DNA of 56,594 nt from an uncultured Methylococcaceae bacterium (lineage in GTDB: Bacteria; Pseudomonadota; Gammaproteobacteria; Methylococcales; Methylomonadaceae): positions 1-56,594 of the forward strand of contig CAIPDT010000020.1 in NCBI GenBank assembly GCA_903863905.1. Direction: 5' to 3'. Made by a program: the position numbers and the translations under genes. How positions within the stretch are numbered: position 1 is the first letter of the stretch; each line of letters starts with the position of its first letter. This document shows, piece after piece, positions 1 through 56,594 of the stretch. Under the pieces are notes generated by a model. That model did no database searches. It was not told the origin of the DNA and saw nothing but the letters and a program-made list of their open reading frames with translations.

Positions 1-1204
1 CGCACTGCTGATTACTTTAACAGCAGCGATGTTTTACACACCAACTGCTTCTGCACATGGTGAAAAGTCGCAAGCCGCTTTCATGCGTATGCGTACTATT
101 CACTGGTTTGACCTGAACTGGTCAAAAGAAGAAGTGCCAGTTAACGATACAATGACAATTTCAGGTAAATTCTTCGTATTTACTGGATGGCCTGAAACTG
201 TTGATAAACCAGAAATCTCTTTCTTGAACATTGGTATTCCTGGTCCTGTATTTATTCGTGCAGGATCTTGGATCGGTGGTCAATTAGTTCCTCGTTCAGT
301 TTCTTTGGAACTAGGCGAAACTTATGAGTTTAAAGTATTATTAAAAGCTCGTCGTCCAGGTGACTGGCACGTTCACACTATGTTGAACGTAAAAGGCGGC
401 GGTCCAATTATCGGTCCAGGTAAATGGGTAACTATTACTGGTTCTATGTCTTCATTCGTTAACCCAATCACTACTTTGACTGGCGAAACTGTTGACTTAG
501 AAACTTATAACTTGGGTAACACTTACTTCTGGCATGCTATGTGGTACGCTATTGGTTTAATCTGGGTTGCTTATTGGGCTCGTAAACCAATGTTCGTTCC
601 ACGTTTGATCGCTGTTGAAGCTGGTAAAGCTGATTCATTGATCTCTGCAACAGACAGAAAAGTTACATTGGCGTTTGCTGTTGGTACAATTGCTCTTATT
701 GCTGCTACTATGGCAAGCACTAATGAAAAATTCCCAATCACTACTCCATTACAAGCTGGTTTACTACGTGGTATTAAATCAATTGACATGCCAGTTCCGA
801 CTGTTGCTGTTAAAATTGAAGATGCTACTTACCGTGTACCAGGTCGTGCAATGCAAATGACTATGACTATCACTAACAATGGTGATTCAGCTATTAGATT
901 AGGTGAATTCAACACTGCTGGTGTTCGTTTCTTAGACGCTGCTGTTGCTCAAGACGAAACAGGTTATCCTGATGACTTGTTGGCTGAAGAAGGTTTAACT
1001 GTTAGTGATAACAGTGCAATCGCTCCTGGCCAATCAAGAACAGTTCAAGTAACTGCTTCTGACGCTGCATGGGAAGTTTACCGTTTAGCTGATTTGATCT
1101 ACGATCCAGATAGTCGTTTTGCTGGTTTGTTGTTCTTCTATGATGCTGCTGGAAACCGTCAAATGGTAACAATTGACGCTCCATTAATTCCAACTTTCAT
1201 CTAA
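1..1204 (+). CDS. pmoB: Particulate methane monooxygenase subunit B, 5'-truncated by window edge
   Basis: Copper-containing periplasmic subunit of the membrane methane monooxygenase, which oxidises methane to methanol. The frame is open from base 2, so the true start lies upstream; the first residues are the tail of the signal peptide, which ends TASA before HGEKSQ. Cleavage there makes a histidine the mature N-terminus, as in the family. Counting from the first Met in the window (base 29), H10, H114 and H116 (in GDWHVHT) have the 104/106 spacing of the CuB ligands His33/His137/His139 of Methylococcus PmoB. H25 matches His48, but the position of His72 is Phe49 (FFVF). Two cupredoxin-like domains flank a membrane hairpin (around residues 165-235). 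It should be the last gene of pmoCAB; a terminator follows. Codon use is strongly biased, as for an abundant protein. Confidence 0.97.
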   Translation, partial: ALLITLTAAMFYTPTASAHGEKSQAAFMRMRTIHWFDLNWSKEEVPVNDTMTISGKFFVFTGWPETVDKPEISFLNIGIPGPVFIRAGSWIGGQLVPRSVSLELGETYEFKVLLKARRPGDWHVHTMLNVKGGGPIIGPGKWVTITGSMSSFVNPITTLTGETVDLETYNLGNTYFWHAMWYAIGLIWVAYWARKPMFVPRLIAVEAGKADSLISATDRKVTLAFAVGTIALIAATMASTNEKFPITTPLQAGLLRGIKSIDMPVPTVAVKIEDATYRVPGRAMQMTMTITNNGDSAIRLGEFNTAGVRFLDAAVAQDETGYPDDLLAEEGLTVSDNSAIAPGQSRTVQVTASDAAWEVYRLADLIYDPDSRFAGLLFFYDAAGNRQMVTIDAPLIPTFI

Positions 1205-1212
1205 TGAAGGAA

Positions 1213-1239
1213 TTAACTAGCAATCTGATTGTTAGTTAA
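1213..1239 (+). other. Hairpin in pmoB 3' UTR
   Basis: Inverted repeat TTAACTAGCAATC / GATTGTTAGTTAA (13 nt arms, one G-T pair, one central base) between the pmoB stop and the terminator. It has no T tract. It could stabilise the 3' end of the abundant pmo transcript; that role is inference. Confidence 0.5.
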
Positions 1240-1250
1240 GGAATTGAGAA

Positions 1251-1284
1251 ACCCCCGTTACTTAGGTAACGGGGGTTTTTTTTT
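1251..1284 (+). terminator. Rho-independent terminator of the pmo operon
   Basis: An 11-bp perfect stem (ACCCCCGTTAC / GTAACGGGGGT) with loop TTAG is followed by a run of nine T. It ends transcription from pmoB and insulates sucCD. Confidence 0.93.
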
Positions 1285-1413
1285 GGGTAAAATTTAGAGT
1301 GTTAAGAAGTAAATAATACAGGCAGTACGATAATACTTACAAGTAAGTAGCGATATTAATACCCATTAGTTGAAAATTGATTAAAATGCAGGCTAATGAA
1401 TCAGTAAAAGAAT

Positions 1414-1440
1414 CCTAGTGTTTTAAAAGTAAACATTAGG
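1414..1440 (+). other. Hairpin in the sucC leader
   Basis: Arms CCTAGTGTTT and AAACATTAGG (10 bp with one G-T pair, 7-nt spacer) end 27 bases before the sucC start. It may be an operator or mRNA leader structure; there is no T tract. Function not known. Confidence 0.35.
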
Positions 1441-1467
1441 TGCAATCGGTTAACGAGGGGGTAGATA

Positions 1468-2634
1468 ATGAATATTCATGAATATCAGGCTAAACAGTTA
1501 TTTAATGCCTATGGAATAGCGTCACCGAAAGGAATGTTTGCGACAACCCCACAAGAGGCAGTTAATGTTGCCAAAGAGTTAGGGGGAGAAGGTTGGGTAG
1601 TTAAAGCACAAGTACATGCCGGTGGTCGAGGCAAAGTAGGTGGTGTTAAGGTCGCTAAGGATTTAACACAAGTGGCTGAATATAGCGAAGAAATGCTGGG
1701 TAAAAGGTTAGTTACGATTCAAACTGATCATTTAGGCTTGCCTATTAACTCGGTGCTTGTCGAAGGGTTATACCCAATACAAAGAGAGTTCTATTTAAGT
1801 ATCCTGCTTGACAGAAGTACTGAGCGGATTATTTTTATAGCGTCAATTGCGGGTGGTATGGATATAGAAGCGATTGCCCATGACTCACCAGAGCAAATAA
1901 TGACCTTGCCGGTACATCCAGCTGCAGGAATGCAGGGATATCAGTGTAGAAAAGTAGCCTATAGTTTAGGACTTAAAGGCGGGCAAGTTAAAGCACTTAC
2001 GAAAATAATGCAGGGCATGTATGACTTATTCATAGACAAAGACGCCACGCAAATAGAAATTAATCCGTTGATAGAAACTGATTCTGGTGAATTACTAGCA
2101 TTGGATGCAAAAATAAATTTTGATGATAACGCTGTCGCATTACACAGCGATATCTTGGCTATGAAGGATCCTTCGCAAGAAGATGATAAAGAAAATTACG
2201 CTCAGCAATATGGGCTCAACTATATTACTTTAGAAGGTAATATTGGCTGTATGGTCAATGGCGCGGGCTTAGCAATGGCTACCATGGATTTGGTAAAGCT
2301 AAAAGGCGGGGCTCCTGCAAACTTCCTTGATGTAGGCGGTGGCACTAATGTTGAAAAGGTCTGCGAGGCATTTAAACTGATACTTTCAGATACAAGTGTC
2401 AAGGCAGTTTTAGTTAATATCTTTGGTGGAATTGTGCAATGTGATGTCATAGCCTCAGGAATATTGGCCGCCATTGAGCAGATACACGTGACAATTCCAG
2501 TCGTTGTCCGTTTGGAAGGGACTAATGTTGAAGAAGGGCGTGCTTTACTAACTAATACGGGTTTAAATATATATCCTGCGGATGATTTAGCACATGCCGC
2601 TGAACAAGTTGTAGCACTAGCGGAGGCGGTATGA
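1468..2634 (+). CDS. sucC: Succinyl-CoA ligase (ADP-forming), beta subunit
   Basis: Cytosolic TCA-cycle enzyme, the ATP-grasp subunit of succinyl-CoA synthetase. At 388 aa it has the family length. Visible features are the N-terminal [12 protein letters not shown], the ATP-grasp basic segment [13 protein letters not shown] (around 45-57), metal-binding EINPL, and the C-terminal CoA-ligase domain with [23 protein letters not shown] and VNIFGGI. The ATG at 1468 follows GAGGGGG. The stop overlaps the sucD start (ATGA), giving tight translational coupling. The related malate-CoA ligase MtkA of serine-cycle organisms is the main alternative. [11 protein letters not shown] and the SucD partner fit SucC better, but substrate cannot be fixed by eye. 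Confidence 0.9.
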
Positions 2635-3497
2635 GCATTTTAATTAACAAAGATACCAAAGTCATTTGCCAAGGGTTTACAGGTAAACAAGGCACCTTTC
2701 ATTCTGAACAAACTTTAGCTTATGGGACACAACTCGTCGGTGGTGTTACGCCAGAACGAGGAGGTGACGTTCATTTAGGTTTGCCGGTTTTTAACACAGT
2801 TGAAGACGCTGTCAATACAACCGGCGCAACGGCCAGTGTTATTTATGTGCCTCCTTTTTATGCGGCAGACGCTATTCTTGAAGCAGTCGATGCCGGAATA
2901 CAATTGATCGTTTGTATCACAGAGGGGATTCCAATTTTACAGATGCTACGAGTTAAAGCCGCTATGGCTGGAACAGGTGCGTTATTAATCGGCCCCAATT
3001 GCCCCGGGGTTATCACGCCCGGTGAATGTAAGATCGGAATTATGCCGGGTAAGATTCATTTGCCAGGATCGATTGGTATTGTGTCACGTTCAGGAACCTT
3101 AACTTATGAATCAGTTCATCAAACAACGCAACAAGGTTTAGGTCAAAGTACCTGTGTGGGTATTGGCGGTGATCCTATTCATGGAATGAATTTTGTTGAC
3201 GTGTTAAGTCGTTTTCAGGCGGATGAGCAAACAAAAGGTATTGTGATGGTGGGTGAAATTGGTGGCAGTGAAGAAGAAGACGCAGCAGACTATATTAAAG
3301 CTCATGTCACAAAACCAGTGGTTGCTTATATTGCTGGACAAACAGCACCTGCAGGCAAACGAATGGGACATGCAGGTGCAATAGTAACCGGTGGAAAAGG
3401 GACCGCTAAAGGAAAGATTGCGGCCTTAAAAAGCGCAGGTATAGAAGTGTGTGTGTCACCGACCGATATCGGCGCTGCTATGAAGGCTTGCTTTTAA
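2631..3497 (+). CDS. sucD: Succinyl-CoA ligase (ADP-forming), alpha subunit
   Basis: CoA-binding alpha subunit partnering SucC. At 288 aa it closely follows the E. coli SucD pattern: [17 protein letters not shown] at the N-terminus, [36 protein letters not shown] in the middle, and the phosphohistidine loop [17 protein letters not shown] near the C-terminus, with the catalytic His in GHAG. Start ATG overlaps the sucC stop by 4 bases. The next gene, miaA, is convergent, 13 bases beyond the stop, with no obvious terminator between them. Malate thiokinase MtkB is the close alternative, but MtkB proteins usually differ in the NCxGIISPG segment. Confidence 0.9.
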
Positions 3498-3510
3498 GGT
3501 AGAGCGCTTA

Positions 3511-4455
3511 TTATTGTGACCTTAAGGGTGCAATGCTGTTAAGTACTTGATCAATTAGATTGCGTTGACCGGTTTCAAAGGTTAACGCATCTGTTTCTTT
3601 TCGCAACCAGGTAAACTGACGTTTAGCTAGTTGGCGCGTCGCGATAATAGCCTTTTCAGTCATCCCCGCTAAATCATCCTCACCTTGTAAATAAGACCAG
3701 GCCTGTCTATAACCCACTGCACGGATTGAGGGCATTTTTTCAGATAAATCACCCCGTTGATACAGTTGTTCAACTTCAGCAATAAAGCCTTGCTCCAGCA
3801 TCGTATGGAAACGTTTTGCAATGATATCGTGTAACACTTTTCGATCATGTGGTGCCACAATTAATTTGATTTGATGATAAGGCAAGTCACCTGCTTGTGA
3901 GCCATCAAAAAAATCAGAAAGGGGTTTGCCACTTAACTCATAAACCTCTAAAGCTCGTTGAACCCGTTGAGGATCATTCGGATGAATCCTAGCAGCTGCA
4001 ATTGGATCAACAAGGGCAAGACGTTGATGCAAGGCTTCCTTACCCCCTTGTTCAAGTTCTAAATCAAGTTGTGCTCTTAATGCTGGGTTAGCTTCAGGTA
4101 AGACAGCGAGACCTTTAAACAAGGTATTGAAGTACAGCATGGTACCGCCCACTAAAATGGGCGTTTTACCTCTTTGAGTAATATCTTCCATTAAGCTAAC
4201 CGCTTTAGTTCTAAATTGACCCGTTGAAAAAGCCTCGGAGGGATCAATAATATCGATTAAGTGATGAGGGATGCCTTGCCTTTCTTCGGGGGTAGGTTTT
4301 GCGGTCCCAATAGACATCTCCTTAAATACCAAGGCTGAATCAACACTGATAATTTCTCCATTTAAGGCCTGCGCTAATTGAACCGACAGTGCTGTTTTAC
4401 CCGATGCGGTGGGCCCCATTAAAAAAATAGCGGGCGGGAGTGTCTGTGTTGGCAT
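3511..4455 (-). CDS. miaA: tRNA dimethylallyltransferase
   Basis: Transfers a dimethylallyl group to A37 of tRNAs reading codons that start with U. 314 aa, normal length. P-loop GPTASGKT lies at residues 14-21, followed by the DSALVFKEMSIGTAKPT substrate loop (family usually DSxxxYRxMDIGTAKP) and HHLIDIIDP. It lies downstream of mutL on the same strand, 72 bases away, and that gap holds a small GC-rich hairpin (4484-4504). The usual mutL-miaA-hfq order is broken here because sucD lies downstream instead of hfq. Confidence 0.96.
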   Translation of the reverse strand: MPTQTLPPAIFLMGPTASGKTALSVQLAQALNGEIISVDSALVFKEMSIGTAKPTPEERQGIPHHLIDIIDPSEAFSTGQFRTKAVSLMEDITQRGKTPILVGGTMLYFNTLFKGLAVLPEANPALRAQLDLELEQGGKEALHQRLALVDPIAAARIHPNDPQRVQRALEVYELSGKPLSDFFDGSQAGDLPYHQIKLIVAPHDRKVLHDIIAKRFHTMLEQGFIAEVEQLYQRGDLSEKMPSIRAVGYRQAWSYLQGEDDLAGMTEKAIIATRQLAKRQFTWLRKETDALTFETGQRNLIDQVLNSIAPLRSQ

Positions 4456-4527
4456 TGTTTAATTATCCATGGATAGCGTAAAGCCCCGCCTCATTTAGGC
4501 GAGGATGTAAGCGGTACTATTTACTGG

Positions 4528-6705
4528 TTACTGGCCCCGTAAAAAGAATTTATCGAGATCTTGGTTGGAGAGTTCAATCCAAGTAGGTCGGCCATGATTG
4601 CATTGGCCGATGCGTTCGGTTTGTTCCATGTCTCGTAATAAGGCATTCATCTCGGCAATCGTTAAACGTCGGTGCGCTCGAACAGAACCATGACAAGCCA
4701 TAGTGGCTAGGATTTGATTAGATTGTTCCTGAATCCGATGACTCATGCCGTGTACAATAATATCAGCCAGGACATCGCGGATTAATTGCTCTTTATCAAT
4801 GTTACGTAATAGTGCAGGTGTAGATCGTAGGGTGATAGTTTCAGGGCCTGATCGGTTTAATTCAAAGCCTAAAGACATAAAAAACGCTTCATGCTCTTCA
4901 GTTAGGTCAGCTTCTGCCGACGTCACAAGCATTTTAATCGGTAATAATAAGGGCTGGCTTGGCAGGTTGCCTTGCTGATATTGTAGTTTAAGCCGCTCAT
5001 AAGTAACTCGTTCATGAGCCGCATGCGTATCGACTAAAATAATACCTCTGGCTGTTTCAGACAAAATATAAATATTATGAATATGCGCAATTGCATAACC
5101 TAAGGGTGGGCAATTAGAGGTAGAGCCATTAGAATTGGCAATAGATCGAAGTGATTGATCTGGGTCTGTACCCGCTGGCGTATTAAATGGATTAAGTTGA
5201 GCCGTCGAATTATCAGAGGGCAAAGAGGCATCACTTGGGTACAAAGCGGCATAGGCATTAATACTATCTGAAACAGATAAAGGCAAAGAACTTTGTTGGG
5301 GTGCTCTAAGTGAATAGGTAGACGCAAATCCAGATCTAGAACCTGTACCAGAGTTATAACCAGTCCCAGAACTTGCATGGGCTTCATGAGAATTAAATTG
5401 ATTAAAACGATTTTCTGTTGCAAGATTATTTAATGAAGCTAATGAAGGCGGTGTTGTGTTCCCCTGATGTAAATTGACCTCATGGGATAAATTCGTCGGG
5501 TCACTGGACTGCGAAGGGTTATCACTGAATGAACTTCCAGCGTTACTTAAGCCGTCAACATGATGATGGCTTTGCGACGAAATAGCTATGTCGTTATTTC
5601 TAAAATCATGATCCGTTAAAGCATTCGCTTGATTGAAAGCTGATCCAGACGCTACACCCAAACCCTCCCCCGTATTCAAGTTAATCGGCGAAACAAGATG
5701 TCCGGGTCTGATATTCGCCAAAGACCGATGTAGTGCCGAGAATAAAAAATCATGCACTAAACGGCCTTCACGAAAGCGAACTTCAAGTTTAGCTGGATGA
5801 GCATTCACATCAACTAAGGTAGGATCTAAGGTTAAATACAACACAAAAACAGAATGCCTGCCATGAAATAACACATCCTGATAAGCTTGTTTAATCGCAT
5901 GAGAAACTAATTTATCGCGTATTAACCGACCATTCACATAGAAATATTGCATATCCTGTTGGCTACGAGAAAAAGTCGGTAAGCCAACCCAACCCGTCAG
6001 CAGTAAATCAGACGCGGCAAAGTCAATTTTGACCGCATTCTCAATAAAGGTGGAGCCACAAATATCCGCTACACGTTGCTCTTGATCATGTTCTGACAAA
6101 GCCGCTTTAAGATTGATGACTTCTTTATGGTTATGCGTCAGTGTAAAGCCAATGTCAAAACGACTGAGCGCCATTCGTTTAATTAAAGTGTCGATATGGG
6201 CAAATTCAGTCTTTTCCGACTTTAAGAACTTACGTCTCGCGGGGGTATTGTAAAATAGATCTCGAACATCAACTGTAGTCCCTAAAGGATGTGGATCAGG
6301 TTGAGGATCAAAATTAGTTTCAGAGCCATCAGCGGTAACGCTCCAAGCGCATTCAGCGTCAGCGGTACGGGAAATAAGAGTGAGTCGCGCGACAGAGCTG
6401 ATACTGGGCAGCGCTTCGCCTCTAAATCCCATACTCGAAACTTGTTCAAGATCTTGTAACGTCGCAATTTTACTGGTGGCATGACGAGACAACGCTAAGG
6501 GCAAATCATCCTTATAAATGCCACAGCCATTATCGCGTATTTTAATTAATCGAGCGCCGCCCTGTTCGATATCAATGGTAATTTGTTGAGCATTGGCATC
6601 AAAACAATTTTCAACGAGTTCTTTAACCACAGAAGAGGGTCTTTCAACCACTTCCCCTGCAGCAATTTGATTGACTAATTGAGTCGGTAAAGCATGAATA
6701 CGCAT
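4528..6705 (-). CDS. mutL: DNA mismatch repair protein MutL, with long Ser/Asn-rich linker
   Basis: Mismatch-repair ATPase that couples MutS to strand incision. The N-terminal GHKL ATPase is clear: IAAGEVVERPSSVVKELVEN, DNGCGI and GFRGEALPSI, followed by the transducer domain with NGRLIRD and VDVNAHPAKLEVRF. Roughly residues 345-535 form a low-complexity linker rich in Ser, Asn and Gly. The C-terminal dimerisation domain begins near 540 and contains DTHAAHERVTYE (559-570), ACHGSVRA and CNHGRPT. These match the metal-dependent endonuclease motifs DQHAx2Ex4E, ACHxxxR and CPHGRP, with Thr for Gln and Asn for Pro. This suggests an endonuclease-type MutL, as in bacteria lacking MutH. 725 aa is at the long end of the family because of the linker. 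Confidence 0.96.
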   Translation of the reverse strand: MRIHALPTQLVNQIAAGEVVERPSSVVKELVENCFDANAQQITIDIEQGGARLIKIRDNGCGIYKDDLPLALSRHATSKIATLQDLEQVSSMGFRGEALPSISSVARLTLISRTADAECAWSVTADGSETNFDPQPDPHPLGTTVDVRDLFYNTPARRKFLKSEKTEFAHIDTLIKRMALSRFDIGFTLTHNHKEVINLKAALSEHDQEQRVADICGSTFIENAVKIDFAASDLLLTGWVGLPTFSRSQQDMQYFYVNGRLIRDKLVSHAIKQAYQDVLFHGRHSVFVLYLTLDPTLVDVNAHPAKLEVRFREGRLVHDFLFSALHRSLANIRPGHLVSPINLNTGEGLGVASGSAFNQANALTDHDFRNNDIAISSQSHHHVDGLSNAGSSFSDNPSQSSDPTNLSHEVNLHQGNTTPPSLASLNNLATENRFNQFNSHEAHASSGTGYNSGTGSRSGFASTYSLRAPQQSSLPLSVSDSINAYAALYPSDASLPSDNSTAQLNPFNTPAGTDPDQSLRSIANSNGSTSNCPPLGYAIAHIHNIYILSETARGIILVDTHAAHERVTYERLKLQYQQGNLPSQPLLLPIKMLVTSAEADLTEEHEAFFMSLGFELNRSGPETITLRSTPALLRNIDKEQLIRDVLADIIVHGMSHRIQEQSNQILATMACHGSVRAHRRLTIAEMNALLRDMEQTERIGQCNHGRPTWIELSNQDLDKFFLRGQ

Positions 6706-6869
6706 AAAGACGATTGATTTCCAAGATAATAAAGGCGTAAATAACTAAAAACTTAGCAAGTCCGGTTAAAAGTGCCAGCCATTTTGCAGTATACTATTAC
6801 TTTACAACTAATTTACAAAATCATACGCATTGTTGTGCTTTTGAATAAATTTATACCAGAGGTTTTTAA

Positions 6870-8189
6870 ATGTCTTTTGTTCAGCTCGGTTTATCCGAAG
6901 AACTCTTAAAATCTGTAGCTGATCAAGGTTACAAAACACCCACTCCCGTTCAGCAAAAAGCGATTCCTTTAATCTTAGAAGGTAAAGATGTGCTCGCGGG
7001 CGCACAAACAGGAACGGGCAAAACTGCAAGTTTTACTTTACCGTTGTTACAGCGTTTATTTGAAACGTATGACCCACATCAAAAGCCACGCCGGGTTAGA
7101 GGTCTTATCTTAGTGCCTACCCGTGAATTAGCGGCGCAGGTGTATGAAAGCGTAGTGATCTATGGCAAATACTTACCTTTACATGTGGAAGCGGTGGTCG
7201 GTGGCGCCAGTATTGGTATGCAAACCCGCCAATTAAAACGCGGCTGTGACATTGTCGTCGCGACACCCGGACGCTTAATTGATCATGTGATGCAACGAAA
7301 TATTAATTTATCTAATATTGAAGTACTCGTGTTAGATGAGGCGGATCGTATGCTAGATATGGGGTTTTTACCCGATATCAAACAACTCATGGCCTTGTTT
7401 CCTAAGAAAAGGCAGAGTCTATTGTTTTCTGCAACGGTCTCTAATGGCATTAAATCTTTAGCGGCACAATTATTAAACAGTCCTGTTGAAGTTGAAGTGG
7501 CCAAGCAAAATGCAACGGCCGAAAATGTTTCTGAGCAAGTATACGGTATTGATCGTGAATATAAACGTGCGTTATTATCCTATTTAATTGGCAGTAATAA
7601 TTGGAAGCAGGTCTTAGTGTTTGTACGTACAAAACATGGGGCTGATCGCTTAGAAAAACAATTAATTGAAGATGGTATCAGAACGGTGGCCCTACACGGC
7701 GATAAAACCCAAGGTGCCCGTAATAAAGCCTTAGAGTATTTTAAAAACGGTAAAGTCTCTGTTTTAGTGGCGACTGATATCGCTGCGCGTGGCTTAGATA
7801 TTGAAGATTTACCACACGTCATTAATTTTGATTTACCCCAAGTCCCCGAAGATTATGTACACCGTATTGGTCGTACTGGTAGAGCTGGTTCAAGTGGTGT
7901 GGCTATTTCTTTAGTGTGTCCAGAAGAAGCCTGGGCTTTATCAGAAATTGAAAAGCTACTCAAGCGTCAAATTCCAAGAGTGGCTGATACAGGTTATGAG
8001 TCGGTATCCTTAAAAGTAATGGATGCGCCTAAAAAGAACGCGCCCAATAAAACGACTGGCAAGAAAGATTTACGACACACCAAAAAGCCCGCTGCAAAAG
8101 CGCCTAAAGTAGCCGATGGTAAAAGAACCGGTGGGGCGCGAACAGATTCAAGAGGTAAAGGTCGTTCGGGTTCCAGAGGAAAAGATTAA
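6870..8189 (+). CDS. rhlE: DEAD-box ATP-dependent RNA helicase, RhlE type
   Basis: Unwinds RNA duplexes; RhlE proteins act in ribosome assembly and RNA turnover. It begins [16 protein letters not shown] with a Q motif (YKTPTPVQ), then Walker [26 protein letters not shown] in [16 protein letters not shown], and motifs V/VI ([20 protein letters not shown]). The C-terminal 60 residues are a basic Lys/Arg/Gly tail ending in [13 protein letters not shown], a typical RNA-binding extension. Start ATG at 6870 follows AGAGG. It is divergent from mutL across a 164-base AT-rich gap and convergent with the YgjP-like gene, 6 bases beyond its stop. Confidence 0.95.
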
Positions 8190-8195
8190 CTTTAT

Positions 8196-8894
8196 TTAAA
8201 GGCTTAAGCGCGGGCCATTCAGTTTTAACCAGGCCCGCTCATCCTTGTAATTTGGACAATAGGTTGCCACCGCTGACCAAAAAGCGGGCGAATGATTGTG
8301 GTGTAGGATGTGACACAGTTCATGCACCACGAGGTAATCAATAATCGCTTCAGGCGCCATAATAATGTGCCAGTTATAGTGAATCACTCCGTGAATAGTA
8401 CAACTCCCCCAGCGCGCCTTAAATGATTTAATAATAACATCAGTAGGGCTAACGCCGATACGTTTAGAATACAAATGCGTTTTTTCTTTAAGAATTAAAT
8501 CAGCTTGAATTTTGTACCAGGTTAATAAGAGTGAATTAATCAGTCGGGCGGGGTCAGGGCTTTTGTTACTTACGGTAGCAATCAATTCATTATTTTGTTG
8601 GATGAGGGTGGAGCGGGTACCTGTGATTATCCTCAACACATAATCTTGACCTAGATATAAAAAATGTTCACCTTCAATAAAGGCTTTAGGCTTTAAGTTA
8701 GCAACGCTTTGTTGAAGGATCAGTTTGGTTTTGATCCAGCGGGTTTTCTTAGCGACGATGGTATTAATCGTGGCATTATCGAGTAGTTCGGGGACTAAAA
8801 TATAGACCTTAGCTTCGCTCACCTTAATCGCAATCGAGCGTCTTTTTGATCGAATCACTTCGGCGGTAAAACCGTTGGCGTGAATAAAGTTCAT
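8196..8894 (-). CDS. YgjP-like zinc metallopeptidase-family protein (DUF45/M48-like)
   Basis: 232 aa. The C-terminal half has the conserved fold of the YgjP family: KARWGSCTIHGVIHYNWHIIMAP, then the zinc motif VVHELCHILHHNHSPAFW (HExxH form HELCH), and a terminal WLKLNG. The third ligand is probably a His in HNHSPAFW. It is probably cytosolic; no signal peptide is seen. The substrate of this family is not established. It is a single gene on the minus strand, convergent with rhlE. Confidence 0.88.
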   Translation of the reverse strand: MNFIHANGFTAEVIRSKRRSIAIKVSEAKVYILVPELLDNATINTIVAKKTRWIKTKLILQQSVANLKPKAFIEGEHFLYLGQDYVLRIITGTRSTLIQQNNELIATVSNKSPDPARLINSLLLTWYKIQADLILKEKTHLYSKRIGVSPTDVIIKSFKARWGSCTIHGVIHYNWHIIMAPEAIIDYLVVHELCHILHHNHSPAFWSAVATYCPNYKDERAWLKLNGPRLSL

Positions 8895-9065
8895 TTAAGG
8901 CTTATAAAGGCTAGAGGTCGATGCGGTGATCTTCTATAATGCATCACCGTGTTTATGGTGGTTTATCTTAAATCATTTAGTCCGTCTTAAGTGATATATT
9001 TACCGTGAGATAGTCGCACTATGATTCTTCTCTTATTCCCTCGTATTTAAAAAAGGATAAATAGC

Positions 9066-9599
9066 GTGTCCCTTAGACCCTTTAATGATAAGCAACCTGT
9101 GATAGGTTGCTCTGTTTATATCGATGATAGCGCTGTTGTCATTGGTGATGTAACCTTAGGCAATGATGTTTCTATTTGGCCCACCACGGTGCTAAGAGGG
9201 GATGTGGAAAGTATTTGTATCGGGAATGACACCAATGTGCAAGATGGGGCGGTGTTGCATGTTTCTCATGCGGGACCGTTTACTGAGCAAGGCCATCCCT
9301 TAGTGATTGGTAAAGGCGTGACCATTGGTCATAGAGCGGTAGTGCATGCCTGCACGATTGGTGATTATTGCTTAATCGGCATTGGCGCCATTATCTTAGA
9401 TGATGCGGTACTTGAAGATTATGTCATGCTCGGAGCCGGTGCTTTAGTACCGCCTGGCAAGCGTTTAGAAAGTGGCTATTTATATGTGGGAGCGCCTGCA
9501 AAACAGGTTAGACCTTTAAAAGACAGCGAACGTGCGTTTTTAGAATATTCAGCGTCTCACTATGTGCAGTTAAAGAATAAACATTTAAAGCAAGTTTAA
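9066..9599 (+). CDS. yrdA: Gamma carbonic anhydrase-like hexapeptide-repeat protein (YrdA type)
   Basis: Left-handed beta-helix protein of the gamma carbonic anhydrase/transferase family, 177 aa. Hexapeptide repeats run from residue 15 to 145. The zinc-site pattern is preserved: RGDVESICIG, NVQDGAVLHVSH, then VTIGHRAVVHACTIG with the paired histidines. The C-terminus GYLYVGAPAKQVRPL is typical of YrdA/PaaY. The start is GTG at 9066, preceded by AAAAAGGATAAA. Real carbonic anhydrase activity is not assured in this family. It would be soluble and trimeric. Confidence 0.93.
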   Translation: MSLRPFNDKQPVIGCSVYIDDSAVVIGDVTLGNDVSIWPTTVLRGDVESICIGNDTNVQDGAVLHVSHAGPFTEQGHPLVIGKGVTIGHRAVVHACTIGDYCLIGIGAIILDDAVLEDYVMLGAGALVPPGKRLESGYLYVGAPAKQVRPLKDSERAFLEYSASHYVQLKNKHLKQV

Positions 9600-9721
9600 C
9601 GTGTGCTAGGTATTTAAGATCTTAACTTTATAGTACAATTTAGCATTGATATAACTTATCCGTGCGCTGCGTGAATAGGTGTGAGACTTGTGACTAATAA
9701 ATTGATTTGGGGAATACAAAA

Positions 9722-10645
9722 ATGACAATGGACGATAGAGATGGCTTAATTTGGCTAGATGGCGCTTGGGTTGAATGGCGCGAAGCAAAAGTCCATGTAT
9801 TAACGCATACCTTACATTACGGTTTAGGTGTGTTTGAAGGAATTAGAGCGTACCACGCTGAAAAAGGCACCGCCATTTTTAGAATGCAAGAACATACCGA
9901 TCGTTTGTTTAGATCCGCGCATATCATGAATATGTCGATGCCGTTTAGCAAAGACGAAATTAATGTAGCGCATCGCGATGCCGTAGCAAAAAATAATTTA
10001 GATAGCGCTTATATTCGTAGCATGTGCTTTTATGGTTCAGAAGGCATGGGTCTACGCGCAGATAACTTAAAAGTGCATGTTATGGTCGCGGCTTGGCCTT
10101 GGGGCGCTTATTTAGGTGCAGAAAGTATCGAACACGGTATTCGTATTCGTACCTCGTCTTACACGCGTAATCACCATAACAGCACCATGGTAAAAGCCAA
10201 AGCCAATGGCAATTACATCAACTCTATTTTGGCCCTTCAAGAAGCCTTATCCAATGGCTATGACGAAGCACTGATGTTGGATCATGAAGGCTTTGCCGCA
10301 GAAGGCAGTGCAGAAAACTTATTTGTAGTCCGTAACGGTAAAATTTATACCCCAGAAACGACTTCCGCTTTAGAAGGGATTACCCGTGATACCGTGATGA
10401 CCATTGCCAGAGAGCAAGGTTATGAAGTGATTGAAAAGCGTATTACTCGTGATGAAATATACGTGGCTGATGAAGCGTTCTTTACCGGTTCTGCGGCCGA
10501 AGTAACCCCGATTAGAGAATTAGATAATCGTAAGATTGGTACCGGCAGTCGCGGTGTGATTACTGAGCAATTACAATCTTTATATTTTGATTACGTTCAT
10601 GGTCGTCGTGATGATCATGCCGAATGGTTAACGTATCTTAAATAA
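9722..10645 (+). CDS. ilvE: Branched-chain amino acid aminotransferase
   Basis: PLP class IV aminotransferase making Leu, Ile and Val from their 2-oxo acids with glutamate. The N-terminus MTMDDRDGLIWLDG and the block VHVLTHTLHYGLGVFEGIRAY are diagnostic. The PLP lysine is in the segment TMVKAKANGNYINS, and the phosphate-binding part is GFAAEGSAENLFVVR followed by TPETTSALEGITRDTV. The start is placed at ATG 9722, preceded by TTGGGGAA; an in-frame TTG at 9707 is less likely. waaF starts on the base after the stop, so the two are probably co-transcribed. Confidence 0.96.
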   Translation: MTMDDRDGLIWLDGAWVEWREAKVHVLTHTLHYGLGVFEGIRAYHAEKGTAIFRMQEHTDRLFRSAHIMNMSMPFSKDEINVAHRDAVAKNNLDSAYIRSMCFYGSEGMGLRADNLKVHVMVAAWPWGAYLGAESIEHGIRIRTSSYTRNHHNSTMVKAKANGNYINSILALQEALSNGYDEALMLDHEGFAAEGSAENLFVVRNGKIYTPETTSALEGITRDTVMTIAREQGYEVIEKRITRDEIYVADEAFFTGSAAEVTPIRELDNRKIGTGSRGVITEQLQSLYFDYVHGRRDDHAEWLTYLK

Positions 10646-11704
10646 GTGCAGCCTAAATCAGTTAAGATCTTAGTCGTCGGCCCAGCCTGGGTTGGCGACA
10701 TGGTGATGGCACAAAGCCTGTTTATCACCTTAAAAAATACTCACCCCGCTTGTCAAATCGATGTCTTAGCCCCCGCGTGGTCTTTGGCCTTAATGGCTCG
10801 GATGCCTGAAGTTAACGAAGCCATTGCGATGCCGTTTGGGCATGGTCAGTTTAATTTCTTTGAACGAGTCAAATTGGGTCAGACTTTACAAGCTAAAGCC
10901 TATGACCAAACGATTTTGTTACCCAACTCTTGGAAGTCAGCGCTTATCCCTTTCTTTGCTAAGATTCCAGTGCGGACGGGCTATGTGGGTGAGTGTCGCT
11001 GGGGTTTGTTAAATGACGCTAGACGGTTAGATAAAACGCTGTTAACGATGACTGTGCAACGGTTTGTTGCCTTAGGCTTATCCGCTACTGCCAGCTTACC
11101 CCCTGCTTATCCGCCCCCAAAATTAAGCATTCAGCCTGAACAACAACACGCTGTTATTGAAAAGTTTCAGTTAAGTGCTTTCTTTACGCAAGACACCGAT
11201 GTCGATGCCGATGCTATGACTCCAAAAGCTAATCAACCCATTTTGGCCTTATGTCCCGGTGCAGAATATGGCGAAGCCAAACGCTGGCCGGTGGCTTATT
11301 ATGCAGACGTGGCTAAGCAAAAGCGGGCCGAAGGGTGGCAAGTTTGGTTATTTGGTTCAGAGAAAGATAAAGCCACCTCTGCCGAAATTAATCAGCAAGC
11401 CGGTGACGTGTGTGTAGATTTTACCAGTCGAACTTCTTTAGCAGAAGCGGTTGATTTAATGTCTTTAGTCACGGCGGTGGTCAGTAATGATTCTGGCTTA
11501 ATGCATGTGGCGGCGGCTTTGGATAAAAAGTTGGTCGCGTTATACGGTTCCTCTGATCCTCGCTTTACGCCCCCTCTGAATGACAAAGCCGATATCCTGT
11601 CGTTAAATTTAGCCTGTTCACCGTGTTTTAAGCGGGTGTGTCCGTTGGGGCATACGGCGTGTTTAACCGGACTCAAGCCGGATGCCGTGTTAACAGTTCT
11701 TTAG
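10646..11704 (+). CDS. waaF: ADP-heptose:LPS heptosyltransferase II
   Basis: GT9 glycosyltransferase adding the second heptose to the LPS inner core, on the cytoplasmic face of the inner membrane. 352 aa. It begins with GTG immediately after the ilvE stop: KILVVGPAWVGDMVMAQSLF. The family motifs are LPNSWKSALIPFFA, then CPGAEYGEAKRWP and the ADP-heptose site SNDSGLMHVAAAL, with LYGSSDPRFTPP and a Cys-rich end (CSPCFKRVCPLGHTAC). waaC follows after 9 bases, giving an inner-core operon. It confirms an LPS-bearing Gram-negative. Confidence 0.95.
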   Translation: MQPKSVKILVVGPAWVGDMVMAQSLFITLKNTHPACQIDVLAPAWSLALMARMPEVNEAIAMPFGHGQFNFFERVKLGQTLQAKAYDQTILLPNSWKSALIPFFAKIPVRTGYVGECRWGLLNDARRLDKTLLTMTVQRFVALGLSATASLPPAYPPPKLSIQPEQQHAVIEKFQLSAFFTQDTDVDADAMTPKANQPILALCPGAEYGEAKRWPVAYYADVAKQKRAEGWQVWLFGSEKDKATSAEINQQAGDVCVDFTSRTSLAEAVDLMSLVTAVVSNDSGLMHVAAALDKKLVALYGSSDPRFTPPLNDKADILSLNLACSPCFKRVCPLGHTACLTGLKPDAVLTVL

Positions 11705-11713
11705 GATACTGCG

Positions 11714-12706
11714 TTGAAAATAGCCATTGTTAAATTGTCTGCTTTGGGTGATCTTGTTCATGCCATGGTGGCCTTGCAGTTTATTAAAGCGGCCCGGCCT
11801 GATGTGCAAATAGACTGGATTGTTGAAGAACGTTTTGCCGGGCTATTAACCGATCATCCTGATATTAATCAACTGATAACGGTTAACTTAAAAGCGTTAA
11901 AAACTAATAAGACCGGTGTCTTTGCGCAAATTAAACAGTTACGGCAACAGGCACGTCAGCACTATGATTTAGTGATTGATGCACAGGGCCTAATTAAATC
12001 GGCTGTAGTGGCTACTTTGCTAGGTAAAACCAGAGCCGGATTTGATGCAGACTCCATCCGAGAAAAAGCCGCCGCGTGGTTTTATAGTGTAAAGGTCGCC
12101 TGTCCTTATGACAGTAATGCCATCGTGAGAAATGCGGTGGTATTATCAAACCCGTTAGGCTTCACCATCACTGAAGCACAGTTGGATAATAAGCAACCGT
12201 TCTTGTTTTTTAAAGATGAAGATCCTCAGATATACGATTATTTAGACCCTGCTCAAAAGACGATTGTGCTGGTGATTGGGTCGAGTTGGGAGACTAAAAA
12301 CTATCCCGCTGAAAAATTTGTAGCGATTGCTAAAGCGTTACCGCATCGGTTTTTGGTGGTGTGGGGCAGTGAGCAAGAGCGCCAAAAAGCCGAATGGATG
12401 GCCACGCAAGCCGATAATATTTGGGTGATGCCACGTTTAGATTTAAACAGTCTAAAGGCGTTAATTTCAAAAGCCGACTTGTTAATAGGCAATGACACCG
12501 GCCCTACGCACATGGCTTGGGCTTTAAACAGGCCGTCGATTACTCTCTTTGGCCCAACCCCCGTTAGAATGGCTTATCAGACCCCGATTAATAAAGTCGT
12601 TAAATCGGCTTCTATTGTTAATCCGTTTAAGTTAAATAGACAAGATGATTCCATCAACACCATTGATGAGCGGGAGATCATTCAGTTCGCCAAGGGGTTA
12701 GTTTAA
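11714..12706 (+). CDS. waaC: ADP-heptose:LPS heptosyltransferase I
   Basis: GT9 enzyme adding the first heptose to Kdo2-lipid A. 330 aa. Motifs are the N-terminal KIAIVKLSALGDLVHAMVALQF, WIVEERFAGLL, YDLVIDAQGLIKSA (catalytic Asp region), GSSWETKNYPAEKF and the sugar-nucleotide site IGNDTGPTHMAWAL followed by LFGPTPVRMAYQTP. The start codon is TTG at 11714, with AGGA ten bases upstream and homology beginning at once. It is the last gene of the ilvE-waaF-waaC run. Confidence 0.95.
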   Translation: MKIAIVKLSALGDLVHAMVALQFIKAARPDVQIDWIVEERFAGLLTDHPDINQLITVNLKALKTNKTGVFAQIKQLRQQARQHYDLVIDAQGLIKSAVVATLLGKTRAGFDADSIREKAAAWFYSVKVACPYDSNAIVRNAVVLSNPLGFTITEAQLDNKQPFLFFKDEDPQIYDYLDPAQKTIVLVIGSSWETKNYPAEKFVAIAKALPHRFLVVWGSEQERQKAEWMATQADNIWVMPRLDLNSLKALISKADLLIGNDTGPTHMAWALNRPSITLFGPTPVRMAYQTPINKVVKSASIVNPFKLNRQDDSINTIDEREIIQFAKGLV

Positions 12707-12793
12707 ACGTTTCGACCTCTTGTAATAGGGTTGTTCCAAAGATTTTTATGGACGGATAGAGTTTATGCAATTTACTTTAGACAGGCGTAATAA

Positions 12794-12847
12794 TTGCAGC
12801 AAGTAGTATGCAGCATCGATGAAACATTTAAAATTGATCCGCTATGA
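12794..12847 (+). pseudogene. C-terminal remnant of a DUF4160-type gene
   Basis: The short open stretch ends ETFKIDPL-stop, the usual C-terminus of DUF4160 proteins (…FKIDPLR). Upstream the frame is closed by TAA at 12791 and no recognisable N-terminal part remains. It stands directly before a DUF2442 start, the usual partner order. From sequence alone this is a decayed fragment; the assignment rests on a short motif plus gene order. Confidence 0.5.
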
Positions 12848-12854
12848 GGTCTTT

Positions 12855-12950
12855 ATGTATTGGGATGTAAAGTTAGTCAAACCATTGCCTGATCATCGTA
12901 TTTATGTGGAGATCGAAAATAAACAAAAGGCCCTGTTCTGTCGGGAGTAG
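12855..12950 (+). pseudogene. N-terminal remnant of a DUF2442-type gene
   Basis: 31 codons starting MYWDVKLVKPLPDHRIYVEI, which matches the start of DUF2442 proteins (W-D-V-x-x-V-x-P-x-x-D-x-x-L/I-x-V). The frame then runs into a three-copy 21-bp repeat and stops at TAG 12948. Complete family members are around 75-100 aa, so most of the domain is gone. Together with the preceding DUF4160 tail it marks a lost toxin-antitoxin-like pair. Confidence 0.6.
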
Positions 12951-12991
12951 GCCTTGTTCTGTGTAGAGTAGGGCGTGTTTTGCTTTGAGTG
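12929..12991 (+). repeat. Three imperfect 21-bp tandem repeats
   Basis: Units at 12929-12949, 12950-12970 and 12971-12991, consensus close to GGCCTTGTTCTG-x4-GAGTA. The first two share about 17 of 21 bases; the third is more diverged. The array starts inside the DUF2442 remnant and may have arisen by slippage after the gene died. The rest of 12992-13233 holds no gene I can support. Confidence 0.6.
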
Positions 12992-13233
12992 GATTAAATT
13001 CCTTTTTAATCATGATGTTACATAAGAACCTGTGATCCTGTGACCAAACTGATTGAGTCGTTGTCGCGATTTAACCCGTTAAGTTTAATTAAGTCGGTGA
13101 ATTTATCCAACGGCTTAACTTCTTTAAATCGCCCTCTGCAAAACCTCTATCAAGCCAATTCAATTCGCCTTAACCGCTTAAATCTATTAATATTTGGCGT
13201 TTATCTTGCTTCTTTGATCTAAAACAACTTTCT

Positions 13234-14121
13234 ATGATGGATACTCGCCCGACTCTTGGCTTTATTGGCATTGGCTTAATGGGCCAGCCGATGACTTTAC
13301 GTTTATTAACCGCAGGCTTTACGGTGAATGTGTGGAACCGAAGTTCCGATAAGTTAGCACCGGTGTGTGCGGCTGGAGCCACCGCTTGTGCGTCGCTGGC
13401 TCAATTAGTTAAAGCCTCTAGCGTTATTTTATTGTGTCTATCGGATACGCCTGCGGTTGAAACGGTGGTTGAGCAATTGCTCTTAGAGCCGTCTTTAGCC
13501 GGTAAATTAATCATTGATTTATCCAGTATTCATCCGGATAACACCCGGCACTTAGCGGCACGTTTGCAAACGGTTTGTGGGGCGACTTGGGTCGATGCAC
13601 CGGTGTCGGGTGGCGTGTCTGGGGCACAAAATGGTCATTTAGCTATTATGGCAGGTGGCGGTGCCGAGGATATCGAAATCGCGCGTCAGGTCTTAGCACC
13701 TTTATATAAACAGTTGACGCACATGGGCGCGGTGGGCAGTGGGCAGGTGACTAAGATTTGTAATCAGATGATCGTCAGTTGTAATGTGTTAGTGATTGCC
13801 GAAATGATGGCCTTAGCGCAACAGGCCGGTGTGGATGCGCAAAAGATTCCCGAAGCTTTAGCGGGTGGGTTTGCAGATTCACGTCCGTTACAAATCGTGG
13901 GGCCAGAAATGGCGACGCAAACGTTTGAGCCGATTAAGTGGCGAGTTAAAACCTTATTAAAAGATTTGACGATGGCGGTTGATGTGGCCACGCAGCAAGG
14001 CAACGCGATTCCCATGTCCGGTTTGGCGGCGCAATTAATGCAGTTACATGGGTTGCAAGGCTATTTAGATCAAGATCCGTCTACGTTAATTAAATTATAT
14101 ACGGCGGTTAAAGATGCTTAA
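13234..14121 (+). CDS. glxR: 2-hydroxy-3-oxopropionate (tartronate semialdehyde) reductase-like beta-hydroxyacid dehydrogenase
   Basis: NAD(P)-dependent reductase, 295 aa. Rossmann motif GFIGIGLMGQPM is at the N-terminus, then WNRSSDK, the substrate signature DAPVSGGVSGAQNG and catalytic-Lys segment GQVTKICNQMIV. The stop overlaps the next gene, hydroxypyruvate isomerase, by 8 bases. That coupling argues for tartronate semialdehyde/glycerate metabolism rather than valine (3-hydroxyisobutyrate) breakdown. Two ATG codons start the frame (13234, 13237). A second family member sits at 41368. Confidence 0.85.
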   Translation: MMDTRPTLGFIGIGLMGQPMTLRLLTAGFTVNVWNRSSDKLAPVCAAGATACASLAQLVKASSVILLCLSDTPAVETVVEQLLLEPSLAGKLIIDLSSIHPDNTRHLAARLQTVCGATWVDAPVSGGVSGAQNGHLAIMAGGGAEDIEIARQVLAPLYKQLTHMGAVGSGQVTKICNQMIVSCNVLVIAEMMALAQQAGVDAQKIPEALAGGFADSRPLQIVGPEMATQTFEPIKWRVKTLLKDLTMAVDVATQQGNAIPMSGLAAQLMQLHGLQGYLDQDPSTLIKLYTAVKDA

Positions 14122-14890
14122 ATTTAGCGCGAATCTGAGTTTATTATTTACCGAAGTAGACGTGCTAGAGCGCTTTAAACTCGCTAAACAACACGGCTTT
14201 GACGGTATCGAAATTCAATTTCCTTATGAGATCGCGCCAGAGGTTTTTAAAAGCCATCTCGATGAGCAGGGTTTAAGGTGTGTGCTATTTAATGTAGCGG
14301 CCGATGATTTATTAGCCGGTGGCGAAGGGTTGGCCAGTGTTCCAGAAAAGCAGGCTCAATTTAAAGAGGCAGTGGCGCAAACGCTGGAGTATGCCACGTT
14401 GTTAAAACCGGAGGCGATTAATGTCTTGCCGGGTCGATGTTTAACACCCGCTAGACTGTCCGAATATCAAGCGACCTTTACCGAAAACCTCGCCTATGCG
14501 GTGGCGGCCTTTGCGCCCTTGGGGATTAAAACCGTGTTTGAAGCGATTAATACCTATGATATGCCTGGCTTTATCATCCACAGTACGCAACAACAATTGG
14601 CTATATTAGAGGCGCTAAACTTGCCTGATTTATATTTGCAATATGATATTTATCACATGCAAAGGATGGGTGAAGCGGTGGCAGACTTTATTAAACAACA
14701 CGCGGCACAGATCGGTCATATTCAGTTTGCAGATTGTCCTGGACGAGCACAGCCTGGAACGGGGCAACTTGATTTTGTCACGGTGTTTTCGGCAATTATT
14801 GAATCAGGGTATCAAGGTTGGGTGGGTGCTGAATATAAGCCGATGGGTGAAACAAAAAGTAGTTTGGCGTGGTTAAAAAGTGTCTCTTAA
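14114..14890 (+). CDS. hyi: Hydroxypyruvate isomerase
   Basis: TIM-barrel isomerase of the xylose-isomerase-like AP2 superfamily, interconverting hydroxypyruvate and tartronate semialdehyde. 258 aa. The N-terminus MLKFSANLSLLFTEVDVLERF and GFDGIEIQFPYE match Hyi. Metal-binding residues are expected in the FEAINTYDMPGF, LQYDIYHMQRMG, HIQFADCPGRAQPGTG and VGAEYKP blocks, all present. It is translationally coupled to the upstream reductase (8-base overlap), so the pair would carry hydroxypyruvate to glycerate. Confidence 0.93.
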   Translation: MLKFSANLSLLFTEVDVLERFKLAKQHGFDGIEIQFPYEIAPEVFKSHLDEQGLRCVLFNVAADDLLAGGEGLASVPEKQAQFKEAVAQTLEYATLLKPEAINVLPGRCLTPARLSEYQATFTENLAYAVAAFAPLGIKTVFEAINTYDMPGFIIHSTQQQLAILEALNLPDLYLQYDIYHMQRMGEAVADFIKQHAAQIGHIQFADCPGRAQPGTGQLDFVTVFSAIIESGYQGWVGAEYKPMGETKSSLAWLKSVS

Positions 14891-14921
14891 GGTACTCTTA
14901 AGACTTGCCAAGTTAAAATCA

Positions 14922-15059
14922 CCTCGCACTAAACAAATGCAGTGTGCCCATTCAAGTCAAACAAGGGCTTTAATGGTGCGAGGTAAAGAGTCGTTAAACG
15001 TAGACAAAATCTACGCTACGGCTCTTTAGAATAGGGTCTCTTAATAGAGTCAGACCCTA
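14922..15059. repeat. Spacer with three inverted repeats in series
   Basis: Three separate hairpins follow hyi. The first has arms CCTCGCAC (14922-14929) and GTGCGAGG (14976-14983). The second, 14985-15027, has outer arms AAAGAGTCGT / ACGGCTCTTT and inner CGTAGA / TCTACG. The third has arms TAGGGTCT (15032-15039) and AGACCCTA (15052-15059). None has a clean T tract. It may be a small non-autonomous element or a structured RNA; function unknown. Confidence 0.5.
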
Positions 15060-15087
15060 GATTTTAATTAGAAAAGGCTTTTTATTT

Positions 15088-15558
15088 ATGAACAAACTGA
15101 TCGCTACAATTATTTTTATTGTCACCAGCAGTTATTTTGCAAACCCTATTGAATCGGCTGAAGCTTCGACTCGTCATTCAAAACATGTCTCCAAATCAGA
15201 TCATAGTAAATCCTCTTCAACAGATCAACCTCGTACCGTAGCTTCTTGGTATGGCGCTCAATTTCACGGTAAAAGAACCGCTAGCGGTGAAAAGTTTGAT
15301 ATGTACGCAATGACAGCGGCACATAAATCATTACCGTTATCCTCTTATGTAGAAGTCACCAATCTTAAAAACCACCGTTCTGTGATTGTTAAAATCAATG
15401 ACCGTGGCCCATTCCGTTCTAAAAGATCAATGGATTTATCGTATGCCGCCGCTAAAGAAATCGGCATGAATGGCCCTACAGAAATCCAAATTACCCCAAT
15501 TGCTAATGATTCAAGCCTAGAATTATTGACCCGTATCAAAGACGACAAACGCGGTTAG
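15088..15558 (+). CDS. rlpA: RlpA-like septal ring/double-psi beta-barrel protein
   Basis: 156 aa with a signal peptide (MNKLIATIIFIVTSSYFA…). The double-psi beta-barrel follows: ASWYGAQFHGKRTASGEKFD, AAHKSLPLSSYVEVTNL, and VKINDRGPFRSKRSMDLSYAAAKEIG, which carries the conserved NDRGPF and D of lytic-transglycosylase RlpA. There is no lipobox and no C-terminal SPOR domain, so it is a short periplasmic form. The 269 bases downstream (15559-15827) contain no gene that I can support. Confidence 0.9.
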   Translation: MNKLIATIIFIVTSSYFANPIESAEASTRHSKHVSKSDHSKSSSTDQPRTVASWYGAQFHGKRTASGEKFDMYAMTAAHKSLPLSSYVEVTNLKNHRSVIVKINDRGPFRSKRSMDLSYAAAKEIGMNGPTEIQITPIANDSSLELLTRIKDDKRG

Positions 15559-15827
15559 TTTTAACACTGTTGTAAAGTCCGAAAAAATTCAAATAACGCC
15601 TTCTAAAGAAAGGTTATACCTTTCGTGTTTCGTCTTTCGTTTTTGATTATTAGATATTTCCTCGTGTATTAATCGGTAAAACTCTTATCCGTGAATATTA
15701 AATATTCATTTCATGGCGGGTTAATTTCCGAAAGACTACGGCTTCAATCTTTGTTAGGATGGGCTTACGATTTAAATTAATGTGCTATCCTTATTCTTAA
15801 GCCTGTTATTTATCAAAACTCCCCTAC

Positions 15828-16757
15828 ATGTTCCTATCTAAAGATTTTATTGAAACCGCTGAAGGGCTTCGGTTTGCGGTGGTGGTTAATGGTATTGAGC
15901 AAGATAAAGTCTTGTGCTTTTTACGTTATATGCACACCTCCGAGGGTTGGCTTAAGGTCGATACTGAGCAAGCGAATGAATTATTAACTCAGCAACATTC
16001 GCATTATTTACATTATTCCAGCGTGTTAGATACGTATCTACATGCCGTTGAAATTCCGCAGATTCTTAAGCATCATCAACCGCGTCAGCGCTTACAACAA
16101 CTCTTAAATCAAGCCAACTTAGACGCCATCGAAACGGACTTATTGCACCTGTGCCAGTTATTGCAACAAGGCGGCGTTGATTTAACTCAGTTAGGCGTGA
16201 CGGGGTCGTTATTATTAGGTGTGCAAAAGTCCGGTTCAGATATTGATATTGTGTGTTATAACCGCGCTGTTTTTCATCAATGCCGAGAACTGATGTCGCA
16301 ATTGCTTGAGCAGGGCGCGTTACAAGATTTATATGAAGCCGATTGGCAGGATTCGTATCAGCGTCGTGCCTGCGAGTTAAGTTATGCCGATTATGTTTGG
16401 CATGAGCGGCGAAAGTTAAATAAAGCTTTAGTTAATTATCGAAAATTTGATTTAAGTTTGTTAGAGCCAACCTTAGATACTGAATCGATCAGGTATCAAA
16501 AACGGGGTAGTGTAATCGTGCAAACTAAAGTCGCGGATGATTATTATGCCTTTGATTATCCGGCGGTGTTTAAGCTTGATCATGATGAGTTTACCGAAGT
16601 GGTGAGTTTTACCGCGACCTATACTGGACAAGCACAGGCGGGTGAATGGATAGAAGTGTCTGGGCAAGTAGAACAAACACCGGAGGGGCTTAAACGCTTG
16701 GTCGTGGGTTCAACCCGAGAAGCGCAGGGTGAATATATTAAGGTGATTAATGGATAG
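15828..16757 (+). CDS. Nucleotidyltransferase-fold protein at the head of the H4MPT island
   Basis: 309 aa, cytosolic. Residues about 122-145 carry a polymerase-beta-type nucleotidyltransferase motif, GVTGSLLLGVQKSGSDIDIVCY (Gly-Ser, then Asp-x-Asp), the metal-binding signature of this fold. The C-terminal 70 residues look like a small beta-rich domain (VSFTATYTGQAQAGEWIEVSG). Similar proteins are known to me mainly from archaea and methylotrophs. It overlaps the HAD gene by 8 bases and precedes beta-RFAP synthase, so a role in pterin or methylofuran assembly is inferred; substrate unknown. Confidence 0.6.
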   Translation: MFLSKDFIETAEGLRFAVVVNGIEQDKVLCFLRYMHTSEGWLKVDTEQANELLTQQHSHYLHYSSVLDTYLHAVEIPQILKHHQPRQRLQQLLNQANLDAIETDLLHLCQLLQQGGVDLTQLGVTGSLLLGVQKSGSDIDIVCYNRAVFHQCRELMSQLLEQGALQDLYEADWQDSYQRRACELSYADYVWHERRKLNKALVNYRKFDLSLLEPTLDTESIRYQKRGSVIVQTKVADDYYAFDYPAVFKLDHDEFTEVVSFTATYTGQAQAGEWIEVSGQVEQTPEGLKRLVVGSTREAQGEYIKVING

Positions 16758-17418
16758 TTTTGGGCCGATTGCTGCGTTGATCTTTGATATGGATGGGCTG
16801 GTCTTAGATACAGAACGCACTTATTTTTATGCGTGGCAACAAACGGCACAGGCGATGGGTGCTGATTTGCCGGATGCCTGCTTACCGCTGTTATCCGGGC
16901 GACATTATCAAGAGATTGAGCAGTTTCTACGTGCTCATTTTGGTGAGTCCTTTGATTTAGCGTACTTTAGAGCTCAAAGCGGGGTTTATTGGCGAGCGCA
17001 TGTGGCGACGGAGGGTATTGCGATTAAAACCGGCTTTGAGGATTTGTTGGCTTTTGTGCGGCAGCAACAGATCCCTTATTGCTTAGCGACTAATAGTCGA
17101 GCGATTAATGTGCGTGAGTGTTTGGCTTTGGCGGGCATTCCTGAAGTGTTTTCAATCATTATTACCCGTGATGATGTCGTGCAAGGTAAGCCGGCACCGG
17201 ATATTTTCTTAACGGCGGCTAAACGACTGCAAGTACCCATTCATGAATGTTTAATCTTAGAAGATTCTGCGACGGGGATTGCCGCAGCAAAAGCAGCGGG
17301 GGGGCGGGCGGTGTTTATTCCTTCGTCTGAGTCCCTTGATTTAAGGGCTGAGGGGTGTGGTGATTATCGAATGAAAGACTTAACGGAGGTATTGCAGTAT
17401 CTAAAATTGTCATTTTAA
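16750..17418 (+). CDS. HAD-superfamily hydrolase (beta-phosphoglucomutase-like subfamily)
   Basis: 222 aa. HAD motif I is IFDMDGLVLDTE near residue 12, with nucleophile Asp and acid/base Asp. Motif II lies in CLATNSR, motif III Lys is in VVQGKPAPDIF, and motif IV is LILEDSATGIAAAKAAG. The alpha-helical cap between motifs I and II (around 20-85) fits the phosphatase/phosphomutase subfamily I. It is coupled to the upstream nucleotidyltransferase by an 8-base overlap, and mptG follows 80 bases later. A phosphatase step in C1-cofactor synthesis is possible, but general housekeeping is equally possible. Confidence 0.85.
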   Translation: MDSFGPIAALIFDMDGLVLDTERTYFYAWQQTAQAMGADLPDACLPLLSGRHYQEIEQFLRAHFGESFDLAYFRAQSGVYWRAHVATEGIAIKTGFEDLLAFVRQQQIPYCLATNSRAINVRECLALAGIPEVFSIIITRDDVVQGKPAPDIFLTAAKRLQVPIHECLILEDSATGIAAAKAAGGRAVFIPSSESLDLRAEGCGDYRMKDLTEVLQYLKLSF

Positions 17419-17498
17419 ATTCTATGGCTTAAGTTCACGTTTTGCTATTTTTATCCTGTATAATTTGCTTATTTTTCGTTACCTAAGACACCATTCCC

Positions 17499-18461
17499 TT
17501 GATTGCTCATAATTCTATCGTTTCAGTGATTGCTCCAGCACGATTGCATATGGGGTTTATTGATTTAAGCGGCTCCTTAGATCGCCATTTTGGTAGTATT
17601 GGGGTGGCGTTAAACGAATATGTCACTCATCTATCCATAACAACGGCTGAGCAACGTCAAATTAGCGGCCCGTCTGCTAAACGGGCGGATAAATGTTTAA
17701 CCTTGATGTGTGAAGCGTTAAAGGTGTCGGATCAGTTGGCGATTACGATTCATTCCGCTATTCCAGAGCACGTGGGCTTAGGGTCGGGGACGCAAATGTC
17801 TTTGGCTATTGGGTCGGCATTGAATGCCTATTATCAATTGAATTTAACGGTGCGTGATATTGCGGCTTTGATGGATCGAGGTTTGCGATCTGGGATTGGC
17901 ATTGGTATCTTTGAGCAAGGTGGTTTGGTTGTGGATGGAGGTCGTGGGCCTAAAACCATCTCACCTCCGGTATTGGTGCATTTAGATATTCCTGTGGATT
18001 GGCGATTTATTTTGGTGTTGGATCAACGCGGTCAGGGTTTGCATGGCCAGCAAGAAATTGAAGCCTTTAAAATGTTACCGCCTTTTCCGAAGCGAGAAGC
18101 CGAACGCTTAAGTTATTTATTACTGATGCAAGGTTTACCTGCGGTGGCTGAGAATGAGTTAGCTCAGTTTGGTGAGGTCATTACTCAATTGCAACATGCG
18201 GTTGGTCAGCATTTTGCTCCGGCTCAAGGGGGCGTGTTTACCAGTCCTGAAGTCGCCATTGCTATGGCTTGGTTAGCGGATAAAGGCGCCGTAGCTGTGG
18301 GGCAAACATCTTGGGGGCCCACAGGTTTTTGTGCAGTTTCAGACGCTGCTTTAGCGAATGAATTAGTTCAACAAGCTCAACAAAAATTTGCCTCGTTCGA
18401 GCATTTAAGTTTTGTGGCGGTAAGCGCTAGAAATAGTGGTGGCTCTGTGCAGGTTAAGTAG
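17499..18461 (+). CDS. mptG: Beta-ribofuranosylaminobenzene 5'-phosphate synthase
   Basis: First committed step of methanopterin synthesis, joining p-aminobenzoate-type substrate and PRPP with loss of CO2. GHMP-kinase-fold protein of 320 aa. Visible blocks are VIAPARLHMGFIDLSGS, the glycine loop IPEHVGLGSGTQMSLAIGSA, RSGIGIGIFEQGGLVVDGG, and the C-terminal QTSWGPTGFCAVSD with RNSGGSVQVK. The start codon appears to be TTG at 17499, since no ATG or GTG lies near the homologous N-terminus. It is followed by corA after 11 bases, in one transcription unit running to the CitG-like gene. Confidence 0.93.
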   Translation: MIAHNSIVSVIAPARLHMGFIDLSGSLDRHFGSIGVALNEYVTHLSITTAEQRQISGPSAKRADKCLTLMCEALKVSDQLAITIHSAIPEHVGLGSGTQMSLAIGSALNAYYQLNLTVRDIAALMDRGLRSGIGIGIFEQGGLVVDGGRGPKTISPPVLVHLDIPVDWRFILVLDQRGQGLHGQQEIEAFKMLPPFPKREAERLSYLLLMQGLPAVAENELAQFGEVITQLQHAVGQHFAPAQGGVFTSPEVAIAMAWLADKGAVAVGQTSWGPTGFCAVSDAALANELVQQAQQKFASFEHLSFVAVSARNSGGSVQVK

Positions 18462-18472
18462 GTGTTGCATCG

Positions 18473-19816
18473 ATGAATTCCCCTGAAGCGTTTAAAGAGC
18501 ATCTCGCTACCGTCGAGTCTCTGTTAGCTCGGCATAAATTGGTTGAGGATTTGCTGCATCGCCAAGATATGCCGCGTCATCACTTGGTTGAGACTTTAGT
18601 TCATAAACAAAATAAAGTGGAGTTGCAGCAACTCCTGGATCAGTTTGATTCGCCCTTAATTGCGCATTTATTAGAAGCATTGCCTACCGATGATCGGCAG
18701 ATTGTTTGGCACTTAGTGCGTGATGATCGTAAAGAAAGTATTCGTAAAGAAGTGACCGAATCATTACGAGCCGAATTAGTGATTGATAATAAGCATAAGA
18801 ATCGAGCAAAAATGATTCGGGTCTTTGATTTACATGAGGGGCGCTTAAGACATGTTCATGTGGAGACAAAAGAAGATTTAGCCCGTATTACACCGATTTG
18901 GATCGATTTAGTGATGCCCGATGAGGAGCAATTGGCGTGGGCTAAAGAGATTTTTGATATTGATTTACCTAATCCAAAATCGTTGACCGATTTAGAAACC
19001 AGTGCGCGTTTTTATGTGGAAGAAAATGGCGAAGTGCATCTACATTCAGATTTTCTTTTAGATCGAAAAGATGAATCTCGAAACGTGGCTGTGGCCTTTA
19101 TTTTAAATAAAGAAATTTTATTTTCTGTGCGTAATAAAGAGTTGCCGGTGTTTCGTTTACAACGGTTGCGGGCTCGGGCTGAGTTTGGTTATGTCACGGA
19201 TGCAAAGGATGTGTTATTAGATTTATATGCGGCCGAGGTTGAGTATTCAGCCAATGCCTTAGAGGATGTTTATACTGAATTGGAAGCGGTGGGGCGACAA
19301 GTGTTTAGGTCGCAAATGACCGATGATGAGGCGGCTAATATCTTGGCGGCCATTGCGGAAGAAGAAGATTTAAATGGCCGTATTCGGCGTAATGTCTTGG
19401 ATACGCGTCGGGCGTTGTCTTTTTTAATGCGCGGTAAGTTTCTCAGTGAAAGTCAGCATAATGAAGTGCGGGAGATTTTACGCGACATTGATTCTTTAGA
19501 CGGTCATACCGCGTTCTTATTTAATAAAATCAATTTCCAGATGGATGCAACGGTGGGTTTTATTAACGTTAACCAAAATAAAGATATTAAACGCTTAACG
19601 GTAATCAGTGTGGTTTTTATGCCGTTGAATGTGTTGGCGGGTATTGGTGGGATGTCTGAATTTTCTATGATGACTCATGGTGTGCCTTGGCAACTGGCGT
19701 ATGGTGGTTTTTCTGTCGCGTTAGTCAGCATCGGTTGGATTACTTATGTTGGCTTGAAATTCTTTGAAAATCGCAAGCTTAAAAGCAAGCCCGTGACCTC
19801 TAAGAGGGATGCTTAA
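18473..19816 (+). CDS. CorA-family divalent cation transporter with MgtE-N-like domain
   Basis: 447 aa. The first ~110 residues (LLARHKLVEDLLHRQ … LEALPTDDRQIVWHLVRDD) look like the helical MgtE N-terminal sensor domain. The middle is a CorA cytoplasmic funnel, and two membrane helices lie near 375-392 and 407-428. The CorA pore signature GMN is replaced by GMS (GIGGMSEFS, around 393). The domain mix suggests a magnesium or other divalent-ion channel whose gating domain came from another family. It is embedded in the H4MPT operon; a link to Mg-dependent cofactor enzymes is speculation. Confidence 0.85.
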   Translation: MNSPEAFKEHLATVESLLARHKLVEDLLHRQDMPRHHLVETLVHKQNKVELQQLLDQFDSPLIAHLLEALPTDDRQIVWHLVRDDRKESIRKEVTESLRAELVIDNKHKNRAKMIRVFDLHEGRLRHVHVETKEDLARITPIWIDLVMPDEEQLAWAKEIFDIDLPNPKSLTDLETSARFYVEENGEVHLHSDFLLDRKDESRNVAVAFILNKEILFSVRNKELPVFRLQRLRARAEFGYVTDAKDVLLDLYAAEVEYSANALEDVYTELEAVGRQVFRSQMTDDEAANILAAIAEEEDLNGRIRRNVLDTRRALSFLMRGKFLSESQHNEVREILRDIDSLDGHTAFLFNKINFQMDATVGFINVNQNKDIKRLTVISVVFMPLNVLAGIGGMSEFSMMTHGVPWQLAYGGFSVALVSIGWITYVGLKFFENRKLKSKPVTSKRDA

Positions 19817-19836
19817 TTATTCGTTCTGAATACATT

Positions 19837-21039
19837 TTGTTGGTAGCCAGTTCGGCGCGAATGTTGGCGCAAACTGCAAACAAGGTGGGTTTAAAATCGT
19901 TGGTTATTGATCTGTATGGTGATCGCGATACCGAAGCCGTGGCCGTAGCATGTCAGACGGTGCCTTCTTTGGCACTTGAGTCGTTAAAACCCTTAATTGA
20001 TGATTTTATTGAGCGCTATGCGCTTGAGTATTGTATTTATGGCAGTGGCTTAGAGGATGAGTGGGAGAGTTTACAGTATTTAGAAACTCGGCTTAAGGTA
20101 CTGGGCAATACCTTAAAAACGGTGTCGTTGCTACAAGATAAGCGTGGGTTTTTTGAGACGCTTAAGGGTTTAGAGATTACTTATCCTGAGCTGAGTTTCA
20201 CTGCTCCGGTGTTAGATGAGAAAGCGTGGTTAATTAAAACAAGTCAAGGTCAGGGTGGTTTAGGGGTTCGGTATTATAGTGCTGGGCATGATCAATCGGT
20301 TTCTCAGTCACGGTTTAACTCAGAATCTACATTTGAGGTTGCTTCTGGATTTGTACCTATGTCTGACATTGATGACGAGATGGAGGGACGTTATCTGTCT
20401 GAGTTTGAACCGACCTCTTTTTATTGGCAACGTTATCAACCAGGAACACCAGCTTCAGTGTTGTTTTTAGCAGATGGACATGACGCTCAGGTCGTGGGTT
20501 TTAATACCCAATGGGTGACGGCTTTAAATGATCAGCAGGCCTTTGTCTTTTCAGGTATTAGTAATGCGTCCTCTTTATCGACCCAGCAACAACAATTTAT
20601 AGTCGAATGCTTGCCTTTAGTCGTGCGGGCTTTTGCTTTAAAAGGTTTAAATACCTTAGATTTTATAGTGACCTCTGAGGCGTGTTTTGTTTTAGAGATT
20701 AATCCTAGGCCCTCTGCCAGTATGCAGTTATATGAGCCTGAGGTATTACTGGATCATATCCGCGCGTGTCAGGGACAATTACCGCCGTCTTGTGCTTATG
20801 CTTATCAAGAGGGGTTTACGGGCTATCAGGTGGTGTATGCAGAGCATGATTTGTGTATCCCAGAGACTTTTATGTGGCCGGATGCGTGTGTCGATAGACC
20901 AAAAAAGGGTATAACTTGTCGCACAGGCCAACCTATTTGCAGTATTATTGCGCACCAACAACAAGCACACTTTGTTCGAGAAGTGCTTATGACGAAACAA
21001 CTTAACTTATTAAAAGGTCTTACCTCTTATGGAATATAA
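19837..21039 (+). CDS. ATP-grasp protein of the H4MPT/methylofuran island
   Basis: About 400 aa, cytosolic. It begins [33 protein letters not shown], a PurK/carbamoyl-phosphate-like pre-ATP-grasp domain, has the ATP loop [12 protein letters not shown], and ends with the metal site [14 protein letters not shown] carboxylate-amine or carboxylate-thiol ligase is implied, with unknown substrate, probably a C1-carrier precursor. The 3' end overlaps mch by 11 bases. The start is uncertain: no ATG or GTG is near the N-terminus. TTG at 19837 or 19840 is conventional; ATT at 19819 has a better-placed GAGGG (19804-19808). Confidence 0.8.
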
Positions 21040-22012
21040 CGCGAGCGTTAATCAATTAACTCAGCCCTTAGTCAAGTATTTGATTGATAATAAAGACAAA
21101 TTACGTCTCAATGTAGAAGTGTTAGAGAATGGCTGTACAATCATTGATGCCGGTATTAAAGCACCCGGTGGCCTTGAAGCCGGACGTATTATCGCTGAAA
21201 TTTGTTTAGGTGGCATGGGTACAGTGACCATTAGTCACAGTGCTTATACTAATAATTGGCCTTTGTCGGTGAATGTGCATACTGGTAATCCAGTGTTGGG
21301 TTGTTTAGGCAGTCAATATGCGGGCTGGAGTTTGTCACATGAAAAATACTATGCCTTAGGTTCTGGCCCAGCCAGAGCATTAGCGGTTAAAGTCAGAGAC
21401 GGTAAAGAAGAGCCTGTTGAAGAGCTATATAAAGAATTAGCGTATTCAGATTCAGCCGATAGCGCAGCGTTGGTGATTGAAAATGATGCCGTGCCACCGC
21501 TTGAGATTATTGAAAAAGTGGCAGCAGCGTGTAAGCTTGATCCTTCAAAATTAACTATTATTGTGACGCCTACCAGTAGTTTAGCGGGTGGGGTACAGGT
21601 GGTTTCTAGAGTATTAGAAGTAGCGATGCATAAAGCCCATGCCTTACATTTTCCTTTAGAAAACATTATTGATGGCAGTGGCAGTGCCCCTATTTGTCCG
21701 CCACACCCTAACTTTGTTAAAGCGATGGGTCGCACCAATGATGCGATTTTATTTGCCGGTCAAGTGCATTTATTTGTTAAGGGCAGTGATGAAGACGCTG
21801 AAAAATTAGCGAAAGAATTACCTAGCTCAACGTCAAAAGATTATGGTAGACCGTTTGCAGAAATTTTTAAGCAATATAACTATGACTTCTTCAAAATTGA
21901 CGCCATGTTATTTAGTCCTGCTAGTGTGATTGTCACAGCGGTTGAGTCAGGTAAAAGCTTTAGAGCAGGTCAATTAGATAACGCCTTATTAGATCAATCT
22001 TTTGGTTTATAA
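21029..22012 (+). CDS. mch: Methenyltetrahydromethanopterin cyclohydrolase
   Basis: Converts methenyl-H4MPT to formyl-H4MPT in formaldehyde oxidation to formate. 327 aa, family length. Characteristic blocks are [105 protein letters not shown] and [17 protein letters not shown]. It sits between the ATP-grasp gene (11-base overlap) and the RimK-like gene (18-base gap). Together with fae this is diagnostic of the H4MPT pathway of methylotrophs. Confidence 0.97.
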
Positions 22013-22030
22013 AAGTTTAAGTCAGGGAGC

Positions 22031-22933
22031 ATGGTTAGTGTGAGAGGTCGTATCGCTATATTTACGGATGATCCGGGTTGGCATGGTAAGCAATTGAAGC
22101 TTGCCTTTGCTGAGCTAGGTTATAGCAGTGACTTTGTTTCATTAACAGACTGTCGTTTTGAAATACAACCGGGGCGCACGCCCTTAGTGATTCCGGGTTT
22201 TGAAGAGGCTTTGCCTGATGGTGTGTTTGTTCGGGGTGTGCCGGGTGGTTCTTTAGAAGAAGTGGTGTTGTATCTGGATTTTTTACACGCTTTAAAGCGG
22301 ATGAAGATTCCGGTTTATAATAACGGTCATGCGGTAGAACGTAGTGTTGATAAAGGCATGACTAGCTTTTTATTGCAGAATGCTGGGTTGCCGACTCCTA
22401 TGACGTGGGTATTAAGAGATCGCGATAGAGCATTAAGTATTATTGAAAATGAACTTAAGGCGGGTCATTTAGTCATTAGTAAGCCGTTGTTTGGTTCTCA
22501 AGGCGCAGGGATTAGACGTCTTGAGAAGATGACGGATTTAATGTGGTTAACCAGCAGTCAGGGCGTGTATTATTTTCAGCGCTTTGTGCATTGTGCCGGC
22601 GAGGGCTTTTCTGATATTCGGGTGTTTGTGGTGAATAATCAGGCCGTGGCGGCGATGCGTAGACGCGGTAAGTCTTGGTTAAATAATGTGGCGCGAGGGG
22701 CGAGTTGTGAGCGGATTGACTTAGATCCCGATATGGCAAATTTAGCGATTAAAGCCACTGCAACCTTGGAAATGGATTATGCGGGCGTGGATATTATTAA
22801 AGATCAAGACGGGCAATACACCGTGATTGAGGTGAATAGTATTCCGGCTTGGAAAGGCTTAGAAAGTGTTTGCGATTTTAGTGTGGCTAAGGTGTTAGCA
22901 GAAGATCTTATTAAACGGCATGTACAACGATGA
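22031..22933 (+). CDS. RimK-family ATP-grasp ligase, MptN-like
   Basis: 300 aa. ATP-grasp features are VYNNGHAVERSVDKGMTSFLL, the phosphate loop SKPLFGSQGAGIRRL, YFQRFVHCAGEGFSDIRVFVV and the metal-binding end YTVIEVNSIPAWKGLE. This is the pattern of RimK/MptN alpha-L-glutamate ligases. In archaea MptN adds glutamate to tetrahydrosarcinapterin, so a glutamylation or similar ligation of H4MPT or methylofuran is the likely role. It overlaps the CitG-like gene by 4 bases. The position directly after mch supports a C1-cofactor role. Confidence 0.85.
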   Translation: MVSVRGRIAIFTDDPGWHGKQLKLAFAELGYSSDFVSLTDCRFEIQPGRTPLVIPGFEEALPDGVFVRGVPGGSLEEVVLYLDFLHALKRMKIPVYNNGHAVERSVDKGMTSFLLQNAGLPTPMTWVLRDRDRALSIIENELKAGHLVISKPLFGSQGAGIRRLEKMTDLMWLTSSQGVYYFQRFVHCAGEGFSDIRVFVVNNQAVAAMRRRGKSWLNNVARGASCERIDLDPDMANLAIKATATLEMDYAGVDIIKDQDGQYTVIEVNSIPAWKGLESVCDFSVAKVLAEDLIKRHVQR

Positions 22934-23793
22934 CACCTTTAGATGAACAGTTAAGTGATTTTTATCAGCAAGCCTGTGAAATTGAGTTACAGGCTTTTAA
23001 ACCGGGTAATGTCAGTGTGTACGCAGATGGCCACGATATGACGGTAGCTGATTTTAGAATCAGCGCGAAAGTGAGTGCAGAGCCTTTGTGTCATTCAGCA
23101 TATTCGTTAGGCGAAAAGATTTATTACGCGGTTAAAGCAACGCGAGCAGCGGTGGGGTGTAATACCAATTTAGGGATTATTTTGTTATGTGCGCCTTTAA
23201 TTCAAGCCATGCAACATAAAGCGCCGGACGTTTCGTTAAGGCAGGCTTTAAGGGTGGTTTTGGACACAACGACTCAGGAAGATGCGGCCTGGGTGTTTAA
23301 GGCAATTTCCTTGGCATCACCGGGCGGATTAGGCAGTGCTGACCAACAAGATGTGTCAGAACAGCCTACGGTAAATTTAACGGAGGCCATGGTTTTAGCT
23401 AGTTCAAAGGATAGAATAGCCTTGCAGTATGTGAGTTATTTTCAAGATATCTTTGATTTTGGCTTGGCTATATATTACAATGCGGTGAGAAAATGGGCTA
23501 AGCAGGATTGGGCAGCCGTATCAGTTTATGTCAGTTTGCTAAGCCGTTTTCCTGATAGCCACATTGAAAGAAAATATGGCAGTGAGCATACCTCAGAAAT
23601 TACAGTGATGATGGCGGCCCTTTTAGATCAGTTGTCTTATATTGCGATGCCTGAGCAAGTGTTACCCTTGTTGTACAGTATAGATCAAACGTTAAAAGCT
23701 AAAGGTTTAAATCCAGGTACAATGGCGGATTTAACTGTGGCGACGGTATTTACAGTATTTTTAGAAGATATTATTCAACTTAAGTCTTCGTAA
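22930..23793 (+). CDS. CitG/MdcB-like triphosphoribosyl-dephospho-CoA synthase family protein
   Basis: 287 aa, all-alpha. The N-terminal QACEIELQAFKPGNVSVYADGHDM matches the KPGxV segment of the CitG family, followed by TNLGIILLCAPL. The partner citrate- or malonate-lyase genes are absent, so the classical prosthetic-group role is unlikely. Relatives occur in methylotroph H4MPT islands, where a phosphoribosyl-transfer step on the cofactor has been suspected. It overlaps the previous gene (ATGA), and the operon appears to end here. Confidence 0.8.
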   Translation: MTPLDEQLSDFYQQACEIELQAFKPGNVSVYADGHDMTVADFRISAKVSAEPLCHSAYSLGEKIYYAVKATRAAVGCNTNLGIILLCAPLIQAMQHKAPDVSLRQALRVVLDTTTQEDAAWVFKAISLASPGGLGSADQQDVSEQPTVNLTEAMVLASSKDRIALQYVSYFQDIFDFGLAIYYNAVRKWAKQDWAAVSVYVSLLSRFPDSHIERKYGSEHTSEITVMMAALLDQLSYIAMPEQVLPLLYSIDQTLKAKGLNPGTMADLTVATVFTVFLEDIIQLKSS

Positions 23794-23833
23794 TAAAAAT
23801 CTTCCGATATAAGTGTCGGTAGTACTTAAAAAC

Positions 23834-23851
23834 TCGATATTATAATCTCGA
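23834..23851. promoter_or_regulatory. Palindrome over a TATAAT box upstream of fae
   Basis: TCGATATTATAATCTCGA is a near-perfect palindrome (16 of 18 positions) containing a consensus -10 TATAAT at 23841-23846, 36 bases before the fae start. No good -35 is visible, which would suit an activated promoter. A repressor or activator site overlapping the -10 is inferred. Confidence 0.45.
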
Positions 23852-23886
23852 ATTTTTTCATTTTTTTCAATTAGGAACTTTATAAC

Positions 23887-24402
23887 ATGGCAAAAATTAA
23901 CAACATGCGCGTAGGCGAATCTTTAGTAGGCGAAGGCAACGAAATCGCTCACATCGATTTAATCATTGGCCCACGTGGTTCTGCGGCTGAAACTGCGTTC
24001 GCAACTGCTTTAACTAACAACAAAGACGGTTTCTCAACTTTATTAGCGGTTGTTGCTCCTAACTTATTAGTTAAACCAGCTACAATCTTATTCAACAAAG
24101 TAACTATCAAAGGTTCTAAACAAGCTGTTCAAATGTTTGGCCCAGCACAACGTGCAGTTGCTATGGCTGTTGCTGATTCTGTTGAAGACGGCACTATCCC
24201 AGCTGATGAAGCTGATGATTTATTCATCTCTGTGGGTGTTTTCATTCATTGGCAAGCTGAAGATGATGCTTTAATTGAAAAATTCAATTATCAAGCAACT
24301 AGAGAAGCTTTACAACGTGCTGTAGCAGGTTCACCAACTGCTGCTGAAGTTGTTGCTGCTAAATCTACTGCAAAACATCCGTTTGCTGTTAACAACCAAT
24401 AA
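23887..24402 (+). CDS. fae: Formaldehyde-activating enzyme
   Basis: Condenses formaldehyde with H4MPT to methylene-H4MPT, the entry step of formaldehyde oxidation and detoxification. 171 aa, typical length. Diagnostic segments are [25 protein letters not shown], with the catalytic-type His22, then [13 protein letters not shown] and [25 protein letters not shown]. The ATG at 23887 follows TTAGGAAC. Codon use is biased towards a small set as in pmoB, as expected for one of the most abundant proteins of methylotrophs. It probably has its own promoter and is followed by a hairpin and a terminator. Confidence 0.98.
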
Positions 24403-24410
24403 GTTGTTAA

Positions 24411-24433
24411 CAAGATGTGCTTAGCACATCTTG
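24411..24433 (+). other. Hairpin in fae 3' UTR
   Basis: CAAGATGTGC TTA GCACATCTTG, a 10-bp perfect stem with a 3-nt loop, lies between the fae stop and the terminator. No T tract follows. It could protect the fae mRNA 3' end, like the hairpin after pmoB. Confidence 0.5.
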
Positions 24434-24444
24434 CTTAGGCTGTT

Positions 24445-24476
24445 AAAAATACCTCAGCTTGCTGAGGTATTTTTTT
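24445..24476. terminator. Bidirectional terminator between fae and the HisA-like gene
   Basis: Stem AAAAATACCTCAGC / GCTGAGGTATTTTT around a tiny TT centre, with T tracts readable on both strands. It serves fae (+) and the convergent gene ending at 24479 (-). Confidence 0.88.
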
Positions 24477-24478
24477 GC

Positions 24479-25156
24479 CTATAGGTTTGTCAGCGTGTGA
24501 TTATTAATTATCCCCGAATGTAAGGCACTGGCAACCAGTGCGTGTTTAACCCCTAGCTTTTTTAACGCAAGCAGATCATTCATATCTCTTATGCCGCCGG
24601 CGGCAATAAAATTTTTATCGGGGTATTGTTGACAAAAACTTGCTAATTTAACCAGGTCAGGCCCTTGTCCACTGCCTACTCGATTAAGCGTCATGATAAT
24701 CACTGATTCTGGCCATAATTCTGGCTTTAAGAATAAGCCTTTGGCTCCTAAGGCCTCCGTTTTAGAATAATCCAAGGATAAAATGAACTGCTTATTAAAC
24801 GCTTCAAACTCTGCAATACTTTCATCGGTATAACATTCACTCCCTAAGACCGGTATACAGTTATTCGGTAATGTACTGGCTTGTTGATAGCCTTTATCAA
24901 TCCAAAAAGTAAGCTGAGGAAAGGTGGCTAAAACTTCTGTCATTAAATCGTCGTGATTTCCTTGTAGAGTAATCGCATTTAAATCGGCAATATAAAAGGT
25001 ATCAAAAGGATAAAGCGTTAAAAAAGCCTGGATGACTTGATAAATATCAGAAGAGGGACATAACGCGGTATTAATAGGCTGATAGTGATCACGCAGTCCA
25101 AATTGAGCATGAACGACTACGCCATCTTTTAAATCAAGGACGGGAATTATTTTCAT
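24479..25156 (-). CDS. HisA/HisF-like TIM-barrel protein of the C1 island
   Basis: 225 aa. It starts MKIIPVLDLKDGVVVHAQFG, very like HisA (VIPALDLIDGxVVRL), and ends FIAAGGIRDMNDLLALKKLGVKHALVASALHSG, the second phosphate-binding half of the HisA/HisF barrel. No other histidine gene is nearby. It is divergent from the MfnD-like gene across 41 bases and sits inside the H4MPT/methylofuran block, as HisA-like genes do in other methylotrophs. It is therefore more likely a C1-cofactor enzyme than true HisA. The reaction is unknown. Confidence 0.75.
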   Translation of the reverse strand: MKIIPVLDLKDGVVVHAQFGLRDHYQPINTALCPSSDIYQVIQAFLTLYPFDTFYIADLNAITLQGNHDDLMTEVLATFPQLTFWIDKGYQQASTLPNNCIPVLGSECYTDESIAEFEAFNKQFILSLDYSKTEALGAKGLFLKPELWPESVIIMTLNRVGSGQGPDLVKLASFCQQYPDKNFIAAGGIRDMNDLLALKKLGVKHALVASALHSGIINNHTLTNL

Positions 25157-25197
25157 TGTTAAAGCGATACCTAATATTCTGATGTTAAAATGTGACG

Positions 25198-26244
25198 ATG
25201 AAAATTTTAGTCTTTGAGTATATCACTGGTGGTGGTTTTAATAAGCAAGAACTCCCGATTGCCTTGGCGAGTGAAGGCTTATTAATGCTGCAAGCTTTGT
25301 TGGATAATTTATACGCTTATCCAATAACGCCAGGCAATTTGTCTTTGTCAGTTCGGGTGATGGTGGATGAGCGGCTTAAAGAGCGAATCAATCTCTATGA
25401 TTTTGAGGTGTTGATGATAACGGCGGCATACGACACTGACGCCGAGTTTAAACACGCTGTGAATGCGGCGGATGCGGTTTGGCCCATTGCGCCTGAATTT
25501 GAGGGTATTTTACAACGACTGTGTGGATGGGTGGAGCAGGCTCATAAAGTATTATTAACGTCATCGTCGATGGGGGTAGTTGTGGCGGGTGATAAGTATA
25601 AAAGCTATCAACGTTTTAAGCAGTATCAAATCCCAACGGTGCCTACTTTGTTATTAAAGACGACTGACCCTTGGCATGATGCGGACTGTTTACAGCTAAT
25701 TCCTGAGGGGAGTCCTGTTGAATGGATGATTAAGCCAGTTGATGGAGTAGGTTGTATAGACAGTTATTTACTAACTCAGTCTGGTGCGTTTAAGTCGCTG
25801 TCCATAAAGATTGATCATACGATTATCCAGCCTCATTTGTATGGAAAAAAAACCAGTTTATCGTGTTTGTTTAAAGCGGGTCGAGCGTGGTTGTTGTCGG
25901 TGAATGAACAGCACTTTGAACTCATTGATCAGCAATATCATTTAACAGCGATTACCGTTAATCAATCGGTTGATCATACGCCGTATCAGGCTTTAGTGGA
26001 TGCCGTTGCGCGGGCTTTTACGGAGTTATGGGGTTATGTTGGGCTCGATTTAATCGAGACGCCAGAGGCACTTAGGGTTTTAGAGATTAATCCGCGCTTG
26101 ACGAGTTCGTTTGTGGGTCTTAAGGCGGCCTGTGGACTTAATGTCGCGGCGTTGGTTTTACAATTATTAACAGGTGATCCAGTCCTTACAGGCACGGATC
26201 AGCACGCGCTTAGAATCAAGGTAAGTCATGATGCAGCAGAATAA
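25198..26244 (+). CDS. ATP-grasp ligase, MfnD-like (tyramine/tyrosine-glutamate ligase family)
   Basis: About 348 aa. The N-terminal KILVFEYITGGGFNKQELP is the signature of the MfnD-type ATP-grasp family. Further blocks are GDKYKSYQRFKQYQIPTVPT, MIKPVDGVGCIDSYLL and VLEINPRLTSSFVGLKAACG near residue 300. MfnD in methanogens joins glutamate to tyramine in methanofuran synthesis; bacterial methylofuran contains tyrosine or tyramine plus polyglutamate, so an analogous step is inferred. ATG 25198 is preferred to an in-frame GTG at 25192. The 3' end overlaps the MfnF-like gene by 17 bases. Confidence 0.82.
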   Translation: MKILVFEYITGGGFNKQELPIALASEGLLMLQALLDNLYAYPITPGNLSLSVRVMVDERLKERINLYDFEVLMITAAYDTDAEFKHAVNAADAVWPIAPEFEGILQRLCGWVEQAHKVLLTSSSMGVVVAGDKYKSYQRFKQYQIPTVPTLLLKTTDPWHDADCLQLIPEGSPVEWMIKPVDGVGCIDSYLLTQSGAFKSLSIKIDHTIIQPHLYGKKTSLSCLFKAGRAWLLSVNEQHFELIDQQYHLTAITVNQSVDHTPYQALVDAVARAFTELWGYVGLDLIETPEALRVLEINPRLTSSFVGLKAACGLNVAALVLQLLTGDPVLTGTDQHALRIKVSHDAAE

Positions 26245-27325
26245 AATCTTAGGATGGGATATTGGCGGGGCGCATCTAAAGGCGGCGGTGTTGGATCAAA
26301 CCGGTATGGTATTAGGTGTTTATCAAGCCCCCTGTCCGTTATGGAAGGGTTTGGAGCAATTAAGGATAGCGACCTTGGCTATTTTAAAACAGGTCGGTGA
26401 CGACGATTATCGGCATGTGTTGACGATGACAGGGGAGTTAGTCGATTTATTTGATGATCGTTATACTGGGGTTAAGCAAATTATCTTAACGATATTAGAG
26501 TTACTGCCTCAAGACGCGTGTTTATTTTATGCGGGCTCAGCCGGATTCTTAAAAGCTGAGCAAGTCGATGAAACTAATTACTTAGCCATTGCTTCAGCCA
26601 ATTGGTTAGCGAGTGCTTCTTTTGTAGCGCAAACACTGGGCAGTGGTTTGTTTGTCGATATAGGCAGTACTACGACAGATATTTTGTTATTACAAAATGG
26701 TCAAGTACAAGCCCAAGGCTATACTGATTATCAACGCTTAATCTCTCAAGAGTTAATTTATACTGGTATTGTCAGAACATCGGTGATGGCTTTGGCGCAG
26801 ACAGCGGTAGACCAGGGCCAGGTGATTGGCTTAATGGCGGAATATTTTGCTACGATGGCGGATGTCTATCGGGTGACTGAAGAATTGAGTGAGCAGCATG
26901 ATCAAACTGAGACGGCGGACGGTGCCGAGAAATCGATTCTTGCGAGTGCAAGGCGATTGTCACGGATGATCGGTAGTGATTTTGAGCCTGAAGAATTGCC
27001 CCGTTGGCGAGTCTTTGCGGATCATATCCGGGCACAGCAAGTACAAAAGTTACAGTTGGCGTGTGAGTATCGTTTGAAAAGTTACTCGGATTCTAAAATA
27101 GATTATTTTATCGGGGCAGGGATAGGGCGGTTCTTAGTGAAGGAATTAGCTGAAAATTTGGGTTATCGTTACCTAGATTTTGCGGATTTGTTTGAGCGGG
27201 AGTCGAACTTGCTGCAGCAAGAATTAGAAACGACAGGTTATTCGGTTGCTGATTGCGCGCCTGCGGTGGCTGTGGCTTATTTGTCCGGCGCGTTGTTCCC
27301 TAATGATGTTAAAATCTTAAAATAA
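26228..27325 (+). CDS. H4MPT-linked C1 transfer pathway protein, MfnF-like (hydantoinase/oxoprolinase fold)
   Basis: 365 aa, ASKHA/hydantoinase-like ATPase fold. Motifs are GWDIGGAHLKAAVLDQTG at the N-terminus and GLFVDIGSTTTDILLLQNG near 143-160, the second phosphate loop. In methanogens MfnF condenses the aminomethylfuran diphosphate with gamma-glutamyltyramine to build the methanofuran core. Coupling by overlap to an MfnD-like gene supports the same pathway for methylofuran here. Assignment is by motif memory and context; the family is usually labelled only as H4MPT-linked. Two adjacent ATG codons start it (26228, 26231). Confidence 0.85.
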   Translation: MMQQNKILGWDIGGAHLKAAVLDQTGMVLGVYQAPCPLWKGLEQLRIATLAILKQVGDDDYRHVLTMTGELVDLFDDRYTGVKQIILTILELLPQDACLFYAGSAGFLKAEQVDETNYLAIASANWLASASFVAQTLGSGLFVDIGSTTTDILLLQNGQVQAQGYTDYQRLISQELIYTGIVRTSVMALAQTAVDQGQVIGLMAEYFATMADVYRVTEELSEQHDQTETADGAEKSILASARRLSRMIGSDFEPEELPRWRVFADHIRAQQVQKLQLACEYRLKSYSDSKIDYFIGAGIGRFLVKELAENLGYRYLDFADLFERESNLLQQELETTGYSVADCAPAVAVAYLSGALFPNDVKILK

Positions 27326-27332
27326 TGTTCTG

Positions 27333-28856
27333 ATGAATACGCCGGATAATTTGGATAAATTTGAGAAAGGCTGGTCTAAACTAAAGGTTATGCTAACCAG
27401 TCAGCCTAAAAGTTTGGAGGTATCTAAAGAGGATGTGTTACCAAGAAGTTCTAAAGCCCCTAAGGTATCGATTGAAATTAAACCCCTTATTATTCCAAAA
27501 GTTTCGCGTGCACCTAAAGATGCCAATGCCTCAAGAGCATCGAATGATACTAATACGCCTAAGGCCGTTCGCGCTCTAAAAGATTCCAGCGCACCTAAAG
27601 CAGTGCGTGTAGCTAAAGACCCAAATACACCTAAGGCCGTCCGAGTTCCAAAAGATCCGAATGCCCCTAAAGCAACCCGGGCACCTAAAAATCCCGATGC
27701 AGCAAAAGCAGGGCCAGTATCAGCCGCTAAGAAATCTAAATCTGTAACAGTAGCCAAAGGGTCTAATGTTTCTAAAGTACAGGGCGAGGTCAAGGTCTCC
27801 ACTGCCGTTAGAGTTACAAAGACCGCAGGTTCTAAGCAGTCTACTTTAGTGCTGCCTAAAAATAATAAATCATCCATGTCAAAGATTAAGCATCGAATCC
27901 TGTGGACCACTTTAGAACTTGTTTTTTTAGTGGGTGCGGCGGTTGCAGGAATTATGGTGCTGTTAGGTTATTCGGCTCGATATTTCTCGGGTACGAGTTT
28001 TTTAACGAGCTTATTGCCGTTTGCGGTCGGTATATTAGCGTTAATTATTACCACTTCGGGTTTTTTAATTGTCTGGTGGAAATTAAGAAAATGGCTGCTT
28101 TCAAAAGTATTATTTTTGCCTGCCTTAATAGCTTTTATACTGGCTGTAGTCATGGGTTGGTTCTCGATGCAAGATCAATTTGCGGTGGCTCGTGGGCATT
28201 TTCGGACCTTATTGGGCGGCAAACAAGAGGCGGGAAGGGTAACGCTCGCGCATCAAGTCTATGCAAATTATCGGCGTTATGATTTAGAGCAAATGCAAAA
28301 ACTACTTAAACGCGCAGAGCCTTTTAATTCATACATTAAAGACGCCGCCAAAGCGTATAAAATTGATTTCAATTTATTACAAGGGGTGGCCGCTACCGAG
28401 TCTTCTTTCTTGCCGCGTGACAGTGCGGATGGCGGTAAAGGGTTGTTTCAAATTACCAAAGTGCCTAATGGGGTGCTTGAGCAAGTGAGTAAGAAACTTT
28501 CTGAACCCTCATTGTCTTTACAAAATCCTCGGCATAATGCTTTTGTGGCCGCCGCCACTTTTAAATATTACTTAGCTCAGATGAATAATGATTTATTTCT
28601 GGGCCTATTAGCTTATAACATAGGCCCAACGAATGGCGGCTTACGGTTTATTATGCAGCAATACGGTGCGACGGATTTTTTTACCATACAGCCTTATTTA
28701 CAACAGTTACCGCGTGATTATCCGATTCGAGTATTAACCTATTCGTTGGCTTTTAGGGTGTGGCAAAAAGAGGGCGCCTTACTGGCTTATGAAGAAGGTA
28801 AAAATGCTCAGCATATTCAAAGTATAGGGATACCAGGTTTATTAATGGATTTTTAA
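27333..28856 (+). CDS. Membrane-anchored lytic transglycosylase (SLT domain) with basic repeat-rich N-terminus
   Basis: 507 aa. Residues 1-185 are a Lys/Ala/Pro/Val-rich, probably disordered segment with four 12-residue repeats at 76-123. Three hydrophobic helices follow (about 188-211, 226-249, 256-278). The C-terminal SLT domain from ~330 has YKIDFNLLQGVAATESSFLP with catalytic Glu356, then GKGLFQITKVP and LAYNIGPTNGG. It would cleave peptidoglycan from the periplasmic side while the basic tail sits in the cytoplasm. It follows the MfnF-like gene by 7 bases, so it may be read through from the cofactor operon. Confidence 0.85.
   Translation: MNTPDNLDKFEKGWSKLKVMLTSQPKSLEVSKEDVLPRSSKAPKVSIEIKPLIIPKVSRAPKDANASRASNDTNTPKAVRALKDSSAPKAVRVAKDPNTPKAVRVPKDPNAPKATRAPKNPDAAKAGPVSAAKKSKSVTVAKGSNVSKVQGEVKVSTAVRVTKTAGSKQSTLVLPKNNKSSMSKIKHRILWTTLELVFLVGAAVAGIMVLLGYSARYFSGTSFLTSLLPFAVGILALIITTSGFLIVWWKLRKWLLSKVLFLPALIAFILAVVMGWFSMQDQFAVARGHFRTLLGGKQEAGRVTLAHQVYANYRRYDLEQMQKLLKRAEPFNSYIKDAAKAYKIDFNLLQGVAATESSFLPRDSADGGKGLFQITKVPNGVLEQVSKKLSEPSLSLQNPRHNAFVAAATFKYYLAQMNNDLFLGLLAYNIGPTNGGLRFIMQQYGATDFFTIQPYLQQLPRDYPIRVLTYSLAFRVWQKEGALLAYEEGKNAQHIQSIGIPGLLMDF
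27558..27701 (+). repeat. Four in-frame 36-bp repeats encoding PKAxRxxKDxxA
   Basis: Encode PKAVRALKDSSA, PKAVRVAKDPNT, PKAVRVPKDPNA and PKATRAPKNPDA. A looser copy precedes them. The repeat is basic and resembles histone H1-like or HMG-linker tails. In-frame expansion by slippage is likely. Confidence 0.85.
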
Positions 28857-28910
28857 TCAGCGTTAGATGCTTATAACTGAGGTATAAGGGTTAACAAGGT
28901 TGTAGGAGGT

Positions 28911-28961
28911 TAGCTTAACTCTTACATCAAAGAGATTAACTTTGATGTAAGAGTTAAGCTA
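28911..28961. repeat. Perfect 22-bp inverted repeat between convergent genes
   Basis: Arms 28911-28932 and 28940-28961 are perfectly complementary with a 7-nt loop (AGATTAA). It lies between the SLT gene (+) and mepA (-). No T run follows on either strand, so it is not a standard intrinsic terminator, although it may still stop or shield both transcripts. Confidence 0.75.
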
Positions 28962-28998
28962 GTTTCTAAGTTTTTATCAGTGTGATATAAATATTCTA

Positions 28999-29847
28999 TT
29001 ATTTTTTTAGTACTTGTTCACAAAGTGTTGGTAATTCAACGGGTTTTGGCGATGGTTGAGGCACCGTTGGATGCTTAGCTTCTTCTGAAAACCACCAAGT
29101 TAAGCTCGCATCACAACCATTGCCGGCCGGTAATGATTCTTGGCTTTGGCAATAAGGATTTTCGGTAGGGCATTTTAAGCGTACGTGAAAATGATCATCA
29201 TGGTGCCACCAAGGTCGAATTTTTCTTAGCCAGTTTTGATGGCCATGTCGCATACAAAGTTCACGCTTAATGCTGGGGTTAACGAAGATACGCTCCACGT
29301 TTGGAAGTTCAGCCGCTATTTGTAGCACTTTCTCATGAGTGGGTGTCCATTGACGATAATCTAAGTCATCAGAGTGTGGCTTTAACATGGACGGTGCATT
29401 TAAAGTTTCACGTTCTTTAGTTGATAAAGGGTGATGACCCAGTTGGGATAATAAAAACCAAATATCGACATCTAATCCTGTTTGATGGCTACGATGCCCC
29501 GATAAAGTCGGGCCACCACGTGGTTGCCCTAAATCACCAATCAGTAGCGCGTTGATAGACTGTTGATCGATGCTTTGGCCTAATTGTTCAATAAAGGCTT
29601 TTAAGTCAGGGTGCCCAAAAAAACGATTTCTAGACAGTCTCATGATTTGATAGCCTTGACCATTAATGGCGATCGGAACCGCACCACTAATACACCCCGC
29701 GGTATAGGTGCCAATGCTTTGAGCCTTGTGTAGAATGGTTGGCTGAGTGACTCTTGCCCAGTGCTCTGCGACGGGGTTTGCTTGACAATTAAAAGATAAA
29801 GTTAATAAGAGTATTCCAATAGTCAATATAGATTTAAATGTAAGCAT
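28999..29847 (-). CDS. mepA: Penicillin-insensitive murein endopeptidase
   Basis: Periplasmic LAS-type zinc endopeptidase that cuts D-Ala-mDAP cross-links. 282 aa with signal peptide (ILTIGILLLTLSFNCQA-NP). Motifs are GQPRGGPTLSGHRSHQTGLDVDIWF, giving the His and Asp ligands, and WWHHDDHFHVRLKCP, giving the HxH ligand. Cysteines expected to form disulfides are present (GCISGA, ELCMRH, KCPTENPYCQ, GNGCD). With the convergent SLT transglycosylase it forms a small peptidoglycan-remodelling neighbourhood. Confidence 0.95.
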   Translation of the reverse strand: MLTFKSILTIGILLLTLSFNCQANPVAEHWARVTQPTILHKAQSIGTYTAGCISGAVPIAINGQGYQIMRLSRNRFFGHPDLKAFIEQLGQSIDQQSINALLIGDLGQPRGGPTLSGHRSHQTGLDVDIWFLLSQLGHHPLSTKERETLNAPSMLKPHSDDLDYRQWTPTHEKVLQIAAELPNVERIFVNPSIKRELCMRHGHQNWLRKIRPWWHHDDHFHVRLKCPTENPYCQSQESLPAGNGCDASLTWWFSEEAKHPTVPQPSPKPVELPTLCEQVLKK

Positions 29848-29989
29848 GTTGTTTTAGTTCAGTCAGGTTAATTATTTTTAAATAACGCTATGTTATACGA
29901 TTTTAGTAATCTTGCTGTTATAAATAGACTATAGAATCTATATGGTCGATTAAATAAGGTATACGGCTAGAGGTCTATTGCCAGGTGGT

Positions 29990-30375
29990 TAATGACGGCA
30001 ATCATTGCGGTAACTTCTAAAATATCTTACCGAAAAATTCAATTAATGTTGCAGTTTCTAAAGTAACACTAAATCTTAATAAAATGCGGTGTGTTTTGCG
30101 AAGGTCATTAAATAAAACCAGTATATTCGAATGGTTATGATTTTAGTATTGGTTTGTATTATAATATCCTCCACTTTCTAACAATCCAAAATTGCACATA
30201 CTCTACTTTATTAATAAGATAGTTTACTTTTAAAATTGAAATAATTGCAGATCAAGAAGAACATCTTATTTGCTAAGTGATTTAATTGGTTTTAAGACGT
30301 ATCCTATATCTTCATACAATACTTTTTTCTACCACTCTCTAAAACGATGAGTCATGTTTATAATCATCATTCGGG
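29990..30375 (+). repeat. Non-coding element, copy A (386 bp)
   Basis: AT-rich sequence with no open frame, matched by the reverse complement of 49921-50308. By hand alignment there are about 40 substitutions and only two single-base gaps, roughly 89% identity. Conserved runs include GCAGTTTCTAAAGTAACA and TTATTAATAAGATAGTTTAC. It starts AATGACGGCAA and ends near CGGG, 9 bases before the ATG of the zinc-ribbon gene at 30385. The preceding 29848-29989 holds nothing recognised. Candidates are a MITE-like element, a mobile promoter/leader or a duplicated ncRNA. Confidence 0.85.
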
Positions 30376-30384
30376 TTTAATATA

Positions 30385-30675
30385 ATGGTTAAGTTAGTTT
30401 CATATTTTTATAAGTGTACTGAATGTGCTCATAAGATAAGTTTAGATAAAATAAACTGTGCAGGATGTGAGCAGACCGGATTATTCAGTTATAAAAAACA
30501 TCGAGGGTATCCTTTAATCTGTGATGGGTGTAGACGTGAAACAGTTTATTTTTCGTGTCCAAAATGTGAATCAAGAATTTATCACACACTTATTCAGCAA
30601 GACTTTAAGGGCTTAATTGCGGGTATTGCGGCTGTTGTCGTTCTTTTGACGGTAGTGCTTGTAAAACTTAATTAG
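30385..30675 (+). CDS. Small zinc-ribbon membrane protein, unknown function
   Basis: 96 aa. Four CxxC knuckles (C11-C14, about C26-C29, about C46-C49, about C58-C61) form probably two zinc ribbons in the first 65 residues. One C-terminal membrane helix follows (about 74-93, GLIAGIAAVVVLLTVVLV), with KLN at the end. The topology suggests a cytoplasmic zinc domain on a tail anchor. It begins 9 bases after non-coding element copy A, so it is probably transcribed from inside or through it. A similar small protein follows at 30773. Function not recognised. Confidence 0.7.
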   Translation: MVKLVSYFYKCTECAHKISLDKINCAGCEQTGLFSYKKHRGYPLICDGCRRETVYFSCPKCESRIYHTLIQQDFKGLIAGIAAVVVLLTVVLVKLN

Positions 30676-30772
30676 ACCGTTTTGTTGATATGAGTGCTTT
30701 TAATAGCCGCTATACTTTAACTTGAGCATTGAGTAGATAGAGAGTCTATTTACAGAATTAATAGGTAAATGA

Positions 30773-31105
30773 ATGAATGCGAATATTCAAAAAACATTAA
30801 AGAAAATAAAAAACTGTCCAACGTGTGGGGCACCTCTCCTTAAAGTACATAGAAATATCTTTTATAAACTCATGAGTGGGTTTATCTATTTTCGACGCTA
30901 TAAGTGCTCAAATAAAGACTGCCAGTTTGAAGATTTAAAAATATCTAAAAAAAGTCGAAAGTCGAGTAATCCTTTTAAGCCTTATAGCCCGTTTAAGAAT
31001 AAATTAAACATGTTTCTGCTGATAATTTTTATAGCAATGTTTTGGAGTTTCGTGATTGATAGTTTTATAATCAATTTGGGCATCAGTCATCAAGTTGATG
31101 GCTAA
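30773..31105 (+). CDS. Small zinc-ribbon membrane protein, unknown function
   Basis: 110 aa. A split zinc ribbon: CPTCGAPLL near residue 15 and CSNKDCQFEDL near 45-55. A basic linker follows (KISKKSRKSSNPFKPYSPFKNK) and then one membrane helix (about 78-100). The architecture parallels the preceding 96-aa gene, 97 bases away. A prokaryotic analogue of zinc-ribbon tail-anchored proteins is possible; no family recognised. Starts at ATG 30773, with GGTAAATGA upstream. Confidence 0.65.
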   Translation: MNANIQKTLKKIKNCPTCGAPLLKVHRNIFYKLMSGFIYFRRYKCSNKDCQFEDLKISKKSRKSSNPFKPYSPFKNKLNMFLLIIFIAMFWSFVIDSFIINLGISHQVDG

Positions 31106-31142
31106 GAGGTTGGTTGAGATAAAAAGAAGTAGAGGGATAAAT

Positions 31143-31172
31143 AACGCCACCTGTTTAAATACAGGCGGCGTT
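31143..31172 (-). terminator. Terminator-like hairpin after the PEP-CTERM gene
   Basis: Stem AACGCCACCTGT / ACAGGCGGCGTT with one A-C mismatch and a 6-nt loop. On the minus strand it is followed by ATTTAT. It lies just past the stop of the gene at 31187. Confidence 0.6.
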
Positions 31173-31186
31173 AAATTTAAGCAGGA

Positions 31187-31816
31187 TTATACAGTTTGAC
31201 GTTTACGGAACTGACGACCCACTAAGGTCACTAAACCAGTACCAAACAACCATAAGGCAGAAGGCACAGGAACTGCGCTTACTTGAACACCAAAGTTATA
31301 GTTAGTTCCTGTAGTAGGAACATAACCAAAGTTTGCTGTATTGTCATTATAAGCAGTTTGTACTGGGCTAGGTGCGAACACTGGCATTAAACCCGCCAAC
31401 GTATCAGTTGCACGTACTTCAAAAGCAACCCAATAAGTACCTGGATCTAAAGCTACACTTAAACCTTGTAAACCATTCCAACCATCTGTGCTAAAAGTAG
31501 ATTGTCCTGAGAACAATTCACCTGTTACTAGATCAGGACGGTTATTGCCCGCATTACCATATAACGCAACAGTAAAAGTGTTGCCTTCTTGATTTAAGTC
31601 CTGAGCACTAATATAGCCATTAAGGGCATCAATGTGTGTGGCTGAAGCAGTCGTAAATTCTGCCGCTAACCATTGTGAACCATCTAATGTTAAAGGTGAA
31701 CCTGTTAAATTAGGTGCGCCAGTATCAACGATTAAATCCGCCTTTACTTGAGCACTTAAGCTTAGCGCTAATAAAGCGATTAAGCTTAAAGAACGTGTTA
31801 ATTTTTTCATAATCAA
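31187..31816 (-). CDS. PEP-CTERM sorting-domain protein
   Basis: 209 aa, exported. Signal peptide MKKLTRSLSLIALLALSLSAQVKA, a beta-rich body of about 155 residues (IVDTGAPNL … YWVAFEVRA … TGTNYNFGVQVS), then a PEP-CTERM tail: VPVPSALWLFGTGLVTLVG, helix, and basic RQFRKRQTV. The body resembles the choice-of-anchor type found beside such tails. The tail would be cut by an exosortase (not in window), releasing the protein to the surface or extracellular matrix. It lies 17 bases downstream of a secreted phosphoesterase gene, with which it probably forms an operon. The first in-frame ATG pair gives MIMKK. Confidence 0.88.
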   Translation of the reverse strand: MIMKKLTRSLSLIALLALSLSAQVKADLIVDTGAPNLTGSPLTLDGSQWLAAEFTTASATHIDALNGYISAQDLNQEGNTFTVALYGNAGNNRPDLVTGELFSGQSTFSTDGWNGLQGLSVALDPGTYWVAFEVRATDTLAGLMPVFAPSPVQTAYNDNTANFGYVPTTGTNYNFGVQVSAVPVPSALWLFGTGLVTLVGRQFRKRQTV

Positions 31817-31833
31817 ATCTCAGTTACAAAAAA

Positions 31834-33144
31834 TTAGAAATGAGTCAACTGAACTGTTTCCAATTTAACAATTGGATTAGTCATAGTTGGATCAAAGCCC
31901 CACGTGTCCATTTGTACTGCACCACTTTGGAAAACTTTTACAGTTGCCCAAGAGTACATACGATCGTTAACAACAGAAGTCGCTGTTGAAGTTTCAAATG
32001 GAGATCCACCTGCACCGACTAATACTTGGTAAGAGTTCAATAAGCTTGGTCTTGAAACATTATAGATATGTTCATGGCCACAAAAGTAAGTTGCTTTGTG
32101 GTTGTTAATAGTAGTCCAGAAAGCAGTAGCTGCTGCAGCATCTTTATTGTTTAAAGAAGAAGTAGAGCTTGGAGCAGAGCCGGTATACGCATAGAAATAA
32201 GCAGCTTTATGACCAAAAACAAAATTACGTTTTGTACCACGTGCTTCAGCCGCCGTTAAATCAGCTTCTAACCAAGTAGTTGGTGCATAACCATCATGGC
32301 CTACTGGATCAGTGTTGATGATAGCGAAATGTGATTGACCTACATCAAATGAATAGCTTAATTGTGATTGATCAGTAGTTAAACTGTCAGCTGAGCCACT
32401 TGAGTTTGAAAAGTTTGTTGCCGCAGTACCTACTAGAGTTGTGAATCTTGTAGTATCAAGAATCAAATCACCCATGTTGTCACGCCAAGCATTTTCGTTT
32501 TCAACTTGTGCAGTTTTACCACAACGACTACATTGTGTTTCGTGGTTACCAGGAACAGGAACAACATAAGTTCCTGTTTCCATAAGAGTAGCTACCATGC
32601 CTCTCCAGAAACCGTATTGTTTATAGACTTGCATGATGTCAGAATTTAGCACATCAGTAACAGCAGGGCTAGTGATTGCCACTTCAGAAGATGCAGCCGC
32701 TGCAGTATTGGCTGTATTACGAGTCACAGGAACCCCAGCTTTAGCATAACCCATAATCATATCGCCATTAAAAAACAATAATTGCGATTTTTGGGCTTGG
32801 ATCGTACGCATAATGCGCGACAATGCAGTAGAATTTTGTAACCATTTACAATCTTGACCACTTAAACCTGGGTTAGGTGTTGTGCCAGTATTGTTGTAGA
32901 CAGGAGGCGTAGCACCGTTAGATATTGCATAAGGCACTTGGCAGTTACCAACGCCAATCATATCTGTTTTTTTAAGGCTAGGATCTGGTTTTAAAGGATC
33001 TTGTCTAGAATCACCTACTGTAGAAAAAGTTAAGATAACTGGATCTACAACCGCAGATGCAGGGGTTACATACAGTGCAGACATTAAAGTGAAAGATGCT
33101 GCGAGTAAGCTTTGTTGTTTTTTTGAAATTTTGAAATCAAACAT
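31834..33144 (-). CDS. Secreted calcineurin-like metallophosphoesterase
   Basis: 436 aa. Signal peptide near 12-31 (QSLLAASFTLMSALYVTPASA). Metallophosphoesterase motifs occur in order: TFSTVGDSRQD, LLFFNGDMIMG, VPVPGNHETQC, FVFGHKAAYF and YFCGHEHIYN. These are the GDSR, GD, GNHE and GHxH sites of secreted purple-acid-phosphatase-like enzymes. A phosphate-scavenging or exopolymer-processing role is possible. There is no PEP-CTERM tail of its own. It is followed 17 bases later by a PEP-CTERM protein gene. Confidence 0.88.
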   Translation of the reverse strand: MFDFKISKKQQSLLAASFTLMSALYVTPASAVVDPVILTFSTVGDSRQDPLKPDPSLKKTDMIGVGNCQVPYAISNGATPPVYNNTGTTPNPGLSGQDCKWLQNSTALSRIMRTIQAQKSQLLFFNGDMIMGYAKAGVPVTRNTANTAAAASSEVAITSPAVTDVLNSDIMQVYKQYGFWRGMVATLMETGTYVVPVPGNHETQCSRCGKTAQVENENAWRDNMGDLILDTTRFTTLVGTAATNFSNSSGSADSLTTDQSQLSYSFDVGQSHFAIINTDPVGHDGYAPTTWLEADLTAAEARGTKRNFVFGHKAAYFYAYTGSAPSSTSSLNNKDAAAATAFWTTINNHKATYFCGHEHIYNVSRPSLLNSYQVLVGAGGSPFETSTATSVVNDRMYSWATVKVFQSGAVQMDTWGFDPTMTNPIVKLETVQLTHF

Positions 33145-33339
33145 CGGGTTGTCCAGAACAGTGATTAGAAAGTCCTAACGATAGCCTAGTTATATTTCTT
33201 TTTAGTGACGGTTGTGTGTCAGTTTGATGAATTAAGGTTTATTCGTAACATATTGTTATTATAGTTAATGATTGTTTAATTTAGGTTCGAAGTCAGTTTT
33301 AACTGCCTTTAAGATAAGGAGGTGGGTACTTTAAGTTAC

Positions 33340-33373
33340 TTGATAAATAGTATAAACGGTATATACTGTTTAT
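33340..33373 (+). promoter_or_regulatory. Promoter with operator-like palindrome for the RHH gene
   Basis: TTGATA (33340-33345), 16-bp spacer and TATACT (33362-33367) form a good sigma-70 promoter. The 22-bp near-palindrome at 33352-33373 (ATAAACGG-TATATA-CTGTTTAT, 20 of 22 symmetric) covers the -10. It lies 24 bases before the start of a ribbon-helix-helix protein, so autorepression is likely. This is inference. Confidence 0.65.
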
Positions 33374-33397
33374 CTTTGTATTAAATGAGGTGTTATC

Positions 33398-33916
33398 GTG
33401 AGTAAAAATAAAAATAAGTCAGCAAAAGTGGTTGCTGAACCCGTTGAAATTCAAGAAGTATCAGAACTACAAGATACGCATGACCTAACGGTATTGGAAA
33501 TACCAGAAATAACTAAGAAGAAATCTAAAAAAGCTTCTGCACAGAAAGTAACTAAAGACTCTGAAGTTGAAGACACGATAGTGATTGATGAAGAGTCTGA
33601 AGTTATCGTTACAGACAATGCTAGTTTGGTTGATATGGAATCGATTAAAGCAGAAGACGCCCCGATCAAAAGCAGCCCTAAAAAGAAGAAAGCACTTAAA
33701 ACAAAAGTTATTAGAGATAGTTTTTCTTTTCCAGAAGATGATTATTTAAAAATATCTGAGCTTAAAAAGACCTGTTTAGATGCGGGTGTTCACGTTAAGA
33801 AGAGTGAAGTATTAAGAGCGGGTTTACATCTTTTATCGGCGATGAGTCTTGAAGAGCTTAAGGCCGCCATTGAAGTGGTTGAGAAAGTTCCCACTGGACG
33901 TCCAAGTTCCCATTAA
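33398..33916 (+). CDS. Ribbon-helix-helix DNA-binding protein with charged N-terminal extension
   Basis: 172 aa, cytosolic. Residues 1-105 are a low-complexity, highly charged, probably disordered region (Lys clusters at the start and near KKKSKKASAQK, acidic stretches EDTIVIDEESE). Residues ~108-150 read as a ribbon-helix-helix fold: strand RDSFSFPEDDY, helix LKISELKKTCLDAG, helix VKKSEVLRAGLHLLSAM. It probably regulates transcription. Start is GTG at 33398, with GAGG upstream. The tRNA-Arg gene lies 6 bases beyond the stop on the other strand. Confidence 0.7.
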   Translation: MSKNKNKSAKVVAEPVEIQEVSELQDTHDLTVLEIPEITKKKSKKASAQKVTKDSEVEDTIVIDEESEVIVTDNASLVDMESIKAEDAPIKSSPKKKKALKTKVIRDSFSFPEDDYLKISELKKTCLDAGVHVKKSEVLRAGLHLLSAMSLEELKAAIEVVEKVPTGRPSSH

Positions 33917-33922
33917 AAAGGC

Positions 33923-33999
33923 TGGCGCGCCCGAGAGGATTTGAACCTCTGACCTCAGTCTCCGGAGGGCTGCGCTCTATCCAGCTGAGCTACGGGCGC
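33923..33999 (-). tRNA. tRNA-Arg (anticodon CCG)
   Basis: 77 nt read on the minus strand. Acceptor GCGCCCG / CGGGCGC, D arm GCTCAGCTGGATAGAGC, anticodon loop CTCCGGA with anticodon CCG, T arm AGAGG-TTCAAAT-CCTCT, discriminator G and encoded CCA. The anticodon stem CAGCC / GACTG contains one C-A mismatch at the 30:40 pair; all other stems are intact. Confidence 0.95.
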
Positions 34000-34033
34000 T
34001 TCGTGAATTTATTTTAGCGTATCTTGCGAGTGA

Positions 34034-36055
34034 TTACGATAACATTGTTTTCAAGTTAGCCAAGTTAGCTTTACCCCGTTCTTTAATGACTTCGGGTGTG
34101 AGTTGTTTTTTGTTAATCCACTCTAAATCATCGGCAGGTAGTTCGTTTAAAAACCGACTAGGCTCACATTCGGTTATTTCACCATAGCGTTTACGGTGGG
34201 TACAATAACTAAAGGTGCAGGTTTGTTGGGCCCGAGTAATGCCTACATAAGCCAAGCGTCGTTCTTCTTCAATATTATCCGTATCGATACTGTTTTGATG
34301 CGGCAGAATGTTTTCTTCTATACCAATTAGAAAAACGTGCGGAAACTCTAAGCCTTTAGCTGCATGCAAGGTCATTAAGCTGACTTGATCACTCACTTCG
34401 GCTTCTTGATTGCGCTCCATAATATCCATTAGCATAATCTTAGCCACAATGTCGGCTAAGGGTGCTTTTGATGAGTGGCCGTCTTCAGAAGGGCTATTCT
34501 TTTCGGCGATGCGCTTAAGCCATTCGACCAGATCATAGACATTTTTAATTTTACGATCGGCCGATTCTTTGCTCTTACTTTCTTCCTTTAAGAATTGCTC
34601 ATAACCAATCTGTAGAATAAACTCCTCAATGACTTTGAACATATCGCCTTGATCAATCCGTCTTGCGGTATCCAACACCCAATCATGAAACTTTTGTAGG
34701 CGGTGAATGGATTTCTCAGATAAGCGTTGGGTTAAGCCCATTTCCGTACTCGCGGCAAATAAACTTATATGACGCTCATTCGCATAACTGCCTAGTTTTT
34801 CTAAGGTGGTCGGCCCAATTTCGCGACGTGGGGTATTAATAATACGTAAGAACGCCGCATCATCATCGGGATTAACGAATAAACGTAGGTAGCCGAGGAT
34901 ATCCTTAATCTCCGCATAAGCAAAAAATGAAGTGCTACCGCTGATAACATAAGGAATATTGTTCTCTCTCAAGCCTTGTTCAAATAACCGAGATTGATGA
35001 TTGCCTCGATACAAGATGGCATAATCCTGATAGCGTCCGCCGTTTTTAAACTTATGATGCACAATTTCTGAAACCACTTGTTGTGCTTCCACTTGATCGT
35101 TTTTATGGCTCAGTACCCTTAATGGCTCACCATAACCTAATTCACTCCAGAGCCGTTTCTCAAAAGCATGCGGATTATTGGCAATCAGATGATTCGCCAC
35201 TTTAAGGATTCGACCAGTAGAACGGTAGTTTTGTTCTAATTTGATCACTTGTAAGCGACTAAAGTCTTTTTGTAATTGCGCCAAGTTTTCAGGTTGGGCA
35301 CCTCGCCACGCATAAATTGATTGATCATCATCCCCCACCACGGTAAAGCGTCCTAAAGAACCTGCAATAAGCTTAACTAATTGGTATTGGGTGATATTAG
35401 TATCTTGATATTCATCCACCAGCAAATAACGAATTTTATTTTGCCATTTTTCTAAGACCGCCGGATGTTGTTGAAATAATAATACCGGCAATAAAATCAG
35501 GTCATCGAAGTCAACGGCATTGTAAGATTTTAAACTTCGGTTATAGTCTTGATAGAGGTGTGCAACCGCTTGCTGTTCTTTTGGCGATTGCGTTAACGCT
35601 TGTTCGGGTGTGATAAAGGCATTTTTCCATTGCCCAATTTGGTGAGCATACTGATCGACTTGATCAAGATCACAATTCTTGGCCCCGTGGTTGATTAAGT
35701 TTTTTAATAAGGCTTGTTTATCTTGCTCATCAAACAGGGTAATGGCGGCTTTATACGTTAAGACTTTGTGTTCTTTACGTAAAATATCTAAGCCTAAGGA
35801 ATGAAAAGTAGACACGCGTAAGCCTCTGATTTGAGTGTCATCTAAGAGTTTTGAGACACGGCTTTTCATTTCTCGGGCGGCTTTATTGGTAAATGTAACC
35901 GCGGCAATATGCCGGGCAGGTAAGCCTTGTTTCACTAAATAAGCGATTTTTTCAGTAATCACCCGAGTTTTACCACTGCCAGCACCGGCCAGCACTAATA
36001 AGGGATGATCGGTTGCTTTAACGGCGGCTTGTTGTTGAGGATTAAGTTTAGCCAT
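34034..36055 (-). CDS. rep: ATP-dependent DNA helicase Rep
   Basis: Superfamily 1 3'-5' helicase assisting replication past bound proteins. 673 aa, the same length as E. coli Rep. Motifs: Q-motif LNPQQQAAVKA, Walker A LAGAGSGKTRVI, motif Ia TFTNKAAREMKSRV, GLRVSTFHSLGLDIL, motif II YLLVDEYQDTN, motif III VVGDDDQSIYAWRGA, EQNYRST (IV), LMTLHAAKGLEFPHVF (V), and LAYVGITRAQ (VI). LGLDILR and the length favour Rep over UvrD or PcrA. It is downstream of the tRNA on the same strand. Confidence 0.95.
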   Translation of the reverse strand: MAKLNPQQQAAVKATDHPLLVLAGAGSGKTRVITEKIAYLVKQGLPARHIAAVTFTNKAAREMKSRVSKLLDDTQIRGLRVSTFHSLGLDILRKEHKVLTYKAAITLFDEQDKQALLKNLINHGAKNCDLDQVDQYAHQIGQWKNAFITPEQALTQSPKEQQAVAHLYQDYNRSLKSYNAVDFDDLILLPVLLFQQHPAVLEKWQNKIRYLLVDEYQDTNITQYQLVKLIAGSLGRFTVVGDDDQSIYAWRGAQPENLAQLQKDFSRLQVIKLEQNYRSTGRILKVANHLIANNPHAFEKRLWSELGYGEPLRVLSHKNDQVEAQQVVSEIVHHKFKNGGRYQDYAILYRGNHQSRLFEQGLRENNIPYVISGSTSFFAYAEIKDILGYLRLFVNPDDDAAFLRIINTPRREIGPTTLEKLGSYANERHISLFAASTEMGLTQRLSEKSIHRLQKFHDWVLDTARRIDQGDMFKVIEEFILQIGYEQFLKEESKSKESADRKIKNVYDLVEWLKRIAEKNSPSEDGHSSKAPLADIVAKIMLMDIMERNQEAEVSDQVSLMTLHAAKGLEFPHVFLIGIEENILPHQNSIDTDNIEEERRLAYVGITRAQQTCTFSYCTHRKRYGEITECEPSRFLNELPADDLEWINKKQLTPEVIKERGKANLANLKTMLS

Positions 36056-36233
36056 TCAATTTGATAAACGATAATGCAGTGTTAAAGAGGGGGAAGTTCT
36101 TACAGGAGTGCTTATTTTACATGTTTTATGGGTACAGATAGTTTTAATGAGTTTTAGTTAAAGCAGACAGTAAGGTAAAATAGCCGAGATTAACTTTAAG
36201 TAACAAAATCTTATAATACAAAGGAGTCATGCA

Positions 36234-36635
36234 ATGAAAAAAAGTTTATTTTTGGTCGCCGCATTATTAGTATCGGGTAGTGCTATTGCCGCAACGGATC
36301 ACTATATTTTACGTGACGGTAACCATGTCCAGCATTTAAAAGTGACCACTGTTAAAGGTGAAGTGACTGTAAGTGAAGATGTTGATTTTGAAGCCAATGC
36401 GAGTGAAACCGGCAGAGACGCTTGCAGCGCTGATGTTTCTGGTGAAGCTAAAACAGTTGCCGCGAATGAATTAGTCTTAAAAAAACACGCGGCGGGTCAA
36501 GCGGCTTTTTGTGAATTAAAAGTTCATTTAAGCCCAACAGGCGCTAAAGTTGAGCAATCTGATGATTGTGTTAATTTTGCGGCTGGTATTTGTCGTTTTT
36601 CTACCGATGGCAAAGAACTTATTAAAGTTCAATAA
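36234..36635 (+). CDS. Small exported protein, unknown function
   Basis: 133 aa with a clear Sec signal peptide (MKKSLFLVAALLVSGSAIAA-TDHY). The mature part has four cysteines (in RDACSAD, AAFCELK, SDDCVNF, GICRFST), which could form two disulfides, as expected for a periplasmic protein. No family recognised. It has AAGGAGT immediately upstream and a terminator hairpin downstream, so it is a well-formed monocistronic gene. Confidence 0.75.
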   Translation: MKKSLFLVAALLVSGSAIAATDHYILRDGNHVQHLKVTTVKGEVTVSEDVDFEANASETGRDACSADVSGEAKTVAANELVLKKHAAGQAAFCELKVHLSPTGAKVEQSDDCVNFAAGICRFSTDGKELIKVQ

Positions 36636-36652
36636 GCTTTTTTCCTTATTTG

Positions 36653-36688
36653 AGACAGATGATAGTCTTTTGCCGCTATTATCTGTCT
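36653..36688. terminator. Terminator-like hairpin between convergent genes
   Basis: Stem AGACAGAT / ATCTGTCT extended by GATAG / CTATT, 10-nt loop, between the small exported protein (+) and comM (-). The T run is weak on the plus strand. Confidence 0.55.
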
Positions 36689-36702
36689 TAACAGGTGGTT
36701 TT

Positions 36703-38211
36703 TTAAGCACTCCGATCTAGCTTCCGATAACTAATCGCTTCACTTAAATGTTTAATGGCTATATGGTCAGCATGATCTAAATCAGCTATGGTCAGTGCCA
36801 GTTTCAAGATTCGATGATAGGCGCGGTGTGATAAGCCAAACTTAGTCATGGCTTTTTCTAATAATTGATGACCTGCTTCAGATAACACACAATACTGTTT
36901 AACTTCTTTAGCGGTTAATGCCGAATTCGCTTTACCACTTCTGGCTAAGGCAATATTCCGTGCATCTATCACACGAACTCTAATCGTGGCACTGCTTTCT
37001 TCCCCACCCATGGCGCCTTTTCGTAAAACTTCATGGGCAATACGTGGGACCTCTAAGTGCATGTCAATCCGATCCAATAACGGCCCAGAAATCTTAGCCC
37101 GATAGCGGGCGATTTGTTCTGACGTACAATGACAGCGACCTGAAGCATCGCCTAAATAACCACACGGGCAGGGATTCATCGCGGCAATTAATTGAAAACG
37201 AGCGGGAAAATCGACTTGTCTAGCGGCACGAGAAATCGTGATGTGACCCGTTTCTAAAGGTTCCCTTAATACATCCAGTACCTTACGATCAAATTCAGAG
37301 AGTTCATCTAAAAACAAAGTGCCATTATGTGCGAGTGAGATTTCACCGGGTTTAGGATTATTACCGCCGCCGACTAAAGCCACCGCAGAGGCGGTGTGAT
37401 GCGGGGCTCGGTAAGGTGGTTTTAACCAATCACTGACTTTAAGACCTTGGTCACTAATAGAGGCAATGGCGGAGGTTTCTTGAGCTTGCGCTTCGGTGAG
37501 TAACGGCAAGATCGTGGGCAGGCGCACGGCAAGCATGGATTTTCCGGTGCCGGGTGGGCCAAGCATAATTAAATTGTGAGCACCGGCGGCGGCAATTTCA
37601 AAGGCCCGTTTTACATGAAATTGGCCGTGTACATCCGAGAAGTCGATGTCATAGTCGGCAATTTGTTGTTCGGGAGCAGGGTATTCGCTGGGGATGAGGG
37701 TTTGGCCGCTTAAATGCGCACAGACTTCTAATAAATGGCTGGCAGGCACAATTTCAACGCCCTTGACTAACAAAGCTTCTGCACTATTCTCTCTGGGTAA
37801 AATGAGTTTTCGATGTTCATTCCGAGCTTGTATAGCAATAGGCAGTACACCTTTAATAGGACGGAGTTCACCCCCTAAAGATAGTTCTCCAATACATTCA
37901 TAGTCTTTAAGATGGTCGGTGGGGATTTGTCCAGAGGCGGCTAAGATACCAAGGGCGATGGCTAAGTCGAAGCGTCCTCCTTCTTTGGGTAAGTCGGCGG
38001 GGGCTAAGTTAACGATGATCCGTTGTGCGGGGAAGGTAAACTGAGAGTTTAGGAGGGCGCCTCGAACCCGATCTTTGCTTTCTTTAACAGCGGTTTCAGG
38101 GAGGCCAACAATATTAAGTCCGGGTAAGCCATTGGCAACGTGTACTTCAACCATGACCAAGGGAGCATTAATCCCTGAACGGCCACGGCTAAAGATAACG
38201 GCTAAGCCCAC
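36703..38211 (-). CDS. comM: YifB/ComM family Mg-chelatase-like AAA+ ATPase
   Basis: 502 aa. N-terminal Lon-like (ChlI) domain with VEVHVANGLPGLNIVGLPETAVKESKDRVRGAL and NLAPADLPKEGGRFDLAIALG. Then an AAA+ domain with Walker A GPPGTGKSML, the YRAPHHTASAVALVGGG loop, GTLFLDELSEF (Walker B), AMNPCPCGYLGD with the paired cysteines, and sensor RIDMHLEVP. ComM is a helicase promoting branch migration during integration of transforming DNA. It is the last gene of the ubiK-comM minus-strand pair, 40 bases apart. Confidence 0.95.
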   Translation of the reverse strand: MGLAVIFSRGRSGINAPLVMVEVHVANGLPGLNIVGLPETAVKESKDRVRGALLNSQFTFPAQRIIVNLAPADLPKEGGRFDLAIALGILAASGQIPTDHLKDYECIGELSLGGELRPIKGVLPIAIQARNEHRKLILPRENSAEALLVKGVEIVPASHLLEVCAHLSGQTLIPSEYPAPEQQIADYDIDFSDVHGQFHVKRAFEIAAAGAHNLIMLGPPGTGKSMLAVRLPTILPLLTEAQAQETSAIASISDQGLKVSDWLKPPYRAPHHTASAVALVGGGNNPKPGEISLAHNGTLFLDELSEFDRKVLDVLREPLETGHITISRAARQVDFPARFQLIAAMNPCPCGYLGDASGRCHCTSEQIARYRAKISGPLLDRIDMHLEVPRIAHEVLRKGAMGGEESSATIRVRVIDARNIALARSGKANSALTAKEVKQYCVLSEAGHQLLEKAMTKFGLSHRAYHRILKLALTIADLDHADHIAIKHLSEAISYRKLDRSA

Positions 38212-38251
38212 GATAGCATCATGGGCGCAGAACGCTTAAGAGTAATCACCC

Positions 38252-38521
38252 TTAGTTAGAGGCCGCATTAGTTTCACTAGCGCTTTTTGCTTCTATTTCG
38301 GCGACACGTTTTTCTAGGTCTTCTAATTTAGAGCGGGTTTTGGCTAACACCAATTTTTGCACTTCAAATTCTTCACGGGTAACGAGATCTAGTTTACCCA
38401 AGGCACCTTGTAAAACCGCTTGAAAGGTTTTTTCAAGGTCATCTTTAAGAGTATTAAGGCCGGGCGGAATAGCACCGGCTAACCGACTTGCAATATCATC
38501 AATAGCTTTAGGATCAAACAT
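38252..38521 (-). CDS. ubiK: Ubiquinone biosynthesis accessory factor UbiK
   Basis: 89 aa, small coiled-coil protein (BMFP/YqiC family). N-terminus MFDPKAIDDIASRLAGAIPPG, then DDLEKTFQAVLQGALGKLDLVTREEFEVQKLVLAKTRSKL, ending in a leucine-heptad coiled coil LEDLEKRVAEIEAK. UbiK helps the late steps of aerobic ubiquinone synthesis, binding UbiJ and lipids. The adjacent comM is the usual neighbour in gammaproteobacteria. Confidence 0.93.
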   Translation of the reverse strand: MFDPKAIDDIASRLAGAIPPGLNTLKDDLEKTFQAVLQGALGKLDLVTREEFEVQKLVLAKTRSKLEDLEKRVAEIEAKSASETNAASN

Positions 38522-38595
38522 TAGGGGTATCTCATGTGTAGTGTTAGTGAGAAGCGACTTGAGTGAACAAGTCGCTCTTGAACAGATTTTAAGGC

Positions 38596-39441
38596 TTAAG
38601 CAAAGGCTTTTTTAAAGAACTCAGGTTGTGCCAAAGACGCTTTATGAATATCAATATTATAGTAAACAGTTTCAAAGGCTTTGTTTGCAGAATCGCCTTC
38701 TCTAAATCCCGTTAATGCTGTTTTGCTGGCAATCGTAGCACTCCACCAGCCAGAAGGATACAAGCATTGTGGAAAAAACAACGTTTGTAAATGTTCAAGG
38801 CCACTGGCTTTCATGGCATCACGCATTTCACCAATTAACTTCATGTTGTATAAAGGAGATTCGCTTTGTTGTACGATCATGCCATTTTCTGATAAACAGT
38901 TAAAGCAATCACGATAAAACGCTTCACTAAATAAACCTAAAGCCGGGCCGACGGGATCAGTACTATCGATGATGATAATATCGACAGAATTGGGCGCGGC
39001 GTCTTTAACCCATTTAATGCCATCAATGAACTTTAAATCCGCTCTGGGATCGTGGTTGGATTCGCAGAGTTCTGGAAAATAGATTTCAGCCAGTCGAGTG
39101 ACACGTTCATCAATGTCAATTTGTATGGCTTGTTCTACGGAGTCATGTTTTAACACTTCTCTTAAGGTACCGCAGTCACCACCCCCGATAATCCACACTC
39201 TTTTTGGATTTGGATGCGCATATAAAGCCGGATGACTCATCATTTCATGATAAAAGAAGTTATCACGAGTTGATACCATGGTGCAGCCATCGATGACCAT
39301 TAAGTTACCGAAGGTCTCAGTTTCATAAATTTCAAGGTGTTGAAACTCAGACTGTTCTTCGTGTAGTTTTTGTTTAATTTTTAATGAAAAAGCCGATTCA
39401 GCCCCAGGGACTATTTCGGTAAACCATTCTGATGGGTTCAT
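38596..39441 (-). CDS. speE: Spermidine synthase
   Basis: Aminopropyltransferase making spermidine from putrescine and decarboxylated SAM. 281 aa. Blocks: WFTEIVPGAESAFSLKI, GNLMVIDGCTMVSTRDNFFYHEMMSHP, VWIIGGGDCGTLREVLKH (nucleotide site), IDIDERV and IIDSTDPVGPALGLFSEAFY with the catalytic Asp. Divergent from speA across 86 bases, so the two polyamine genes share an intergenic control region. Confidence 0.96.
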   Translation of the reverse strand: MNPSEWFTEIVPGAESAFSLKIKQKLHEEQSEFQHLEIYETETFGNLMVIDGCTMVSTRDNFFYHEMMSHPALYAHPNPKRVWIIGGGDCGTLREVLKHDSVEQAIQIDIDERVTRLAEIYFPELCESNHDPRADLKFIDGIKWVKDAAPNSVDIIIIDSTDPVGPALGLFSEAFYRDCFNCLSENGMIVQQSESPLYNMKLIGEMRDAMKASGLEHLQTLFFPQCLYPSGWWSATIASKTALTGFREGDSANKAFETVYYNIDIHKASLAQPEFFKKAFA

Positions 39442-39527
39442 GTAGAGGATCCTGAAAAAATAAACGAATAAATAAGTGCCTATTATATTAGAATTTACAT
39501 TTATTTAGGCATAAAACGGAGTTTCGA

Positions 39528-41366
39528 GTGAGTTTAAGTCAAAGTAACGCGTGGTCAATTGAGCAATCAACCCAAACTTATGCAATAAACAATTGGGGGG
39601 ATGGCTATTTTTCCATTAATGATCAAGGCCATGTGTGCGTAAAACCCAGTTCTGATAAAGCGCTTGAACTGGATCTGTTTGAGATTGCCCAGTCGCTGAA
39701 TGATAAAAATTTATCCTTGCCGGTGTTAGTGCGTTTTACGGATATTTTAAAAGATCGTGTCACGCGATTATCAAGAGCCTTTGAAAAGGCCTGTGTCAGT
39801 CATCAATACCAAGGCCAATATACCCCGGTTTTCCCGATTAAGGTCAATCAACAGCGTCAAGTGGTTGAAGGGATTTTATCGGCCGATAATATTGGTTTAG
39901 AGGCAGGCAGTAAGCCTGAATTGTTAGCAGTGATGGCGCTTTCTAAGCAAGGCGTGATTGTGTGTAATGGTTATAAAGACCGGGCATATATTCGTTTAGC
40001 CTTAATTGGCTTAAAGATGGGGCTGAACCTGTATTTGGTGATTGAAAAACCCCTGGAGTTAGAATTAATTATCGAAGAAGCCGCCAACTTAAATATTAAA
40101 CCGCAACTGGGTGTCAGAGTTCGTTTATCCAGTATTAGCGCTGGAAAATGGCAAAACAGTGGTGGTGAAAAATCTAAATTTGGCTTGCATGCTCATGAAG
40201 TGCTGCAATTGCTGGAGCGTTTAAAAGAAGCGGACTTAATAGATAGTCTTAAGTTGTTGCATTTTCACATGGGCTCTCAGATTGCGAATATTCATGACAT
40301 TAAAGTCGCTTTAAAAGAAGCGGGTCAGTTCTATGTTGAACTGCAACGCTTAGGCGCCAAGATTAAGATTATTGATGCGGGTGGCGGTTTAGGAGTGGAT
40401 TATGATGGTAGTGGTTCACGTCGTGAGTCTTCTATTAATTATAGCCTGGATGAATATGCGCAAAACATTGTGCGTAGCTTTGCAGAATTATGTGCTGAAA
40501 AGAATTTACCACAACCAGATATTATTACTGAATCGGGACGGGCTCTTACCGCACATCATGCGGTATTAATAACGAATGTGACGGATATTGAATCAGTTTA
40601 TAGTAATGAGCTTGAACTGGCTGAATTGCCCATCGCGCATAATTTAGTGGAGCATTTCCATGATGCCCAATTTGCTTTGTCTGAGGCAAGGGCGCGTTTT
40701 ACCCAAGATAAACTAAGTATCACTGAACTTGCGAAGGCAGAGAATAAGTATTCCTTGGTCTGTCAGCAAATTAAAAGTCACTTAAATCCCAATATCCAAA
40801 GTGAAGCCATTATCTTAGATGAGTTAAATGAGAAATTAGCCGATAAGGTGTTTTGTAATTTCTCCTTGTTTCAATCGATGCCGGATATTTGGGGGATTGA
40901 TCAAATCTTTCCCATTATGCCGATTCATCGCTTAAATGAAGAGCCATCAAGACGAGCAGTCATTCAAGACTTAACCTGTGACTCTGATGGTCGTATTGAT
41001 CAATATATCGATGGGCAAAACCTTGAAAACACCTTGCCTTTACATGTTATTGATAGCCAGAAACCATATTTGATTGGTTTCTTTATGGTGGGTGCTTATC
41101 AAGAGATCTTGGGGGATATGCATAATTTATTCGGTGATACTCATTCTATTAATATAAAACTGGATGCGGAGGGGTATCATTTTTATGATTTTCAAGAGGG
41201 TGAGCATGTTAGTGATTTATTAGACTATGTGCATATTAGTAGTGAAGAGCTTAAAACCGCTTATCGACGTAAATTGGCAGATAGTGCTTTAAGTGAAGCA
41301 GAGCAACAGGCTTTTGAGCATGAATTAGTGGCGGGTTTAACCTCTTATACCTATTTGGAAAAATAA
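39528..41366 (+). CDS. speA: Biosynthetic arginine decarboxylase
   Basis: PLP enzyme of alanine-racemase fold converting arginine to agmatine, the first step of the agmatine route to putrescine. 612 aa, near family length. PLP lysine is in TPVFPIKVNQQRQVVEGIL; other blocks are GLEAGSKPELLAVMA, KSKFGLHAHEVLQLL, LKLLHFHMGSQIANI, IDAGGGLGVDYDGS, ITESGRALTAHHAVL, the active-site Cys segment VIQDLTCDSDGRID and FMVGAYQEILGDMHNLFG. Start GTG at 39528, with ACGGAG upstream. The dehydrogenase gene follows 1 base after the stop. Confidence 0.96.
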   Translation: MSLSQSNAWSIEQSTQTYAINNWGDGYFSINDQGHVCVKPSSDKALELDLFEIAQSLNDKNLSLPVLVRFTDILKDRVTRLSRAFEKACVSHQYQGQYTPVFPIKVNQQRQVVEGILSADNIGLEAGSKPELLAVMALSKQGVIVCNGYKDRAYIRLALIGLKMGLNLYLVIEKPLELELIIEEAANLNIKPQLGVRVRLSSISAGKWQNSGGEKSKFGLHAHEVLQLLERLKEADLIDSLKLLHFHMGSQIANIHDIKVALKEAGQFYVELQRLGAKIKIIDAGGGLGVDYDGSGSRRESSINYSLDEYAQNIVRSFAELCAEKNLPQPDIITESGRALTAHHAVLITNVTDIESVYSNELELAELPIAHNLVEHFHDAQFALSEARARFTQDKLSITELAKAENKYSLVCQQIKSHLNPNIQSEAIILDELNEKLADKVFCNFSLFQSMPDIWGIDQIFPIMPIHRLNEEPSRRAVIQDLTCDSDGRIDQYIDGQNLENTLPLHVIDSQKPYLIGFFMVGAYQEILGDMHNLFGDTHSINIKLDAEGYHFYDFQEGEHVSDLLDYVHISSEELKTAYRRKLADSALSEAEQQAFEHELVAGLTSYTYLEK

Positions 41367-41367
41367 T

Positions 41368-42225
41368 ATGAAAGTGGGCATTATAGGCTTAGGGGCAATG
41401 GGTTTTGGAATGGCTAGTAACCTCGCTAATGCAGGTTACTTAACAGCCGTTTACAATCGTACCACAGAGAAAATGGTTGAGTTTATCGTTGAAAACTTAA
41501 TAACCGCATATCCTACCCCTCAATCCTTGGCGGCTGATGTCGATGTGGTTATCTTATGTGTTTCAGCCGATCAAGATGTATTGAGTGTGGTGGGAGCCAT
41601 TGCTGAAACCTTAAGGCCGGGTACTGTGGTGGTGGATACCTCAACAGTCAGTCGTGATACTGCTCAAACCGCCGCGCGTATCTTGGCAAGCAAACAGGTC
41701 GCCTTTTTAGATGCACCTGTTTCGGGGGGTGTTGAAGGTGCAAAGAACGGAATTTTAGCGATGATGGTGGGCGGGGAGGCTGATGTTTTAGAAAAAGTTC
41801 GGCCGGTACTGGAAACTTTGGCGACTCGGATCATTCACATGGGACCCAATGGTGCGGGACAAGCGACAAAAGCGGTCAATCAAATTATGGGCGCTGGGAT
41901 TAATCAGGCAGTCACTGAAGCTTTAGGTTTTGCAGAAGCTCAAGGCTTAGACATGGATAAAGTGATAGAGGTGATCTCAGGTGGTGCTTCTGGTAATTGG
42001 TTTTTACAGCATCGGGGTGCTACTTTAGTTAAAGGTTCTTTTGCACCGGGCTTTAAAGTCGCTTTACATCATAAGGACTTAAAGATTTGCCAAGGTATGG
42101 CGGTTCAAACAGACTTTCCTACCCCCCTAGTGGATATGACGGTGGTTAATTATCAACAATTGATGAACGAGGGTTATGGGGAGGAGGATATTTCCTCGTT
42201 GTATCGGTTAAAAAAACCAGATTAA
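41368..42225 (+). CDS. Beta-hydroxyacid dehydrogenase (3-hydroxyisobutyrate dehydrogenase family)
   Basis: 285 aa. Rossmann motif KVGIIGLGAMGFGMASNL, YNRTTEKM, substrate motif DAPVSGGVEGAKNGILAMMVGG, and catalytic Lys in GAGQATKAVNQIMGAG. Paralogue of the gene at 13234 with the same domain plan. Placed one base after speA, so probably co-transcribed with it. Candidate substrates are tartronate semialdehyde, succinic semialdehyde or 3-hydroxyisobutyrate; not decidable from sequence. The polyamine context makes a semialdehyde reductase attractive, but this is inference. Confidence 0.85.
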   Translation: MKVGIIGLGAMGFGMASNLANAGYLTAVYNRTTEKMVEFIVENLITAYPTPQSLAADVDVVILCVSADQDVLSVVGAIAETLRPGTVVVDTSTVSRDTAQTAARILASKQVAFLDAPVSGGVEGAKNGILAMMVGGEADVLEKVRPVLETLATRIIHMGPNGAGQATKAVNQIMGAGINQAVTEALGFAEAQGLDMDKVIEVISGGASGNWFLQHRGATLVKGSFAPGFKVALHHKDLKICQGMAVQTDFPTPLVDMTVVNYQQLMNEGYGEEDISSLYRLKKPD

Positions 42226-42239
42226 CCCCGTACAGATTA

Positions 42240-42719
42240 TTAAGCATATAAGTCTTTACTGTTATCCATTGTGTCGGTTTGTTGATACAGTAAAGGTTTA
42301 CCAGGGTTCAGTTTTCCTATAGAGATAATTTCACCGATGACGATAATATGATCACCGGCAGGCGTTGTATCTCTAACTTTGCAGTCAAAGTAAGCTAAAG
42401 CATCTGATAAAATGGGCGCACCTGTGGTATCTTTTTGCCACGCATAGCCTTTCATTTTATCAGCACTAGAGTTTCCAAAATGTGCTGCGGTTGTATATTG
42501 ATGATCACCTAAAACATTGACAGAGAACGCTTCACCCTTTTGTAATAATTGATAGGAATAATAAGCGGGATTAATGCTTAACGCTAATAAGGGTGGGTTA
42601 AAAGACACTTGCATTACCCAAGCGGCAGTAAAGGCATTTTCATGGGTGCCATCGGTTACACCAATGACATATACCCCTTGGCTGAGTAGTTTAACGAAGT
42701 CATTTAGATTTTCAATCAT
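42240..42719 (-). CDS. Flavin reductase-like FMN-binding protein
   Basis: 159 aa, split-barrel flavin reductase domain. N-terminal FVKLLSQGVYVIGVTDGTHENAFTAAWVMQVSFNPPLLALSINP is the flavin-binding signature, followed by KGEAFSVNVLGD, a CKVRD strand and DHIIVIGEIIS. It could reduce free flavin for a partner monooxygenase or act as a small oxidoreductase. It stands alone, convergent with the dehydrogenase at 41368. Confidence 0.88.
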   Translation of the reverse strand: MIENLNDFVKLLSQGVYVIGVTDGTHENAFTAAWVMQVSFNPPLLALSINPAYYSYQLLQKGEAFSVNVLGDHQYTTAAHFGNSSADKMKGYAWQKDTTGAPILSDALAYFDCKVRDTTPAGDHIIVIGEIISIGKLNPGKPLLYQQTDTMDNSKDLYA

Positions 42720-43023
42720 GGGCTGGAGGTTCTGAGGTTAAGGTTTCTTAGTGTGTATATGACAGCTTTAAGTCAATATGTGGTGTTTTATAGTGCTTCT
42801 TGAGGTGTTTTGCTTCAAAGTTGTTAATTTTCAGTTTTTACTATAGCATGGACTGCATGTATATAGTACTTCAGTATTTTATGGTTATTTTCATTGCCTA
42901 GACTATCCGCCCATGAGCTTAAGGCTCTTCTGTAATCAACGTCTTATCGTAATAGGGTTAGGTTGCACTTATTTTTGTACCTTTATTAATATCGCGGTTA
43001 AATATCGCATTGAGCTTAATTTT

Positions 43024-44334
43024 ATGGTTTGTAGTTGTGTGATTAAAAAGAATGCGATCTCTGTTATCGTGAGAAGTTCACTATTCTTTCTGATATGTTT
43101 CTCGTGGACGCCTCTCCTAGCGGATTCTATAATGCCTGCTGTAGATGCGGATGCTAAGATCACAGTCGTTGATCATCTTGATTCCGTGATGGCCGATTCA
43201 AAATTGACGCTGTCTAAGCTTGTTGACATAACTATGGAAAAGTATCCTGATTCAAGTTGGTTAACCGCCTTGGAAGAAGAGGCGGCGGCACTGTCTGAAC
43301 GGAGCAAGAGTTGGACATCTGGGGCGGCCCAAGTTGCGTTAGGTTATCAATCCATGTCTACGTTTAAGTTAAATTACGGTACGGCTAACTTGCAAGTGCC
43401 GTTATGGAATTTAGGGCAACGGGATGCGCAGCATCAACTGGCTAATCAAGCCGAAAACAGTGCGCAATTACAAGCGAGTGGGGTTAAGTTAAGAGTCGCG
43501 GGTTTAGTTAGAGAGGCTTTATGGAACATGGCGCTCGCCAAGATTCGTTATGAACAAGCTCAAGCAGAATTGGGGGTTTATGCGCACTTATTAAGTACTA
43601 TTAAACGCAGAGTCGAAGCGGGTGATTTACCTCGTGCGGATGACTTGTTAGCCCAAACTGAATTACTGCAAAAACGCTCTAACTATACTTTAGCAGAAGC
43701 CGAGTTAATGCATGCGCGTAAACGTTACATGTCTATCACTCAACAAGCCTTAGTGCCGAGCATCTATGAAGAAAAGTTGGTTGATTTAAAAGAGATTAGC
43801 CAAGCGCACCCAATCTTACAATCCATTAATAGTCAAATTGACGTTAAACAAGCCGAGTTAAAAGCACATCAAGCCATTGGTTCAGGACAAACCAATGTTA
43901 TAGCCGGTATTTTGAGTGACGAGGGCTATGATGCCCGTAGCAATAAAGCCGAGTTCTTTAATGTGGGTGTTAGTATTCCTTTTGGTGGAAGTGCCCATTT
44001 GCAACCCCAAATTGCCGCTATTAATGTCCAATTAAATAAGTTAATCGCTGAACGAGACTTGTTGTATCGAAGTTTAGAGCAAGCGCATCATGAGGCAGAA
44101 CATAATTTAGAAGTGAATAAAGTCGAATTAGACAATGCAAACGAACAACGAGCCGTGTCGGAGCAATTATTATCGATGACGCAATTAGCATTTTCGGTGG
44201 GAGAAATAGGTCTAATGGACTTATTAAAAATTCAATCAAGAACACAGCAAGCCATTTTAACGGCAAAAGAGCGGGCAGTGATGATACAACGAGATAGAGC
44301 CTTTTATAATCAAGCGGTAGGAGTCATGCCATGA
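43024..44334 (+). CDS. TolC-family outer-membrane efflux protein
   Basis: Outer-membrane channel of a tripartite RND pump. About 436 aa from ATG 43024; the frame opens earlier at 42913, but the best signal peptide (IKKNAISVIVRSSLFFLICFSWTPLLA) begins near 43039, where there is also a GTG. The mature part has two repeats of long amphipathic helices (LVDITMEKYPDSSWLTALEEEAAALSE … ; LLSMTQLAFSVGEIGLMDLLKIQSRTQQA), with the GEIGLMDLL motif typical of CzcC-like members. Stop overlaps the adaptor gene by 4 bases. Confidence 0.88.
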   Translation: MVCSCVIKKNAISVIVRSSLFFLICFSWTPLLADSIMPAVDADAKITVVDHLDSVMADSKLTLSKLVDITMEKYPDSSWLTALEEEAAALSERSKSWTSGAAQVALGYQSMSTFKLNYGTANLQVPLWNLGQRDAQHQLANQAENSAQLQASGVKLRVAGLVREALWNMALAKIRYEQAQAELGVYAHLLSTIKRRVEAGDLPRADDLLAQTELLQKRSNYTLAEAELMHARKRYMSITQQALVPSIYEEKLVDLKEISQAHPILQSINSQIDVKQAELKAHQAIGSGQTNVIAGILSDEGYDARSNKAEFFNVGVSIPFGGSAHLQPQIAAINVQLNKLIAERDLLYRSLEQAHHEAEHNLEVNKVELDNANEQRAVSEQLLSMTQLAFSVGEIGLMDLLKIQSRTQQAILTAKERAVMIQRDRAFYNQAVGVMP

Positions 44335-45431
44335 GATCTTTTTTAGCCCCTGTCGTGGGATTGACGGCATTATTTTGGGTGACTGTTTCTGTTGCTGAGA
44401 ACGCGATACAGTTATCTCAAGAGCAGATCAATCATTTGGGTATTAATTTGAGTGCGATGACGGTGGTTAAAGAGATTCCTATCTTAAAGGCACCCGCTAA
44501 GGTGGTGATACCCACCGCGAATGAATTTGTTGTCAGTGCTTCTCATGCGGGTGTTATAACCCAATTAAACGTTGCCACGGGGGACGCCGTTAAAAAAGGA
44601 CAGGTGTTAGCACAATTAAATAGCCCTGATTTTGTATCTTTACAGCGACAGTATCTTAAGGCGTTAACGGCGATGGCGTTAAATCTATTGGCGTATGAGC
44701 GAGATAAGAAATTATGGCAAGAGGGCGTGATTGCTGAACGCCGCTGGCAAGAAACCAGCAGTCAGTATAATGCCTTAGTGTTTGAGGCCAATGAATCAAA
44801 ACAACTGTTACAAATTTCAGGGATGACGTCTAAAGACATTGAACAGTTAAACAAAACCCATCAATTAAGTAGTCAATTAAACTTACCTGCACCTATTGCG
44901 GGCGTGGTGATAGAGCGCTTAGCGTTGGCAGGCACGCGAGTGGATGTATTGGCGCCACTCTTTAAAATAGCCAATTTAGAGGAGTTATGGCTAGAAATTA
45001 ATGTTCCGCATGAACGTATCGGACGTATCCGTGTCGGTGATGAGGTTTTTATCGATAATACCTCAACCAGTGCTGATGTGATGTTAGTCGGACAAAGTGT
45101 TAATCCTGACAATCAAACCATACCCGTTCGGGCAAAAATACGCGGTAAACCGCCGGGTATTCATCCAGGGCAAACGATTAATACTCAAATCATAGAACAG
45201 ATTAAAACCCAAGCTTTTAGAATACCTAATACCGCAATTGCCCAGCATGAAGGTAAAGCGTATATATTTGTTCGTGATACGACGGGTTTTAAATTGATCC
45301 CCATTACCATTATTGGTAAAGAGAATGAAGATTCTATTATTGCCGGTGACTTTTCTGGCACTGAATCGATCGCTATTAAAGGTGCTGTTGCCCTAAAAGC
45401 GCAGTGGTTAGGTTTGGGGAGCGCAGAGTAA
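44331..45431 (+). CDS. RND efflux periplasmic adaptor (membrane fusion protein, CzcB/CusB-like)
   Basis: 366 aa. Signal peptide region MRSFLAPVVGLTALFWVTVSVAENA, then beta-barrel and lipoyl halves: ASHAGVITQLNVATGDAVKKGQVLAQLNSPDF and PAPIAGVVIERLALAGTRVD, joined by an alpha-helical hairpin (around 105-165). The membrane-proximal domain ends near 360. It bridges the inner-membrane pump to the TolC-like channel. Overlaps upstream gene (ATGA) and the pump gene (TAATG), a strictly coupled operon. Confidence 0.92.
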   Translation: MRSFLAPVVGLTALFWVTVSVAENAIQLSQEQINHLGINLSAMTVVKEIPILKAPAKVVIPTANEFVVSASHAGVITQLNVATGDAVKKGQVLAQLNSPDFVSLQRQYLKALTAMALNLLAYERDKKLWQEGVIAERRWQETSSQYNALVFEANESKQLLQISGMTSKDIEQLNKTHQLSSQLNLPAPIAGVVIERLALAGTRVDVLAPLFKIANLEELWLEINVPHERIGRIRVGDEVFIDNTSTSADVMLVGQSVNPDNQTIPVRAKIRGKPPGIHPGQTINTQIIEQIKTQAFRIPNTAIAQHEGKAYIFVRDTTGFKLIPITIIGKENEDSIIAGDFSGTESIAIKGAVALKAQWLGLGSAE

Positions 45432-48400
45432 TGGCGGCTTTGATTCGCTTTGCGTTAAGTCAACGCTTATTGATGATGATCGTTGTATTGGTGTTGGTCG
45501 GTGGTGGCTATTTAGCGTTTAAGAATATCCCAATTGATGCGTTTCCTGAGGTTTCACCTACGCAAGTTAAAATTATTGTTAAAGCCCCCGGTATGACGCC
45601 TGAAGAGGTGGAATCTAGAATCACGGCGCGTATTGAAGTGGAGTTGTTGGGCATTCCACATCAGACCATGCTACGATCAATTGCAAAGTACGCTCTGACT
45701 GATATTACCGTTGATTTTACCGAAGGCACAGATATTTATTGGGCAAGACAACAAGTTGCTGAAAGAATTAATGGCTTATGGGGTAACTTACCGCCAGGAG
45801 TAGAGGGCGGGATTGCTCCTATGACAACGCCCTTGGGTGAGATGTTTATGTTTACCATTGAAGGCGGTGATTTAACCTTAATGGAACGTCGAGATCTTTT
45901 AGATTGGGTGATACGACCGGCTTTACGGACTGTGCCGGGCGTGGCGGATGTTAACTCTTTAGGCGGTAAGGTCAGAAGTTTTGAAGTAATTCCCAATAAC
46001 GTCCGTTTAGCGGCGCGTGGCATTAGTATTGAAAAACTCATGCTGGCCTTAGAAAAGAATAATCGTAATGATGGCGCAGGTCGAATGAATGACGGTGAAG
46101 AAGCTCTGATTGTTCGAGCAGATGGCCGAATTAAGAACCTCGCCGATGTCAGTATGATTGTGGTCGATAATCAAATGGGCAGTCCTATTACCGTGGGTGA
46201 CGTGGCTGAAGTTAACATTGGCGCTTTAACCCGTTACGGTGCGGTGAGTAAAAACGGCGAAGGTGAGGCAGTAAGCGGTTTAGTGTTAAGTTTGCGTGGC
46301 GCCAATGCCCGTCAAACCATAGAGGGCATTGAGAAGAAGTTGGCTCAAATTAGCGCAGGCTTTCCTCAAGGGGTAGAGGCTAAAGTCTTTTATAATCGCG
46401 GTAATTTAGTCGATAAGGCCGTTAATACGGTTTTACATGCACTCTTAGAAGCCATTGCTTTAGTGGTGGTGCTCTTGATATTGTTCTTAGGTAATTTGCG
46501 TGCCGCGTTAGTGGTTGCCTTGGCGTTACCTTTAGCCGCTTTATTTACGTTTATATTGATGCATACCATGGGTATGTCCGCCAATTTAATGAGTTTGGGG
46601 GGCTTAGCCATTGCGATTGGTATGTTGGTTGATGCGGCCGTGGTGGTGGTGGAAAACCTTATTACCCATTTAGCCCATGTCGAAAAGGCGCAGCGTTTAC
46701 CTCGGTTGCATGTGATTTATCGAGCCACTCGGGAAGTGGCCGCGCCGGTTACGTCAGGTATTTTAATTATCATCATCGTGTTTTTACCGTTATTAACCTT
46801 GCAAGGCTTAGAGGGTAAATTGTTTACCCCCGTGGCCTTAACCATTGTGTTTGCTTTAAGTGGTTCCTTGGTCTTGTCCTTAACGGTGATTCCTGTTATT
46901 GCCTCTTATTTATTAAAAGAAGTGTCCCATGAAGAACCGTGGTTACCACGGCAATTGCAAAAAATGTATCAGCCGGCCTTGTTATGGTGTTTAGATCACG
47001 GTAAGAGTGTTTTTATAGGCGCCGGTAGTTTATTAGTCATCACGGTACTGATATTTACTCAGTTGGGTAGCACCTTTATGCCGACCATGGATGAGGGCGA
47101 TATTATTGTACAGTTGGAAAAATTACCTTCCATTACCTTAGAACAATCGGTGGCCTTAGATGGTCAGGTACAAAAGAATTTGTTAAGCCGCATTCCCGAG
47201 ATTGAGACGATTGTGTCTCGGGTGGGTTCGGATGAATTGGGACTAGACCCAATGGGTTTAAATGAAACGGATACCTTTTTAGTGTTAAAGCCAAAAGACC
47301 AGTGGCGCATGGATAGTAAAGATGCATTGATTGAAGGCATTCGTGCTGCAATGGCGGATACACCTGGAATTGCTTTTGGCTTTACGCAACCGATAGAGAT
47401 GCGGGTTTCAGAGATGTTAACGGGCACACGCGGGGATGTCGCTGTTAAACTCTTTGGGTCTGACTTAGCGGTGTTAAATGAAAAAGCCAATGAAATAGCA
47501 GAGATACTAAAGCATATCCACGGTTCAAGTGACGTCTTTTCTCGGCAGAATACGGGCATGCAGTTTTTACAACTGACGATTGATAAGTTAGCGGCAGGGC
47601 GCTTAGGTTTAGATAGCGACGGTATTGAAACTTTATTGCGTGGCCAGATTGAGGGCTTGCATCTGGGCATCGTTCAAGAAGGTATTAAGCGCACCCCGCT
47701 TATCTTACGTGGCAATAGTAATACCGCTAATTTTGATAACTTACAAATCACCCTGCCGAATGGTCAGCATGTGCCCATAACTGCCGTGGCTAAAATAGAA
47801 AAAGTGGAAGGTGTGGTCTCTGTGGGTAGAGAGCGTGGTCAACGTTTTGTGGTGATTCGCAGTAATGTGCAAGATCGTGATTTGGTGGGCTTTGTTGATG
47901 AAGCTCGTCAGGCGGTCGCCGCTAAAGTGAAGTTGCCGATTGGTTATACCGTGGAGTTTGGGGGGCAGTTTGAAAATCAACAACGCGCGGCCGCGACTTT
48001 ATCACTCGTGGTACCGATTTCTTTAGGGTTAATCTTTCTGTTATTGTTCACCACCTTTGGTTCGGTGCGTCAAGCGGTGTTGGTGCTGTCTAATATCCCG
48101 TTAGCCATGGTCGGTGGCGTGTTTGCCTTGTGGGTGTCTGGTGAATATTTATCCGTGCCGGCCTCGGTAGGCTTTATTGCTTTACTGGGTATTGCCGTGT
48201 TGAATGGGGTGGTGATGGTGAGTTATTTTAATCAACTTAGAGCCACGGGTATGGACTTAATCAAAGTGGTGACTTTAGGTTCATCAAGGCGGTTAAGGCC
48301 GGTGTTAATGACTGCAAGTATTGCTGCGTTTGGGTTGATTCCGTTATTGTTTGCCACGGGGCCCGGCTCAGAAATTCAACGACCTTTAGCCATTGTGGTG

Positions 48401-48493
48401 ATCGGTGGTTTGGTGTCTTCTACATTTTTAACACTCTTCCTATTGCCGTTGTTGTTTAAGTTATTTGGTTTGCCTCGGGAGCTTAGAGCATGA
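45431..48493 (+). CDS. Heavy-metal efflux RND pump (CzcA/CusA family)
   Basis: Inner-membrane proton-driven exporter, about 1020 aa with twelve helices in the RND layout: one N-terminal helix, a large periplasmic loop, six helices, a second loop and five helices. Start ATG 45431 overlaps the adaptor stop (TAATG); an upstream GTG at 45404 is in frame but lacks family support. Motifs: PIDAFPEVSPTQVKI, APGMTPEEVESRIT, helix-4 motif GMLVDAAVVVVENLI, PTMDEGDIIVQLEKLPSITLEQS, and RRLRPVLMTASIAAFGLIPLL. Helix 4 has DAA rather than the DGA of divalent CzcA and is closer to CusA (MVDAAIVMIEN), so Ag/Cu export is possible. Confidence 0.92.
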   Translation: MAALIRFALSQRLLMMIVVLVLVGGGYLAFKNIPIDAFPEVSPTQVKIIVKAPGMTPEEVESRITARIEVELLGIPHQTMLRSIAKYALTDITVDFTEGTDIYWARQQVAERINGLWGNLPPGVEGGIAPMTTPLGEMFMFTIEGGDLTLMERRDLLDWVIRPALRTVPGVADVNSLGGKVRSFEVIPNNVRLAARGISIEKLMLALEKNNRNDGAGRMNDGEEALIVRADGRIKNLADVSMIVVDNQMGSPITVGDVAEVNIGALTRYGAVSKNGEGEAVSGLVLSLRGANARQTIEGIEKKLAQISAGFPQGVEAKVFYNRGNLVDKAVNTVLHALLEAIALVVVLLILFLGNLRAALVVALALPLAALFTFILMHTMGMSANLMSLGGLAIAIGMLVDAAVVVVENLITHLAHVEKAQRLPRLHVIYRATREVAAPVTSGILIIIIVFLPLLTLQGLEGKLFTPVALTIVFALSGSLVLSLTVIPVIASYLLKEVSHEEPWLPRQLQKMYQPALLWCLDHGKSVFIGAGSLLVITVLIFTQLGSTFMPTMDEGDIIVQLEKLPSITLEQSVALDGQVQKNLLSRIPEIETIVSRVGSDELGLDPMGLNETDTFLVLKPKDQWRMDSKDALIEGIRAAMADTPGIAFGFTQPIEMRVSEMLTGTRGDVAVKLFGSDLAVLNEKANEIAEILKHIHGSSDVFSRQNTGMQFLQLTIDKLAAGRLGLDSDGIETLLRGQIEGLHLGIVQEGIKRTPLILRGNSNTANFDNLQITLPNGQHVPITAVAKIEKVEGVVSVGRERGQRFVVIRSNVQDRDLVGFVDEARQAVAAKVKLPIGYTVEFGGQFENQQRAAATLSLVVPISLGLIFLLLFTTFGSVRQAVLVLSNIPLAMVGGVFALWVSGEYLSVPASVGFIALLGIAVLNGVVMVSYFNQLRATGMDLIKVVTLGSSRRLRPVLMTASIAAFGLIPLLFATGPGSEIQRPLAIVVIGGLVSSTFLTLFLLPLLFKLFGLPRELRA

Positions 48494-48795
48494 ACTATAC
48501 AGAGTATTTGGTCACCTTGAATATCCCGCCCAGTTTGGAAGAAATGATCGTGGATAGCTTATTGTTATTAGAGGCAGAGCATGGCTTTAGTAGTTTTGAA
48601 GTGAATGCCCATCATCATGAGAATAAAGGTTTATCCTTAGCTGAACAGGTGACGGGTCGTCAAAAGCGTATGCGGTTTCAGATGTATGTCGAGGTCACTA
48701 AGTTACCGACTTTACTCGCGCAATTACGGGAAGAGTTTTCGGGCTCAGGGATTCAATATTGGGTGTTACCCGTGATTGAAAGTGGAGTGTTATAA
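48490..48795 (+). CDS. DUF3240 protein linked to the metal efflux pump
   Basis: 101 aa, cytosolic. Pattern of DUF3240: LVTLNIPPSLEEMIVDSLLLLEAEHGFSSFEV, a His-rich loop NAHHHENKGLSLAEQVTGRQKRMRFQMYV, and a C-terminal strand QYWVLPVIESG. Families of this shape are PII-like ferredoxin folds that sit at the end of czcA operons. It overlaps the pump gene by 4 bases, so a regulatory or metal-sensing role on the pump is likely but unproven. Confidence 0.85.
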   Translation: MNYTEYLVTLNIPPSLEEMIVDSLLLLEAEHGFSSFEVNAHHHENKGLSLAEQVTGRQKRMRFQMYVEVTKLPTLLAQLREEFSGSGIQYWVLPVIESGVL

Positions 48796-48812
48796 GTATG
48801 GTTAAGTGGTTT

Positions 48813-49847
48813 TTAATTTAATAAGGTTTCAAATAAGCACACTTGATCGCCCCCCGCTTGTTTTGCTTTATACATGGCTTTATCTGAGACCTTAAGCACT
48901 TCATCGATAGAGTGGTCAAGACCCATAAATAAAACGACACCAATACTTGATGTGCAATTAAAATGAGTTTTTTCCTTTGGTGATAAGGGATAAGTATCTG
49001 AAACTACGTTGCAAATCTTATCAGCCACCGTTTTGACTTGTTTAAATGACGCGGCTCTATCGGTGTCAAGTTCGCTCAGCAATACGACAAACTCATCGCC
49101 ACCAAAGCGAGCGACAGTATCAATTTCACGTAAGCAACTCATAATCCGGATACTCGCTTCTTTTAAGACGTGATCACCTGCACTATGACCATAGTGATCA
49201 TTAACTAATTTAAATTTATCTAGATCAATAAAGAGTAGGGCGCCATAATGATGACTGCGCTTGCTGGCTAACATGGCTTGTTCAAGACGATCATATAACA
49301 AGCGACGATTAGGGAGTTTAGTTAATTCATCATATAAAGCTATTTGACGAAATTTCTCTTCTGATTTAGATATAACATACATCTCAGTTTTTAACTCGTT
49401 AATAATATTATTATGGTCATCAGGGTAATTATGAGTCGTCTTTTTGAGCACAAATAGCCAATATAATTTATTTTTAACGACTAGCGTTGAGGTGGTGACG
49501 TCCGCGTAAAAAATTGAGTTATCCATGCGTTTAAAGCCTATATCTACGGCCAAATAAGTATTATCGTTTAAATTTTGATTATATTGATTTAATAGAGCGA
49601 GTCCATTATCTGTTTTATGCAAATTTTGCAACGACAAGTTTAAAGTATCAATTTCATTGTAATCGAACATTTTACGAAAGGCGATATTACTACAGGCTAT
49701 TTTCAGACTATCAGCTTCAACTAAGATAATACCCTCAGGTATATTTTCAAAGATAGCTTTTAAAAAGGGTTGTGGTGTTCGTAATGAATACTTTAAATCA
49801 GGTAAGTTATCGGCTGGGTCATTAACGTTTTTTACACTGATGTCCAT
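48813..49847 (-). CDS. Diguanylate cyclase with N-terminal PAS domain
   Basis: Makes cyclic-di-GMP from two GTP. 344 aa. PAS sensor at about 27-137 (FENIPEGIILVEADSLKIACSN … MDNSIFYADVTTS), then the GGDEF domain: DELTKLPNRRLLYDRLEQA, LLFIDLDKFKLVNDHYGHSAGD and RFGGDEFVVLLSE with GGDEF intact at 249-253. The RxxD inhibitory site is present (R240-D243), so product feedback is expected. No membrane segment; the ligand of the PAS domain is not evident. Non-coding element copy B lies upstream and points towards it. Confidence 0.95.
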   Translation of the reverse strand: MDISVKNVNDPADNLPDLKYSLRTPQPFLKAIFENIPEGIILVEADSLKIACSNIAFRKMFDYNEIDTLNLSLQNLHKTDNGLALLNQYNQNLNDNTYLAVDIGFKRMDNSIFYADVTTSTLVVKNKLYWLFVLKKTTHNYPDDHNNIINELKTEMYVISKSEEKFRQIALYDELTKLPNRRLLYDRLEQAMLASKRSHHYGALLFIDLDKFKLVNDHYGHSAGDHVLKEASIRIMSCLREIDTVARFGGDEFVVLLSELDTDRAASFKQVKTVADKICNVVSDTYPLSPKEKTHFNCTSSIGVVLFMGLDHSIDEVLKVSDKAMYKAKQAGGDQVCLFETLLN

Positions 49848-49920
49848 AATATATCCTGATAGAAAATGGTTTTTATATACGCCTCAGTGATGGAGCACAG
49901 AGGATTTATTTAACGAATAA

Positions 49921-50308
49921 CCCCGTGTGATTATCCTAAACATGACTCATTGTTTTAGAGAAGGGGTAGAAAAAAGTATCGTATGAGGATATAGGATACG
50001 TCTTAACACCAATTAAATCACTTGGCAAATAAGTTGCTCTTCTTGAGTTGCAATTATTTCAGTTTTAAAAGTAAACTATCTTATTAATAAGGCAGAGTAT
50101 TTGCAATTTTGGATGTTTAGAAAGGGGGGCTATTTATAATACAAACCAATACTAAAATCATAACTGCACGAATAGATTGGTTTTATTTAATGACTTTTGC
50201 AAAACACGCCGTCATTTATTAAGATTTAATGTTACTTTAGAAACTGCAACATTAATTGCATTTTTCGTTAATATATTTTAGAAGTTACCGCAATGGTTGC
50301 CGTCATTA
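49921..50308 (-). repeat. Non-coding element, copy B (388 bp)
   Basis: Reverse complement aligns end to end with 29990-30375 with about 40 substitutions and two one-base gaps. Read on the minus strand it begins AATGACGGCAA and ends at the CACGGGG near 49921, 73 bases before the start of the diguanylate cyclase. It has no open frame. TTAATGTT…AACATTAA (50229-50255) can pair in this copy; copy A carries one mismatch there. The rest of the 49848-50514 gap shows no gene. Confidence 0.85.
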
Positions 50309-50514
50309 GTCAGTTGGATTATAAATTTGAGCGGGTTTGTACATTAACATCGTGCTGAAATGTGTCTAATTCTATCAGTGATTAGACTGTCTAGTTTTCA
50401 ACGGATTTTCTGCGCTTAACAGCTTGAATATCGAGTATACGTTAGTTATCTTTTAGGATTTTAAAGAGCTCTATATTTGTTGAACGTCCCAAAGAGAGAC
50501 TGACTGTCTGTGTG

Positions 50515-51591
50515 TTAGTTAAGTAGTGAGGTGCCTTTTATCTGTACATAAACGGTCATGTCAGGTTTTAAGCCTAAGAGGTGTGCCGACTTTTGGGTGA
50601 TGTGTGCGAGTAAAGTATCAGAGCCAATGCGTAATTGCACCACACATTGACCGGGCATTTCAGGGGTTAAAGCGAGGATTGTGGCGGGAAGTATATTGAG
50701 AATACTGGAGGCTTGTGGGGGTGCAAGGGCAATACTGACATCACGGGCATAGATTTGAATACGCAAAGCTGTTCCCAGTGGCGCTTCAATGTAAGGCAGA
50801 TTTAAAACACCTCCCGTGGTGATGACCCGACTCAAATGGTATTCTGTTTCATGTTCAATCAGTGTCACGTGCCAGACTGTACTGGCCTCTTTATCCTTTG
50901 AAAAAGGCATATCCAATCGTGTTAAGGTGTCAGCGACATCCCCGGTTGCAAGGACTCTACCTTGTTCCATAATGACTAAGGTATCGGCTAGTTGGGCCAC
51001 TTCTTGTTGAGAATGGGTGACATACAGCACGGGAATGGCTAATTGTTGATGTAGACGGGTTAAGAACGGTAAGATTTCTTGTTTACGTTTAAAGTCGAGT
51101 GCCGCTAAAGGCTCATCCATTAATAAAATATCGGGTTTAAGCACTAAGGCACGGGCAATAGCCACGCGTTGACGTTCGCCTCCTGATAAGCGCTCAGGTA
51201 GTCTTTTAAGGAGGTGCTCTATACCGAGCAATTCTAAAAGATCCTTAAACTCTGTCGGTTTGTGTGCTTGACGCTGGCGCTTTAACCCAAAGTTTAAGTT
51301 CTCTTTCACCGTGAGATGTGGAAACAAATTCGCTTCCTGAAAGACATAACCTAGATTACGTTGATGGGTCGGTAAAAACAGGTTTTGGGTCGAGTCTTGC
51401 CAGAGTAGATCATTAATTTGAAGGTAACCGAGAGGCGCTTTTTGTAAGCCGGCAATGCAACGTAATAACGTCGTCTTACCTGAGCCAGAAGCACCAAATA
51501 AGACGGTGACACCGGTATTGGGCAGTTGTAAGTCCACGGCTAAGGTAAAATCACCGTAAGTCAGTTCAAAACGAGCGGTGATTGCGTTCAT
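50515..51591 (-). CDS. modC: Molybdate ABC transporter ATP-binding protein
   Basis: Energises molybdate (or tungstate) import. 358 aa. Walker A GASGSGKTTLLRCIAGL near 34, Q-loop YVFQEANLFPHLTV, ABC signature LSGGERQRVAIARAL, Walker B ILLMDEPLAALD, and H-loop VTHSQQEV. The C-terminal ~75 residues form a TOBE/Mop oxyanion-binding domain (ILPATILALTPEMPGQCVVQLRIGSDTLLAHIT). Starts 3 bases after the modB stop. Confidence 0.93.
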   Translation of the reverse strand: MNAITARFELTYGDFTLAVDLQLPNTGVTVLFGASGSGKTTLLRCIAGLQKAPLGYLQINDLLWQDSTQNLFLPTHQRNLGYVFQEANLFPHLTVKENLNFGLKRQRQAHKPTEFKDLLELLGIEHLLKRLPERLSGGERQRVAIARALVLKPDILLMDEPLAALDFKRKQEILPFLTRLHQQLAIPVLYVTHSQQEVAQLADTLVIMEQGRVLATGDVADTLTRLDMPFSKDKEASTVWHVTLIEHETEYHLSRVITTGGVLNLPYIEAPLGTALRIQIYARDVSIALAPPQASSILNILPATILALTPEMPGQCVVQLRIGSDTLLAHITQKSAHLLGLKPDMTVYVQIKGTSLLN

Positions 51592-51594
51592 CGA

Positions 51595-52281
51595 CTATTT
51601 GATCTGTTGCAAGTTAGGTTGAGTTTTTAAGACTGTATAAAGTATGAGCAAGACGACAAACGAAAATAACACTAAACAACCCGCCAATACATGTGCTTCG
51701 GTATATTCAAGCGCTTCAACATGATTATAGATTTGCACAGATACAACCCGCGTTTTATCAGGGATGTTACCCCCAATCATTAACACCACGCCAAACTCAC
51801 CGACCGTATGGGTAAAACCTAAGATAGCCGCGGTTAAGAAACTGGGCTTAGTGAGAGGCACAACCACATTAAAAAAACGATCAAGAGGACCGGCGCGTAA
51901 CGTCGCTGCGGCTTCTAAAGGCTGCTCACCTAAGCTAGTAAAACCCGCCTGTAAGGGTTGAACCACAAAAGGCATTGAGTAAATAACCGAGGCAATGATT
52001 AAACCAGTAAAGGTAAAGGGTAGGGACTCTAAGCCCAAACTATGCGTGAGTTTGCCAATAAAGCCTGACGGCCCCATGGAGATCAGTAAATAAAAACCGA
52101 TCACAGTGGGCGGTAATACTAAAGGTAAAGATACCAGGGCATTAATCAATCCTTTAAGCGCAGATTGCGTGCGTGCTAACCACCACGCTAAAGGAGTGCC
52201 GATTAAGAGCATTAAAAAAGTCGCTAAACTAGCTACTTTAAAAGTTAACCATAGCGTGTCTAAATCGGCGGGTGTTATCAT
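51595..52281 (-). CDS. modB: Molybdate ABC transporter permease
   Basis: 228 aa, five to six membrane helices. N-terminal LWLTFKVASLATFLMLLIGTPLAWWLART, then LVSLPLVLPPTVIGFYLL, and the EAA loop EQPLEAAATLRAGPLDRFFNVVVPLTKPSF coupling to ModC, followed by HTVGEFGVVLMIGGNIPDKT, diagnostic for ModB. It lies between a porin gene upstream and modC downstream; the substrate-binding protein gene modA is not in the window. Confidence 0.94.
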   Translation of the reverse strand: MITPADLDTLWLTFKVASLATFLMLLIGTPLAWWLARTQSALKGLINALVSLPLVLPPTVIGFYLLISMGPSGFIGKLTHSLGLESLPFTFTGLIIASVIYSMPFVVQPLQAGFTSLGEQPLEAAATLRAGPLDRFFNVVVPLTKPSFLTAAILGFTHTVGEFGVVLMIGGNIPDKTRVVSVQIYNHVEALEYTEAHVLAGCLVLFSFVVLLILYTVLKTQPNLQQIK

Positions 52282-52347
52282 GTCTGCGTCATCTATGCGG
52301 GTGTGACTGGCCTAGATGAAAAACACCTAGCCAGTCGATCAATATCA

Positions 52348-54009
52348 TTAAAATCTGACTTGGCTAGAGACATAGAAATAATCAGTATCACCACCGGGAG
52401 TTGAGACGCCGGCCGCATTAGCATTGGCCGTAGACGATACGGTCGAGATAGCGCTTTTAGCAAATTGACCTTTAAACAAATGGAACCACCCCGCCTCAAA
52501 ATTTAAGCTGCTGTTGTAATTGTAGCGACTTGATATCCCAAGTTGATCACCGACATAATTGCCACTACCGCCTTGCGTATTGCCTATAAAGCCTGGGCTA
52601 ACCGCTGAGGAGCAGGACGAACCCCCCCAGCAATCCCCGGAAGAAGCCAACCAAATGGCGCGTTCTTGTAAGGCAACGGTGAGATTAGGCCGTGGCGCAA
52701 AGTTAAGTCGTGCCCCCGGTGAATTAATGTTACTGCGTTGAAAGGCACCGTAAATACCACTAGAGCCAAAATCAAGATCAGCGGCGCCGAAAAGAGGATC
52801 AAAACGCTCATCAGTGGCACCCGCATTGTATTTAGAACTTTTACTGCCGCTGGCCCAATCATATTCCAAAACAAAACGAGGTGACATCGGTAAGTTAAAG
52901 CTATAGCCGGCTTCTATATGTTCTGACCATGCTTGATGGTTTTGTTGTTTATTATTCAAAGCATTGGTGTCGTATTGAACCGTACCCAATTGGCCCATGC
53001 CTTCTGCGACAAAATCAAATTTGCCTTTAGTCGGTTTAATATAAAAGCGTAAGCCTGGGGTAAAGTAATGCCGATTACGGGTGGCATTATTCGTACTGTC
53101 ACCTTCGTTTAAATTGTATAAATACACTTCGGCGTTAATATTTTTAAGGACGTTATAGCCTTCTAAGAGCCCCCCTGAGAAAAAGGTTTGGGTATCTTCA
53201 AGATCCCATTGTTGATCGCCATTGACTAATAAATTAGCATTGGGCGCTAATAAATTGGGATTGCCGCCTGGCGGGGTGGTGATATAGTTGGGATAACGTA
53301 ACACGGGCATCGTGCCAAAGGCATTAAACTGCCAACGCTCATAATCTAAAACGCGTACTCTTAGGCCGGTAAAGTTATTAACGGTATTTCGGTAGATAGG
53401 GCGTGCCACTAAACGACGACTACCCATATCCATGGTTTGGCGACCGCCTTTAACTTCGACACCATAACCACTAAAAAACGCATTTTGATCGGCCCAAGAC
53501 AGATAGGCTTGGGTAAAGTCGGCGGTATCGACTTGAGTGTTATTGGGTGGGTTAGGGGTTTTATTAAGCCCTGCATCAGAGGCCAAAGCCCGAGAATCCA
53601 TAAACTCGGTCGCCAAGCGAAACTTACCTAATTTAGCTTGCACCCATAAACTGGTTTGCAGGGCAATTTGTTGATCCCCACTACCGGCTGTAACGGCTGG
53701 ATATTTTTGACTGGGCTTAAAGGTATCGCTTATTGATTCATAGCGCGTGCGGTTTTCAAGCCCTACGGTTAACCATGATGGTAAATGTAGCGTCTCATGT
53801 AAATTCCACACGGGTTTCTCATAACTGTTGCCCAGCAAGGCATCATCCATCGCAAAGTTATAAGCCGCTATTGGGGCACGTGTATAAGTCGGAGCAGGTT
53901 CTGCGGCGTTAACTAGACCAGATTGGCTGATAACAGCGGCGGTTATAAGGATAAGATGAGAGGCAAGAGGGAGCGGGAGGGCTCGTGTCTTACGTTGGGG
54001 TAGTTTCAT
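52348..54009 (-). CDS. AlgE-like outer-membrane porin (alginate export family)
   Basis: About 553 aa from ATG 54009; an upstream in-frame Met at 54108 is less likely because the signal peptide (LPLASHLILITAAVISQSGLVNAAEP) directly follows the inner start. The body reads as a beta-barrel with aromatic-rich alternating strands (LTVGLENRTRYESIS, LWVQAKLGKFRLATEFMDSR, VEVKGGRQTMDMGSRRL) and ends with the C-terminal Phe (FYVSSQVRF) that is the assembly signal. Family members export alginate or act as substrate-selective porins. Placement upstream of modBC (66 bases) suggests an oxyanion-related role. Confidence 0.85.
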   Translation of the reverse strand: MKLPQRKTRALPLPLASHLILITAAVISQSGLVNAAEPAPTYTRAPIAAYNFAMDDALLGNSYEKPVWNLHETLHLPSWLTVGLENRTRYESISDTFKPSQKYPAVTAGSGDQQIALQTSLWVQAKLGKFRLATEFMDSRALASDAGLNKTPNPPNNTQVDTADFTQAYLSWADQNAFFSGYGVEVKGGRQTMDMGSRRLVARPIYRNTVNNFTGLRVRVLDYERWQFNAFGTMPVLRYPNYITTPPGGNPNLLAPNANLLVNGDQQWDLEDTQTFFSGGLLEGYNVLKNINAEVYLYNLNEGDSTNNATRNRHYFTPGLRFYIKPTKGKFDFVAEGMGQLGTVQYDTNALNNKQQNHQAWSEHIEAGYSFNLPMSPRFVLEYDWASGSKSSKYNAGATDERFDPLFGAADLDFGSSGIYGAFQRSNINSPGARLNFAPRPNLTVALQERAIWLASSGDCWGGSSCSSAVSPGFIGNTQGGSGNYVGDQLGISSRYNYNSSLNFEAGWFHLFKGQFAKSAISTVSSTANANAAGVSTPGGDTDYFYVSSQVRF

Positions 54010-54138
54010 CTGAATACCGTTAGCTTTAATGATTGGGTTGGCGGTATTATAATTCGTTATGTATAAAAGTAAGTATCGATTTGATAGAAATAGATCGAAA
54101 TAACTCAAAACCTACGCGCAACAAGCAGACTAATTTTC

Positions 54139-54509
54139 ACTGAAATAGCCCATCATGGCAAACAGAGTTATCGAAAATTGGCTTCGTTGGTTAATCGCTC
54201 TAAAAGTAGTGTTTATCGGCAGTTCCTAAAAGACATCAAAATACAAGCTTTGACGTATGAGAACGCCTATTATCATCGTATGCGCTACGGTGTAAATAGT
54301 GAATCCTTTTCTCCGTTACAGCGTTTTGATGGTTGATGATTATGCCGGCTATAAAGCACTCTTTACTGGAGAAGCCTGTATTGAATTAGCGTGTTTAGCG
54401 CATGCCCGTCGAAAACTGTATCAGACCTATCGCCTTAGGTAAGAAGAACTGGCTCTTTGTAGGCTCTCAACGTGCAGGCAAACGAGCGACCGCTATACAA
54501 ACATTAAAC
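54139..54509 (+). pseudogene. Transposase debris, mainly IS66 family
   Basis: Three fragments in different frames. At 54139-54336 the frame reads an HTH-like segment (SYRKLASLVNRSKSSVYRQ) then YYHRMRYGVNSESFSPLQR, like the IS66 N-terminal region, closed by TGA. At 54332-54442 it gives DDYAGYKALF and LACLAHARRKLYQTY, the IS66 catalytic-region motif. At 54438-54509 it gives GKKNWLFVGSQRAGKRATAIQTL, the IS66 C-terminal motif, shifted by one. Most of the catalytic domain is missing, so the element is inactive. 54510-54686 has no further coding trace. Confidence 0.75.
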
Positions 54510-54686
54510 AGAATACACCCGACAAATCTACATGGTAGCGTTATACGCATACAATGTATTTAGACAGTACGACAATGTATTAAGCTGAACGTTAATGTTT
54601 TACCAATGATTGCAAAAAAGAATGCTCGAATTTGTCCAATTGAAATAAATATTCATCAATGAAGCCTATTAAATAGACGCTACATT

Positions 54687-54713
54687 AAAAGTGCGACAAA
54701 TTGTCGCACTTTT
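54687..54713. terminator. Strong hairpin, terminator-like on both strands
   Basis: AAAAGTGCGACAA / TTGTCGCACTTTT around a single A, with A and T tracts flanking the stem. The neighbouring genes are remnants, so what it terminates is unclear. 54714-54961 is AT-rich with no gene. Confidence 0.65.
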
Positions 54714-54961
54714 TGTAGACAATCTTATTTTATTGATTTATCATTCACCCGCCTTAGATAGTGATTAAAACATCAGTATTTCACTAAGTAAGGATAATGA
54801 GGAGGGACAACCAGCTAATACTGGAAAAATAATAATAAAAATAAATGCAACATCAATAAAAACAATAATAATAGCAACACAATTAAAACTGCGCTTTCGT
54901 TAGGCAGCCGTCTTTTTACAAAATACTAACAAGATGGAGCCCATTAACAAATTGCTATTAA

Positions 54962-55011
54962 GGTCAGAGTAAATTTATAATTATCTCAGTTGATTTAAGT
55001 TTACTCTGACC
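54962..55011. repeat. REP-like inverted repeat
   Basis: Arms GGTCAGAGTAAA (54962-54973) and TTTACTCTGACC (55000-55011), followed by CCACTGACCCC. This GTCAGAGTAAA type is a dispersed palindromic repeat in many proteobacterial genomes. It abuts the truncated toxin gene at 55025. Confidence 0.6.
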
Positions 55012-55024
55012 CCACTGACCCCAA

Positions 55025-55177
55025 ATGCCGCAAACTCTGTACGCCGTTAAGATCGACACAGATATTTGGGTTATCCATGCTTTTCAGAAAAAATCAAAGT
55101 CAGGTATTAAAACCCCTCAACGGGAAGTTGATATTATTCATGATCGGCTCAAAAGGTTAAAGGAGGCTTTAAAATGA
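55025..55177 (+). pseudogene. HigB/Gp49-like toxin, N-terminally truncated
   Basis: 50 codons: LYAVKIDTDIWVIHAFQKKSKSGIKTPQREVDIIHDRLKRLKEAL. This is the C-terminal half of RelE/HigB-like (phage Gp49-type) toxins, with the family hallmark HAFQKKS and the following TP-x-(x)-E/D helix. Full proteins are around 100-120 aa; the N-terminal half is missing, and the sequence upstream is an unrelated REP-like repeat. The stop overlaps the antitoxin start (ATGA), as in intact pairs. Whether the fragment is made is unknown. Confidence 0.75.
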
Positions 55178-55500
55178 AAAACGACGACTTAGAACTGGTG
55201 CGAGGAAGCGGCAATGTTTACCGCGATTTTGACCGTCCAAATGCAGGGCTAGAGCAAGCCCGTGCCATTATTGCGGCAGAAATAATCAATATTCTTGATG
55301 ATCGCAAACTATCAACACGCGATGCCGAAAAGAAAACTGGGGTTGCTCATTCCGAATTTTCACGAATTCGCAACGCACAACTTCGCCGATTTACACTTGA
55401 TCGCATGATTTTGATTCTGGGCAAACTCGATGAGGATGTTGAGGTAAACGTTACCTTTCACCCACGCCAACAGATCGAAAATAGACCGTATATTTTGTGA
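55174..55500 (+). CDS. XRE-family antitoxin (HigA-like)
   Basis: 108 aa. Helix-turn-helix in the middle: RAIIAAEIINILDDRKLSTRDAEKKTGVAHSEFSRIRNAQLRRFTLDRMI, of the short antitoxin XRE type with a conserved IL-x-KLDEDVEVNVTFHPR C-terminus. It binds DNA and normally neutralises the toxin encoded just upstream. Start overlaps the toxin remnant. RBS is AGGAGG at 55161-55166. Confidence 0.85.
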   Translation: MKNDDLELVRGSGNVYRDFDRPNAGLEQARAIIAAEIINILDDRKLSTRDAEKKTGVAHSEFSRIRNAQLRRFTLDRMILILGKLDEDVEVNVTFHPRQQIENRPYIL

Positions 55501-55506
55501 TTTTGT

Positions 55507-55539
55507 ACATTAGACAATCCGTATTGTTTTGTCTAATGT
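55507..55539 (+). other. Inverted repeat after the antitoxin gene
   Basis: ACATTAGACAA (55507-55517) and TTGTCTAATGT (55529-55539) with an 11-nt loop. It follows the antitoxin stop by 6 bases and may terminate the pair, though no T tract follows. Confidence 0.5.
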
Positions 55540-55740
55540 TGAAACACAATGCATCAAACTTGGCGGTCCCAGATCGGCCAATTGCAGACGGTGGCGAGTG
55601 TCTGCTTTAAGGCGATGGATATATCTGAATGAAGTTCGGCAATTGCCAATAGCGAACATCGAGTTCCAGATAATTACAAATTTGCATCCGAGCATGGAAA
55701 TATTACTGGAGCCATACCAATCAGCGGGTTTCACGAGGAA

Positions 55741-55926
55741 ATGAACAGCATCGTTGAGGGTACGCTAGGCGAACTTGAACAATCTTTTGCGAAGCGTCAT
55801 AACTACGGGGTTGATTCATCTGGCAATCCACAACCACCCAAACAATTAAAATTTCCTGACAATCCGTACTTTGTAACAACTTCTCTGCTTGAATCTCCTA
55901 CTGGTGAGCTGATAGTGCAACTTTAA
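55741..55926 (+). CDS. Short hypothetical ORF, possibly a gene remnant
   Basis: 61 aa with no recognised domain (MNSIVEGTLGELEQSFAKRH …). The same frame is open back to a TGA at 55630, so the ORF could be the end of a longer, broken gene. GAGG sits only two bases before the ATG, too close for a standard site. Upstream, 55585-55606 contains a GCAGAC…GTCTGC hairpin. Treat as uncertain. Confidence 0.3.
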   Translation: MNSIVEGTLGELEQSFAKRHNYGVDSSGNPQPPKQLKFPDNPYFVTTSLLESPTGELIVQL

Positions 55927-55989
55927 CCAATATTATGAGCTGGAAAAAACATCAGCCCAACCCAACACAACCAACAAAATGGATAAAAA

Positions 55990-56448
55990 ATGTTAAGAAG
56001 ATTCGTTATTATCGCCTTGGTATCGTTATTGTTTTCTGGATGCGCGTCTGTGCCAATGGAGTCTGAAACAGTTTCAGCACAGGCGAAATCTTTCAGCCCT
56101 GCTGTCGATGGAAATGCAGGACTATATATTTACCGATCATCAGGACTGGGAACAGCTATTAAAAAAGATATATGGGTGGATGGCAAATGTATAGGTGAAA
56201 CTGCGCCCAATATGTTCTTTTATGAAGAAGTAAAAGGTAACGCCGAACATAAAATTTCTACTGAGTCTGAATTTTCCCCTAATGATCTATTGCTTAGCAC
56301 AGAAAGCGGCAAGAATTACTTTATTAAACAATATATGAAACCTGGTGTGTTTGTTGGTGGGGCTGGCTTAGAAACGATGGGCGAAAAGGAAGGGAAAGCG
56401 GATATTGCCGAATTGGGTATGGCAAAAAAAGGAATTTGCAGCAAATAA
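55990..56448 (+). CDS. DUF2846-type lipoprotein
   Basis: 152 aa. Lipoprotein signal FVIIALVSLLFSGCASV with lipobox LFSGC, so lipidated Cys at about residue 18. The mature part has GNAGLYIYRSSGLGTAIKKDIWVDGKCIGETAPNMFFYEEV, the pattern of DUF2846 lipoproteins, followed by a beta-rich end (LLLSTESGKNYFIKQYMK). Function of the family is unknown. Located in the accessory tail next to the TA remnant. Confidence 0.8.
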   Translation: MLRRFVIIALVSLLFSGCASVPMESETVSAQAKSFSPAVDGNAGLYIYRSSGLGTAIKKDIWVDGKCIGETAPNMFFYEEVKGNAEHKISTESEFSPNDLLLSTESGKNYFIKQYMKPGVFVGGAGLETMGEKEGKADIAELGMAKKGICSK

Positions 56449-56484
56449 TTGTCTGACTCGGCACTTCCATATTAACCCAAGCCA

Positions 56485-56512
56485 TGTCGGGTTAGCGTAG
56501 CGTAACCCGACA
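56485..56512. repeat. Palindromic repeat TGTCGGGTTA-GCGTAGCG-TAACCCGACA
   Basis: 10-bp perfect stem with an 8-nt centre. A widely dispersed intergenic palindrome of this type is known in many bacteria. It is followed by a second partial arm (AACCCGACC) and a T run, so it may also terminate the lipoprotein gene. Confidence 0.65.
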
Positions 56513-56594
56513 CATCAACCAACCCGACCTTTTTGCTTGCCCACCGATTTTTAACACCCAGAGTGTGAGCATAAAAAGCGTGCGCTCAGCCTAC

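Follow-up and report, generated by a model that had tools for sequence, protein, structure and literature searches.

Several kinds of dispersed sequence are known to sit between bacterial genes. Intergenic repeats of the ERIC and RPE type are imperfect palindromes. Mobile promoters, and the propagation of promoters, were reportedly described by Matus-Garcia, Nijveen and van Passel in 2012. The Correia element of Neisseria is a MITE that bears a promoter (PMC10969869). In this study, we have explored a repeated intergenic element in the genome of an uncultured Methylococcaceae bacterium (2.79 Mb in 179 contigs), starting from one whole contig of 56,594 nucleotides (C20, hereafter the window). 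The gain of an existing control by new bacterial genes is usually told point by point, and a low-copy family whose core evolves more slowly than its flank, in the one pair that can be compared, is well suited to following how a regulatory module spreads and is retained.

The element is about 345 bp long, non-coding and intergenic. The core of the first copy in the window (W1) lies at 29985-30336 on the forward strand and is 88-90% identical to the other three close copies described below; that of the second (W2) lies at 49962-50313 on the reverse strand and was recovered by repeat finding, BLAST and core alignment. A repeat finder (seed 12, minimum 40) listed the inverted pair 29981-30336 / 49962-50317 at 88% identity, by far the longest repeat listed in the window. 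Using 29960-30400 as a BLAST query against the own genome, positions 31-420 of the query, that is 29990-30379, aligned with 49918-50308 of the minus strand at 89% identity (E 7.5e-142), which bears out the pair in opposite orientation, at about 89%, that an initial annotation had pointed out from the sequence; over the common core the two copies differ by 33 substitutions and two gap columns. The same annotation had described a feature of two copies and proposed a BLASTN check, and here it has to be extended: the search of the own genome finds copies at six places and no others, namely four close copies (W1, W2, C35:22217-22566 and C97:34617-34940, the latter two each at 88%) and two old ones (from about 10515 in contig C14 and from about 2676 in contig C51). 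Identities among the four close copies run from 87.6 to 89.5%, which makes them nearly equidistant and star-like. They carry 11, 12, 12 and 14 private changes, six columns have more than two states, and 11 two-against-two columns are split 6/3/2. Judged from these alignments, the four close copies would stem from one burst followed by independent divergence.

Two nearly invariant boxes serve as landmarks of the family. Box 1 (TGTTGCAGTTTCTAAAGTAA) lies at 30047-30066 on the forward strand in W1 and at 50232-50251 on the reverse strand in W2; box 2 (TTTACTTTTAAAATTGAAATAATTGCAG) lies at 30223-30250 (forward) and 50048-50075 (reverse), respectively. In pattern searches of the own genome allowing up to three mismatches, both boxes were found at the same six places, with 0 or 1 mismatch each, and the reversed patterns used as controls gave no match. 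A small hairpin of six pairs marks the left end (ACGGCAATCATTGCGGT, 29995-30011 on the forward strand in W1), where alignment and pair counts give 97% of cells paired across the six own copies. The two boxes, parts of this hairpin and CTAAAATA are kept across the six aligned copies while the middle has largely changed: there, identity drops to 50% between C14 and C51 and to 38-50% between the close copies and the old ones. The near-fixed length that the initial annotation had stressed is thus a property of the close copies, in which box 1 and box 2 are 176-177 nt apart; the distance is 187 in C14 and 186 in C51, and the copy of a congener, G017, has 96-97 gap columns in its middle. A dead gene or an open frame was also considered and rejected. 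As had been stated before, no frame is open: with a cut-off of 25 aa, the largest ORF in the W1 region besides the downstream gene is 32 aa, and no three-base periodicity is seen among the variable columns (24/22/20, p 0.83).

The ends of the element tell two different stories. On the left, the point in the element at which the copies W1, C97, C14, C51 and G017 end is almost constant. In contig C51, MutM models end at residue 270 of 279 (the two best, NF002211 and TIGR00577) or at 272 (another), and the last nine mutM codons lie at the aligned left end of the element or no more than a few bases away. The left end of the C97 copy lies directly against a member of a family of 180-aa genes that lacks its usual protein start, and the missing start was not found on the far side of the element. 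W2 and C35 have about 130 bp more in common leftward of the core: this flank, co-copied with C35, occupies 50314-50444 on the reverse strand in W2, and the alignment of the two, 485 bp starting at 50444, is 78% identical over the flank (106/136) and 88% over the core (276/314). On the right, the ends are uneven. The four close copies reach a T run at about 30325-30336, C97 after a small deletion. Beyond it, W1 and W2 alone share a tail of about 40 bp, segment X (30337-30379, forward, in W1; 49918-49961, reverse, in W2, from the W1-W2 alignment), so that their alignment continues to 30379, with 77% identity over the 57 nt of 30323-30379. In C35, the copy is directly followed by another sequence, segment Y, which in W1 comes after the zinc-ribbon gene (30696-30770, forward), just before the gene at 30773, and which is about 71% identical between the two places over 75 bp. 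The 24-base core of segment Y has one site in the window and none in shuffles, and a search of the own genome for Y found nothing else at a comparable score (next best E 0.2). At both places segment Y (GCTTTTAATRGCCGCTATACTTTA; 30696-30719 in the window, C35:22564-22603) shortly precedes a gene start.

These uneven boundaries (the 485 bp of W2/C35 including flank, X in W1/W2, Y in W1/C35) could be expected if the copies were remnants of ordinary duplication or recombination of an ancestral promoter region, with no mobility involved. We consider this very unlikely, since the left ends of W1, C97, C51 and G017 fall close to one position, the four-way star pattern is unlike that of stepwise duplication, and no co-duplicated gene was detected. 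A larger segmental duplication, which the initial annotation had named among the results that would overturn its view, is likewise not the main explanation: the homology detected beyond the core ends stops within about 45-135 bp.

Outside the own genome, the element was found in congeners. A model of the left half searched against 35 genomes of the genus found it in G017 (contig C113) and, truncated, in G032 (contig C189), at orthologous loci, and a model of the right half searched against 237 genomes of the family added right halves in G012 (contig C121) and G032 (contig C94). The right half of G012 sits between a DUF6701 gene and a prepilin-type (type IV pilin) gene; that of G032 has the same flanking sequence and also precedes a type IV pilin gene. 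Complete or nearly complete elements are thus present in 3 of the 35 genus genomes (the own genome, G017 and G032), and among the 237 family genomes no convincing copy was found outside the genus with stricter filters, which may lose weak matches. Several candidates were rejected along the way. BLAST over 61 genomes gave matches in five, the own genome and four others; the latter, G011, G015, G019 and G023 (stretches of 30-51 bases) were dropped because their loci have no box 1 within four mismatches. Model R1 matched five of the 35 genus genomes, and G009 and G010 were dropped, their loci showing no element on reading. Model R2 matched 22 of the 237 genomes at E <=0.01, of which the own genome, G017, G032 and G012 were kept and 18 dropped (best E 1.4e-4 or worse); a left-half scan of 26 of the 30 R2 loci, all those of other genomes, gave good matches for the G017 and G032 loci only and E 0.15 or worse for the rest. 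Model R3 (left half) matched six of the 237 genomes, and three of these, at E 0.003-0.005, were dropped since the right half is absent. Phage and plasmid collections gave no match to the element at E 1e-5; box 1 occurs in five viral contigs that lack box 2, and box 2 in none. In a wider collection of genome contigs, box 1 occurs in eight records, none with a convincing box 2, one stretch of 28 with nine mismatches being taken as chance. Matches to the right-half model were also seen in G171 (contigs C58, C41, C30, C79 and others) and G165, of another genus; five such places that were read (L107, L121, L125, L115 and L123) hold a different multi-copy sequence with GGGGACAGATAA-type repeats.

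The relatives also provide one locus with and without the element. In G012 there is an ortholog, with about 86% DNA identity over 2.1 kb, of the gene that follows the element in G017 and G032, and the DNA upstream of this ortholog differs and resembles that of a G017 paralog (82% over 743 bp including the gene). The G012 contig is too short leftward to show the full empty site. Based on this comparison, the element would either have been gained in the G017/G032 line or lost or replaced in the G012 line. A clean empty site at W1 itself was sought and rejected, as other non-coding DNA lies between the flanking genes in relatives. In 4 of 29 loci of relatives (L090, L091, L093 and L095), a relative of the gene at 30773 lies near an M74 peptidase gene; nothing in those 29 loci matches the zinc-ribbon gene (best E 0.43), and the left-half model finds no element in the four genomes concerned. 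Each of these four loci holds, in the interval from the M74 peptidase gene to the one that follows, a conserved non-coding stretch with a terminator-like hairpin, whose consensus fold reaches -63 kcal/mol (a value with no control) and which has no Rfam match; 54684-54756 of the window is weakly similar to it, with short pieces to 54892.

Dispersed copies with a recurrent left end, one of them at the end of mutM and another abutting an N-terminally shortened gene, are what a non-autonomous mobile element (a MITE, broadly understood) would leave behind; the boxes would then serve a recombinase or transposase, and copies upstream of genes would be merely tolerated, with no host function. The star-like burst, the orthologous locus that lacks the element, and the opposite orientations that it has in C97 and in G017 with respect to members of the 180-aa gene family point the same way. 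In the strict sense, the MITE-like element suggested by the initial annotation was not borne out. An inverted-repeat search (minimum 14 nt, seed 7) of seven regions found, among the five longest pairs per region, no terminal inverted repeats joining the two ends of the element; internal inverted pairs were listed instead, with box 1/box 2 among them in six of the seven regions. No target site duplications were found, the best direct repeats flanking the four close copies, whose right ends are uncertain, being 6-7 bp long at inconsistent offsets. We do not claim membership of the MITE class because these two defining features were tested and were not observed. Furthermore, BLAST of the own genome finds only the six places, the right ends of W1/W2, C35 and C97 are uneven, and no transposase-bearing parent was recognised among the neighbouring proteins scanned, which were a part of the neighbours in this 179-contig assembly. 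On balance, we regard an element without host function as somewhat unlikely, a view to which the rate of change of the core, discussed below, also contributes.

A general link between the element and the 180-aa gene family was considered and rejected: when 27 of 30 loci were scanned, two held the element, and the best other match had E 0.057. The family itself (180-210 aa; L045:1758-2378, L131, L133, L157, L134, L158) reaches up to 24 copies per genome and has at least one match in 26 of the 35 genus genomes, and the two members scanned belong to no Pfam or NCBIfam family above cut-off. Upstream of L131, L133, L157, L134 and L158 (six regions read), we noticed by eye tandem-repeat-like DNA with a different unit each time; the array of L131 was confirmed computationally.

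The position of the copies relative to genes speaks for a regulatory role. As the initial annotation had described, W1 and W2 each point towards a gene, and the genes are unrelated: W1 precedes a gene at 30385-30675 (forward) for a 96-aa zinc-ribbon-like protein, which has weak zinc-ribbon matches and no Pfam family at E 0.001 or above its cut-off, and W2 precedes a gene at 48813-49847 (reverse) for a PAS-GGDEF diguanylate cyclase (PF00990, E 1.3e-43; PF00989, E 6.4e-6). With the genes that follow C35 and C97, a sulfotransferase and a coiled-coil GGDEF protein, two of the four genes after close copies encode a GGDEF domain, and a similar stretch is found upstream of non-homologous genes in one genome, the pattern by which mobile promoters are recognised. 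An ORF of at least 60 aa on the same strand comes next in all six loci that can be judged (W1, W2, C35, C97, C14, and G017/G032 counted once). This count leaves out C51, whose contig ends there, and sets aside in C97 an antisense 144-aa ORF that overlaps the Pfam-supported GGDEF gene; the ORF downstream of C14 (68 aa) is putative. The gap from core to gene is about 48 nt in W1, 114 in W2, 85 in C35, 175 in C97 and 240 in C14. The earlier suggestion of a portable element in front of unrelated genes is supported by six genomic copies, by genes downstream on the same strand, and by relatives with and without the element. On the other side, three points count against a regulatory module: six of six on one strand amounts to p about 0.016 under a coin flip, the gap in C14 is as long as about 240 nt, and the downstream genes have no obvious common theme beyond the two GGDEF genes. 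As to the neighbours, the start of the GGDEF gene downstream of C97 (L012:5634-5973) contains a 63-bp unit repeated 5.4 times in frame, giving a repetitive coiled-coil-like stretch. W2 follows a molybdate transporter gene (modC, TIGR02142; 50515-51591 in the window) and C14 follows a ModE-like regulator gene (L013:4116-4925; best model below cut-off); that two of six copies lie beside molybdenum genes may be chance.

A block of columns near the right end contains a possible -10 hexamer, TATATC, at 30305-30310 on the forward strand in W1. The block reads TATATC in W1 and W2, TATACT in C97, TATACG in C14 and C51, TTTATC in C35 and TGTACG in G017 and G032, so that a TATA-like hexamer is present in five of the eight aligned rows. 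A sigma-70 scan gave four sites around W1 against a shuffled mean of 6.1, and none around W2 against 2.9, with no match at the proposed 30305-30310 site, and by eye we saw no -35 motif common to the copies. In G012 and in the G017 paralog, both of which lack the element, a TGTTATA site lies at the same distance before the gene, so the TATA-like site of G017 may be native. These observations would be compatible with a promoter that depends on an activator and has a poor -35.

The initial annotation had also raised the possibility of a structured RNA family, for which there is some evidence. In the RNAalifold consensus of the six own copies, 91.8% of cells are paired against 30-45% when the alignment is slid; two-sided changes occur in 7 of 47 pairs against a shuffled mean of 2.6 (reached in 0 of 500 shuffles; slid, 0-4), and the covariation score is 0.162 against 0.101 (0 of 500). 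With six and with eight sequences alike, the consensus exceeded its column-shuffle controls (0 of 100 each), although these shuffles also destroy the run of conserved columns. Such figures would be in keeping with an element that encodes a small RNA or a 5' leader. Against it, the six-copy structure was predicted from the very alignment in which the changes were then counted, and six of the seven two-sided pairs fall in two small helices (four and two) of the poorly aligned middle. Single folds are unremarkable (z -1.15 and -1.28, with 14 and 12 of 100 shuffles as good). The main helix, between box 1 and box 2, has 17 of 21 pairs invariant and one two-sided; by eye, the box changes of G017 and G032 are uncompensated, and the left-end hairpin loses two pairs in G017. 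In the eight-sequence consensus the box 1/box 2 helix is gone, even as that consensus exceeds the column-shuffle control, and the internal inverted repeat exceeds dinucleotide shuffles in C35 only (0 of 60; the other six sequences, 7 to 55 of 60). Rfam (4227 families, gathering score) gave no match to the element, the only match in the window being a tRNA elsewhere, and no match at threshold in 12 further sources. Two sets of sub-threshold matches were taken as chance: four to microRNA families of eukaryotes, some 1 kb upstream of W1, and a weak one to tmRNA in the right half of C14 (12.9 bits against a threshold of 47). We judge a structured RNA to be improbable, and recognition of the element as DNA to be more likely than recognition as RNA. 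Here, a repeat with the looks of a MITE or of a riboswitch does not pass the tests for the former and gives mixed evidence for the latter.

The initial annotation had argued for constraint, and this received modest support. Comparison of W2 with C35 gives differences at 30 of 136 sites (22%) in the co-copied flank and at 38 of 314 (12%) in the core (Fisher p 0.0095). A dead copy would be expected to change no more slowly than its co-copied flank, which tells against an element without host function. Among the close copies, variable columns number 9 of 78 in the left half against 56 of 229 in the rest (p 0.016), and columns in which C14 and C51 agree vary less than the others (41/203 against 44/132, odds ratio 0.51, p 0.0099; with G017 added, 23/130 against 39/116, p 0.005). 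When the C14/C51 comparison is made segment by segment, significance is lost (left half, p 0.24; loop, p 0.11; right half, p 1.0). Each of these comparisons is modest; together they favour constraint on parts of the element.

Taken together, our tentative preference, held with a little less than even confidence, is that the element is a portable, promoter-side module of regulatory DNA of about 345 bp. New copies would come in as a defined unit, inserted or copied, and not by large duplication. The module would act at the level of double-stranded DNA: one regulator or several would bind boxes 1 and 2 together with the right half, and the TATA-like site at the right end (30305-30310 in W1) would start transcription of the adjacent gene. 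Each new copy could in this manner place an unrelated gene, here two diguanylate cyclases, a zinc-ribbon protein and a sulfotransferase, under one control. The excess of two-sided changes in the six-copy RNA consensus is not called for by such a module and counts against it. We think it unlikely, but worth stating, that a regulon is growing by insertion, in which the binding module of a regulator copies itself in front of unrelated genes within one genus. If true, such a regulon would be rewiring the control of a second messenger and of surface attachment (two diguanylate cyclases, and the type IV pilin gene of the congeners).

How does a promoter-side module of this kind compare with the known systems? 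Like ERIC and RPE repeats, the element is intergenic and dispersed, with internal inverted similarity in some copies; it is longer, and its internal inverted repeat exceeds shuffles in one of the seven sequences tested. Like MITEs of the Correia type, it is small, non-coding and dispersed before genes, with a proposed outward promoter (PMC10969869). It differs from them, in a comparison made by description only, in that neither terminal inverted repeats nor a target duplication was found and in having only six copies. Among the entries listed in literature searches on mobile promoters, promoter propagation, intergenic repeats and small RNA, none concerned this element. Compared with mobile promoters, the element, at about 345 bp, includes old and divergent copies, and its promoter is a prediction that the scan does not support; what it has in common with them is that a non-coding sequence recurs within one genome ahead of genes that are not homologous, and by its position the label of mobile promoter would fit it. 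In conclusion, the element is best read as a new sequence family, so far of one genus, that belongs to a known kind: a dispersed, low-copy and partly constrained intergenic module.
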